Of a DNA stretch of 40,549 nucleotides, positions 1-40,549 are shown one piece after another. The DNA comes from Burkholderiales bacterium (GTDB lineage: Bacteria; Pseudomonadota; Gammaproteobacteria; Burkholderiales; Burkholderiaceae_E), in assembly GCA_020248665.1 (NCBI GenBank), contig JADCHE010000092.1, positions 1 to 40,549 on the forward strand, in the 5' to 3' direction. The notes beneath the pieces are model-generated. The model did no database searches, was not told where the DNA came from, and saw nothing but the letters and a program-made list of their open reading frames with translations. How positions within the stretch are numbered: position 1 is the first letter of the stretch; the number at the start of each line of letters is the position of its first letter. The position numbers were made by a program, and so were the translations under genes.

Positions 1-1489
1 AGGCCGACTCGGACTCGTTCTCGAACCAGTGCGCGCGCGCCTTCATGATCAGCGCCTTCGCACGCTCCTCGTCGAGTCCCGTCGCCTCGACCAGCTCGTC
101 GACCGCGAGCTCGGCCAGTTCGTCGCGGGTGTGGACCTTCGCGTCGGCCAGCTTCGCGGCCAGGTCGCGGTCCATCCCTTCCAGGTTCAGCAGGTCCTCG
201 GTCGTGCTCTCGAGCTTCTCTTCCTTGGCGATCGCCTCGGTGAGCAGCACGTTGCGGGCACGGTCGCGGAGCTCGTTCACGGTGTCCTCGTCGAACGCCT
301 CGATCTCGAGCATCTCGTTGATCGGCACGTACGCGACTTCGTCGAGACTCGAGAAGCCCTCGTCGATCAGTATGTCGGCGACCTCCTCGTCGACGTCCAG
401 CTTCGCCATGAACATGTCGCGCAGCGCCTTGCGCTCGGCTTCCTGCTTACCGGCGCTCTCCTCGGCGGTCATGATGTTGATCTGCCAGCCGGTGAGCTCG
501 GAGGCGAGGCGCACGTTGCGCCCGCCGGTGCCGATCGCGAGCGCGAGGTTGTCCTCGTCGACGACCACGTCCATCGAGTGCTTCTCCTCGTCGACGACGA
601 TCGAGGAGACGTTGGCCGGCGCGAGCGCGCCGATCACGAACTGGGCCGGGTCCTCGGACCACAGCACGATGTCGACGCGCTCGCCGGCGAGCTCGCCGGT
701 GACCGCCTGCACGCGCGAGCCGCGCACGCCGACGCAAGTGCCGATCGGGTCGATGCGGCGGTCGGTGGTGTGCACGGCGATCTTGGCGCGCACGCCCGCG
801 TCGCGGGCCGCCGCCTTCACCTGCAGCAGGCCCTGCTCGATCTCGGGCACCTCCAGGCGGAAGAGCTCCATGATGAACTCGGGCGCGGTGCGCGACAGGA
901 TCAGCTGCGGGCCCCGGCCCTCGCGGTTGATCCGCGCGACCCAGCCGCGGACGCGGTCGCCGACGCGCAGGTTCTCCTTGGGGATCATCTGCTCGCGCGG
1001 AAGGCGCGCCTCGATCTTGCCGGACTCGATCACCGCGCCCTCGCGGTCGAGGCGCTTGATCGTGCCCGACAGCAGCGAGTCGCCGCGGCCGAGGAAGTCG
1101 TTGATGATCTGCTCGCGCTCCGCGTCGCGGATCTTCTGCAGGATCACCTGCTTGGCGGCCTGCGCGCCGATGCGGCCGAACTCGACGGGCTCGAGCTCCT
1201 CCTCGACGTACTCGCCGATCTCGATGTCCGGGATCTGCTTGCGCGCCTCGGTGAGGATGATCTGGAGGTCGTGGTCCTCGAGCTCGCCGTCGGGTACGAC
1301 GAGCCAGCGGCGGAACGACTCCGCCTCGCCGGTCTCGCGGTCGATCGAGACGCGCACGTCCGTCTCTTCGGTGAAGCGTTTCTTCGTCGCCGAGGCGAGC
1401 GCGCTCTCGAGCGCGGCGAACACCACCTCGCGCTCGACGCTCTTCTCGCGCGCCAACGCATCGACCAGCAACAGCACTTCGCGGCTCAT
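1..1489 (-). CDS. nusA: Transcription termination/antitermination factor NusA (3' end cut by window edge)
   Basis: NusA binds RNA polymerase and nascent RNA and modulates pausing, intrinsic termination and antitermination. The frame starts at ATG 1489 ([16 protein letters not shown]) and reads about 496 residues to the window edge. The N-terminal polymerase-binding domain comes first (about 1-130). An S1 domain follows (about 135-200, with [12 protein letters not shown]), then two KH domains carrying [10 protein letters not shown] and [17 protein letters not shown]. Two C-terminal acidic helix-hairpin repeats end around [18 protein letters not shown]. NusA of this class is about 490-500 residues, so only a few codons are missing. 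rimP lies 11 nt upstream on the same strand, the usual rimP-nusA-infB order; infB would lie outside the window. Identification is secure; the exact end is not visible. Confidence 0.96.
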
Positions 1490-1500
1490 CGTGAAGCCTC

Positions 1501-2205
1501 CTAGAACTTGACCTTGGGCACCAGCCGCGCCCGCTCGACCTCGTCGAGCGTGAACGACAGCCTGCGCACCGTCTCGACGCCGGACGCATCCGGGGCGGGC
1601 TGCGCCTCGGACACGGCCTTCGCCGGTGAGTGTTTCGTCGCGGCCTTCGCGCCGCGCGCGGGGCCCTGCTTCGATCCCTTGCCGACCCCCTTCGCACCCT
1701 TCCCACCCTTCGCGCCCGGTTTGCCGGCCGGCGGCGCGTTCGGGTCGGGCAGCTCCAGCGCCCAGCGCTGCGCGGCGTTCGCCCCTTCCGCGCCGTCCAC
1801 CGCATCGTCGCGGACCAGCACGCCCGTGAAGTTGCGACGCCCGGACAGCGGCTCGCGCAGACGGATCGCGACTTCCTCGCCCTCGAAGCGCGCGTAGTCG
1901 GCCGCGCGCTTGAGCGGCCGGTCGAGCCCCGGCGACGACACCTCGAGGCGGGCGTAGTCGACGTTCTCCACCGTCAGCACGTGCGACAGCTGGTGGCTGA
2001 CCTTCTCGCAATCCTCCATCCGCACGGACGGAGGCAGCGCGCTCGGGTCGCGGGCCGGATCGGCCGGATCGGGGGACCTGTACGCTTCGGCCGGGAGGTC
2101 GATGAAGACGCGCAGCAGGCCGCGGCCCGCGAGCTCGACATCGACGAGGTCGTAGCCCAGCCCGCTCACGGTCCGCTCGATCACGGCTTGTACCGGCCCC
2201 ACCAC
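1501..2205 (-). CDS. rimP: Ribosome maturation factor RimP with a lysine/alanine-rich insertion
   Basis: RimP helps 30S subunit maturation. The N-terminal alpha/beta domain ([10 protein letters not shown], then [13 protein letters not shown] and [13 protein letters not shown]) and the end of the C-terminal SH3-like domain ([15 protein letters not shown]) are typical. From GTG 2205 the protein is 234 residues, against about 150-160 for the family. The excess is a short Pro/Asp/Ala insert in the N-terminal domain and a stretch of about 55 residues rich in Lys, Gly, Ala and Pro (residues about 153-207) inside the C-terminal domain. An in-frame ATG at 2262 is not credible because it lies inside the terminator hairpin at 2236-2263. 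GGAG at 2217-2220 would serve TTG 2211 (5 nt) or GTG 2205 (11 nt), so the start is uncertain by a few codons. nusA follows after 11 nt. Confidence 0.93.
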
Positions 2206-2235
2206 CGCCAACGACGCTCCACGCCAACCGACCGG

Positions 2236-2263
2236 AAAAAAAAATGGGCTTGGCCAGCCCATT
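2236..2263 (-). terminator. Intrinsic terminator / attenuator in the rimP leader
   Basis: Read on the minus strand this is an 8-bp stem AATGGGCT / AGCCCATT with a 5-nt loop, followed directly by a run of T residues (nine Ts from 2244 to 2236, the first two overlapping the stem). It lies between rluB and rimP, downstream of a possible -10 box at 2311-2316. It could end rluB transcription, or attenuate rimP-nusA transcription as in proteobacterial rimP leaders. Confidence 0.85.
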
Positions 2264-2310
2264 CACTCGATTCGAGCACGCTCGCGAGAGGCGAGGTGTC
2301 TAGCCTGACG

Positions 2311-2316
2311 AGTATA
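2311..2316 (-). promoter_or_regulatory. Possible -10 box for rimP-nusA
   Basis: TATACT on the minus strand in an AT-poor background, about 105 nt upstream of the rimP start and just upstream of the leader terminator. No convincing -35 hexamer is seen at 16-18 nt, so this is tentative. Confidence 0.4.
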
Positions 2317-2404
2317 GCGGAAAAGCGGGCGGAAGGCGATCCGGGCGGCGGCCGCGCCGGCTACGCCGGCCGTGGTCGGCACGCCGCGGCGACGCTGCGG
2401 CCGC

Positions 2405-4342
2405 TCAGCCCGCGGGGCCGCGTCGCCGGCCGCCGCCGCCCGAGCGATTGCCGCCGCTGCGGTTGCCGCCGCCGCCGCCCGCGCCGCCGCCCCCGCCGCC
2501 CGAACGGTTGCCACGCGGGCCGCCCTGCCCGCCGCGGCCGCCACCGGCCGGCTTGGCGCCGGGGAATCCGCCCGAAGGGAAGCCGGTGCTCGCGTTGCCG
2601 CCAGCGCCGAAGCGGGCACCGGCCCCCTGGCCGCTGCCCTGGCCGCCCGCACCGCCGCGCTTGCGCCCGCGACGGCCCTGGCCGGTCGGCTTCGGCGCGC
2701 CCGGCAGCCCCGGCTGGCCAAACCCCGAGCCTGCGCCGAAGCGCTGCTCGCGGGTGTTCTTGCGCACCGTCCGCAGGATCCCCGAGAGGTGCGCGTCGGC
2801 GGAACTCGGCTGCCAGTCGTCATCGTGGAGGTCGACGCCGCGACGGCCGCGCCCGCCCGCGGGCGGGTCGTCCTGCGCGAGGAACGCCGGCTGGCGATCG
2901 TCCTCGTCGAGCTCGTCCTCATCGTCCTCGTCGTCCCGCGCGGCGACGCGCTGCGGCGCGTCGTCGTCGGCCGCCCCGGTATCGACCGACGCGCCGCGCA
3001 GCGAAGCGTCGTCGTCCGGCGCCTCGTCGCCGGCGTCGGCGTCCGCCGCGCGCGGCGCGCCGCCCGACTGCGGCGCGGCGTGCTTCAGCAGGGACACCAG
3101 CGCCTGCGCATCGGCCTCGCCCAGCTCCACCCAGCGCCCGCGCGCGAGCCCGCGCGGCAGGCCGATCGGGCCGAAGCGGATGCGTACGAGCCGCGAGACG
3201 GTGAGGCCCACGGTCTCGAAGATCCGGCGCACCTCGCGGTTTCGCCCCTCCGAGATCGCCACCCGATACCAGTGGTTCGCACCGTCGCCGCCGACGTCCT
3301 CGAGCGCGGAGAACGCGGCCGGGCCGTCCTCGAGCGGCACGCCGGCGAGCAGCTTCTCGCGGGTCTCGTCGTCGATGCGCCCGAGGATGCGGACCGCGTA
3401 CTCGCGCTCCCAGCCGTATCGCGGGTGCATCAGCTTGTTCGCGACGTCGCCGGAGGTGGTGAAGACCAGCAGGCCCTCGGTGTTGAAGTCCAGGCGCCCG
3501 ACCGCGACCCAGCGCGCGCCCTTCAGACGCGGCAGACGCTCGAAGACCGTCGAGCGCTGGCCCGGGTCGTCGCGGCTGCAGATCTCGCCGGGCGGCTTGT
3601 GGTACAGGAGCACCTTGGGCGCCTGCTTCTGGGCCGGAAGGCGCCGGTTGATCGAACGACCGTTGACGCGGATCTGGTCGCTCGGGCCGATCCGCTGACC
3701 GACGTGGGCCGGCTGGCCGTTGACCGACACGCGGCCGGCGACGATCAACTCCTCCATCTCGCGCCGCGAGCCGATCCCCGCGTCGGCGAGCAGCTTGTGC
3801 AGCTTCGGCGCGTCGTCGTCGGAGACCGCGCGTGCGCGGACGTTGCGGCCGTCGCGCCGGCGCGGGTCGTTCGCGTCGACGCCGATCCGCGCCTGGCGCG
3901 AGTAGACCGGGATCGCCTGCTCGGGATCGGCCGGTGCATCGGCGGCCGGTGCGGCTTCGCCCTCGCGCGGCTCGCGGCCTTCGCGTCCGCCTCGTCCGCG
4001 GCGTCGGCTGAAGCGCCCTCGCAGGCCCTTCGGGCCGCGCTGCTCGCGTCCGTCACCGGCCTCGCCGTCCGCACCGCCCTGGCCCGCCGTGCCGCCGGCC
4101 GGCGCCTCGGCGCCCTCGCCGCGCGCGGCGACCGGCTCGCGCGGCGCTCGGGGCGCGGGTGCACCTTCGTCGTTCGCCGCAGCCGCAGGTGCGCCCGGAT
4201 CGGCGTCACCACCGCCCGCGCCTGCGCCTGCGCCACCGCCGCGACGGCTGCGGCGCCGGGGCCGCGGAGCAGCCGTGCCGTCGGGGGACGTCGTGCCGGC
4301 GACGGGGACGGCGGACTCGGTGGGTTCTGAATGCTCGCTCAT
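2405..4342 (-). CDS. rluB: 23S rRNA pseudouridine synthase RluB with long disordered N- and C-terminal tails
   Basis: RsuA/RluB-family pseudouridine synthase; RluB modifies U2605 of 23S rRNA in E. coli. The protein is 645 residues from ATG 4342, about twice the usual length. Residues 1-175 are low complexity (Arg/Gly/Ala/Pro). An S4 RNA-binding domain follows (about 178-235, with [20 protein letters not shown]), then the catalytic domain (about 242-420) with the [11 protein letters not shown] motif (catalytic Asp about 285) and [11 protein letters not shown]. Residues 421-645 are an acidic segment and then a Gly/Arg/Asn/Ser-rich tail with repeated NRSGG units. The start codon overlaps the scpB stop as ATGA, so the two genes are translationally linked. 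The core assignment is secure; the tails are family-variable and probably unstructured. Confidence 0.93.
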
Positions 4343-5181
4343 GGATCGGGCTGGTAGTCGAGGGCGGGGCGAAGCGGGAAGACGGGGGACGGGGTGGCGC
4401 CGTCGGTCGGCGCGGCGCCCGGCGGATGCCGGACGGCAGGGGCCGGGTCGTCGACCGGCAGGGGTGCGGCGTCGGCCGGTGGCGAACCGCGGTCGTCGCC
4501 GGACGCGGTGGGCTGCGCGTCGTGCGCCAGCGCGTCGTCGGCCGGCGCGTCGTCCGATGCGGACGGATCGGCCGGCGGCACGGACTCGCCGGGCGGCGCC
4601 GACGCATCGGCGTCCGAATCCGAGAACGCGATCAGCCGCTGCCCGATCGCCTGCGCCGCGGTACCGTCGGACTCGAGCGGGGGCAGCTCCTGCAGCGTGC
4701 GCAGCCCGAGGTCGTCGAGGAACTGGCGCGTCGTCGCGAACAGCGCCGGGCGGCCCACGACGTCCTTGTGCCCGATGACCTCGATCCAGCCGCGGTCCTC
4801 GAGCGTCTTGACGATCTGCGCTGACACCGCGACACCGCGGATCTCCTCGATGTCGCCGCGCGTGACCGGCTGGCGATAAGCGATGATCGCGAGCGTCTCG
4901 AGCACCGCGCGCGAGTAGCGCGGCGGCCGCTCCGGATGCAGGCGTGCGACGAAGCGCGCGATGTCGGGCGCCGTCTGGAACCGCCAGCCGCTCGCGAGCG
5001 GCACGAGCTCGACGCCGCGCCCCTGCCAGTCGCCGCGCAGTTCGTCGAGCAACGCGCGCACGGTGTCCTGCCCGACCTCGACCTCGTCGGCGAACAGGCG
5101 GCGCAACTCCGAGACGGGCATCGGCTGCTGTGAACACAGCAGCGCCGCCTCGATGATGCGCTTGACGTCCGCGGTGTTCAT
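4339..5181 (-). CDS. scpB: Chromosome segregation and condensation protein ScpB
   Basis: ScpB is the winged-helix kleisin-associated subunit of the SMC-ScpAB condensin complex. The first 180 residues or so match the family: [20 protein letters not shown], the second winged helix with [30 protein letters not shown], and [15 protein letters not shown]. About 100 further residues are rich in Ala, Asp and Pro and look disordered. GTG 5184 sits directly before ATG 5181; the ATG is used here. The 3' end overlaps rluB by ATGA. No scpA is visible in the window. Confidence 0.93.
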
Positions 5182-5184
5182 CAC

Positions 5185-5587
5185 GCGGCAGGAACCCTAT
5201 GTCTATCGGATGGACGGCCTGACTCGGACCGCGGCACGGGCTTCGAACGGGCATCGCGCCGGAGGCGGACCGCGGGGGCGGCTTCGCGTGGACGTGCTGC
5301 GCGATGCGGGTCGGTCGGTTCGACCGGGGGTCGGGACCCGACGCCACGGCGCGTCCGGCCGGCGGCCCCTCGGGAACCGCCCTCTCGACACTCGATCGGC
5401 CATCATAGCAGCAACGTCGTCGCGCCAACAAGCCGACGCATCGGCCCGGTTCGCTCCGGGAACGACGCCTGCCTACCCGGCGTCCACCGGGGACCCAACG
5501 GCACCCGCCGTTCCGGCCCCGGGCGGCCCTGGCGCGGGGCGGTTCGCACGCGCCGTGCCGACCACGCGATCCGACAGGCGTGACGGC
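5185..5587. other. Intergenic region without recognised gene
   Basis: About 400 bp between scpB (leftward) and the KGG gene (rightward). Short frames exist on both strands but none resembles a known protein. It must hold the promoter for the scpB-rluB operon and probably that of the KGG gene; no clear sigma-70 pair could be picked out. Confidence 0.5.
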
Positions 5588-5803
5588 ATGGCTCGAGACA
5601 ACAACCGCGGAGCCCCCCCCCCGCGCGGATTCGCCTCGATGGATCCCGAGAAGCAGCGGGAGATCGCGAGCAAGCGCGGCCAGGCGAGCAAGGGCAACTT
5701 CGCCGACGATTCCGAACGCGCGGCCGAGGCCGGCCGCAAGGGCGGCCCGCAGCGCCACGGCGGTCGCGGCGCGCCGGGCGCCCGAGGGGCGCCCGGCGCG
5801 TCA
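5588..5803 (+). CDS. KGG-motif stress-induced protein (Con-10/GsiB-like); no in-frame stop found
   Basis: The frame from ATG 5588 reads MARDNNRG, a proline run, [18 protein letters not shown], then [18 protein letters not shown] and HGGRG. This is the small hydrophilic KGG-repeat family (general stress proteins of the GsiB/Con-10 type), usually 60-80 residues. The first KGG unit has Arg in place of a Gly. A run of nine Cs (5615-5623) encodes the prolines. Homologues normally stop soon after HGGRG, but here the frame stays open for several hundred more codons antisense to the convergent S8 protease gene, so the end given is only where family similarity and the 5770-5800 hairpin end. This may reflect an assembly error, a lost stop, or decay. 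Confidence 0.6.
5770..5800. terminator. 13-bp GC-only hairpin between convergent genes
   Basis: Perfect inverted repeat: arms 5770-5782 and 5788-5800, loop CGAGG. It overlaps the tail of the KGG frame and ends 1 nt before the stop of the convergent S8 protease gene. There is no T run on either side, so it may be a bidirectional hairpin without a classical U tract, or simply a repeat. Confidence 0.5.
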
Positions 5804-7927
5804 GAAGATCCGGCGCCAGCGCAGCGCGAGCATCGTGTCGTCGGGCGCAGCTGCGTCGTGGTTCGGCTCGCGCCGCAGCGCGAGCACCGCGCCGACCTGC
5901 GTGTCCCGCCCGATCGCACGCCGGTAGGCGAATTCGAACACCCGCTCGCGTCCGACCGGCACGAGCGAGTAGCGGCGCGTGCCGGTGATCGGCGCGCCGT
6001 CGGCGTCGACGCCGGTCTGAAGCGTCGCGACCGCCTCGCCCGAGCGCGTGCGCATCGGCTGCGACATCGCCAGCGACAGCGCGTCGCCGGCGTGGAACGC
6101 ATCGGCGAGCACGACCGCGAGCGAACCCGCGTCGCTGCGCGCGTCGCCGACCGACGAGACCAGGCCGGGCCCGCTGCGTCCCGGCGTGCGGCCCTGCGCC
6201 CAGGTCGCCGCGACGACCGCGCCGGGCGCGACGCGCCAGGCCCCGCCCACCTGCAGCGCGTCGGTGCGCACCGCCTCCGACATCGAGAAGCCGCCGGATC
6301 CGACCGCACCCAGCCAGGCGCCCTGCTCGACCGAACGGGACCAGCCGCTCGACAGCAGCAGCGTCTCGCCGATGCGCCGACTCACCTCGACGATGGACGT
6401 GCGGGCGTCGACCGGCGCCCAGCCGCTGCCCGAGCTCTCGGTCGCGGTGCCGCCGAACACGCCGGCCTTGAAGGTCGTGTCGCCGACCGACAGGCCGCGC
6501 GCGAGGAGCGCGCCGCGCGGACCGAGCGACGCATACGGGTTCGACAGCGCGGCGACGTCGAGCCCCGCCGCGACGCCGAAGTAGTCGCGCGCGCGGGCCC
6601 CGGCGCCGAAGGCGAGCTCGCCGGCCGCGTCGCGCGAGACCATCGAGAACGAGTCGTTCGGCCGCAGCGCCATCCGAGCGCCGCCGGCGAACGTACGCTC
6701 GAGGCGCTCCATCCGCGCGTCCATCGCGTCGAACGCGCGCGCGACCTGCATCGGCAGCGGCGCGACGACCCGGTTGCCGAGGTCGGCCGCAAAGTCGCGG
6801 CGGTAGGCGTCGCTCGCCACCACCAGGATCCCGTCGCGGGCCGCGGCCCGCGCGAGCGCGACGGTCGCGGGCGAGGTGCGCAGCCCGGTCGAGGCGAGCG
6901 GCACCTCGCCGCCGGCGACCGCGGTGGTCAGCGTGCCGACCGGCCGCAGCGCGGCCTCGACGTCGAGCAGCCCGCGTCCGTAGACCGGGTCCGTCCCGGG
7001 GGCGCCGAGGTCGCGTGCGGTGGCCAGCAGGATCGACGCCGCCTCGCGCGGCGTGAGCCGGGGCCAGATCGACTGCAGCAGCGCGGCCGCGCCGGACACC
7101 GCGGGCGCCGCCATCGACGTGCCCGACACCCGCGCGTAGGCGTCGTCGACGCCGGCGTAGCTCGACAGCACGCCGACGCCCGGCGCGACCAGGTACCACT
7201 GCGCGGTATCGCCCGCGCGATTCGACCAGGGCGCGATGCGGTTCTCTGCGTCCACCGCGCCCACGGCGACGATCGCGCCCCGAGCGCCGGGGCCGTTCGC
7301 CCACGCCTCGCGCGCGAAGCGCGCCGGCCAGTCGGGATGCGCCGCGCCGCGGTTGCCCGCCGCCACCACGACCAGCGCACCGGACGCGGTCGCGTCTCGC
7401 AGCGCCGCGCCGGCGATCGGAGCGCTCGCCGCGAGGCTCAGGTTCAGGATGCCGGCGCGGGCCGCGGCCCAGCGAACGCCGGACGAGAGCACCGCGTCGG
7501 TCGCACCCTCTCCCGCGAACACCCGCACCGGCAGGATCCACGCCTCGGGGGCGACGCCGGTGATGCCCGCGCCGTCGCGCGCGGCGGCGACGAGGCCGGC
7601 GACGTGCGTGCCGTGGCCGCTGCCGTCGCGCGTGTCGGTGCCGCCGGTGAGCGCGTCGTAGCCTCGCAGCAGCCGCCCTGCCAGTTCACCGTGCGAGTCG
7701 AGCACGCCCGAGTCGAGCAACCCGACGACGACGCCGGCGCCCAGGCCGCCGCGCGACCAGGCCGACGGCGCGCCCACCCGCAGTGCGGTCGACGAGGCCG
7801 CCGCCTCGGCCTCGAACGCCGCCGGATCGGCCGCCCGGACCGGACCGGCACAGGCCAGCGAGAGGACGAGGCCGAGGGTCGCGCCGAGGCGCGACGGGGG
7901 CGGAGTGCGGCGGGAGCGGGAGCGCAT
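5801..7927 (-). CDS. S8 (subtilisin-like) serine protease autotransporter
   Basis: Predicted secreted or surface-anchored subtilase, 708 residues from ATG 7927. Residues 1-32 form a Sec signal peptide (Arg-rich start, hydrophobic core, GPVRA at the cleavage site). The peptidase S8 domain (about 60-380) has the full triad: Asp72 in LLDSGV, His105 in GSGHGTHVAG and Ser271 in GTSMAAP, plus oxyanion Asn192 in AAGN. The remaining 330 residues or so lack cysteines and end in LRWRRIF; a terminal Phe is typical of an outer-membrane beta-barrel. The whole is shorter than many autotransporters (about 1000 residues). It is divergent from the DUF1653-HD gene. The barrel call is inference from the C-terminus and position. 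Confidence 0.85.
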   Translation of the reverse strand: MRSRSRRTPPPSRLGATLGLVLSLACAGPVRAADPAAFEAEAAASSTALRVGAPSAWSRGGLGAGVVVGLLDSGVLDSHGELAGRLLRGYDALTGGTDTRDGSGHGTHVAGLVAAARDGAGITGVAPEAWILPVRVFAGEGATDAVLSSGVRWAAARAGILNLSLAASAPIAGAALRDATASGALVVVAAGNRGAAHPDWPARFAREAWANGPGARGAIVAVGAVDAENRIAPWSNRAGDTAQWYLVAPGVGVLSSYAGVDDAYARVSGTSMAAPAVSGAAALLQSIWPRLTPREAASILLATARDLGAPGTDPVYGRGLLDVEAALRPVGTLTTAVAGGEVPLASTGLRTSPATVALARAAARDGILVVASDAYRRDFAADLGNRVVAPLPMQVARAFDAMDARMERLERTFAGGARMALRPNDSFSMVSRDAAGELAFGAGARARDYFGVAAGLDVAALSNPYASLGPRGALLARGLSVGDTTFKAGVFGGTATESSGSGWAPVDARTSIVEVSRRIGETLLLSSGWSRSVEQGAWLGAVGSGGFSMSEAVRTDALQVGGAWRVAPGAVVAATWAQGRTPGRSGPGLVSSVGDARSDAGSLAVVLADAFHAGDALSLAMSQPMRTRSGEAVATLQTGVDADGAPITGTRRYSLVPVGRERVFEFAYRRAIGRDTQVGAVLALRREPNHDAAAPDDTMLALRWRRIF

Positions 7928-8017
7928 GGGGCGGGAACCTGACCCTGCGAAGGGTCGGCGCTCGCGCGACCGGCGTCCCGGAATCCTGTCACGCAGCGCG
8001 CGACCTCGTCCCTCGAG

Positions 8018-8037
8018 GGTGTGCGGGTTCGCACACC
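8018..8037. promoter_or_regulatory. Perfect inverted repeat upstream of the DUF1653-HD gene
   Basis: GGTGTGCG, loop GGTT, CGCACACC, with arms of 8 bp. It lies 26 nt upstream of ATG 8064 and 90 nt upstream of the divergent S8 protease start. It could be an operator or an RNA hairpin in the 5' leader. Confidence 0.5.
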
Positions 8038-8063
8038 GGGGGCGATTCCGCGACAATCGGCCG

Positions 8064-8915
8064 ATGGACGCCTCGACCGTTCCGTTTGCGCCGGGCTCGC
8101 TCGTCCAGCACTGGAAGGGTGGGCTGTACCGCATCGACGCGATCGCCGTGCGCGAGGCCGACGGCGCGACCGACGTCGTGTACCGGCTGCTCGCGGACCC
8201 GTCCGCTCGGGCGTGGACCCGACTGCTGTCGGGCTTCGTCGAAGCCGTCGAGGGTCTCGACGGCGAAGCGCGCCCGCGATTCGTCCCGATCGCACTGCCG
8301 GACGACGCGCGGCTGCGCGTCGCGGCCGCCGCGACCGGCGTGCCCGGCGACGTCGTCGAAGCGACCCTCGCGCGCTACCGGGAGCCCCAGCGCCACTACC
8401 ACGCGAACTGGCACGTCCATGACGTGTTCGCGCGCGCCGACGCGCAGGGCCTGTCGCTCGACCGCGCGCAGGTGCTCGCGCTGCTGTTCCACGATGCGGT
8501 GTACGTCGCGGGCGCCCCCGCCGGCGTCAACGAGGCGCTGTCCGCGCTGCTGCTGCGCCAGGCCGCCGCCGGACGCGACGCGCTGCCGGCGCAGGACGTC
8601 GAGCGCGCGTGCGCGATGATCGAGGACACCGCCTCGCACCGCGCGCGGGACGATGCCGGCGCGACGGTCGTCGCGCTCGACCTGGCGACGCTCGGCGACG
8701 AGCCCGCGCGCTTCGACGCGTGGACGGAGCTGGTCTGGCTCGAGTACCGCCACCTGTTCTCGGGCGAGCCCGATCCGCGCGGCGCGTTCATGCGCCGTCG
8801 CGTGCGGGTGCTCTCCGCGCTGCTCGAGGCGACGCGCGACGCCGCGCTGCTGCCCGGCTGCCGCGAGCGCTTCGCGGGCAACCTGGAGCGGCTCGCGCGA
8901 CGCGTGCCGGCCTGA
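8064..8915 (+). CDS. DUF1653-HD domain fusion, predicted metal-dependent phosphohydrolase
   Basis: A 283-residue protein from ATG 8064. The first 70 residues resemble DUF1653 (QHWKGGLYRID, then VVYRLL and a typical phenylalanine-rich end). The second part is an HD-superfamily domain of the small predicted phosphohydrolase type: RHYHANWHVHDVF (about 110-122), then LLFHDAVY with His143-Asp144, then NEALSALLL. Known HD enzymes of this type hydrolyse phosphoesters of nucleotides, but the substrate here cannot be read. The two domains usually occur as separate proteins, so the fusion is notable. An upstream in-frame ATG at 7905 would add a basic, unfamily-like segment and was not used. Confidence 0.75.
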   Translation: MDASTVPFAPGSLVQHWKGGLYRIDAIAVREADGATDVVYRLLADPSARAWTRLLSGFVEAVEGLDGEARPRFVPIALPDDARLRVAAAATGVPGDVVEATLARYREPQRHYHANWHVHDVFARADAQGLSLDRAQVLALLFHDAVYVAGAPAGVNEALSALLLRQAAAGRDALPAQDVERACAMIEDTASHRARDDAGATVVALDLATLGDEPARFDAWTELVWLEYRHLFSGEPDPRGAFMRRRVRVLSALLEATRDAALLPGCRERFAGNLERLARRVPA

Positions 8916-8928
8916 GCGCGCGTGAGCG

Positions 8929-9138
8929 CGCCGGCGGGTTGGGGGTCGGCTCGCCGATGCGGCGCAGCCGGATGCGGTCCCGGTGGTGGAACGGCTCGGA
9001 CTGTCCGAGGATCTCCAGCACGGTGTCCTCGTCGTAGCTCCAGCCGCCGTCGTCGTGGATCGTCACGCGGATCCTGAGCTCGACGGTCCGGAACGCGTGG
9101 TCGAGGAACGGGGCCGAGCACACGCCCCAGGTGTGCAA
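8929..9138 (-). pseudogene. C-terminal fragment of a conserved beta-barrel (heme-binding/FABP-like) protein
   Basis: A minus-strand frame reads HTWGVCSAPFLDHAF, then DDGGWSYDEDTVLEILGQ, EPFHHRDRIRLRRIG and PTPNPPA. This resembles the C-terminal third of a lipocalin/FABP-like heme-binding family as recalled. There is no plausible full-length start: the same frame upstream runs straight into cheZ coding sequence, and only TTG 9138 is available. Homologues end near PTPNP, yet no stop follows until 8788, inside the convergent HD gene. It is best read as a remnant left by deletion of the 5' part next to cheZ. The family name is tentative. Confidence 0.45.
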
Positions 9139-9178
9139 CCCGCGGGGCGCGCCGCCCGAGCGACGTGGCCCGGACGGG

Positions 9179-10003
9179 TCAGAAGCCGAGCGAGCTCAAC
9201 AGGTCGTCGACCTCGGTCTGCGACGTCACCGCGTCGGAGCGGCCGGTGACCACCTGCGGCCCCTCGAGCATCTCCTGGTGGCGCTGCCGGTGGTCCTCCG
9301 GCGCGGTGTCGATCAGCAGCTTGAGAAGCTGCGTCTCGATGCGCTCGGTGATGCCCTCGATCTTGCGGCACACCTGGCCGGTCAGGTCCTGGAAGTCCTG
9401 CGCCATCATGATGTCGCTGTGCAGGCTCGACGTGCGGTCGGCCCGCTCGACCGTCGCGGCGAGGTGCGCGCGGGTGGTCTCGAACAGCGCCATGAAGCCC
9501 TCGTCCGGGCGGCGCTTGTCGGTCAGCATGCGGTCCCAGCGGGCCAGCAGCGCGACCGACTCGTCGCGGTTCGCCTCCTGCAGCGGCGAGAGCTCGTCGA
9601 GCGTGTCGAGCACCTTCTGGGCGCTGCGCTCGCACATCTCGGTCACGTACTTCAGGCGGTTGCGCGCGTCCGGGATCTCGACCGCCATGTCGGCGAGCGT
9701 GCGATCGAGGCGTAGCTCCTGCAGGCTCTCGTGGAGCTCGCGGGTCAGGCGGCCGACGCGGTCGCGCAGGTCGCGCGCGCTGCCGCAGCGGCAGTCGCGG
9801 CACGTCCCGTCGGCGTCGGCGTTCGGGCAGTGGCCCGGGGCGCCGGTCACGACGACCGTGTCGGGGAAGCTCTCGTCGAGCGCCACCTGCTTCCCGGCGA
9901 CCGCGGGCGCGGCGACGGGGACCGGCACCGCCGGCGCGGTCGCCGCGCGCTCGGCCTCGGCGCGCGTCGCTTCGAACAGGGCTTCGAGATCGTCGTGTTC
10001 CAT
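9179..10003 (-). CDS. cheZ: Chemotaxis protein CheZ, phosphatase of CheY-P, with a cysteine cluster
   Basis: CheZ dephosphorylates CheY-P to end the chemotaxis signal. The family core is clear: the long helical hairpin with SDIMMAQDFQDLTGQV, which contains the catalytic Gln region, and the C-terminal CheY-binding tail VDDLLSSLGF. The protein is 274 residues from ATG 10003, longer than E. coli CheZ (214). The extra N-terminal part includes CPNADADGTCRDCRCGS (Cys59, Cys68, Cys71, Cys73, next to His58), which looks like a possible metal site and is not a usual CheZ feature. cheY ends 26 nt upstream on the same strand, so the two form a small operon. Confidence 0.92.
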   Translation of the reverse strand: MEHDDLEALFEATRAEAERAATAPAVPVPVAAPAVAGKQVALDESFPDTVVVTGAPGHCPNADADGTCRDCRCGSARDLRDRVGRLTRELHESLQELRLDRTLADMAVEIPDARNRLKYVTEMCERSAQKVLDTLDELSPLQEANRDESVALLARWDRMLTDKRRPDEGFMALFETTRAHLAATVERADRTSSLHSDIMMAQDFQDLTGQVCRKIEGITERIETQLLKLLIDTAPEDHRQRHQEMLEGPQVVTGRSDAVTSQTEVDDLLSSLGF

Positions 10004-10029
10004 GGCGTGTGATGTCGTGTGCGCTGCGC

Positions 10030-10407
10030 TCAGGCCTTGGCCGTCTGGCCCATGATCTTCTGCACCTTCTCCTCGAGCGTGGCCTTCGAGAAGGGCTTGA
10101 CGATGTATCCCGAGGCCCGCAGCTGCGCAGCGCGCACGATGTCCTCCTTGCGCGCCTCGGCGGTCACCATCAGCACCGGCATGTGCGCCAGTGTCGCGTC
10201 CCCGCGGATCGACTCGAGCAGCTCGAACCCGTTCATGTTCGGCATGTTGATGTCGGTCACGACGAAGTCGAACTTGCCGTTGCGCAGCTTGCCGAGGGCG
10301 ACGGCGCCGTCTTCGGCCTCGTCGCAGTCGACGTGGCCCATCTCCTTCAGCAGTCCTCGGACGATGCGGCGCATCGTCGAGAAGTCGTCGACGATCAGGA
10401 ATTTCAT
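10030..10407 (-). CDS. cheY: Chemotaxis response regulator CheY
   Basis: Single receiver domain of 125 residues from ATG 10407 ([20 protein letters not shown]). All signalling residues are present: acidic pair Asp7-Asp8, phospho-acceptor Asp52 in [12 protein letters not shown], Thr82 in LMVTAEA, Tyr102 and Lys105 in YIVKPF. CheY-P binds the flagellar switch. It is co-directional with cheZ. No other chemotaxis or flagellar gene occurs in the window, so the pair is detached from the usual che/flh cluster. Confidence 0.96.
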
Positions 10408-10715
10408 GACTGCGAGCCGTGGTGGAGGGAGCGCGGGGGCGCGACGCGCGGGGCACGGTCGCGGTCGTTGATGCTGCAGAGCGTGTTCGTCACGGGTGCT
10501 TCCGTCTCGGACGGGGATCGGGAACATGTTGAGGCCGGGCGGGGTACCGCGACGGCCGGCGGAAGCGGGGAAAAGTGCCGCTGTTCCGCGCATCGACCAC
10601 GCGTCCGCCGCGCCGCGCCGTCCGTCGGCCACCGCGTCGCGGCCGATCGGCCGTCCGTCGGACGGGCCCGCGCGTTGACATCGCGACGCTGCGCCGCGAC
10701 GATGCCGCCGCTGCG
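10408..10715. other. Intergenic region between cheY and truC
   Basis: About 310 bp between divergent genes. A basic, low-complexity frame extends truC upstream to 10575 but does not resemble the family. Promoters for cheYZ and truC should lie here; no convincing sigma-70 or flagellar sigma-28 site was found. Confidence 0.45.
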
Positions 10716-11462
10716 ATGAGCGACGCCGACACTCCGACCGTGCTCCACCTCGACCGCGAGCTCGTCGTGGTGGACAAGCCGCCGGGCCTGCTGGTTCATC
10801 CGAGCGCGCTCGACGCGCACGCGCGGGTCACCGCGCTCGGGCTCCTCCAGGCCGCGCTCGGCGAGCCGCTGAGGCCGCTGCACCGACTCGACAAGGCCAC
10901 CAGCGGCGTGCTGCTGTTCGCCCGCGGTGCCGACGCCGCCCACCACTGGCGCGGCGAGTTCGAGGCCGGCCGCGTCCGCAAGCGCTACCTTGCGCTGGTG
11001 CGCGGCTGGCCGGCCGACTTCGGCGAGATCGACCGCCCGCTCGCGCGCGACCCGGAGCGCCCGTCGACCGGCCAGCCGCACCTTGCGGCGGTGACGCGCT
11101 GGCGCGTGCGCGCGCGCTTCGATTGGCCGTTCCCGACCGGTCCGCACCATCCGACGAGCCGCTACGCGCTGGTGGAGGTCGAGCCGGTGACGGGGCGCCG
11201 CCACCAGATCCGCCGCCACTTCAAGCAGCTCGCGCATCCGCTGGTGGGCGACACCACGCACGGCAAGGGCGAGCACAACCGTGCCGTCGCAGCGTGGCTG
11301 GGCACGCGGCGGCTCTGGCTGCACGCCATGCATGTCGCGATCGGGGAGGGCCCGGAACGCGTGGCGATCGACGCGCCGCCGGGCCCGGACTGGGCGCCGC
11401 TGCTCGACGCGACCGGCGCTCAGCCGCCCGAGCGGCCCGCCAGCAGCCGGGTGACCTCGTAG
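10716..11462 (+). CDS. truC: tRNA pseudouridine synthase of the TruC type
   Basis: RluA-superfamily pseudouridine synthase, 248 residues from ATG 10716. It has [13 protein letters not shown], the catalytic [12 protein letters not shown] (Asp in HRLD), [29 protein letters not shown] and [12 protein letters not shown]. The last two together are characteristic of TruC, which makes pseudouridine 65 in tRNA. Its 3' end overlaps the convergent MaoC-like gene by 43 bp. RluA-type rRNA specificity is less likely given the GKGEHNR motif. Confidence 0.87.
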
Positions 11463-11896
11463 GTCATCACCGCCTCGCCGCGCTGGTTGTACACGTCGAC
11501 CCGCGAGGTCACGACCGCGCGACCGCTGCGCGACGTGGGCCGCAGTCCGGTGACCTCGACGGTCGCCTCGATCGTGTCCCCGACGAGCACAGGCGCGAGC
11601 ACCTTCTTGTGCAGCTCGAGCGAGGCGAGCCCGGTGCCCTGGATCATCGTCTGAAGCAGGAAACCCTCGATCAGCGCGTAGGTCAACACCGCGGGCACCG
11701 GCCGCCCCGCGATCGCCCCGCCCTCGTGATGCGCGTCGATGAAGATCGCCTCGAGCATCCCGGTGGCACCGATGAAGTTGACGAGATCGGCCTCGGTGAC
11801 CGTGCGGCGGAACGTCCGGAAGCACTGGCCGACCGACAGGTCCTGCCAGCAGAAGCCCTGCCCGAGGCGGGGCAGCGACACGTCGGGTCCGCTCAT
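11420..11896 (-). CDS. MaoC-like hotdog-fold protein
   Basis: A 158-residue protein with a single hotdog domain. It has [24 protein letters not shown], then a [15 protein letters not shown] helix region, [18 protein letters not shown] and [20 protein letters not shown]. MaoC hydratases normally have an Asp-x4-His catalytic pair just after the VNF segment; here the equivalent stretch is [12 protein letters not shown], so the usual pair appears to be missing and hydratase activity is doubtful. Its ATG overlaps the stop of a 36-codon frame (11893-12003) as ATGA. It overlaps truC by 43 bp at its 3' end. mhpR lies upstream in the same direction. Confidence 0.78.
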
Positions 11897-12003
11897 CTCC
11901 CGCCCTCCTCGGGCAGCGCGTAGCCTGGCGTCGCGCCGGTCGGGGACTGCGGGACCTCGCCCCGGATCAGCCGAGCGATGAAGGTGGAGTCGGCATCGGT
12001 CAT
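11893..12003 (-). CDS. Possible 36-residue small protein upstream of the MaoC-like gene
   Basis: ATG 12003 to TGA 11893 encodes [19 protein letters not shown] and a short tail ending LPEEGGR. The stop overlaps the MaoC-like start as ATGA, suggesting translational coupling or a leader role. It also carries GGAGG-like sequence that would serve as ribosome binding site for the next gene. I do not recognise it; it may be a chance frame. Confidence 0.35.
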
Positions 12004-12084
12004 CGTTCGCGTCGGAGTCGTCGGGAGACGGTGGGCCTGGGTATCCTACGCGCCGGACGCGCGGTGCGCGAGCGCGCGCAGCGC

Positions 12085-12897
12085 TCAGCTCGCGAGCCGC
12101 GACCGAGCCCGCCGGCCGATCGCGCGCGCGAGCCGTGCGAGCTGCGGCAGGTAGCGCGATTCGAGGTCCTCGGTCGACACCGCGGCCTTGGGGAAGATCA
12201 CCGACACCGAAGCGATCGGGCGTCCTCCCGCCTCGACCGGGACCGCGATCGCCGAGAACGACGCCTCCCGCGACCACTCGCCGTCGTTGTAGCCGTAGCC
12301 GCGCCGGCGCGTCTCGCGCAGCACCCGGGCGACGTAGGCGTCGTCGCCCGCCTGCCGACCGATCGCGTCGTCGCGCGCGCGCACCAGCTCGAGCAGCGCC
12401 TCGCGCTCGGTCGCGCTGCAGGCGGCGAGGTACGCCCGCCCGGCCGCGGTGACCAGCAGCGGCAGCCGCTCGCCGATCATCGCGCGGTGCTGCGACAGCG
12501 TGCTCAGCCGGTGCGTCGACTCGCGGACCACCATGAAGCCGGCCTCCGGCGTCGTCAGGTCGCAGGGCCAGACGAGCCGCGGCACCGCGTCGGCCATCAT
12601 CGGACCGGCGATCTCCTCGACCCAGGCCTCGTCCTCGAAGCCTTCCGACAGCCGCCGTACCTCGAAGGTCAGGTAGTACTGCCCCTCGCGGTCGCTGTGC
12701 CGCACCAGGCCCTCGGTGCGCAGCGTCTCGAGCAGGCGCTTGACCGTCGTGCGGTGCATCGCGCAGGCCTGCGCGAGCTCGCCGATCGTCGAGATGCCGC
12801 CCGGCGCGGCGTTGAGCGCGCGCAGCACCGCGAGTCCGCGCGCGAGCCCGCGGACCGTCTTGTACTGGTTCGTGCCGAGCGGCGGTCCGCGTCGCAT
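12085..12897 (-). CDS. mhpR: IclR-family regulator of the MhpR type
   Basis: IclR-family activator, 270 residues from ATG 12897. The N-terminal helix-turn-helix reads [18 protein letters not shown], then [20 protein letters not shown], very close to E. coli MhpR. The effector domain has [40 protein letters not shown] and GRRRGYGYN-like segments as in MhpR. MhpR activates 3-(3-hydroxyphenyl)propionate catabolism. The gene is divergent from mhpA, with a 17-bp palindrome between them, which strongly supports the assignment. Confidence 0.88.
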
Positions 12898-12932
12898 GCG
12901 AGCTCCATGGGGGCCGCGCCGGGGCCCGGAAA

Positions 12933-12949
12933 CGTGCACTGGATGCACG
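12933..12949. promoter_or_regulatory. Predicted MhpR operator
   Basis: CGTGCACTGGATGCACG: perfect 6-bp arms CGTGCA/TGCACG with a 5-bp spacer. The E. coli MhpR operator, as recalled, is GGTGCACCTGGTGCACA and shares the GTGCA-N5-TGCAC core. The site lies 36 bp from the mhpR start and 66 bp from the mhpA start. Confidence 0.82.
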
Positions 12950-13014
12950 CAGTTTACCCGCGCGGCGCGTGGGCGGACAGTCGCGCTCCACCAACTCCGA
13001 CGAGGGGAGCCCCG

Positions 13015-14784
13015 ATGGCGACGACCCGAAGGAAGACCGCCGCACCCGTGCCGCGCCGGCTCGAGGCCGACGTCGCGATCGTCGGCGCCGGCCCGGTGGG
13101 GCTGGTGCTCGCGAACACGCTCGGCACGCTCGGCGTGCGCACGCTGCTGCTCGAGCGGCTCGACGCGATCATCGACTACCCGCGCGCGATCGGGATCGAC
13201 GACGAGGCGCTGCGCACGATCCAGGCGACCGGCCTCGCCGACGCGGTCCGCACGCACATCACCCCGGACCACTGGATGCGGTTCGTGACGGCGGGCGGCC
13301 GCTGCTTCGCGAGCATCGAGCCGCGCACCGACGAGTTCGGCTGGTCGCGCCGGAACGCGTTCATCCAGCCCGAGATCGACCGGATCCTGTACCGCGGCCT
13401 CGCGCGCTTTCCGCACGTGACGGCACGGCTCGGGCACGCGCTCGAGGGCTTTTCGCAGAACCCGGACGGCGTCATCCTGCGACTCGCCGGGCCCGGCGGC
13501 ACGCCTGTCGAGGCGCGCGCCGCCTGGATGGTGGGCGCCGACGGCGGCAACAGCGTGGTGCGACGCGCACTCGACATCCCGTTCGAGGGCCGCACGAAGC
13601 CGAACCAGTGGATCGTGGTCGACGTGCGCAACGACCCGATCGGCACGCCGCACGTCTACCTGCACTGCGACCCGGAGCGGCCGTACGTGTCGGCGGCGCT
13701 GCCGCACGGCATCCGGCGCTTCGAGTTCATGGTGATGCCGGGGGAGTCGGAGGCGGACTTCGAGGACCCGGCGCACATGGCGCGACTGATGCGCAAGGTG
13801 GTCGCCGACCCGGACCGCGTCGACTACATCCGCAAGCGCGTCTACACGCACAACGCTCGGCTCGCGGCGCGCTTCCGCGAGGGCCGGGTGCTGCTCGCCG
13901 GCGACGCCGCGCACATCATGCCGGTCTGGCAGGGCCAGGGCTACAACAGCGGGCTGCGGGACGCGACCAACCTCGGCTGGAAGCTCGCGATGGTGGTCGG
14001 CGGCCTCGCCGGCGACGAACTGCTCGACACCTACGGCGAGGAGCGGCGCGACCACGCGCGGCAGATGATCCACCTGTCCGAGGTCGCCGGCGACATCTTC
14101 GCGCCGCCGGGCGCGACCACCGCCAGGGTCCGCGATGCGGTGACGCTCGCGCTGAACGCGGTGCCCGCGGTCAAGCAGTACTTCGTCGAGATGCGCTTCA
14201 AGCCGATGCCGCGCTACGAGCGCGGCGCGGTCGTCGGCCCGTCTTCGCCGACGCGCCGTGGCGCGCTCGCCGGCCTCATCGACCTGTCGGGCGACACCCC
14301 CGCCGGGCGGCTGCTGGGCCTGATGGCCGAGAAGCGCGAGTCGCTGGTCGGCCGGCTGGTGAACGGACTCGAGGCGCCCGAGCCGACGCCGGTCGGCCGG
14401 ATGTTCATCCAGCCGCGCGTGCTCTGCGAGGACGGCGTCGAGCGGCTGCTCGACGACGTGATCGGGCTGCGCTTCGCGGTGATCGCCTGGGGCACCGACC
14501 CGACCTGGGCGATGAGCGACGAGGCCCGCGCGTTCTGGACGCGGCTGGGCGCGGTGCTGATCAGCGCCCGACCCGCGGTCCAGATGCCGCATGCGGCCGA
14601 TGCGGTGCCCGGCGTGATCCGCGTGGGTGACCTCGGCAACCGGCTGAAGGACTGGTTCTCGCGCTGGCCCCACTCGGTGGCGATGCTGCGCCCGGACCGC
14701 TTCGTCGGCGCGGTCTGCTCGCCGCAGCGCGTGACCGAGACCAGCCTCGCGTTCGCGCGGGCGCTGCACACCACGCCCCGCTGA
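13015..14784 (+). CDS. mhpA: 3-(3-hydroxyphenyl)propionate hydroxylase (flavin monooxygenase)
   Basis: Single-component FAD-dependent aromatic hydroxylase, 589 residues from ATG 13015 (GGGGAG ribosome binding site upstream). The Rossmann motif [10 protein letters not shown] is at residues 23-32. The DG motif is in [12 protein letters not shown] (Asp176-Gly177). The GD motif is in [20 protein letters not shown] at about 290-310. MhpA hydroxylates 3-(3-hydroxyphenyl)propionate at the 2 position before ring cleavage. Identity as MhpA is supported by the adjacent mhpR and operator. The ring-cleavage genes (mhpBCDFE) are absent here; the next gene is an unrelated convergent lipoprotein. A different substrate is possible. 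Confidence 0.85.
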
Positions 14785-14802
14785 ACCGCTGCCGCCCGCG
14801 AA

Positions 14803-14830
14803 CGCCCCGGCCCCCCGACGGTCCGGGGCG
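14803..14830. terminator. Hairpin between convergent mhpA and lipoprotein genes
   Basis: Arms CGCCCCGG (14803-14810) and CCGGGGCG (14823-14830) with a 12-nt loop, 18 nt after the mhpA stop and 3 nt before the lipoprotein stop. No T run follows, so termination is only likely by position. Confidence 0.4.
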
Positions 14831-14832
14831 CC

Positions 14833-15798
14833 TCAGCGCCGGAAGTCGCGGAACACCGTGTCGGGCGCGCCGAGGTTGTGATCCGACGGCGCCTCGCGCC
14901 CGAAGCGCGCGCTCGAGGCCGTGAAGCCGCCGAAGCCGAGGATCGGCGCGCGGACGGCCGCGGGCCCGTCCGCCGGATGGCGCGCGATCGCGACGTCGGC
15001 ATTGTCCTCGCGCACGAACATCGAGCGCAGCGCCGCGAACGGGCGGCCCGCCGGTACAGGCGGGTCGATCGTCACCGCGAGTTCGGTGCGCGCGGCGTCG
15101 GCCGCGACGATCGCGAGCGTGCCCCGACGGCCGTCGGCGAACGCGAGCGTGAAGGTCAGCGTCGCCGGGTCGATATCGACGCGGCGCAGCGCGACCATCG
15201 GCCGGCCGCGCTCCTCGATCGGCCCGACCAGGAAGGAACTGCCGTACGCGGTGTCGGGCAGGTGCGCCGGCGGCAGCGGCTTCGCCCGCCAGTAGCCGTC
15301 CGACGGGTACAGCACCAGCATCTCGACGTCGCGCGGCGGGCCGCGCCGGATCACCTGCACAAGGTGCAGGCCGGGCTCGGCGCGGTCGCCGATCCGCAGG
15401 TCGACGACTTCCGGCCGCCAGAAGGTCTCGAACGCGTGGCCCACGATCCGCAGCCGCGCGTCCTCGTGCAGCACCACCGTGCGCGGCACGAACCGGTGCA
15501 CCGGGTCGCCCGACATGTCGCAGTCGGTGAAATCGGGCGCGGAGCGCTCCTCGGCGACCGACGCGATGTACGGCGGGTGCTCGGCGACGATGCGGAACGA
15601 CGCGATGCCTTCGCCGATCACCGGCACGTGGACGTTGTCCTCCTCGGCGCAGCGCGTCGGCCGGCTCGCGTCGACGAAGCGCACCTCGACGGGCGCGCGC
15701 GGCGCGCCCGGCGCCACGCATCCGGCCAGGCCCGCCGCGAGGCTCGCGACGAGCCCCAGCGCGGCGACCGTGCGCCGAGGGGTGCATGCGCACCTCAT
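14833..15798 (-). CDS. Lipoprotein of unknown function
   Basis: A 321-residue protein from ATG 15798 (an upstream ATG at 15846 would add 16 basic residues). The signal peptide ends in the lipobox LAGC with Cys27. The mature part has no motif I recognise. It contains DCDMSGDPVHRFVPRTVVLHE, AFETFWRPEVVDLRIGD and a Gly-rich end GFGGFTASSARFGREAP. It has a paired Cys in the N-terminal half and reads as a periplasmic beta-rich protein. It is convergent with mhpA and divergent from the creatininase-family gene, so its context says nothing clear about its role. Confidence 0.7.
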   Translation of the reverse strand: MRCACTPRRTVAALGLVASLAAGLAGCVAPGAPRAPVEVRFVDASRPTRCAEEDNVHVPVIGEGIASFRIVAEHPPYIASVAEERSAPDFTDCDMSGDPVHRFVPRTVVLHEDARLRIVGHAFETFWRPEVVDLRIGDRAEPGLHLVQVIRRGPPRDVEMLVLYPSDGYWRAKPLPPAHLPDTAYGSSFLVGPIEERGRPMVALRRVDIDPATLTFTLAFADGRRGTLAIVAADAARTELAVTIDPPVPAGRPFAALRSMFVREDNADVAIARHPADGPAAVRAPILGFGGFTASSARFGREAPSDHNLGAPDTVFRDFRR

Positions 15799-15881
15799 CG
15801 CGCGCGCCGCCCGCCGGCGGCCGCGCCGCGGATTATCCTTGGCCATCGCCGCGCCCGCGGCGTCCCGACCGGATCCGCACC

Positions 15882-16697
15882 GTGACCGACCGACATCGAC
15901 GCTGGGCCTCGCTGACCTGGCAGGAGTTCGCCGCGCTCGACGCGGCGCGGACCGTGGCGGTGCTGCCGGTCGCGGCGATCGAGCAGCACGGCCCGCACCT
16001 GCCGCTGGAGGTGGACGCCACGATCGTCGGCGGCGTGCTCGACGCGGCGCTCGCGCGCACCGCGCCGGACACGACGGTGCTGACGCTGCCGCCCTGCCCC
16101 GTCGGCAAGAGCGACGAGCACCTCGCCTTCCCGGGCACGCTGACCCTCGGCACCGACACGCTGATGCGGCTCTGGTACGAGCTCGGCGAGTCGGTGCACC
16201 GCGCGGGGCTGCGCAAGCTGGTGATCGTCAACGCGCACGGCGGCCAGGGCCACGTCGCGCGGATCGTGTCGCAGGACCTGCGGGTGCGCCTCGGCATGGT
16301 CGCGGTGGCCGCGAACACCTACGGCTTCGGCGAGCCGGCGGGTCTGTTCCCCGAGGCCGAGACGCGCCACGGGATCCACGGCGGCGCGATCGAGACCTCG
16401 CTGATGCTGCACCTCGACCCCGTCGCGGTCCGCCGCGAGCGGATCGCGGACTTCCCGGCGGCGTCGGCCGCGCTCGAGGCGCGGGGCGGCGAGCTGCGCT
16501 TCCACGGCAACGGCGCGCTCGCGTGGGCGACGCAGGACCTCAACCCGGAGGGCGCCTGCGGCGACGCGCGGCTCGCGAGCGCCGAGGCCGGCGGCGCGAT
16601 CGTCGCGCACGCGGCGGGCCGCCTTGCGCGGCTGCTCGACGAGGTCGCCGCCTACCCGCTCGAGGCGCTGCGCGATGCGCCGGCACCGCGCCGCTGA
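15882..16697 (+). CDS. Creatininase-family amidohydrolase
   Basis: A 271-residue protein from GTG 15882. Creatininase-fold metal motifs are evident: VAAIEQHGPHLPLEVD at the N-terminus, SDEHLAFPGTLTL, VNAHGGQGHV and HGIHGGAIETSLML. Members open cyclic amides or deformylate: creatinine amidohydrolase, mycofactocin peptidase MftE, and the archaeal FAPy deformylase ArfB of flavin/F420 biosynthesis. The gene lies close to ribA and a RibD-type reductase, which makes an ArfB-like or ring-opening role worth considering, but no sequence feature here proves the substrate. The only in-frame upstream start adds a Pro/Arg-rich segment and was rejected. Confidence 0.85.
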   Translation: MTDRHRRWASLTWQEFAALDAARTVAVLPVAAIEQHGPHLPLEVDATIVGGVLDAALARTAPDTTVLTLPPCPVGKSDEHLAFPGTLTLGTDTLMRLWYELGESVHRAGLRKLVIVNAHGGQGHVARIVSQDLRVRLGMVAVAANTYGFGEPAGLFPEAETRHGIHGGAIETSLMLHLDPVAVRRERIADFPAASAALEARGGELRFHGNGALAWATQDLNPEGACGDARLASAEAGGAIVAHAAGRLARLLDEVAAYPLEALRDAPAPRR

Positions 16698-16711
16698 CGG
16701 GCCGCGCCAGC

Positions 16712-17260
16712 TCACAGCATCCGCCGCAGCACGCCGTCGCGCTTGAAGAAGTGGTGGTGCAGCGCCGCGCCCGCGTGCGCGGCGATCAGCGCCGCCATCG
16801 CGATGCCGAGCGCCCCGTGCAGCGCGAACGCCTGCTCGGCGAGCGCACGGTCCTGCGCGACCAGCGGTGGCAGCACGAACAGGCCGAACACGCTGATCGG
16901 CGCCCCGTAGGCCGAGGTCGCCCACCAGCCCACCAGCGGCATCGCGAAGAGCAGCGCGTACAGCGCGACGTGCACCACGTGCGCGATCGCGCGCTGCCCG
17001 GCCGGGACGGAGGCCGGCAGCGGCGGCGGCGGGTGCGCGAGGCGCCAGCCGAGGCGCACCGCGGTCAGCACGAACAGCAGCACGCCGGTCGAGCGATGCA
17101 GCAGGAAGCCAGCGTCCTGGATCGGTCCGGGGGGCAGCGACAGCAGCGAGAAGCCCGCCGGGATCATCGCGATCACCAGCAGCGCGGTGCTCCAGTGCAG
17201 CGCGCGCGCGACGCCGCCGTGGCGGCCGGCCGGAGCGGCGTCCACGTCAGCCGACCGCAC
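16712..17260 (-). CDS. Cytochrome b561-family membrane protein
   Basis: A four-helix membrane b-type cytochrome of 182 residues. Helix I has ALHWSTALLVIAMIPAGF, helix II LLHRSTGVLLFVLTAVRLGW, helix III VVHVALYALLFAMPLVGWW and helix IV HGALGIAMAALIAAHAGAAL followed by HHHFFKRDGVLRRML. One His per helix is available as heme ligand. The family transfers electrons from quinols to periplasmic acceptors. The start is GTG 17260 (overlapping ribA by 14 nt) or GTG 17245 (1 nt after the ribA stop); neither has a clear ribosome binding site, so it is probably coupled to ribA. A redox link with the MDR enzyme or ribA pathway is only inferred from position. Confidence 0.85.
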   Translation of the reverse strand: MRSADVDAAPAGRHGGVARALHWSTALLVIAMIPAGFSLLSLPPGPIQDAGFLLHRSTGVLLFVLTAVRLGWRLAHPPPPLPASVPAGQRAIAHVVHVALYALLFAMPLVGWWATSAYGAPISVFGLFVLPPLVAQDRALAEQAFALHGALGIAMAALIAAHAGAALHHHFFKRDGVLRRML

Positions 17261-18398
17261 GCAGCGGCAGGTCGCCCATCAGGTGGCCGGCGCGACGGCG
17301 CTTGGCCTCCAGGTAGCCGCGATTGCGCACGCCGACGGGCGCGAGCAGCGGGATGCGCTCGCGCACGTCGATGCCGGCCGAGCGCAGCGCGGCGAGCTTC
17401 GAGGGGTTGTTGGTCAGCAGCGCCACCTCGCGGATGCCCACCGCCTCGAGCATCGCCGCGGCCACGTCGTAGCGGCGCTCGTCGGTCTCGAAGCCGAGCG
17501 TGGTGTTCGCGTCGACGGTATCGAGGCCCTGCTCCTGCAGACCGTAGGCGCGCATCTTGTTCGCCAGGCCGAGGCCGCAGCCCTCCTGCGCGAGGTACAG
17601 CAGCGCGCCGCCGCCGAGCGCGGCGATCTTCGCGAGCGCCATCTGCAGCTGGTCGCCGCAGTCGCAGCGCAGCGAGCCGAACGCGTCGCCGGTGAGGCAG
17701 GCCGAGTGCAGCCGCACCGGCACCGGGCCGCGGGTGTCCGGGCGGCCGACCACGATCATCGACCAGTGCTCGCCGAGCTCGTCGCGGAAGACGACCAGCT
17801 CCGCGTCGGACACCGCTCGCATCGGGACGGGCGCGCTCGAGACGCGCCGCAGCGAGCGCGCGTGCCCCGCGCGGAACGCGAGCGCCGCCTCGGCGTCGAC
17901 GCGAGCCAGCTCGGCGGTGTCGCCGGCGGCGGCGGGCACCGACACCACCGCGGGCAGCAGCTTCGCCAGCTTGACCAGCTCGATCGCGGCGTCGGCCCCG
18001 AGGTCGGCGCGCACCGGCGGCGCCGGCGACGCGGCGCGCGCGCCGGCGGCGAGCGCCATCAGCGCGTGCGGGCCGAGCGCGCGCGGCAGCGCGATCTCGG
18101 ACACCTCGGCGAGCCCGCCGAGCGCGGCCGCGCGCGTGGCCGACACGACCAGCGTCGGGGCGCCGGCCTCGTGCAGAGCCGCGAGGCCGGCCGCATCGAG
18201 CGACTCGACCGGCACGACCAGCCGATCGGTCGCGCCCGGGGCGGCGACGACGATCGGCCGGCCCGCGAGCAGATCGCCGATCGCGCGACGGATTCCGACG
18301 CGCGCGTCGCGCGCGAGCAGGCGCGACAGCCAGGGGACGCGGATCGGAGGCGTCCCTTCGGAGCCTTGCGGACGGGACGACGGGACGGGGACATGCAT
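17247..18398 (-). CDS. ribA: GTP cyclohydrolase II with N-terminal extension
   Basis: Converts GTP to 2,5-diamino-6-ribosylamino-4(3H)-pyrimidinone 5'-phosphate, the first step of riboflavin synthesis. It is 383 residues from ATG 18398, against about 196 for E. coli RibA. Residues 1-185 form an extension like that of alphaproteobacterial-type RibA. The catalytic domain (about 190-375) has the zinc cysteines Cys234, Cys245 and Cys247 in HSACLTGDAFGSLRCDCGDQ, and the active-site DER in GFETDERRYD (Asp306, Arg308). The usual QEGRGIGL is here QEGCGLGL, with Cys274 in place of Arg. The gene is divergent from the RibD-type reductase (72 bp apart) and is followed by cytochrome b561. No ribBA/ribE/ribH gene is present, so the housekeeping pathway must lie elsewhere and this copy may serve a special product. 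Confidence 0.88.
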   Translation of the reverse strand: MHVPVPSSRPQGSEGTPPIRVPWLSRLLARDARVGIRRAIGDLLAGRPIVVAAPGATDRLVVPVESLDAAGLAALHEAGAPTLVVSATRAAALGGLAEVSEIALPRALGPHALMALAAGARAASPAPPVRADLGADAAIELVKLAKLLPAVVSVPAAAGDTAELARVDAEAALAFRAGHARSLRRVSSAPVPMRAVSDAELVVFRDELGEHWSMIVVGRPDTRGPVPVRLHSACLTGDAFGSLRCDCGDQLQMALAKIAALGGGALLYLAQEGCGLGLANKMRAYGLQEQGLDTVDANTTLGFETDERRYDVAAAMLEAVGIREVALLTNNPSKLAALRSAGIDVRERIPLLAPVGVRNRGYLEAKRRRAGHLMGDLPLRAVG

Positions 18399-18470
18399 GG
18401 GGGTGTTCCAGGAGGTACGGCGTGACGTGCCATCATCGCCCGGATCGAATTCCCGAGTGGGGCGTCGGAC

Positions 18471-19280
18471 TTGTCCCTGCAGTCGAACGACGGCCACGTC
18501 GAGGCGCCCTCCGACGCGGCCTGGCGCCGCGTGCTGGCCGCGCGGGGCACCGGCACGCTCGGCGGCGGCGTTGGCGCGCGCTCGCGCGCGCTGTTCGGGC
18601 CGCTGCTGGCCGCGCCCGGCGAGCGGTTCGCGATCGGCCAGCTCGGGCAGTCGCTCGACGGGCGGATCGCCACCTCGACCGGGCACTCGCACTACGTGAA
18701 CGGTCGCCCCGCGATCGTGCACCTGCACCGCCTTCGTGCGCTGGTCGATGCGGTGGTGGTGGGCGTCGGCACGGTCGTCGCCGACGACCCGGCGCTGACG
18801 GTACGGCACGTCGAGGGCGACAGCCCCGCACGCGTCGTGGTCGATCCGCGCGGCAGGATGCCCGCGGCGGCCCGCCTGCTGGCCGACGACGGCCGCCGGC
18901 GGCTCGTCGTCATGCGCCCCGGGGTCGCGTCGACGCTGCCGCACGGCGTCGAGCGGATCGAGCTCGCCCCCGGGGCCGATGGCCGGATCCCGCCGGCCGC
19001 GATCGTCGACGCGCTCGCGGCACGCGGCCTGCCGCGGCTGCTCGTCGAGGGCGGCGCCGCGACGGTGTCGGCCTTCGTCGAGGCGCGCGCCCTGCACCGG
19101 CTGCACGTCGCGGTCGCGCCGCTGCTGATCGGCTCGGGTCCGACCGGGCTGGTGCTGCCGCCGATCGACCGCCTCGACGACGCGCTGCGCCCGCGCGCGC
19201 GCTGCTACGCGCTCGGCGAGGACGTGCTGTGGGACCTGGAGCTCGCGTCCGCGGGCGGGACCGCGAACAGGTCGACGTGA
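18471..19280 (+). CDS. Stand-alone RibD C-terminal-type pyrimidine reductase
   Basis: A 269-residue protein of the RibD_C/dihydrofolate reductase-like family. It has QLGQSLDGRIATSTGHSHYV, VVGVGTVVADDPALTVRHVE and LLVEGGAATVSAFVEARALH. Such proteins reduce the ribosyl side chain of the diaminopyrimidine to ribityl with NADPH. The deaminase half of bacterial RibD is absent, as in fungal and archaeal reductases that act before deamination. The start is TTG 18471: an in-frame stop at 18423-18425 and no ATG leave little choice (GTG 18531 is the alternative). Its 3' end overlaps the convergent methyltransferase by 76 bp. Pairing with ribA supports a role on the product of GTP cyclohydrolase II. Confidence 0.82.
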   Translation: MSLQSNDGHVEAPSDAAWRRVLAARGTGTLGGGVGARSRALFGPLLAAPGERFAIGQLGQSLDGRIATSTGHSHYVNGRPAIVHLHRLRALVDAVVVGVGTVVADDPALTVRHVEGDSPARVVVDPRGRMPAAARLLADDGRRRLVVMRPGVASTLPHGVERIELAPGADGRIPPAAIVDALAARGLPRLLVEGGAATVSAFVEARALHRLHVAVAPLLIGSGPTGLVLPPIDRLDDALRPRARCYALGEDVLWDLELASAGGTANRST

Positions 19281-20062
19281 CCGACGACCAGCGTCGAGGC
19301 GCCGGCGTCGATCGCGGCGAGTCGCCGCGCGTGCCACGCGTCGAGCGCCGCGCCGTGCACCCGCCCGGTCTCGGCGACCGCGTCGCGCCAGCCGCCGACC
19401 AGCCTGCGCTGCAGCTCGGCGTCGTCGGCGCCGAGCCGCCAGTCCGCTCGCGCCCGGGCGACCGAGTAGCCGGCCGCGCGCAGTCGGCGCGCCGCCGCGT
19501 CGGCGGCCGCCGGCCCGAGCGCGCCGCCGAGGCCCTTGTCGCCGCGCTGGTGCGCGTCGAACGCCGCGAGCACCTCGGCATCGAGCGGGTCGTGCGGCGC
19601 GCACGCGACCCGGCCGTCGTAGCTGAGCGCCGCGTACACCGGACGCCGATGGCGGCGCAGCGCCTCGACCCAGCGGGCGAGCCAGTCGTCGGACACCAGG
19701 TCGAGGAAGGCCGAGGTCGCGACCAGGTCGGCGTCGAGCGCGAGCACCGCATCGAGCCCGGTCGCGAGGTCCGCGCGCAGCGTCTCGAACTGCAGCGATC
19801 CGGCCGCCTGCGCGCCTTCGGCCGCCCGCGCGGCCCGCGCGAGCAGCGCGTCGTCGTGGTCGACAAGGCGCCAGGCCTGCGGGCCGGCGAGCCGCGGCGC
19901 GATCGCGCGCAGCGTGGAGCCGGTGCCGCAGGCGAGGTCGGTGATCGTCGGCCGCCCGACGTGCGCGAGCAGCGCGGCGGCCGCGTCGAGCAGGCCCGGG
20001 TCGCGGGCGCGGTGATCGGCCGGCTCTCGCAGCGCGAGCCAGTCGGCGGCGAACCCGCTCAC
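19205..20062 (-). CDS. Class I SAM-dependent methyltransferase
   Basis: A 285-residue protein from GTG 20062, which overlaps the stop of the glycosyltransferase as GTGA. Motif I is ITDLACGTGSTLRAIAPRL, followed by WRLVDHDDALLARA, and an acidic DLVATSAFLDLVSDDWLARW segment for the later strands. The natural fold seems to end near GHVDLFAVPP; about 20 further residues run across the 3' end of the convergent reductase. The acceptor cannot be read from sequence, but co-transcription with glycosyltransferase, PTPS-like and MDR genes suggests tailoring of a small molecule. Confidence 0.82.
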   Translation of the reverse strand: MSGFAADWLALREPADHRARDPGLLDAAAALLAHVGRPTITDLACGTGSTLRAIAPRLAGPQAWRLVDHDDALLARAARAAEGAQAAGSLQFETLRADLATGLDAVLALDADLVATSAFLDLVSDDWLARWVEALRRHRRPVYAALSYDGRVACAPHDPLDAEVLAAFDAHQRGDKGLGGALGPAAADAAARRLRAAGYSVARARADWRLGADDAELQRRLVGGWRDAVAETGRVHGAALDAWHARRLAAIDAGASTLVVGHVDLFAVPPADASSRSHSTSSPSA

Positions 20063-21105
20063 CGCGCCTGCTCCAGCGCGTCGGCGACGCGTGCGGCGGT
20101 GTCGGCCCAGCGCGGCTGCGCGGCCGCCGCCACTCGCGCCGCCGCGGCGAGCCGCGCGCGCGCGTCGCGGTTCTCGACCATCGTGCGCAGCGCCGCGCGC
20201 AGCGCACCCGGGTCGTCGGGCGGCACCAGCAGGCCGGCGCCCGCGGGCACCGCCTCGGGGATCGCACCCGCGGTCGTGCCGACGACCGGCAGCCCGCGCG
20301 CGATCGCCTCCGCGTAGGCCATGCCGTAGCCCTCGTGCCGGGACGCGAGCACGAACGCGTCGGCGCCCGCCCACAGCGCGTCGAGCGTCGCGCCGTCGAC
20401 CGCCCCGGCGAGCGCGATCCGGTCGGCGAGGCCGGCCGCGGCGATCCGCGCCCGGAGCGCGTCGGCGGTCCGCGGATCGCGCGTGTCGTCGCCGACGATC
20501 GTCAGGCGCCATCGCGCGTCGCGCAGCCCGGCCAGGGCGTCGACCAGCCGATCGTGCCCCTTGCGCGGCACCAGCGTGCCGACCGACAGCAGCGCGACCG
20601 CGTCGCCGCCGCTGCCGCGCGACCGGGGCGCCGGGTCGGTGCCCGGCGGCGCGACGACGATCCGCGACGCGGGCACGCCGTAGTCGGCGGCGAGCGTCGC
20701 CGCGGTGGCGCGGCTGGTCGCCACCACGCGCCGCGCGCAGGCGAGCGCGCGACGCTCGGTCTGGCGCAGCGCGGCGGCCCGCGGCGCGGCGAGCCCGGTC
20801 TCGAGCGCGAGCGGATGGTGGACCAGCGCGACCAGCGGCCGCGCGGCCCCGATCGCCGCCCCCACGTCCGGCATCGCGCCGAGCGCGAGGCCGTCGACCA
20901 GCAGCGGCACCCCCTCGGGCTGCGTGGCGAGCGCAGCGTAGGCCTCGTCGAGCGCGCGCGTGTCCGGCGCCGGGAACGCATCGGGCAGCCGCAGCCGCTC
21001 GAGCGTCCAGCCGGCCCGCACGAGCTCGGCCGCGACGCGACGGTCGTAGCCGTAGCCGCCGGTCGGCGTGTCCGGGTCGCCGGGCACCGCGAGCACCGCG
21101 CGCAT
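20059..21105 (-). CDS. Glycosyltransferase family 4-type
   Basis: GT-B glycosyltransferase, 348 residues from ATG 21105. The C-terminal half has LLSVGTLVPRKGHDRLVDAL, WRLTIVGDD, and the nucleotide-sugar site AFVLASRHEGYGMAYAEAIA followed by GLPVVGTTAGAIPEAV, with the EX7E-type glutamates. The N-terminal acceptor half begins RAVLAVPGDPDTPTGGYGYD and holds LVALVHHPLALETGL. Ten nt separate it from the PTPS-like gene and it overlaps the methyltransferase gene by GTGA. The sugar and acceptor are unknown; in context the acceptor could be a ribityl-pyrimidine or pterin rather than a glycan. Confidence 0.85.
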   Translation of the reverse strand: MRAVLAVPGDPDTPTGGYGYDRRVAAELVRAGWTLERLRLPDAFPAPDTRALDEAYAALATQPEGVPLLVDGLALGAMPDVGAAIGAARPLVALVHHPLALETGLAAPRAAALRQTERRALACARRVVATSRATAATLAADYGVPASRIVVAPPGTDPAPRSRGSGGDAVALLSVGTLVPRKGHDRLVDALAGLRDARWRLTIVGDDTRDPRTADALRARIAAAGLADRIALAGAVDGATLDALWAGADAFVLASRHEGYGMAYAEAIARGLPVVGTTAGAIPEAVPAGAGLLVPPDDPGALRAALRTMVENRDARARLAAAARVAAAAQPRWADTAARVADALEQAR

Positions 21106-21115
21106 CGCCGCGGCC

Positions 21116-21517
21116 TCAGCCGATCGGCGCCTCGTACCACGCCCGCGCGACGTGCGACTCCGACAGCGTGACGCGCAGCGACGCGAGGTCGGCCTCGTCG
21201 CGGCCGAGGCCCGCGCCCCGGCAGTGCCGCGCGAGCTCGCGGTGCACGTGCGCGGCGAGGAACTCGGTGGTGGTGTTCTGCCCGGCGAACTCGGGCATCT
21301 CGTCGAGGTTGCGGTACTCGAGCGGCGCGAGCACCGCGCGCAGCGCGTCGGTGGCGCGGCCGATGTCGACGACCAGGCCCTGCGCGTCGAGCGTCCTCGC
21401 GAAGAACGCCGCGTCGACGACGAAGGTCGCGCCGTGCATCCGCTGCGCGGGTCCGAAGACCTCGCCGCGGAAGCTGTGGGCGATCATGATGTGGTGGCGG
21501 ACCTCGACGGCGAACAT
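21116..21517 (-). CDS. 6-pyruvoyl-tetrahydropterin synthase / QueD-family homologue with altered active site
   Basis: A 133-residue tunnelling-fold protein (T-fold) from ATG 21517, with GGAG 4 nt upstream. The alignable landmarks are IAHSF (His14), MHGATF (His28), LVVDIGRAT, LEYRNLDEM, NTTTEFLAAHV and SESHVARAWYEAP. Typical PTPS/QueD proteins have Cys-x3-His-Gly-His and an active-site His in LDHxxLN. Here the Cys position is Ala24, the third zinc His is Ala30, and LDH has become LEY, so the usual catalytic and zinc residues are partly lost while the substrate-side Glu residues of NTTTEF and SESH remain. It probably binds a pterin-like or pyrimidine substrate but by different chemistry. It sits between MDR (48 nt) and GT (10 nt). 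Confidence 0.8.
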   Translation of the reverse strand: MFAVEVRHHIMIAHSFRGEVFGPAQRMHGATFVVDAAFFARTLDAQGLVVDIGRATDALRAVLAPLEYRNLDEMPEFAGQNTTTEFLAAHVHRELARHCRGAGLGRDEADLASLRVTLSESHVARAWYEAPIG

Positions 21518-21565
21518 GGGGCTCCTCGCGCGATGCGGCGGGTGGGTTCTCGGATTCTCGCGGAT

Positions 21566-22558
21566 TCAGGCGTAGGCGACGACCGGGCAGGCCGCGTCGG
21601 CCCCGGGCGCGAGCAGCGCGGGCAGCGCGTCGGGCAGCGTCGCGAACGGGCGGTCGCGCTCGAGCAGCGCGTCGAGCCGCTCGTCGGCGAGCAGCGCGAG
21701 CGCCTTCTCGAGGCGGCGACGGTGCGGCCAGCGCGCGCGCATCGCCGGCGCGACGCGGCCGACCTGGCTGCCGACGATCCGCAGCCGGCCCGAATGGAAG
21801 CTGCCCCCGAGGCGCACGCCGACGCCACGGTCGCCGTACCAGCTGAGCTCGACGACGGTCGCCTCGTCGCCGGCGGCGGCGAGCGCGGTCTCGAGCCCCG
21901 CCTCCGTCGCGCTCGCGTGGAACACGAGATCGCAACCGGCGGGCGCCGCGTCCGGCGTGGCGAACGCGACCCCGAGCGCCGCGGCGAGCAGCGCGCGGGA
22001 CGCCCGGACGTCGACCAGCGTCACCTCCGAGCCGGGCAGGAGCGCCGCGAGCCAGGCGGTCAGCGCGCCGACCGTGCCCGCGCCGATCACGGCGATCCGT
22101 GCGCCGGGCAGCGCCGCGCCGTCCCACAGCGCGTTCAGCGCGGTCTCGGCGTTCGCCGCGAGCACCGCGCGGCGCGCCGGCACGTCCGCCGGCACCGGCA
22201 CGACCGCGTCCGCCGGCAGCACGAACGCGTCCTGGTGGGGATGCAGCGCGAACACGTCGCGGCCGAGCAGCGCGGCCGGTCCGTCGACGACGGTGCCGAC
22301 CGCGGCGTAGCCGTACTTCACCGGGAACGGGAAGTCGCCCTCCTGGAACGGGGCGCGCATCCGCTCGCGCTCCGGGGCCGGCACCGCGCCGGCGAAGACC
22401 AGGCTCTCGGTGCCGCGGCTCAGCGCCGACCAGCGCGTGCGCACGAGCACCTCGCCCGGCCCGGGACGTCGCAGCGGCGCGGGGCGCAACTCCGCGCGGC
22501 CGGCGGCGACGTACCACAACGCGCGTGCCGGTGTCGTCTGATCGGGAACGGAGGTCAT
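21566..22558 (-). CDS. Medium-chain dehydrogenase/reductase-like protein without zinc ligands
   Basis: A 330-residue MDR-superfamily protein from ATG 22558, the first gene of the leftward MDR-PTPS-GT-MTase operon. The N-terminal catalytic-type domain reads VRTRWSALSRGTESLVFAG, then FPFPVKYGYAAVGTVV; zinc ADHs have Cys and Gly-His-Glu at these places, here Ser and Gly-Tyr-Ala. The cofactor fold has IAVIGAGTVGALTAWLAALL (about 152-171). Later landmarks are CDLVFHAS, VVELSWYGDRGV and FHSGRLRIVGSQVG. The SALSRGTES pattern recalls BchC-type dehydrogenases. It is likely a NAD(P)-dependent oxidoreductase acting on a product of the neighbouring genes. Confidence 0.82.
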   Translation of the reverse strand: MTSVPDQTTPARALWYVAAGRAELRPAPLRRPGPGEVLVRTRWSALSRGTESLVFAGAVPAPERERMRAPFQEGDFPFPVKYGYAAVGTVVDGPAALLGRDVFALHPHQDAFVLPADAVVPVPADVPARRAVLAANAETALNALWDGAALPGARIAVIGAGTVGALTAWLAALLPGSEVTLVDVRASRALLAAALGVAFATPDAAPAGCDLVFHASATEAGLETALAAAGDEATVVELSWYGDRGVGVRLGGSFHSGRLRIVGSQVGRVAPAMRARWPHRRRLEKALALLADERLDALLERDRPFATLPDALPALLAPGADAACPVVAYA

Positions 22559-22608
22559 TGTCCCGATGATGCCGCCCGGCACGCTAGGCTTCCATAAAGC
22601 CCCCTGCC

Positions 22609-24471
22609 ATGCCGCCGAGCTTCACCACGAGTCTTCCGATGCGATCAGCCTCCTCCGCCGACGCCCCCCCCGCGCGCGCCGGCGCCCCCGCGATGCGCGC
22701 CCGCCGCCTCACCTTCCTCGCGCTCGTCGTCGCGACCGTCGCCGCGCTCGCGGCGCTGATGGTCCGCGCGCTCGACGCCGACGGCCTCGACGCGGTCGAC
22801 TGGGCCATGCTCGCCGCGTTCGCGGTCACGCTCCCCTGGACGGCGGTGGGCTTCTGGAACGCGGTGATCGGCCTCGTGCTGATGCTCGCGCACCGCGACC
22901 CGGCCGCGGTCGCCACGCCGGTCGCGGCGCTGGGCCTGGAGCCGGTGCCGCTCCACACCCGGACCGCGCTGCTGGTCTGCATCCGCAACGAGGATCCGCA
23001 GCGCCTGGAGCGCAACGTCGACGCGATGCTGTCGGGTCTGGCCGCGCTGCCCGAGGCGAGCCGGCTCGAGCTCTGCCTGCTCAGCGACTCCGACCGCGCC
23101 GACCTGCTGCCCCGCGAGGCCGCGGTCGCGGCCGCGCTCGCGCGCCGCCACGGCGCGGCGCTGCCGGTCAGCTACCGCCGCCGGACCGACAACGCGGGCT
23201 ACAAGGCCGGCAACCTGCGCGAGTTCTGCGAGCGGCGCGGCCGCGAGTTCGACTTCGCGGTCGTGCTCGACGCCGACAGCGTGATGAGCCCCGCGGCGAT
23301 CCTGCGGCTGATCCGCGTGATGCAGGCCGACCCGCGGCTCGGCATCGTGCAGTCGCTGATCGTGGGGCTCCCGAACGCGAGCCCGTTCGCGCGCACGTTC
23401 CAGTTCGGCATGCGCCTCGGCATGCGCTCCTACACCCTCGGCAGCGCCTGGTGGCAGGGCGACTGCGGCCCGTACTGGGGCCACAACGCGATCCTGAGGC
23501 TCGCGCCCTTCACCGAGCATTGCGCGCTGCCGCGGCTGCCCGGTCGCGGCCCGCTGTCCGGCCCCATCCTCAGCCACGACCAGGTCGAGGCGGTGCTGAT
23601 GCGCCGCGCCGGCCACGAGGTCCGCGTGCTGCCGCTCGAGGAGGGCTCGTGGGAGGAGAACCCGCCGACGCTGCTCGAGTTCGTGCGGCGCGACCTGCGC
23701 TGGTGCCAGGGCAACATGCAGTACGGCCGCCTGCTCGGGCTGTCCGGGCTGCACCCGCTCGGCCGCGTGCAGCTGCTGCTCGCGATGCTGATGTTCGTCG
23801 GCTCGCCGGCCTGGATCGCGTTCGTGCTGCTCGCGACCTTCCGCGACCTGATCCTGCCCGCGGACGGGCCCGCGTTCCGTGCCGACGTCGGCGGCCTGCT
23901 GTTCGTGATCGTGCTCGGCATGGCCTTCGCGCCGAAGATCGCGAGCGTCGTCGCCGCGCTCGCGAGCCGCGCGCGACGGCGCGAGTTCGGCGCGCCGCCG
24001 CGCTTCCTCGCGGGGGTCGCGCTCGAGACCGTGTTCTCGATGGCGCTCGCACCGGTGATGGCGGTCGCGCACACGGTGTTCATCGCGGGGCTCGCGTTCG
24101 GGCGCACGATCGGCTGGACCTCGCAGGTGCGCGACGGCCACGTGGTGCCGCTCGGCGCCGCGCTGCGGGCACTGTGGATCCCGACGCTCGTCGGCGCGGC
24201 GCTGCTCGCCTGGTTCCTGCGGACCGTGCCGGTGCACGCGCTGTGGTTCGCGCCGTTCTGGGCGCCGCTGCTGCTCGCCGCGCCGTTCGCCTCGCTGACC
24301 GCGTGGCCGGCGCTCGGCGGCGCGATGGTGCGCGCCCGGATCGCCGCGATCCCCGAGGAGATCGCGCCGCCCCCCGAGCTGCTGCGGCTCGATCTGCCGG
24401 CGCTCGCCGCGCACGACCGGGGCGACGACCCCGACGAGGACGGCACGCTCGCGCCGGCCGCGCGGTCGTGA
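22609..24471 (+). CDS. opgH: Membrane glucosyltransferase of the OpgH/MdoH type
   Basis: Builds beta-glucan backbones of osmoregulated periplasmic glucans from UDP-glucose at the inner membrane. It is 620 residues from ATG 22609 (Met11 and Met29 are alternatives). The GT2 domain has LCLLSDSDRAD (about 156-165), LDADS (about 220-224), SHDQVEA (Asp324) and RRDLRWCQGN (about 360-369), the D,D,D,QxxRW-type set. Membrane segments lie at about 33-52, 66-93 and in the C-terminal third. OpgH usually pairs with periplasmic OpgG; none is present here. It overlaps the next gene by GTGA and is divergent from the MDR operon across only 50 bp. Confidence 0.86.
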   Translation: MPPSFTTSLPMRSASSADAPPARAGAPAMRARRLTFLALVVATVAALAALMVRALDADGLDAVDWAMLAAFAVTLPWTAVGFWNAVIGLVLMLAHRDPAAVATPVAALGLEPVPLHTRTALLVCIRNEDPQRLERNVDAMLSGLAALPEASRLELCLLSDSDRADLLPREAAVAAALARRHGAALPVSYRRRTDNAGYKAGNLREFCERRGREFDFAVVLDADSVMSPAAILRLIRVMQADPRLGIVQSLIVGLPNASPFARTFQFGMRLGMRSYTLGSAWWQGDCGPYWGHNAILRLAPFTEHCALPRLPGRGPLSGPILSHDQVEAVLMRRAGHEVRVLPLEEGSWEENPPTLLEFVRRDLRWCQGNMQYGRLLGLSGLHPLGRVQLLLAMLMFVGSPAWIAFVLLATFRDLILPADGPAFRADVGGLLFVIVLGMAFAPKIASVVAALASRARRREFGAPPRFLAGVALETVFSMALAPVMAVAHTVFIAGLAFGRTIGWTSQVRDGHVVPLGAALRALWIPTLVGAALLAWFLRTVPVHALWFAPFWAPLLLAAPFASLTAWPALGGAMVRARIAAIPEEIAPPPELLRLDLPALAAHDRGDDPDEDGTLAPAARS

Positions 24472-25241
24472 GCGCGACGGCCGCGCTGCGTGCCGCGGCC
24501 GGCGTCGCACGCTCGGTCTGGATCTACCGGGTCCGCGATCCCGCGCGCAGGCGGCGCATGGCGGTGCTCTATGCGCGCTTCGTGCGGCCCGGCGACCTGG
24601 TGTTCGACGTCGGCAGCCACGTCGGGGACCGCGTCGACGCGTTCCTGCGCCTCGGCTGTCGCGTCGTCGCCGTCGAGCCGCAGCCGGCGGTGCTCGCGCT
24701 GCTGCGCACGCTGTATGCGCGCCGGCGCGAGGTCGCCATCGAGCCGGTCGCGCTCGGCGACCTCGAGGGCGAACTCGAGCTGCACCTCAACCTGCCCAAC
24801 CCGACGGTGGCGACCGGCTCGACCGCGTTCATCGCGTCGGCCGAGGGCGCACCCGGCTGGGAGGGACAGCGCTGGTCGGCACGTACCGTGGTGCCGCTCA
24901 CCACGCTCGACGCGCTGGTCGTGCGGCACGGCCGGCCGGCGTTCGTGAAGATCGACGTCGAGGGTCTCGAGGACCGCGTGCTCGCCGGGCTGTCGGCGCC
25001 GGTGCCGGCGCTGTCCTTCGAATTCACCACGATCCAGCGCGACGTCGCGCTCGCGGGCCTGCGCCGCTGCGCGGCGCTCGGCGCGTACCGCTTCGACGCG
25101 ACCCTCGGCGAGGGTCACGCGCTGGTCCACGGACGCTGGCTGGACGCAGACGAGATGGCCGACTGGCTCGCGTCGCTGCCGGCCGAGGCGAACTCGGGGG
25201 ACGTGCACGCGGTGCTCGACCCGTCGAGCCTCGCGCGCTGA
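24468..25241 (+). CDS. FkbM-family methyltransferase
   Basis: A 257-residue methyltransferase from GTG 24468, coupled to opgH by GTGA overlap. FkbM landmarks are DLVFDVGSHVGDRVDAFLRL (SAM motif I), VVAVEPQPAVLALL, PLTTLDALVVRHG and FVKIDVEGLEDRVLAGL. FkbM enzymes O-methylate sugars or small molecules. Overlap with opgH suggests that it methylates the glucan made by OpgH or a closely tied product; that is inference. Confidence 0.83.
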   Translation: MSATAALRAAAGVARSVWIYRVRDPARRRRMAVLYARFVRPGDLVFDVGSHVGDRVDAFLRLGCRVVAVEPQPAVLALLRTLYARRREVAIEPVALGDLEGELELHLNLPNPTVATGSTAFIASAEGAPGWEGQRWSARTVVPLTTLDALVVRHGRPAFVKIDVEGLEDRVLAGLSAPVPALSFEFTTIQRDVALAGLRRCAALGAYRFDATLGEGHALVHGRWLDADEMADWLASLPAEANSGDVHAVLDPSSLAR

Positions 25242-25401
25242 CCGGACGATGCGCGGCTCCGGGCCGCGGACCCCGACCCGCGCGGCCCCGCGGGCCTCGC
25301 CGACCGCCCCCGATCCGGTTCCACGTCCGGCGCGCGCCGTCGACGCGCCCCCTCGGTTCGACCTACGATCGGCGCTCCGCCCACGCGAGGAGACGCCTGC
25401 G

Positions 25402-26967
25402 ATGTCCCTGCCCCCGCCGCCCGACCCGCTCGCGGCCAACGCCGTCGCGCTCGCCGACAAGGTCGCGGTCGTCGACGACCGGCCCGACGGCACGCTCGTG
25501 CGCTGGACCTTCTCCGAGCTGAACGCGCAGGCCAACCGCCTCGCGCACGCGCTGGCCGCGCTCGGGGTGAAGCGGGGCGAGCGCGTCGTCTGGTGCGGCC
25601 AGAACTCGCCCGGCGTCGTGCGCATGGTGCACGCCGCGCGCAAGCTCGGCGCGGTCGCGGTGCCGCTCAACTACCGGCTCACCGCCGAGGAGGCCCAGTA
25701 CGTCGTCGACGACTCCGACGCGGTGCTCGCCTACGTCGACGCCGAGATGGCGCCCCTCTTCCGCGAGATCCGCCCGCGGATCCCGAAGGTCCGCGAGGTG
25801 CTCGTCTACGGCGGCGCGCCCCTCGACGGCCAGCGCGACGTCGAGCCGCTGGCCGCCGCGGCGAGCGACGCCGAGCCGCCGCCGGCGCCGCCCGGCACCG
25901 TGACGCCGCAGGCGATGATCTACACCTCGGGCACCACCGGGCGGCCGAAGGGCGCGGTGCGCAACCCGCCCGACCGCGCGCAGCAGGCGGCGCTGCTCGA
26001 GCACATCGGCTACGCGCCCGACGACGTCTACATCACGACCGGGCCGCTGTACCACTCCGGCCCGGGCAGCTTCATGAGCATCGCGCACACGCTCGGCAAC
26101 ACCGTCGTGCTGCAGCGCAAGTTCGACGCCGAGGACTGGCTGCGCCTCATCGACCGCTACCGCGCGACCACCACGTTCGGCGCGCCGGCGCCGGTGCGCA
26201 TGGCCTGCGCGCTGCCCGCGTCGGTCAAGGCGCGCTACGACCGCTCGAGCATGAAGCGCTTCATCGCGAACGCCGCGCCGTGGTCGTTCGCGCTGAAGCA
26301 GGCCTACCTCGCCGACTTCCCGGCCGACTCGCTCTTCGAGGTCTACGGCTCGACCGAGCTCGGCGTGAACACCGTGCTGCGCCCGGATGACCAGCTGCGC
26401 AAGCCCGGCGCCTGCGGCCGGCCCGCGCCGATGGTCGAGATCCGGCTCTACGACGACGAGGGCCGCGAGGTGACCGAGCCCGGCGTGCCGGGCGAGCTCG
26501 CGGTCCGCGCGCCCAGCGTCTTCGCCGCGTACCACAACGCGCGGGCGAAGTTCGAGGAGGACCGGCGCGGCGACTTCCAGACCGTCGGCGACGTCGCCTA
26601 CTTCGACGACGAGGGCTACTTCTACATCTGCGACCGCAAGAAGGACATGATCATCTCCGGCGGCGTCAACGTGTATCCGGCCGAGATCGAGGCGGTCATC
26701 GACGCGCACCCCGACGTGCACGACGTCGCGGTGATCGGCGTGCCGAGCGACGAGTGGGGCGAGAGCGTGCACGCGATCGTCGTGCCGCACGCGGGGCGTA
26801 CGCTCGACGAGGCGAGCGTGGTCGCTTTCGCGCGCGGGCACCTGGCCGGCTTCAAGGTGCCCCGCTCGGTGAGCTTCGCCGCGGAGATCCCGCGCAACGC
26901 GTCGGGCAAGATCCTGAAGAAGGTGCTGCGCGAGCCGTTCTGGGCGGGTCGCAGGCAGAAGGTCTGA
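25402..26967 (+). CDS. AMP-binding acyl-CoA ligase
   Basis: A 521-residue ANL-superfamily adenylating enzyme from ATG 25402 (AGGAG 12 nt upstream). The P-loop A3 motif is MIYTSGTTGRPKGAV (about 173-187). A5 is FEVYGSTELG, A7 DFQTVGDVAYFDDEGYFYI, A8 DRKKDMIISGGVNVYPAEIE and A10 PRNASGKILKKVLRE with the catalytic Lys. It makes acyl-CoA from a carboxylic acid, ATP and CoA. It is followed after 18 nt by a degenerate acyl-CoA dehydrogenase-like gene. Substrate class is not readable; a fatty or aryl acid is possible. Confidence 0.9.
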   Translation: MSLPPPPDPLAANAVALADKVAVVDDRPDGTLVRWTFSELNAQANRLAHALAALGVKRGERVVWCGQNSPGVVRMVHAARKLGAVAVPLNYRLTAEEAQYVVDDSDAVLAYVDAEMAPLFREIRPRIPKVREVLVYGGAPLDGQRDVEPLAAAASDAEPPPAPPGTVTPQAMIYTSGTTGRPKGAVRNPPDRAQQAALLEHIGYAPDDVYITTGPLYHSGPGSFMSIAHTLGNTVVLQRKFDAEDWLRLIDRYRATTTFGAPAPVRMACALPASVKARYDRSSMKRFIANAAPWSFALKQAYLADFPADSLFEVYGSTELGVNTVLRPDDQLRKPGACGRPAPMVEIRLYDDEGREVTEPGVPGELAVRAPSVFAAYHNARAKFEEDRRGDFQTVGDVAYFDDEGYFYICDRKKDMIISGGVNVYPAEIEAVIDAHPDVHDVAVIGVPSDEWGESVHAIVVPHAGRTLDEASVVAFARGHLAGFKVPRSVSFAAEIPRNASGKILKKVLREPFWAGRRQKV

Positions 26968-26985
26968 CGCGGGAGGGGATGCACG

Positions 26986-27951
26986 ATGCACGGTCCCGAC
27001 GACGACGGCACGCGCGCCGTGGTGCGCGCGCTGCTCGCCCTCCACGCGGGACGCGCCTGCGACGCGGCCGCCGACTGGGTGGCCGCGTGGCGCGCGATCG
27101 AGACGGCACCGGGCGCACCGAGCGGCGCGCTCGACCGCGCGCTGCTCGCCTCCGCGCGGGCCGATCGCCTCGCCTGGGCGTTCCTGTGCGCCTACCAGGC
27201 CGCGATCCGCGACGCGTTCGCGCCCGCCGCGCCGCGCGGTGCGCTCGGCTCGTTCGCGGCGAACGAGGCCGGGCGCAGGATGACCGGGATCGGGACGCGG
27301 CTGGTGCGGGACGGCGCCGGACTGCGGCTGGACGGCGAGAAGTCCTGGGTGCTGCGGGCCGCGGAACCGTTCTCGATCCACGTGCTCGCCCGCACCGCGG
27401 ACGGGCCCGAGAGCGGCCCCGGCAGCCTGGTCGTGGTCACCGTGCGCAGCGACGCCCCGGGCGTGTCGCTGCACGAGGGCCGGCCCCAGTCGGTCGTGCC
27501 GGAGCTGCCGCACGCGGCCGCGCGCTTCGACGGCGTCGCGATCGAACCGGGCGACCTGCTCGCCGGCGACGGCTACGCCGACCATGCGCGTCCGTTCCGG
27601 CTGGCGGAGGACCTGTGCCTCGCGGCCTGCTCGCTCGCGTGGCTGCTCGGCGAGGCGGGCCGGCACCGCTGGTCGGACGGATGGCGCCAGCGCGCGGTCG
27701 CGACTGTGGTGCTGCTGCGGGACGCCTACGCGCGGCGGTCCGCCGATGCCGCGATCGAGGTGCTGGCCGCCGGAGCGCTGTCGCTCGCGTCCGGCGTCGT
27801 GGATGCGGTCGATGCCGCGGCCGAAGGCAGCGGCTGGCCCGAGCCGCCGCGGGCCCGGTGGCGGCGCGACCGGGGGCTGCTCTCGGGCGCCGGCGGCATC
27901 CGGGCCGAGCGTGCGCTCAGCGCCTGGAAGCGGCTCGGCGACGGCCGCTGA
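26986..27951 (+). CDS. Shortened acyl-CoA dehydrogenase-like protein
   Basis: A 321-residue protein from ATG 26986 with GGGAGGGG ahead. The middle beta domain of acyl-CoA dehydrogenases is suggested by RLDGEKSWVLRAAEPFSIHV, then GSLVVVTVRSDAPGV and FDGVAIEPGDLLAGDGYADH, followed by an all-helical C-terminal part. It lacks most of the usual N-terminal helices, is about 60 residues short, and no clear catalytic Glu context is visible. It may be a paralogous subunit or a decaying enzyme. It lies between the acyl-CoA ligase and the desaturase. Confidence 0.65.
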   Translation: MHGPDDDGTRAVVRALLALHAGRACDAAADWVAAWRAIETAPGAPSGALDRALLASARADRLAWAFLCAYQAAIRDAFAPAAPRGALGSFAANEAGRRMTGIGTRLVRDGAGLRLDGEKSWVLRAAEPFSIHVLARTADGPESGPGSLVVVTVRSDAPGVSLHEGRPQSVVPELPHAAARFDGVAIEPGDLLAGDGYADHARPFRLAEDLCLAACSLAWLLGEAGRHRWSDGWRQRAVATVVLLRDAYARRSADAAIEVLAAGALSLASGVVDAVDAAAEGSGWPEPPRARWRRDRGLLSGAGGIRAERALSAWKRLGDGR

Positions 27952-28109
27952 GGCGCCGCTGCGCGCTCGCGCCGGCGCGGTGCGACCCTTCCGACCGACG
28001 GGTGGCGCTCGCCGAAACCGCCGAGCTGGGTCATAGTGCGGCCCGCACCGGCCGATCCGCGCCGGGGACACGGCGCGCCCCGGAGGCGCCGACACACGAG
28101 ATCGACGCC

Positions 28110-29240
28110 ATGGGCGCCCGCGACGCGCTCCCCGACACCACCACCCCTGACGGACACCCCTGCCCGAAGGCCCGGCGCCGCGCCGCGGTCGCGCTCCACG
28201 CGCGTGCCTGCGACGCGACCGGCCTGGGTCAGCTCGCCTCGACGCTGGTGCCGTACGCGCTCGCCTGGACGGCCGTCGGCGTCGTCGACGCGGGCCCCTG
28301 GGTCGCGATCCTCGCGACGCCGGTGATCGCCCTGCTGATGCTGCGCGTGTTCGTGCTGATGCACGACTGCGGGCACCGCAGCCTGTTCGCGTCCGCCCCG
28401 CTCAACCAGGCCGTCGGCTTCGTCCTCGGCGTGATCTCCGGCATGCCCCAGTACGTATGGTCCAAGAACCATGCGTACCACCACGCGACCAACGGCGACT
28501 GGTCGAAGTACGGCGGACCGCTCGGTGTCATCACCGTCGACGCGTACCTCGCCCGCAGCGAGGCCGAGCGACGCCGCTACCGCCGTGCACGCCATATCGT
28601 GAACGCCCCGCTCGCGGGGCTGATGTACCTCGCGATCAGCCCGCGGCTCAATTGGCTGATCGGCACCGGCCGGCTGCTCGCGCACCTCGTGCGCTCCAAG
28701 CTCGCCGAGCCGGGCGTGCCCTTCTCCGTCCACGCGTCGCGCTTCCGCACCCAGGCCTGGAGCGCCCCGAAGGAGTACTGGCACATGACGTGGAACAACG
28801 TCGCGGTGCTGGCGTGGTGGGCGGCGATGTCGTGGGCGCTCGGTGCGGCGACCTTCCTCGGCGTGCACCTCGTCGCGACCGCGCTCGCCGGCGGCGGGGC
28901 GATCATGCTGTTCACCGTCCAGCACAACTTCGAGCACTCCTACGCGAGCGCCACCGCCGACTGGGACGCCGACGACGCGGTCGTCCACGGCACCAGCATG
29001 CTCGTGCTGCCCGCGTGGCTCAACTGGTTCACCGCGGACATCGCCTACCACCACATCCACCACCTGTCGGCGGCCATCCCGAACTACCGGCTGAAGCGCT
29101 GCCACGCCGAGTGCGCGGAGCTCTTCACCGAGGTGCGGCGTCTGACGCTGCGCGAGGTGCCGGCGGCGCTGCGGTGCATCCTGTGGGACGTGCGCGCGCG
29201 CCGGATCGTGTCGGTCGAGGCGGCGACGGCGGGTCGGTAG
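28110..29240 (+). CDS. Membrane fatty-acid desaturase
   Basis: An integral-membrane di-iron desaturase of 376 residues from ATG 28110. It has the three histidine boxes HDCGH (85-89), HAYHH (121-125) and HHIHH (314-318), plus QHNFEHSY before the last box, and membrane helices around 45-82 and 240-290. Such enzymes insert a double bond into acyl lipids using ferredoxin or cytochrome b5-type donors. It follows the acyl-CoA ligase and dehydrogenase-like genes after a 158-bp gap, so it may be transcribed separately. Hydroxylase or ketolase activity is a less likely alternative. Confidence 0.88.
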   Translation: MGARDALPDTTTPDGHPCPKARRRAAVALHARACDATGLGQLASTLVPYALAWTAVGVVDAGPWVAILATPVIALLMLRVFVLMHDCGHRSLFASAPLNQAVGFVLGVISGMPQYVWSKNHAYHHATNGDWSKYGGPLGVITVDAYLARSEAERRRYRRARHIVNAPLAGLMYLAISPRLNWLIGTGRLLAHLVRSKLAEPGVPFSVHASRFRTQAWSAPKEYWHMTWNNVAVLAWWAAMSWALGAATFLGVHLVATALAGGGAIMLFTVQHNFEHSYASATADWDADDAVVHGTSMLVLPAWLNWFTADIAYHHIHHLSAAIPNYRLKRCHAECAELFTEVRRLTLREVPAALRCILWDVRARRIVSVEAATAGR

Positions 29241-29273
29241 CGGGCGCGACCCGCGCCGCCGGCCCCGCTCCGG

Positions 29274-29600
29274 TCAGGCCCCGTCCGCGACCTCGGCGTC
29301 CCCGAGCGGGCCGTGCTGCTGCGCGCCGTAGACGTCCCGGTCGAAGGCGGACCCGCTGCCGTGGGACCCCCAGCGGCGCGGCATGCAGACCTTGATCGCG
29401 CGCACGCGGTCGAACGCGATCACCCGCACCCGCTCCCCAGGCGTGTCGTAGAGCGCGCCGATGCGCTCGGGCGTCATCGCCGACGCGCCGAGCACACGGC
29501 GGTAGTTCGACTCGTCGTCGAACATGATGTCGATGGTGATCTGGAAAGGGCCCGCGTTCTTGCTGCGCAGCACGGTGGCCAGGTCCTGGATACGGGGCAT
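29274..29600 (-). CDS. DUF4387 family protein
   Basis: A 108-residue protein from ATG 29600 whose start overlaps the AtuA-family stop as ATGA. It reads LATVLRSKNAGPFQITIDIMF, then FDDESNYRRVLGAS and VRVIAFDRVRAIKVCMPR with an Asp/Gly-rich end. This is DUF4387, a family that is commonly found directly after AtuA-like proteins. No catalytic residues are known to me. It is the last gene of the SBP-amidase-amidase-AtuA operon and is convergent with the desaturase gene, 33 nt away. Confidence 0.87.
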   Translation of the reverse strand: MPRIQDLATVLRSKNAGPFQITIDIMFDDESNYRRVLGASAMTPERIGALYDTPGERVRVIAFDRVRAIKVCMPRRWGSHGSGSAFDRDVYGAQQHGPLGDAEVADGA

Positions 29601-30961
29601 CACACCGTCTCCATGTGCACGGGGAACAGCGCGAGCGGGTCCGGCGTGTCCATCAGGTGATAGACGCTGAACTCGAACACCTCGCCCGCGGCGACGTCCG
29701 ACGGCGAGAACGGGAACGCGAGGTTGCCCGCCGTGGTCTTTCGGCCGGGAAACGGACAGTGCAGCGTCGACGATCGGGCGAGCGACAGCACGTGGCTGGC
29801 GAGCTCCTGCGTCCTCGCGACGACCTCGATCAGCAGGCCGACCTCGTGCGGCACGCGGTGGCGCTCGGGCTCGAGCGCGCCGAGCACGCCGTCGCGGCCG
29901 TAGACCCGGAAGTCGAGCGCGTAGCCGGACTCGTCGACGTCGACGCCGAGGTTGCGGCGCACCGCGGCCCGCACCGCCTCCTCGATCACCGGCAGGTTCT
30001 CGATCACGGTGCGGTCGCGGATGCCGGCGACGGTGAACGCGCGGAAACCGAGGCTGCGTGCGCCTTCGAGCTTCACGGTCAGCCGCCGGGCCGGCAGGAA
30101 GCGCGATCCGCTCACGCGCACCGTCTGCCGGTCCACCTGCTCGAAACGCGCCTCGCTCATGTCGACGTCGCCCTCGGGCTCGTAGAGCATCAGCGGATGG
30201 CTCTGCTCGTACATGGTGTGCGCGGCCACCGACTCCGGTGAGACGACGCGGTGGGGCGCGAGCGGTCGGATCAGGAAGTGGTCCCGGCGGATCGTGCCCA
30301 GCAGGCAGTCGTTGGGCGCGAGCGGCAGCGCGCACTGCGCGCCGCATTCCATTATCTTCGCCATGTGCAGCGCGAGGCCCGGGTCGTAGCCACGAGCGAT
30401 CGGCAGTGCGGCGTAGATCGCGGTGTCGCAGGCGCGGCCCGCGAGCACGACGTCGGCCCCCTGCGCCAGTGCGTGCGCCAGCGGCTCGGTGCCCATCTGC
30501 CCGACGATGCGCACGCTGCCGCTCACGGCCGACTCCGACAGCTCGCCGACGTCCGGCATCGGTCGGATGGCCCCCGCACGCAGCGCGTCGAGCACCACCT
30601 GCCGGTCGATCTCCGAGGCGATGGTCGCGAGCTTGAAGTGCAGGCCGTGCGCGCGCGCCTCCTCGAGCAGCAGACCGCGCACGAGCGCCAGGTGCGGGTT
30701 GCCGCCGCCCATGCCGGCCGAGCCGATCACCAGGGGCACGCCGGCCTCGCGCGCCTTGCGCAGCGCATATGACAGGTCGCGCCGCACCTGCGCGTCGCGC
30801 ACCAGCGACTGACCGGCTCCGAGGTAGTACGGTCCGGGATCGGTGGAGCCGGCGTCCACGCCCATCAGGTCCGGGGCTTGCGCCACGCCGTTGTCGAGGC
30901 TCGAGAATTCGTAGCCGTAGCCGAGCATGCCGTTGACGGCGACGATCCTGAGTTCTTCCAT
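29600..30961 (-). CDS. AtuA-family (DUF1446) protein
   Basis: A 453-residue protein from ATG 30961. Family landmarks are VNGMLGYGYEFSSLDNG, VDAGSTDPGPYYLGAG, PLVIGSAGMGGGNPHLALV, ADVVLAGRACDTAIYAALP, ECGAQCALP and FRAFTVAGIRDRTVIENLP. AtuA was named from acyclic terpene utilisation in Pseudomonas; its reaction is unknown to me. The constant partner DUF4387 follows with ATGA overlap, and an amidase ends 14 nt upstream. In this operon it may act on the acid or CoA ester released by the amidases. Confidence 0.88.
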   Translation of the reverse strand: MEELRIVAVNGMLGYGYEFSSLDNGVAQAPDLMGVDAGSTDPGPYYLGAGQSLVRDAQVRRDLSYALRKAREAGVPLVIGSAGMGGGNPHLALVRGLLLEEARAHGLHFKLATIASEIDRQVVLDALRAGAIRPMPDVGELSESAVSGSVRIVGQMGTEPLAHALAQGADVVLAGRACDTAIYAALPIARGYDPGLALHMAKIMECGAQCALPLAPNDCLLGTIRRDHFLIRPLAPHRVVSPESVAAHTMYEQSHPLMLYEPEGDVDMSEARFEQVDRQTVRVSGSRFLPARRLTVKLEGARSLGFRAFTVAGIRDRTVIENLPVIEEAVRAAVRRNLGVDVDESGYALDFRVYGRDGVLGALEPERHRVPHEVGLLIEVVARTQELASHVLSLARSSTLHCPFPGRKTTAGNLAFPFSPSDVAAGEVFEFSVYHLMDTPDPLALFPVHMETV

Positions 30962-30975
30962 GTCGAGCCCTTCGA

Positions 30976-32337
30976 TCAGGCTGCGCCGGCCGCGTGCGTC
31001 GGCGGGCGCAGCGAGTGGAACGGCGTCGCGCGCTGGTATGCGCAGCCCGCGCGCAGCAGCAGCGGCTCGCGCCACCACGCGGCCTCGAGCTGCAGGCCGA
31101 CGGGCAGGCCGTCCGGCGTCAGCCCGCAGGGCAGCGACATGCCCGGAATGCCGCCGAGCGCGCCGGCGTAGGTGTTGCGCGTGGCGGCCCGGGTGGCCTC
31201 CAGCAGGTTGTGGCCGTCCTCGATCGGCGGTGCCTGCGTCGGCGTGGTCGGCGACAGCAGCAGGTCGACGTCGGCGAAGAGCCGGCGCAGCGCCAGGCGC
31301 CAGCGGCGCGCATAGTCGATGGCCTCGGCGTACTGCAGGCCGGTCACCGAGAAGCCGTTGCGCATGCGCTCGACCACCGAGGCGGTGATCGTCTCGGGTG
31401 CGTTCTGCAGCCGGTCGCGGTACACGTGGCAGGCGTCGGCGAACACCATGTTCGTCATGTGGCGGTGCGCCTCGCCGGCCATGGGCACGTCCACGTCGAC
31501 GAGCACCGCGCCCAGGCGCTCGAACTCGCGCGCGGCACTCATCACCGCATCGCCGACCGCGGGTTCCACCTGCTCGAAGAAGTGCTGGCGCGGCATGCCG
31601 ACGCGCAGGCCCGCGACGCCCTCGTCGAGCTGCCCGAGGACATCGGGCATCGCGACGTCGACGCTGGTCCGGTCGGCCTCGTCGAAGCCGGCGATCACGG
31701 CGAAGATCGCCGCCACGTCGCGCGCCGAGCGTGCGATCGGGCCGATCGTGTCGTGGCCTTCGCTCACCGGCACCGAGCCGCGGCTGGGCACCCGTCCCAG
31801 CGTGGGTCGCAGGCCGGTGACGCCGTTGAGCGCGGACGGCAGCCGCACCGAGCCACCGGTGTCGCTGCCCAGCGAGCCGGTGCACATGCCGGCGGCGACG
31901 CTGACCGCCGAGCCGCCGCTCGAGCCACCCGGGATACGGTCGGGCGCCCAGGGGTTGCGGCACTGCCCGCCCACGGCGCTGTACGACCGCGAGCCGAACG
32001 CGAGCTCGGCCATGTTCGCCTTGCCGACGATCGTCGCGCCGGCAGCGCGCAGCCGCTCCACCACCGGCGCGTCCCGCGTCGCCACGTTCCCGCGCAGGAA
32101 GGCCGCGCCGGCCGTGGTGGGCCGGCCCGCCACGTCGATGTTGTCCTTGATCGAGACCGTCATGCCGTGCAGCGGTCCGAGGCCGCGGCCTTCGGCGGCG
32201 GCCCGGTCCGCTGCGTGCGCGCACGCCATCGCCTCGTCGTGGAAGATCGAGATCAGCGCGTTGAGCGACGGGTTCAGTCGCGCCGCGGTGTCGAGCTGCG
32301 CGGCGGTCCTCGCGGCGCTGTCGCCGGGAATGCTCAT
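30976..32337 (-). CDS. Amidase-signature hydrolase 1
   Basis: A 453-residue amidase-signature enzyme from ATG 32337, overlapping the upstream amidase by ATGA. The Ser-cisSer-Lys triad is complete: Lys64 in TVSIKDNID, Ser139 in IPGGSSGGSA and Ser163 in SDTGGSVRLPS; the spacings of 75 and 24 residues are those of GatA and FAAH. It lacks the GatA C-terminal features and does not sit with gatB/gatC, so it is a small-amide hydrolase. The paired amidase next door suggests two related bonds or enantiomers are cleaved. Confidence 0.9.
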   Translation of the reverse strand: MSIPGDSAARTAAQLDTAARLNPSLNALISIFHDEAMACAHAADRAAAEGRGLGPLHGMTVSIKDNIDVAGRPTTAGAAFLRGNVATRDAPVVERLRAAGATIVGKANMAELAFGSRSYSAVGGQCRNPWAPDRIPGGSSGGSAVSVAAGMCTGSLGSDTGGSVRLPSALNGVTGLRPTLGRVPSRGSVPVSEGHDTIGPIARSARDVAAIFAVIAGFDEADRTSVDVAMPDVLGQLDEGVAGLRVGMPRQHFFEQVEPAVGDAVMSAAREFERLGAVLVDVDVPMAGEAHRHMTNMVFADACHVYRDRLQNAPETITASVVERMRNGFSVTGLQYAEAIDYARRWRLALRRLFADVDLLLSPTTPTQAPPIEDGHNLLEATRAATRNTYAGALGGIPGMSLPCGLTPDGLPVGLQLEAAWWREPLLLRAGCAYQRATPFHSLRPPTHAAGAA

Positions 32338-33710
32338 GCCGTCTCCTCCGCGTCCAGCCGGGCCAGCCTGTCCTCCACCCACTTCGGGCGGCGCAGGTGG
32401 TGCGTGGTCGCCTGCTGGTAGTGCGCACCCAGGGCCAGCACCCGGGCATCGTGCCAGCGCGGGGCCACGAGCTGGATGCCGGCCGGCAGGCCATCGACCG
32501 AGAATCCGCAGGGCACCGACAGTGCCGGGGTCCCGGCCATCGCCCACGCGTAGGTGAAGCGCGAGAGCTCGCGCGTCGTCTCGAGCATCCGGGCTGCGTC
32601 GGCATGCAGCGGCGCCGTGACCGGGCAGGTCGGCATGAGCAGCACGTCGACCTCGGAGAACGTACCGTCGAGCGTGCGCAGCCAGCGCTCCTTGAAGCGC
32701 ATCGACTCGGCATAGCCGCGAGAGTCGACCCGCTCGCCGTGCCGCAGTCGTTCGAGCACGTCGGCGCCGAACGCCCCCGGTGCGTTCGCCAGCCGCTCGG
32801 CGTGGTGGGCCGCGGCGTCCGCGTGCACCATCGGCATCAGGTACCTCTGCGTGTCCTCGGCGCCCGGCAGCGTCACGTCGCGGACGTGAACGCCGAGACG
32901 CAGCATGTCCTCGACGGCTTCCCGCACCAGGCGCTCGACCTCGGGTTCCAGGCCGGCGAAGCACCAGCGCGCCGGCACGCCGATGCGCAGGCCCTCGACG
33001 CCCCGCGCGAATTCCCTGGCCCAGCTCGTCACGGGCCGGTCGACGCAGCAGGGATCGCCCGCGTCGTGGCCGGCGATGACCTCGTGCACGTCCGCCACCC
33101 GCGCGACGGTGCGGGCGAGCGGGCCGATCGTGTCGTGCGCGTCGCTGACCGGGAAGCAGCCGGTGTTGGGCACGGCGCCGTGCGTCGGACGCAGGCCCGC
33201 CACGCCGTTCAGCGCGGCCGGGATGCGGATCGAGCCGCCGGTATCGGTGCCGAGCGAGACGTCGCACAGGCCCGCGGCCACGCTCGCGCCGGATCCGCCG
33301 CTCGAACCGCCCGGGATCGCATCGGTGTTCCAGGGGTTGCGGCCCAGGCCGTGGTGCGGGTTCTGCGTCGTGCCGCCGAAGGCGAACTCGTGCAGGTTGG
33401 CCTTGCCGACGATCAGCGCGCCGGCGCGCTTCAGGCGCTCCACGACGACCGCGTCCTTCGCGGGCACGTGGTCCCTGAAGAACGCCGAACCCATGGTCGT
33501 CGTCCAGCCGGCGGTGTCGATGTTGTCCTTGAGGCTCACCGCGAGCCCCGCCGCGGCGGGCAGGCCGCCGCGCTCGAGCCGCGCTGCGAGCGCCTCCGCG
33601 TCCTCGACGAGCCGGGGATTGAGCGAGATCAGCGAGCGCAGCGCAGGATCGATCGCCTCGGCCGCGCGCACGACCCGCCGCGCACGCGCCCGGATGTCGC
33701 CCTCGCTCAT
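32334..33710 (-). CDS. Amidase-signature hydrolase 2
   Basis: A 458-residue paralogue of the neighbouring amidase, from ATG 33710, overlapping the SBP stop by ATGA. The triad is Lys61 in AVSLKDNID, Ser136 in IPGGSSGGSG and Ser160 in TDTGGSIRIPA. It shares HDTIGPLAR and VPCGFSVDGLPAGIQLVAP-like segments with its neighbour but is clearly diverged, so the pair is an old duplication. Substrate is unknown; a binding protein for peptide-like compounds is encoded just upstream. Confidence 0.9.
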   Translation of the reverse strand: MSEGDIRARARRVVRAAEAIDPALRSLISLNPRLVEDAEALAARLERGGLPAAAGLAVSLKDNIDTAGWTTTMGSAFFRDHVPAKDAVVVERLKRAGALIVGKANLHEFAFGGTTQNPHHGLGRNPWNTDAIPGGSSGGSGASVAAGLCDVSLGTDTGGSIRIPAALNGVAGLRPTHGAVPNTGCFPVSDAHDTIGPLARTVARVADVHEVIAGHDAGDPCCVDRPVTSWAREFARGVEGLRIGVPARWCFAGLEPEVERLVREAVEDMLRLGVHVRDVTLPGAEDTQRYLMPMVHADAAAHHAERLANAPGAFGADVLERLRHGERVDSRGYAESMRFKERWLRTLDGTFSEVDVLLMPTCPVTAPLHADAARMLETTRELSRFTYAWAMAGTPALSVPCGFSVDGLPAGIQLVAPRWHDARVLALGAHYQQATTHHLRRPKWVEDRLARLDAEETA

Positions 33711-35329
33711 GCGAGCGATATCGACGTGAGATCCTGGAACCACGACTGCGCCTGCACGAAGCCCCTGACCTTCGGGCTCAACGCGCGCGGATTCAGGTCG
33801 TGCGCGGCGAACAGGAACAGCGCGTTGTCGACCACGTACGCGTGCGCACGCTGCATCATCGCGGTCTGCCGGGCCGGGTCCATCTCCGCCTGGATCTGCG
33901 CGAACAGCTTGTCCATCTCGGGGTTGCTGTGCCGGCTCCAGTTGACGCCGGCCGGATTCGCCTGGTCCGTCTGCAGGATGCGTGCGAACGTGCGGAACGG
34001 ATCGTGCGTCGGATTGGAGATGTTCAGCGCGTGGCAGCCGCGGCTCGGCGGCGCGCCGGAGCCGGCCCGCCAGGCCTCGATCAGCGCCTGCCACTCGAAC
34101 ACCTCGAACTGCACGTCGATGCCGATCTCGCGCAGGTTCTGCTGCAGGAACTCGTTCATCGCGAGCGGCTGCATCTGGCCCGAGCCGCTGCTGGAGATCG
34201 CGACCTTCGTGCGCAGCGGATTCGAGCGGCTGAACCCGGCCTCGGCCATGAGCTTGCGCGCCGCGTCGGGGTTGTGCTCGAGCTTGAAGGTCGGCGCGCC
34301 GTACCAGGGGTGCCCCTGGGTCACGAGGCCCTGCCCTTCGGCCATCAGCCCGCCCAGCAGGATCTTTAGGCCGGCGCGGTCGATGCCGAGGTTGGCGGCC
34401 CGGCGCACGCGTACGTCGGTCCAGGGCGACTCCGGGATCTGCGACAGGAACCAGGTCCAGTGGTGCGGGTAGACATTGGTGACGAGCTGGAAGCCTGCGG
34501 CCTTCAGCGAGGCCGCGGCATCGGGCGGCGGAGCCTCGACGAAGTCGACCTGCCCGGAGCGCAGCGCAGCCACGCGGGCGTTCGGATCGGGGATCGGCAG
34601 CAGCGTGAGGCGGGCGGCCTTGGGCACGCGCGCCTTGTTCCAGTAGTCGGCATTGCGCACCAGCACCGCCCGCTCGCGCTGGTTGTACGACTCCATCTTC
34701 CAGGGGCCCGTGCCCACGGGCTTGTTCAGGTAGGCCGTCCAGTCGCGGCCGGCGGCCTCCCAGGCGCCCCGGTGCACGATCCCGATCCAGGGCAGCGCGT
34801 AGGGCAGCGTGGAGTCCACCACCTCGGTCTCCAGCCAGAAGGTCCGGCCTTCGGCGCCCCAGCCCCGGATCTTCGGCAGTTGGATGGCCGCCTGGCCGAA
34901 CGCGCGCTGGTCGAACCAGGCCGCGTCGCGCTTGAGCGCCCGGTCGAAGCTGAACACGACGTCCTCGGCCGTCAGCACGTGCCCGTCGTGGAACCCGACG
35001 CCCTCGCGGATCGTGAACAGCCATCGCCTCGGGTTGGCCGGATCCGTCCTCCAGGCAGTGGCCAGGTTCGGTGCGAGCGGCGCCGACTGGTCGGCCCGGG
35101 TCAGGTCCCACGAGACCAGCTGGTCGTACAGCGTCACGCCCATGAAGCGGGCGCCCTCGGCGCCCTGGTCGGGGATGCCGTTGGGGAGCGGGACGGTGGC
35201 GACCGTCATCGCGACGCGCAGCGAACCGCCGGGTGCCTGGGCGTGGACGAGGTCCAGGCCGGCCAAGGCGGTCCCGAACGAGGCGGCGCCGGCGATCAGG
35301 ACGTCGCGGCGATGGGGGTTGAAGGACAC
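33707..35329 (-). CDS. Peptide/nickel-type ABC transporter substrate-binding protein (family 5)
   Basis: A 540-residue periplasmic binding protein from GTG 35329, with AAGGAG 8 nt upstream. The signal peptide has a twin-arginine-like HRRDVLIAGAASF and ends at VHAQA. Family-5 landmarks are LAPNLATAWR, FTIREGVGFHDGHVLTAEDV, YLNKPVGTGPWKMESY and RRAANLGIDRAGLKILLGG. It binds oligopeptides or similar amide-rich compounds. It is the first gene of the operon with two amidases, AtuA and DUF4387. No permease or ATPase genes are in the operon, so it must borrow a transporter from elsewhere. Confidence 0.92.
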   Translation of the reverse strand: MSFNPHRRDVLIAGAASFGTALAGLDLVHAQAPGGSLRVAMTVATVPLPNGIPDQGAEGARFMGVTLYDQLVSWDLTRADQSAPLAPNLATAWRTDPANPRRWLFTIREGVGFHDGHVLTAEDVVFSFDRALKRDAAWFDQRAFGQAAIQLPKIRGWGAEGRTFWLETEVVDSTLPYALPWIGIVHRGAWEAAGRDWTAYLNKPVGTGPWKMESYNQRERAVLVRNADYWNKARVPKAARLTLLPIPDPNARVAALRSGQVDFVEAPPPDAAASLKAAGFQLVTNVYPHHWTWFLSQIPESPWTDVRVRRAANLGIDRAGLKILLGGLMAEGQGLVTQGHPWYGAPTFKLEHNPDAARKLMAEAGFSRSNPLRTKVAISSSGSGQMQPLAMNEFLQQNLREIGIDVQFEVFEWQALIEAWRAGSGAPPSRGCHALNISNPTHDPFRTFARILQTDQANPAGVNWSRHSNPEMDKLFAQIQAEMDPARQTAMMQRAHAYVVDNALFLFAAHDLNPRALSPKVRGFVQAQSWFQDLTSISLA

Positions 35330-35416
35330 GGGTCGGACTCCTTGGTTGAACGTGATCCCGGACACCGGTACGGCCTGCTCGAACGACCCGGACCCGCGGC
35401 CGCCGATTGCAGCACA

Positions 35417-35432
35417 AGTGTTGCCAACAACT
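35417..35432 (-). promoter_or_regulatory. Candidate GntR operator, copy 1
   Basis: On the minus strand AGTTGTTGGCAACACT; it contains the perfect repeat TGTTGCCAACA read on the plus strand (35419-35429). It matches copy 2 at 12 of 16 positions and lies 88 bp upstream of the SBP start. Confidence 0.5.
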
Positions 35433-35571
35433 TCGACCGGACCTGGGCTGGTGGATACGGTGGCGCGCCGCACCGCGACCGCCCTCGGACACCGATCCAC
35501 ATTCTGCGCCGCGGTATCGAGCGATGATGCGCTTCGCGGTCGGAAAATGGTAGGGCGGCGGAGCTGCGGCG

Positions 35572-35587
35572 AGTTGATGGTACAACT
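35572..35587 (+). promoter_or_regulatory. Candidate GntR operator, copy 2
   Basis: AGTTGATGGTACAACT; the flanking bases extend it to GAGTTG-ATGGTA-CAACTC (35571-35588), with perfect 6-bp arms. It lies about 205 bp upstream of the gntR start. Confidence 0.5.
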
Positions 35588-35791
35588 CTGAAGCGATGTC
35601 GCGGCCGGTGCGGCCGGGCTCGCCGGTCCGGCTTATGATCCCGACTCCGGGCACGCTCCCGCCGCGGTCCGCGTTCGGGGCCGGGACCCGGGCTGCCGCG
35701 CAACGCCCTTCTCGCCCCCGACGGCCATGCCTTCCGGACACCGCATCGACGCTCCGAGTTTCCGTCCGCGCCAGCGGCGCCGACCGCCGCG

Positions 35792-36634
35792 ATGAACGGC
35801 AGGAGGGAGCGCGGCGCGTCGCGCGGGGACCGCGGCGCGGCGCCCGGTGATGGCGAGACGCCCACACCCGCGGCCCGCCCGGGCCTCGCCGAGGTCACGG
35901 CCCGCGGGACGACGCGACCCGCGGCGCTCTACAGGCAGGTCGTCGAGGCGCTGCGCCGCGACATGCTCGAGGGCGTCTACCCGGTGGGCACGCACCTGCC
36001 GACCGAGGAGGAGCTGAGCGCGCGCTTCTCGGTCAGCCGCAACACGGTGCGCGAAGCGCTGAAGGAACTGCGCAACCACGGGCTGGTGGTGTCGCGCCGC
36101 GGCTCGGGCACGACCGTCGCACGCCTGGACACGCCGGCCACCTACGTGCACGACACCGGGCTGCTGGGCGACCTCTACCAGTACTCGCGCACCCGCTGGG
36201 CCTACACGGTGGAGGTGAAGGCCATCGACGAGGCGCTGGCGGCGACGCTCGAGACGACGCCTGGCGAGTCATGGCTGCGCATCGCGGGTTTCCGCTACGC
36301 CGAGAACGAGGCCACGCCCACGTTCTGGACGCAGGCCTGGCTGCACCGCGACTACTCGGGCATCACGCGGCTGCTCGCGCGCGGCATCCCGATCTACCAG
36401 CTGATCGAGGACATGTACGGCGACACCTTCTCCCGCGTCGACCAGCTGATCCGCGGCCGTCCGGCGCCGGAGCACGTGCTCGGCCCGCTCGGGCTCCCGC
36501 CCGGCAGCACGGTGATCGAGATCGCCCGGACCTACCGGATCGCCTCCGGACGGATCGTCGAGGCGTCGAGCAACCTCTACCCGGTGACCCAGTTCAGCCT
36601 GAACATCCGGCTGCGCCGCAGCGTCGGCGCCTGA
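35792..36634 (+). CDS. GntR-family regulator, HutC subfamily (UTRA domain)
   Basis: A 280-residue regulator from ATG 35792. Residues 1-43 are low complexity. The winged helix-turn-helix spans about 45-115 (LYRQVVEALRRDMLEGVYPV, LPTEEELSARFSVSRNTVRE, GLVVSRRGSGTTVAR). A UTRA ligand-binding domain follows (about 130-275), ending SNLYPVTQFSLNIRLRR. It is divergent from the SBP-amidase operon and the two palindromes between them are likely its targets. Ligand unknown. Confidence 0.88.
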   Translation: MNGRRERGASRGDRGAAPGDGETPTPAARPGLAEVTARGTTRPAALYRQVVEALRRDMLEGVYPVGTHLPTEEELSARFSVSRNTVREALKELRNHGLVVSRRGSGTTVARLDTPATYVHDTGLLGDLYQYSRTRWAYTVEVKAIDEALAATLETTPGESWLRIAGFRYAENEATPTFWTQAWLHRDYSGITRLLARGIPIYQLIEDMYGDTFSRVDQLIRGRPAPEHVLGPLGLPPGSTVIEIARTYRIASGRIVEASSNLYPVTQFSLNIRLRRSVGA

Positions 36635-36646
36635 GCGCCGCGCCGC

Positions 36647-37756
36647 TCACAGCAGCCCGGCCACCTCGGCGGCGATCCGGCGCGTGCCATCGGTGCCGCC
36701 GAACTCGAATGGCCGCACGCGGCCGTCGCCGAACACGCGATCGACCGCCTCGTCCAGCGAGGCGGCCGCCCGGGCGAGGCGCGCATCCCCGTGCCGCTCG
36801 GCGAGCCAGTCGAGCATCATCGCCGCCGACAGGATCGTCGCGGTGGGGTTGGCCCGACCCTGCCCCGCGATGTCGGGCGCGGAGCCTTGGCAAGGCTGGA
36901 ACAGCGCGTGGCGATCGCCGATGTCGCCGGACGGCGCCATGCCCATGCCACCGACCAGCCCCGAGGTCTGGTCGCTGATGATGTCGCCGAACATGTTCTC
37001 CATCACCATCACGTCGAAGGTCCAGGGGCGACGCACCAGGTCGAGCGCGGTCGCGTCGACGTAGTGGTGGCGCGCCTCGATGCCGGGATGCCGGCTCGCG
37101 ACCTCGTCGAACACGCGCCGGAAGAAGGCCATCGACACGAACACGTTGGCCTTGTCGACGCAGGTCACGCTCGGGGCGCGGACGGGCGACCCGTCTCCCC
37201 GGGCCGCGCGCCGGAGCGCGCGCCGCGCGGCGAGCCGGAACGCGAAGTCCTGCACGCGTTCGCTGCCGGCGCGGGTGATGACCATCGTGTCGCGCGCCTC
37301 GCGGTCGTCGATCACCACGCCCTTGCCGCGCGAGGCGAACAGCCCCTCGGTGCTCTCGCGCACGACCACCAGGTCGATGTCGCGGGCGCGCGGGTCGGCG
37401 AGCGGCAGCGGCACGCCCGGGATCGCCCGCACCGGCCGCACGCCGGCGTACAGGTCGAGCGCCACGCGCAGGTCCAGCTGCGGCGCGATCTCGGTCCCGT
37501 CGGGATATCGGATCTCGGGCCATCCCATCGCGCCGAACAGGATCGCGTCGGCCTCGCGGCAGGCCGCCAGCGTCGCGTCCGGCAGGGCCACGCCGGTCTC
37601 GCGGTAGTGGTGCGCGCCGGCCGGATAGGAGTCGAGGCGCAGCGCGGCGCCCGCCCCCGAGACCGCCCGCTCCAGCAGCGGAATCGTCGCCTCGATCACG
37701 TCGGGTCCGATGCCGTCGCCGGGCAGCACCGCGATGCGGTGGGTCCGAGTCGTCAT
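36647..37756 (-). CDS. Isopropylmalate/tartrate dehydrogenase-like decarboxylating dehydrogenase
   Basis: A 369-residue member of the beta-decarboxylating dehydrogenase family from ATG 37756 (GAGGAG 5 nt ahead). Landmarks are IAVLPGDGIGPDVIEATIPL, VVRESTEGLFASRGKG, CVDKANVFVSMAFFRRVF and VMENMFGDIISDQTSGLVGG, then GSAPDIAGQGRANPTATILS. The substrate loop LDLRVALDLYAGVRPVR follows the 2-hydroxy-acid dehydrogenases. True LeuB is unlikely because no leuCD is nearby; tartrate, malate-like or other 3-alkyl malate acids are possible. The CoA-transferase gene is 49 nt upstream. Confidence 0.87.
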   Translation of the reverse strand: MTTRTHRIAVLPGDGIGPDVIEATIPLLERAVSGAGAALRLDSYPAGAHHYRETGVALPDATLAACREADAILFGAMGWPEIRYPDGTEIAPQLDLRVALDLYAGVRPVRAIPGVPLPLADPRARDIDLVVVRESTEGLFASRGKGVVIDDREARDTMVITRAGSERVQDFAFRLAARRALRRAARGDGSPVRAPSVTCVDKANVFVSMAFFRRVFDEVASRHPGIEARHHYVDATALDLVRRPWTFDVMVMENMFGDIISDQTSGLVGGMGMAPSGDIGDRHALFQPCQGSAPDIAGQGRANPTATILSAAMMLDWLAERHGDARLARAAASLDEAVDRVFGDGRVRPFEFGGTDGTRRIAAEVAGLL

Positions 37757-37805
37757 GCCGCTCTCCTCGTGCCGTACTGCGGCCATGCACGCACCGGGCG
37801 GGCCA

Positions 37806-38954
37806 TCACCGCCCTGCCCCGCCGACCACCCCGTCGGTGTCGGCGCCCATCGCCGAGCACACCCGCTGACCCAGCCGCTCGCCGTTGATGCGGATCGGGT
37901 TGGCCAGCACGCGGAAGTCCGGCCGTTCCGGATGCGGCACGTTCCGGATCATGCCGTTGGTCTTCAGGAAGGGGTTCTCCAGCGCCTCGGCGAGCTCGTA
38001 CACCGGCGCGGCCGGCAGCCTGCCCGCGATCGTGCGCATCCACTGCGCGGTGGTGGCGGTGCGGAAGGCGGCGTCGAGCACGTCGGTCAGCGCGTCACGG
38101 TGGGTCTGTCGGGCCTCCGGCGTCGCGAAGCGGGGATCGGCGTCTAGCTCCGGGCGTCCCAGCACCGAGAGCAGCGCCGCCCAGAACTTCGGCGTCAGGC
38201 ACATCACGAAGATCCAGCCGTCCGCGGTCGGGAAGGTCTGCACCGGCGCCACCGAGAAGTGCGCGCTGCGGCGCTGGCGCGCGGGCGAGTGGCCTTCGTT
38301 CAGGTACCAGATCGCCGCGTAGCCGAGCTGGTGCAGCGCGACGTCGAACAGGCAGGTGTCGACGTCGCAGCCCTCGCCGGTGGCGCGGGCACGCAGCAGC
38401 GCCGACAGCAGGCCGACCATCGCCGTCAGGCCGGTGCTGTGGTCGATCATCGACGGCGCACCGATGCGGGTGGGCGCGCCGTCCGGCTCGCCGCACAGGC
38501 TCATCAGCCCCGCCTCGGCCTGCATCATGTAGTCGTAGCCGGGCCAGGCCGCGCGCTCATTGTCGCGGCCGTAGGCCGACAGGTGGACGCAGACGATCGA
38601 CGGCCTGATCCGCGACAGCGTCGCGTGGTCCAGGCCCAGCTTCGCCGGCAGGTCGCCGCGCAGGTTGTTGAGGACCACCTCGGCGCCTGCGACCAGCCGC
38701 TCGAACGCCGCCCGCCCGTCGGGGCTGCGGATGTCGAGCGCGACGCTGCGCTTGTTCATGTTCCAGGTCTGGAAATACTCGCTGTCGGCCTCGCCGAGCA
38801 GGAACGGGCCGGTGCGTCGCGCGGGATCGCCGCCGCTGGTGGCGTTCTCCACCTTGATGACGTCAGCGCCGAGGTCGGCGAGGAACATCGAACCGTAGGG
38901 CGCTGCGCCGAACTGTTCGACCGAAACGATGCGGATGCCTTCGAGGGGCTTCAA
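37806..38954 (-). CDS. Class III (CaiB/BaiF) CoA-transferase
   Basis: A 382-residue CoA-transferase. The start is TTG 38954, supported by GGAGG 8 nt upstream. It has GIRIVSVEQFGAAPYGSMFL, DLGADVIKVEN, WNMNKRSVALD and LSAYGRDNERAAWPGYDYMM, with the catalytic Asp at residue 171 in PSMIDHSTGL. It moves CoA from a donor such as succinyl-CoA to a carboxylic acid. It lies between the dehydrogenase and a GntR regulator and opposite an HMG-CoA-lyase-like gene, a common pair for activation and cleavage of branched hydroxy-acids. Confidence 0.9.
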   Translation of the reverse strand: MKPLEGIRIVSVEQFGAAPYGSMFLADLGADVIKVENATSGGDPARRTGPFLLGEADSEYFQTWNMNKRSVALDIRSPDGRAAFERLVAGAEVVLNNLRGDLPAKLGLDHATLSRIRPSIVCVHLSAYGRDNERAAWPGYDYMMQAEAGLMSLCGEPDGAPTRIGAPSMIDHSTGLTAMVGLLSALLRARATGEGCDVDTCLFDVALHQLGYAAIWYLNEGHSPARQRRSAHFSVAPVQTFPTADGWIFVMCLTPKFWAALLSVLGRPELDADPRFATPEARQTHRDALTDVLDAAFRTATTAQWMRTIAGRLPAAPVYELAEALENPFLKTNGMIRNVPHPERPDFRVLANPIRINGERLGQRVCSAMGADTDGVVGGAGR

Positions 38955-39000
38955 GGGGTGTCCTCCGTGGGAGCCGGGAGCCGCGGCGTTCGCGCCGCCT

Positions 39001-39768
39001 TCATTCGGGGTCGATCCGGAAGCGTGTCGCGTGCTCGAACCGGTCGGCCGGATACAGGCCGACCGCGATCATCGCGACCCGGTCGCGCGTGTCGAGGTAG
39101 CTGCGGGCGATCTCGAGTGCGGGCGCACCGGCGCGGGCCCGCAGCGCGCGCGCGTCCGCGCGACCGAGGATCACCGCGCGGATCCGCTGGCGGACCTCGG
39201 CGAGCCGCACGCCGTGGTGCCGCTCGATCAGCGAGTACACGGGCACCTCGCCGCCGTCGATGCGCCGCAGCACGTCGGCATGCTCCGGCCGGACGTACAC
39301 CGACATCGCCGCGACCGGCCGCTCGGCGTCGGCGCCGAAGCGCAGCAGCCGCGCCTCGTGCCACTGCTGCCCGACCTTCATCGGCAGGCGATCGGCGAGC
39401 GCGTCATCCGCGATCACCTCGCGCAGCCCGAGGGTCCGCATCCGCGTCGCCTCGAAGAACTGGATCAGGTCGCGCAGCGTGCCGACGCCGTGCAGCAGCG
39501 GCTGGGCGGGCGCGCGGGCCCGCACCGTGGTGCCGATGCCCGCGCGGGCGGCCACCAGGCCTCGCTGCTTGAGCTCGCGCAGCGCCTCGCGCACGGTGTG
39601 GCGGCTCGCGTCGAAGCGCGCCTGCAGCTGCGCCTCGGTGGGCAGCAGGCTGCCGACCGGGAAGCGCCCGGCGGCGATCTCGTCGGCGAGCACGCGGGCC
39701 AGCGCCGCGTAGCGCGGGCCGGCGAACGCCGTCGCGACAGGAGCCTGGTTGACCTTCGGGCGAGCCAC
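39001..39768 (-). CDS. GntR-family regulator, HutC subfamily
   Basis: A 255-residue regulator from GTG 39768. The winged helix reads YAALARVLADEIAAGRFPVG, LLPTEAQLQARFDASRHTVR and REALRELKQRGLVAARAG. The UTRA domain (about 95-250) holds VYVRPEHADVLRRID and ends FEHATRFRIDPE. It is divergent from the HMG-CoA-lyase-like gene and a 20-bp palindrome lies 8 nt upstream of its start, so it likely controls itself, that gene and the CoA-transferase operon. Confidence 0.88.
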   Translation of the reverse strand: MARPKVNQAPVATAFAGPRYAALARVLADEIAAGRFPVGSLLPTEAQLQARFDASRHTVREALRELKQRGLVAARAGIGTTVRARAPAQPLLHGVGTLRDLIQFFEATRMRTLGLREVIADDALADRLPMKVGQQWHEARLLRFGADAERPVAAMSVYVRPEHADVLRRIDGGEVPVYSLIERHHGVRLAEVRQRIRAVILGRADARALRARAGAPALEIARSYLDTRDRVAMIAVGLYPADRFEHATRFRIDPE

Positions 39769-39776
39769 GCGGGATA

Positions 39777-39796
39777 TTATCCGTACATTCGGACAA
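39777..39796. promoter_or_regulatory. Palindromic operator candidate between gntR and HMGL-like gene
   Basis: TTATCCGTACATTCGGACAA: arms TTATCCG and CGGACAA with 6 of 7 positions complementary and a 6-bp spacer. It is 8 nt from the gntR GTG and 28 nt from the HMGL-like ATG, in an otherwise GC-rich stretch. It would overlap the gntR ribosome binding region. Confidence 0.65.
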
Positions 39797-39824
39797 ACTG
39801 CCCGCCACCGGACCGATTCCCGCC

Positions 39825-40549
39825 ATGCACCTGCCCGAGAAGACGCTGCTCGTCGACGTCGCCCCCCGCGACGGCCTGCAGAGCCTGCCCCGCTGGGTCG
39901 ACACCGACGACAAGGTCTGGCTGTGCGACCGCCTGTCCGAGCTCGGCATGCCGGTCATCGAGGTGGCCAGCTTCGCGCACCCGCGGGTCGTGCCGAACAT
40001 GCGCGACGCCGAGGAGGTGTTCGCGCGGATCCGCCGCCGTCCGGGCGTCGTCTACCGCGGGCAGGCGCCGAACGCGCGCGGCGCACACCGCGCGGTGGAC
40101 GCGAAGGTGGGTGAGATGCTCGGCCTGATCACCGCGAGCGAGACCTACACGCGCCACAACCAGAACATGGGCAACGACCAGGCGGTCGAGCAGAACCTGC
40201 TGTCTTTCCAGGTCGCCGAGCGCAACGGCATCCCGTTCGTGATGGCGATCGGCATGGCGTTCTGGTGCCCGTACGAGGGCCCCGTGGCCGAGGATCGCGT
40301 GGTGGACCTCGTGCGCCGGTTCCGCGACGCCGGGATCCGGCGCCAGTACCTCGCGGGCTCGCTCGGCATGGAGGATCCGGCCCACGTGAACCGCCTGTTC
40401 GCCCGCCTGTACCGCGAGGTGCCCGACGTCGAGCTCGGCTTCCACGTCCACAACCTGTCGGGCATGGCGACCGCCAACATCCTCGCCGCGCTGGACGCGG
40501 GCGTGCACTGGCTCGAGGGCGCGATCTGCGGCATCGGCGGCGGCATGGC
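39825..40549 (+). CDS. HMG-CoA lyase-like protein (cut by window edge)
   Basis: The first 241 residues of a DRE-TIM metallolyase, from ATG 39825. It starts with LLVDVAPRDGLQSLPRWVDT (the RD motif), followed by VIEVASFAHPRVVPNMRDAE, MLGLITASETYTRHNQNMGN and GFHVHNLSGMATANILAALD with the metal His-x-His. At the site where HMG-CoA lyases have Gly-Gly-Cys-Pro this frame reads GIGGGM, so the active-site Cys is replaced by Gly. Such variants occur in CoA-transferase operons that cleave other hydroxyacyl-CoAs. The end lies outside the window. Confidence 0.88.
   Translation, partial: MHLPEKTLLVDVAPRDGLQSLPRWVDTDDKVWLCDRLSELGMPVIEVASFAHPRVVPNMRDAEEVFARIRRRPGVVYRGQAPNARGAHRAVDAKVGEMLGLITASETYTRHNQNMGNDQAVEQNLLSFQVAERNGIPFVMAIGMAFWCPYEGPVAEDRVVDLVRRFRDAGIRRQYLAGSLGMEDPAHVNRLFARLYREVPDVELGFHVHNLSGMATANILAALDAGVHWLEGAICGIGGGM

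Follow-up and report, generated by a model that had tools for sequence, protein, structure and literature searches.

Introduction

QueD, the 6-carboxytetrahydropterin synthase of queuosine synthesis, belongs to the first type (PTPS-I) of the PTPS family. A further type, PTPS-IV, has been described by its motif FGPAQ, by the occurrence of PF00925 and PF01872 in its neighbourhood and by a cluster-node of 561 sequences (PMC5445326). PF00925 is labelled GTP cyclohydrolase I there, and section 19 of that paper, which deals with PTPS-IV, names no MDR, GT4, methyltransferase, OpgH, CDP-alcohol transferase or pathway for it. A pathway common to Proteobacteria, Actinomycetota and haloarchaea for which no product is known would amount to a gap in basic metabolism. 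A locus with the PTPS-IV neighbourhood of PF00925 and PF01872 was here analysed in a Burkholderiales genome (GCA_020248665.1), the window being positions 1-40,549 of contig JADCHE010000092.1. A preliminary description had called the locus undescribed, which holds in part: the gene combination appears in the paper mentioned above and the structure of a related protein, SCO6650, has been solved, and in the literature searched no product was found for a gene set of PTPS-IV, GTP cyclohydrolase II (GCH II) and RibD_C.

Gene content of the locus

Searches with Pfam and NCBIfam confirmed the genes named in the preliminary description at their stated positions, and these genes form a real unit. A GCH II whose RibB-like N-terminal part is degenerate (17247-18398, minus strand, ORF from 18425; PF00925, 8.3e-53) lies divergent from a stand-alone RibD_C reductase (18471-19280, plus strand; PF01872, 2.8e-34), for which the TTG start is uncertain. 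The predicted leftward run was equally borne out by short gaps and an overlap, and consists of an MDR dehydrogenase (21566-22558, alternative start 22582), a PTPS-IV protein (21116-21517; PF01242, 2.3e-22), a GT4 glycosyltransferase (20059-21105; PF00534, 9e-30) and a SAM methyltransferase (19205-20062; PF13649, weak at 1.5e-6), all on the minus strand. The first three follow one another at intervals of 48 and 10 bp, and the glycosyltransferase and methyltransferase genes overlap by 4 bp (GTGA). For the MDR gene no Pfam MDR family passed; the best NCBIfam model, bchC (1.9e-11), gave 43.6 bits and so stayed below its cut-off of 291. No Cys is invariant in 15 aligned rows, so that the protein does not class as a zinc MDR alcohol dehydrogenase. 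In a further comparison of MDR rows all 102 of 102 were kept. The nearest solved chain of the GT4 protein was 7qsg (2e-16).

A cytochrome b561 (16712-17260, minus strand; PF01292, 9.5e-32) and a creatininase-family amidohydrolase (15786-16697, plus strand; PF02633, 4.5e-69) are optional members. Two further members were absent from the preliminary description. The first, a divergent membrane GT2 glucosyltransferase of the OpgH/MdoH type (22609-24471, plus strand), belongs to the unit and matched PRK05454.2-6 with 2.6e-210 and 699.9 bits, below the cut-off of 884. The second is a conserved exported, lipoprotein-like protein (14833-15846, minus strand), an optional partner of the OpgH-type cluster without a Pfam match at 0.01. 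It shares 55-65% identity with its counterparts in six relatives and accompanies the core in 23 of 80 loci (the best 80 of at least 576 MDR matches); its fold model is mostly beta and weak (pLDDT 59), with no PDB match at E<=0.001. Among the 25 distinct window ORFs that were scanned with Pfam, a part of all ORFs in the window, there was neither ribE nor ribH, as the preliminary description had reported, and no match to GTP cyclohydrolase I.

Conservation of the core cluster

The named loci were the best 80 of at least 576 MDR matches, and because they were chosen in this way the set favours close kin. Within it, 50 loci were well covered, and beside the MDR gene these contained PTPS in 50, GT4 in 49 and the methyltransferase in 49 cases, with the order MDR-PTPS-GT4-MT unbroken in 44. 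RibD_C was near the core in 34 of the same 50 loci and absent from view in 16, and GCH II, cytochrome b561 and creatininase were near it in 25, 20 and 12, respectively. Profile counts were used throughout (PTPS 74/80, RibD_C 46/80; by tblastn 75/80 and 48/80). The same core was also found in Actinomycetota and haloarchaea. Thus the core is MDR-PTPS-GT-MT, RibD_C and a GTP cyclohydrolase II are frequent partners, and a ribA dedicated to the cluster and the creatininase are optional. The neighbours are conserved across phyla and domains, not all six genes of the preliminary description being obligatory, and the unit has probably been passed between lineages.

In a phylum sample of 299 genomes the true PTPS-IV family was present in 19 at <=7.4e-44, the window's own genome included. 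Weaker PTPS matches in this sample (1e-15 to 1e-20) were considered as a diverged form of the cluster and rejected, as all eight genomes viewed out of 55 showed CxxxHGH. None of these eight held the cluster MDR, RibD_C, OpgH or CDP-alcohol transferase, a generic glycosyltransferase was seen in two and a weak methyltransferase match in one. As canonical QueD loci they had the MDR of the cluster or RibD_C nearby in 0 of 8 cases, a modest control because four of the genomes come from one family and some flanks were short.

De novo clustering of the neighbourhoods also returned families of 42, 29, 28, 19 and 13 loci that resemble known genes or shadow ORFs. Other families were one of ABC-transporter ATPases, with 18 loci, and several with 7-12 loci.

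The PTPS-IV protein

The window PTPS carries FGPAQ at residues 21-25, a motif kept in 90 of 95 aligned rows (2 of 97 were dropped for scores below 60). The CxxxHGH motif of QueD is not found: HGA replaces HGH in 92 of the 95 rows and the motif Cys is missing. The zinc ligand and the catalytic Cys are thus lost and a Glu is kept, which we take to be the pterin anchor of its relatives. With the family profile, Streptomyces coelicolor SCO6650 (PDB 3d7j), an uncharacterised PTPS homologue that presumably binds no zinc, was matched at 1.4e-55 and the next solved sequence at 3.3e-8; judged by this similarity, the window PTPS is orthologous to SCO6650. Nevertheless, of the 13 plasmid loci opened in which a PTPS is annotated, 12 give this type, which is without the HGH motif, the name of the queuosine enzyme, 6-carboxytetrahydropterin synthase.

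The loss of these residues bears on the alternative that survives best. Cyanobacteria make pterin glycosides, and the locus could produce a canonical 6-substituted tetrahydropterin glycoside, with a precursor from GTP cyclohydrolase I, the PTPS-IV protein acting as PTPS, the glycosyltransferase and methyltransferase decorating the product and ribA as a passenger. The PTPS fold, the two decorating enzymes and the 25 of 50 well-covered loci without ribA near the core would fit. The replaced HGH and missing Cys, the lack of GTP cyclohydrolase I among the ORFs scanned and the recurrence of RibD_C and of two unrelated GCH II types with the cluster all speak against it, and we regard it as unlikely.

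GTP cyclohydrolase II and RibD_C

In the alignment the window GCH II keeps the Cys triad, presumably the zinc ligands, and the Tyr and the Asp and Arg of the DxR motif, which we take to be catalytic; by these residues it fits GTP cyclohydrolase II, and this activity is predicted. The acidic EGD motif of RibB is missing, and the protein is therefore not of the bifunctional RibBA kind. The genome holds three GCH II genes, one of which, with the EGD motif, is fused to a RibB-type part. The preliminary description would have been refuted by neighbours that are not conserved or by a window ribA that is the only one in the genome and serves riboflavin synthesis; since the neighbours are conserved and three GCH II genes exist, neither applies.

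RibD_C scored 119.1 bits against a Pfam cut-off of 24.1 and is kin to stand-alone diaminopyrimidine reductases, the nearest solved chain being the 2,5-diamino-6-ribosylamino-4(3H)-pyrimidinone 5'-phosphate reductase 6p8c (1.3e-25). In three of seven haloarchaeal loci opened, the unrelated GTP cyclohydrolase IIa stands in place of GCH II (PF05165 in L126).

A GCH II at the level of the window protein (175-181 bits) was found in only 2 of 13 cluster-bearing close relatives, the own genome included. The other 11 had one match of 117-142 bits, and eight of them a weak further match (1e-12 to 1e-16, or a fragment). As most of these relatives are without a second strong GCH II, the enzyme may be shared with riboflavin synthesis, or the precursor may be a different one. 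Six relatives without the cluster also gave strong matches (186-235 bits), so that a strong score is no marker. Three of the 23 named cluster genomes yielded a single GCH II.

RibA was near the core in 33 loci, with Tyr at the position in question in 32; in L067 the motif match was false and the alignment gave Tyr. The S. fungicidicus RibA, the sole one with Met among the aligned cluster rows, presumably represents a variant that retains the formyl group, and a creatininase adjoins it. A role of the creatininase as deformylase for the product of Met-type RibA was rejected as a general rule; creatininase is present in 12 of the 33 loci.

A second alternative divides the locus into two unrelated neighbours, a spare riboflavin supply (ribA, RibD_C) and an operon for a glycolipid or a capsule (MDR, GT, MT). 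In the window both riboflavin-type genes do lie outside the core operon, and elsewhere they are optional. However, RibD_C recurs next to the core in several different arrangements, among Alpha-, Beta- and Gammaproteobacteria as well as Actinomycetota, and a RibBA-type gene is present separately in the genome, which makes this explanation quite improbable.

OpgH and the CDP-alcohol phosphatidyltransferase

The window OpgH is the only one found in its genome. No MdoG match was detected in that genome (97.55% complete), so that the opgG partner of an OpgGH pair was not found; counting this genome, opgG was not found in 7 of 17 OpgH-type genomes. In a tree that holds 54 of the 57 OpgH-only loci, and for which 6 of 73 matches were dropped (five with scores below 400, one a second match in a locus), 63 cluster rows fell on one side of a branch and nine others opposite, with 100% local support. 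The nine comparison rows lack independence, in that L135/L120 and L136/L078 stem from just two genomes; opgG adjacency was looked up for the comparison rows other than L073 and L098. Nine sites differ at >=95% between the groups.

Near the core, 57 of the 80 loci (the best 80 of at least 576 MDR matches) have OpgH without a CDP-alcohol transferase. A cluster-type CDP-alcohol phosphatidyltransferase was present in all seven genomes of that architecture and in none of the 17 OpgH-type genomes, in a test that covered 23 of the 80 named genomes together with eight relatives and the window's own genome. Four Halomonas loci that hold both genes were labelled CDP-type, which the OpgH tree analysis later bore out, and L060 was labelled likewise, its transferase lying outside the fetched flank. 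Hence a separate OpgH subfamily, new in this analysis, is tied to the cluster and alternates with a special CDP-alcohol phosphatidyltransferase. The alternation of two unrelated membrane enzymes is a direct, testable hint at the location of the product, which may be attached to the cell membrane or transported across it.

The high frequency of OpgH near the core could suggest a modification of osmoregulated periplasmic glucans, in which opgH would be central and the remaining genes would add a substituent. This is very unlikely given the missing opgG in the window's genome and six others, the replacement of OpgH by the transferase in other genomes and the separate subfamily of the cluster OpgH. 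A pathway related to deazaflavin (F420), for which a remark on archaeal PTPS-IV, given as unpublished (PMC5041015), could be cited, is the least credible, as no more than 6 of 24 cluster genomes have the F420 ligase (PF01996), which is absent from the window's own.

Proposed pathway

From the gene content, conservation, orthology, subfamily split and mutual exclusion observed, we infer all reactions and the product that follow. On balance, and with some reserve, we favour a dedicated unit for one GTP-derived molecule. RibA would open GTP to 2,5-diamino-6-ribosylamino-4(3H)-pyrimidinone 5'-phosphate, and the stand-alone RibD_C would reduce the ribosyl to a ribityl chain without deamination, so that the 2-amino group would be kept and the core would be of the pterin rather than the lumazine type. 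The tunnelling-fold PTPS-IV protein and the MDR enzyme may then assemble or modify the ring or the side chain, the GT4 enzyme would attach a sugar and the methyltransferase would methylate the molecule. The membrane module would act last, being the cluster-specific OpgH in the window and elsewhere the CDP-alcohol phosphatidyltransferase, often together with an LPG-synthase-TM-type protein. The product would thus be built on a pterin-like, 2-amino core derived from GTP, which is glycosylated and methylated before it is handled at the membrane. Much more tentatively, it might be a widely shared, membrane-bound pteridine, a flavin cousin of the 8-ribityl-pterin type. In some organisms the CDP-alcohol transferase might link it to a phospholipid, and in others a repurposed OpgH might glucosylate or export it; in the membrane or periplasm it might act as a redox or light-absorbing cofactor with a link to cytochrome b561.

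Comparison with known systems

The first two steps are shared by homology with riboflavin synthesis, both bacterial (RibA/RibD) and archaeal (GTP cyclohydrolase IIa/reductase), whereas the cluster RibD_C is without a deaminase domain and a separate RibBA-type gene exists in the same genome. With QueD, the window PTPS has the Pfam family and fold in common, but HGA and the absent Cys set it apart. The cluster OpgH and OpgH/MdoH both keep the presumed functional GT2 motifs (around D156, DAD 217-219, HD 319-320 and RxxRW), and differ in the separate branch, the group-separating sites and the genomes without opgG. Finally, the loci of Streptomyces fungicidicus and Amorphoplanes carry the same core as the window, with a CDP-alcohol transferase in these actinobacterial clusters and OpgH in that of the window.

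Organization of the gene cluster

All genes named in the preliminary description, which had proposed an undescribed pterin/flavin-type biosynthetic locus, were recovered at the locus by Pfam and NCBIfam assignments, and the product class proposed there is a fair inference. The tightly packed leftward core operon comprises, in this order, genes for an MDR dehydrogenase, a PTPS-IV protein, a GT4 glycosyltransferase (GT) and a SAM methyltransferase (MT), with gaps of 48 and 10 bp followed by a 4-bp GTGA overlap. The RibD_C gene is convergent with the methyltransferase gene, sharing 76 bp at their ends, and divergent from ribA, the end of which runs into the beginning of the cytochrome b561 gene. 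The unit also includes an MdoH/OpgH glucosyltransferase gene (22609-24471), divergent from the core operon. A conserved exported protein encoded on the minus strand (14833-15846), with a lipobox-like LAGC and without a Pfam family, may act in the periplasm as a partner to the cluster OpgH. Elsewhere in the window, a DUF4387 protein is encoded at 29274-30347 on the minus strand, where its gene follows AMP-binding and acyl-CoA dehydrogenase genes.

Conservation of the core and its partners

The locus represents a real, conserved and uncharacterised pathway. Among 61 genomes, the window's own counted, 19 contained a PTPS match at E≤0.001, 17 of these at 1.2e-34 or better; around the 17 strong matches MDR and GT were always present (17/17 each) and MT was present in 16, the remaining locus lying on a short contig. 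Named loci were fetched by MDR profile and are the best 80 of at least 576 MDR matches; in 50 of them, counted as well covered, MDR was flanked by 9 kb or more downstream and 6 kb or more upstream. Among these best 80 and the well-covered 50, respectively, MDR was accompanied by PTPS in 74 and 50 loci, GT in 73 and 49, MT in 72 and 49, OpgH in 61 and 36, RibD_C in 46 and 34, RibA in 33 and 25, cytochrome b561 in 25 and 20, the exported protein in 23 and 15, creatininase in 14 and 12, a CDP-alcohol transferase in 14 and 13, and an LPG-synthase-TM protein in 12 and 12. The MDR-PTPS-GT-MT run was uninterrupted in 44 of the 50 and in 64 of the best 80; the six exceptions among the 50 had MT beyond OpgH (two), RibD_C after MDR (two), no GT (one) or no MT (one). 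At canonical QueD loci, taken as a control, neither this MDR nor RibD_C was found (0/8 each), and PTPS-IV loci from the same phylum sample carried MDR and GT in 4/4, RibD_C in 3/4 and MT in 3/4.

RibA and RibD_C

In alignment, the cluster RibA retains the Cys, Tyr and DxR motifs of GTP cyclohydrolase II (GCH II), and the N-terminal half of the protein can be aligned with the RibB part of the RibBA-type copy encoded elsewhere in the genome, although this half lacks the acidic motif. The genome holds three GCH II genes; the third (G000:C148:11183-11638) belongs to a distant type (1.8e-14), and comparably weak matches occur in several relatives. RibD_C is nearest to stand-alone diaminopyrimidine reductases, which work before deamination, and this proximity favours a 2-amino, pterin-like core of the product. 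Against this reading counts the scarcity of GCH II matches of 175-181 bits, which among 13 cluster-bearing genomes (own counted) were found genome-wide only in the window's genome and its relative G007. A private ribA is thus either dispensable or outside the minimal unit.

Two alternative membrane modules

Among the best 80 of at least 576 loci, 57 carried OpgH alone, 10 the CDP-alcohol phosphatidyltransferase alone, four both and nine neither; in one of the nine (L060) the transferase lies just outside the fetched flank, by ribA and an LPG-synthase-TM gene. All four loci with both are from Halomonas. In the OpgH tree, 63 cluster rows, taking in 54 of the 57 OpgH-alone loci, were split with 100% local support from nine others, namely five adjoining opgG and the four from Halomonas, and opgG adjoins the cluster in two Halomonas genomes (G069 and G082). 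By this split and adjacency the Halomonas copies are placed as ordinary opgH, and hence no locus carries both modules. Across whole genomes, members of the transferase subfamily (matches at 3.3e-51 or better) were present in 7/7 CDP-type genomes and were found in 0/17 OpgH-type genomes and 0/8 relatives without PTPS-IV, the latter giving generic matches only. MdoG was not found in 7/17 OpgH-type genomes, the window's among them. Four changes between the OpgH and CDP states are required on the MDR tree, and OpgH itself is either transcribed divergently from MDR or placed upstream of it in the same direction, in the latter case alongside the exported protein and RibD_C. That two unrelated membrane enzymes replace each other suggests a need shared by both types, which would be membrane attachment or passage.

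Distribution and transfer

MDR-PTPS-GT with the methyltransferase, or an unnamed gene in its place, was present on opened plasmid loci of Methylosinus, Agrobacterium, Streptomyces, Thiodictyon, Microbacterium, Neorhizobium and Rhizobium. Among seven haloarchaeal loci examined, MDR and an annotated PTPS were present in six, with GT upstream on the opposite strand in Haloarcula pelagica and H. halophila; the Natrarchaeobaculum locus holds GTP cyclohydrolase IIa and MDR only. GTP cyclohydrolase IIa, which adjoins MDR in 3/7 of these loci and in an eighth haloarchaeal locus, and which in Haloarcula L126 belongs to PF05165, is unrelated to bacterial GCH II and yields the same kind of intermediate.

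The window's genus probably belongs to the Burkholderiales. In the MDR tree, however, the window and G007 group with the alphaproteobacterium Vineibacter (support 88, below the 95 mark), apart from five other same-genus rows in a set with support 98, and the cluster has likely been passed between lineages. In the same tree same-genus rows pair with Burkholderiales bins (L033 with L101, L032 with L107, L063 with L075). Row L063 carries the label Methylopumilus yet hardly differs from an Alcaligenaceae row, which makes a mislabelled bin likely.

The PTPS-IV protein and comparison with published work

The window PTPS matched SCO6650 (3d7j) at 1.4e-55 by profile, the next solved sequence at 3.3e-8, and by this profile comparison it is the SCO6650 orthologue. 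Among 95 PTPS rows, HGA replaces HGH in 92 and FGPAQ is present in 90; the HxH motif is kept in two deep rows, Haloarcula L126 and the relative L037, and one further row is a fragment. L126, L037 and L122 lie on the opposite side of a fully supported branch of the MDR tree; loss of the zinc motif may thus have taken place within a pre-existing cluster. L037 (8195-13095), from a relative of the window's family, is a diverged sister cluster with the order RibD_C-MDR-PTPS-MT-CDP transferase-GT and the HxH motif. Apart from the zinc-poor PTPS-IV protein, no PTPS-family match was found in the window's genome, which at 97.55% completeness could still have a QueD in a gap, although QueC is present (G000:C171:4131-4778).

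The pathway has already been noted in part in print, through PTPS-IV: FGPAQ has been published as the PTPS-IV signature (PMC5445326; PMC5041015), and the former paper places PF00925 and PF01872 in PTPS-IV neighbourhoods (PMC5445326). The new point, relative to these descriptions, is the alternation of membrane modules.
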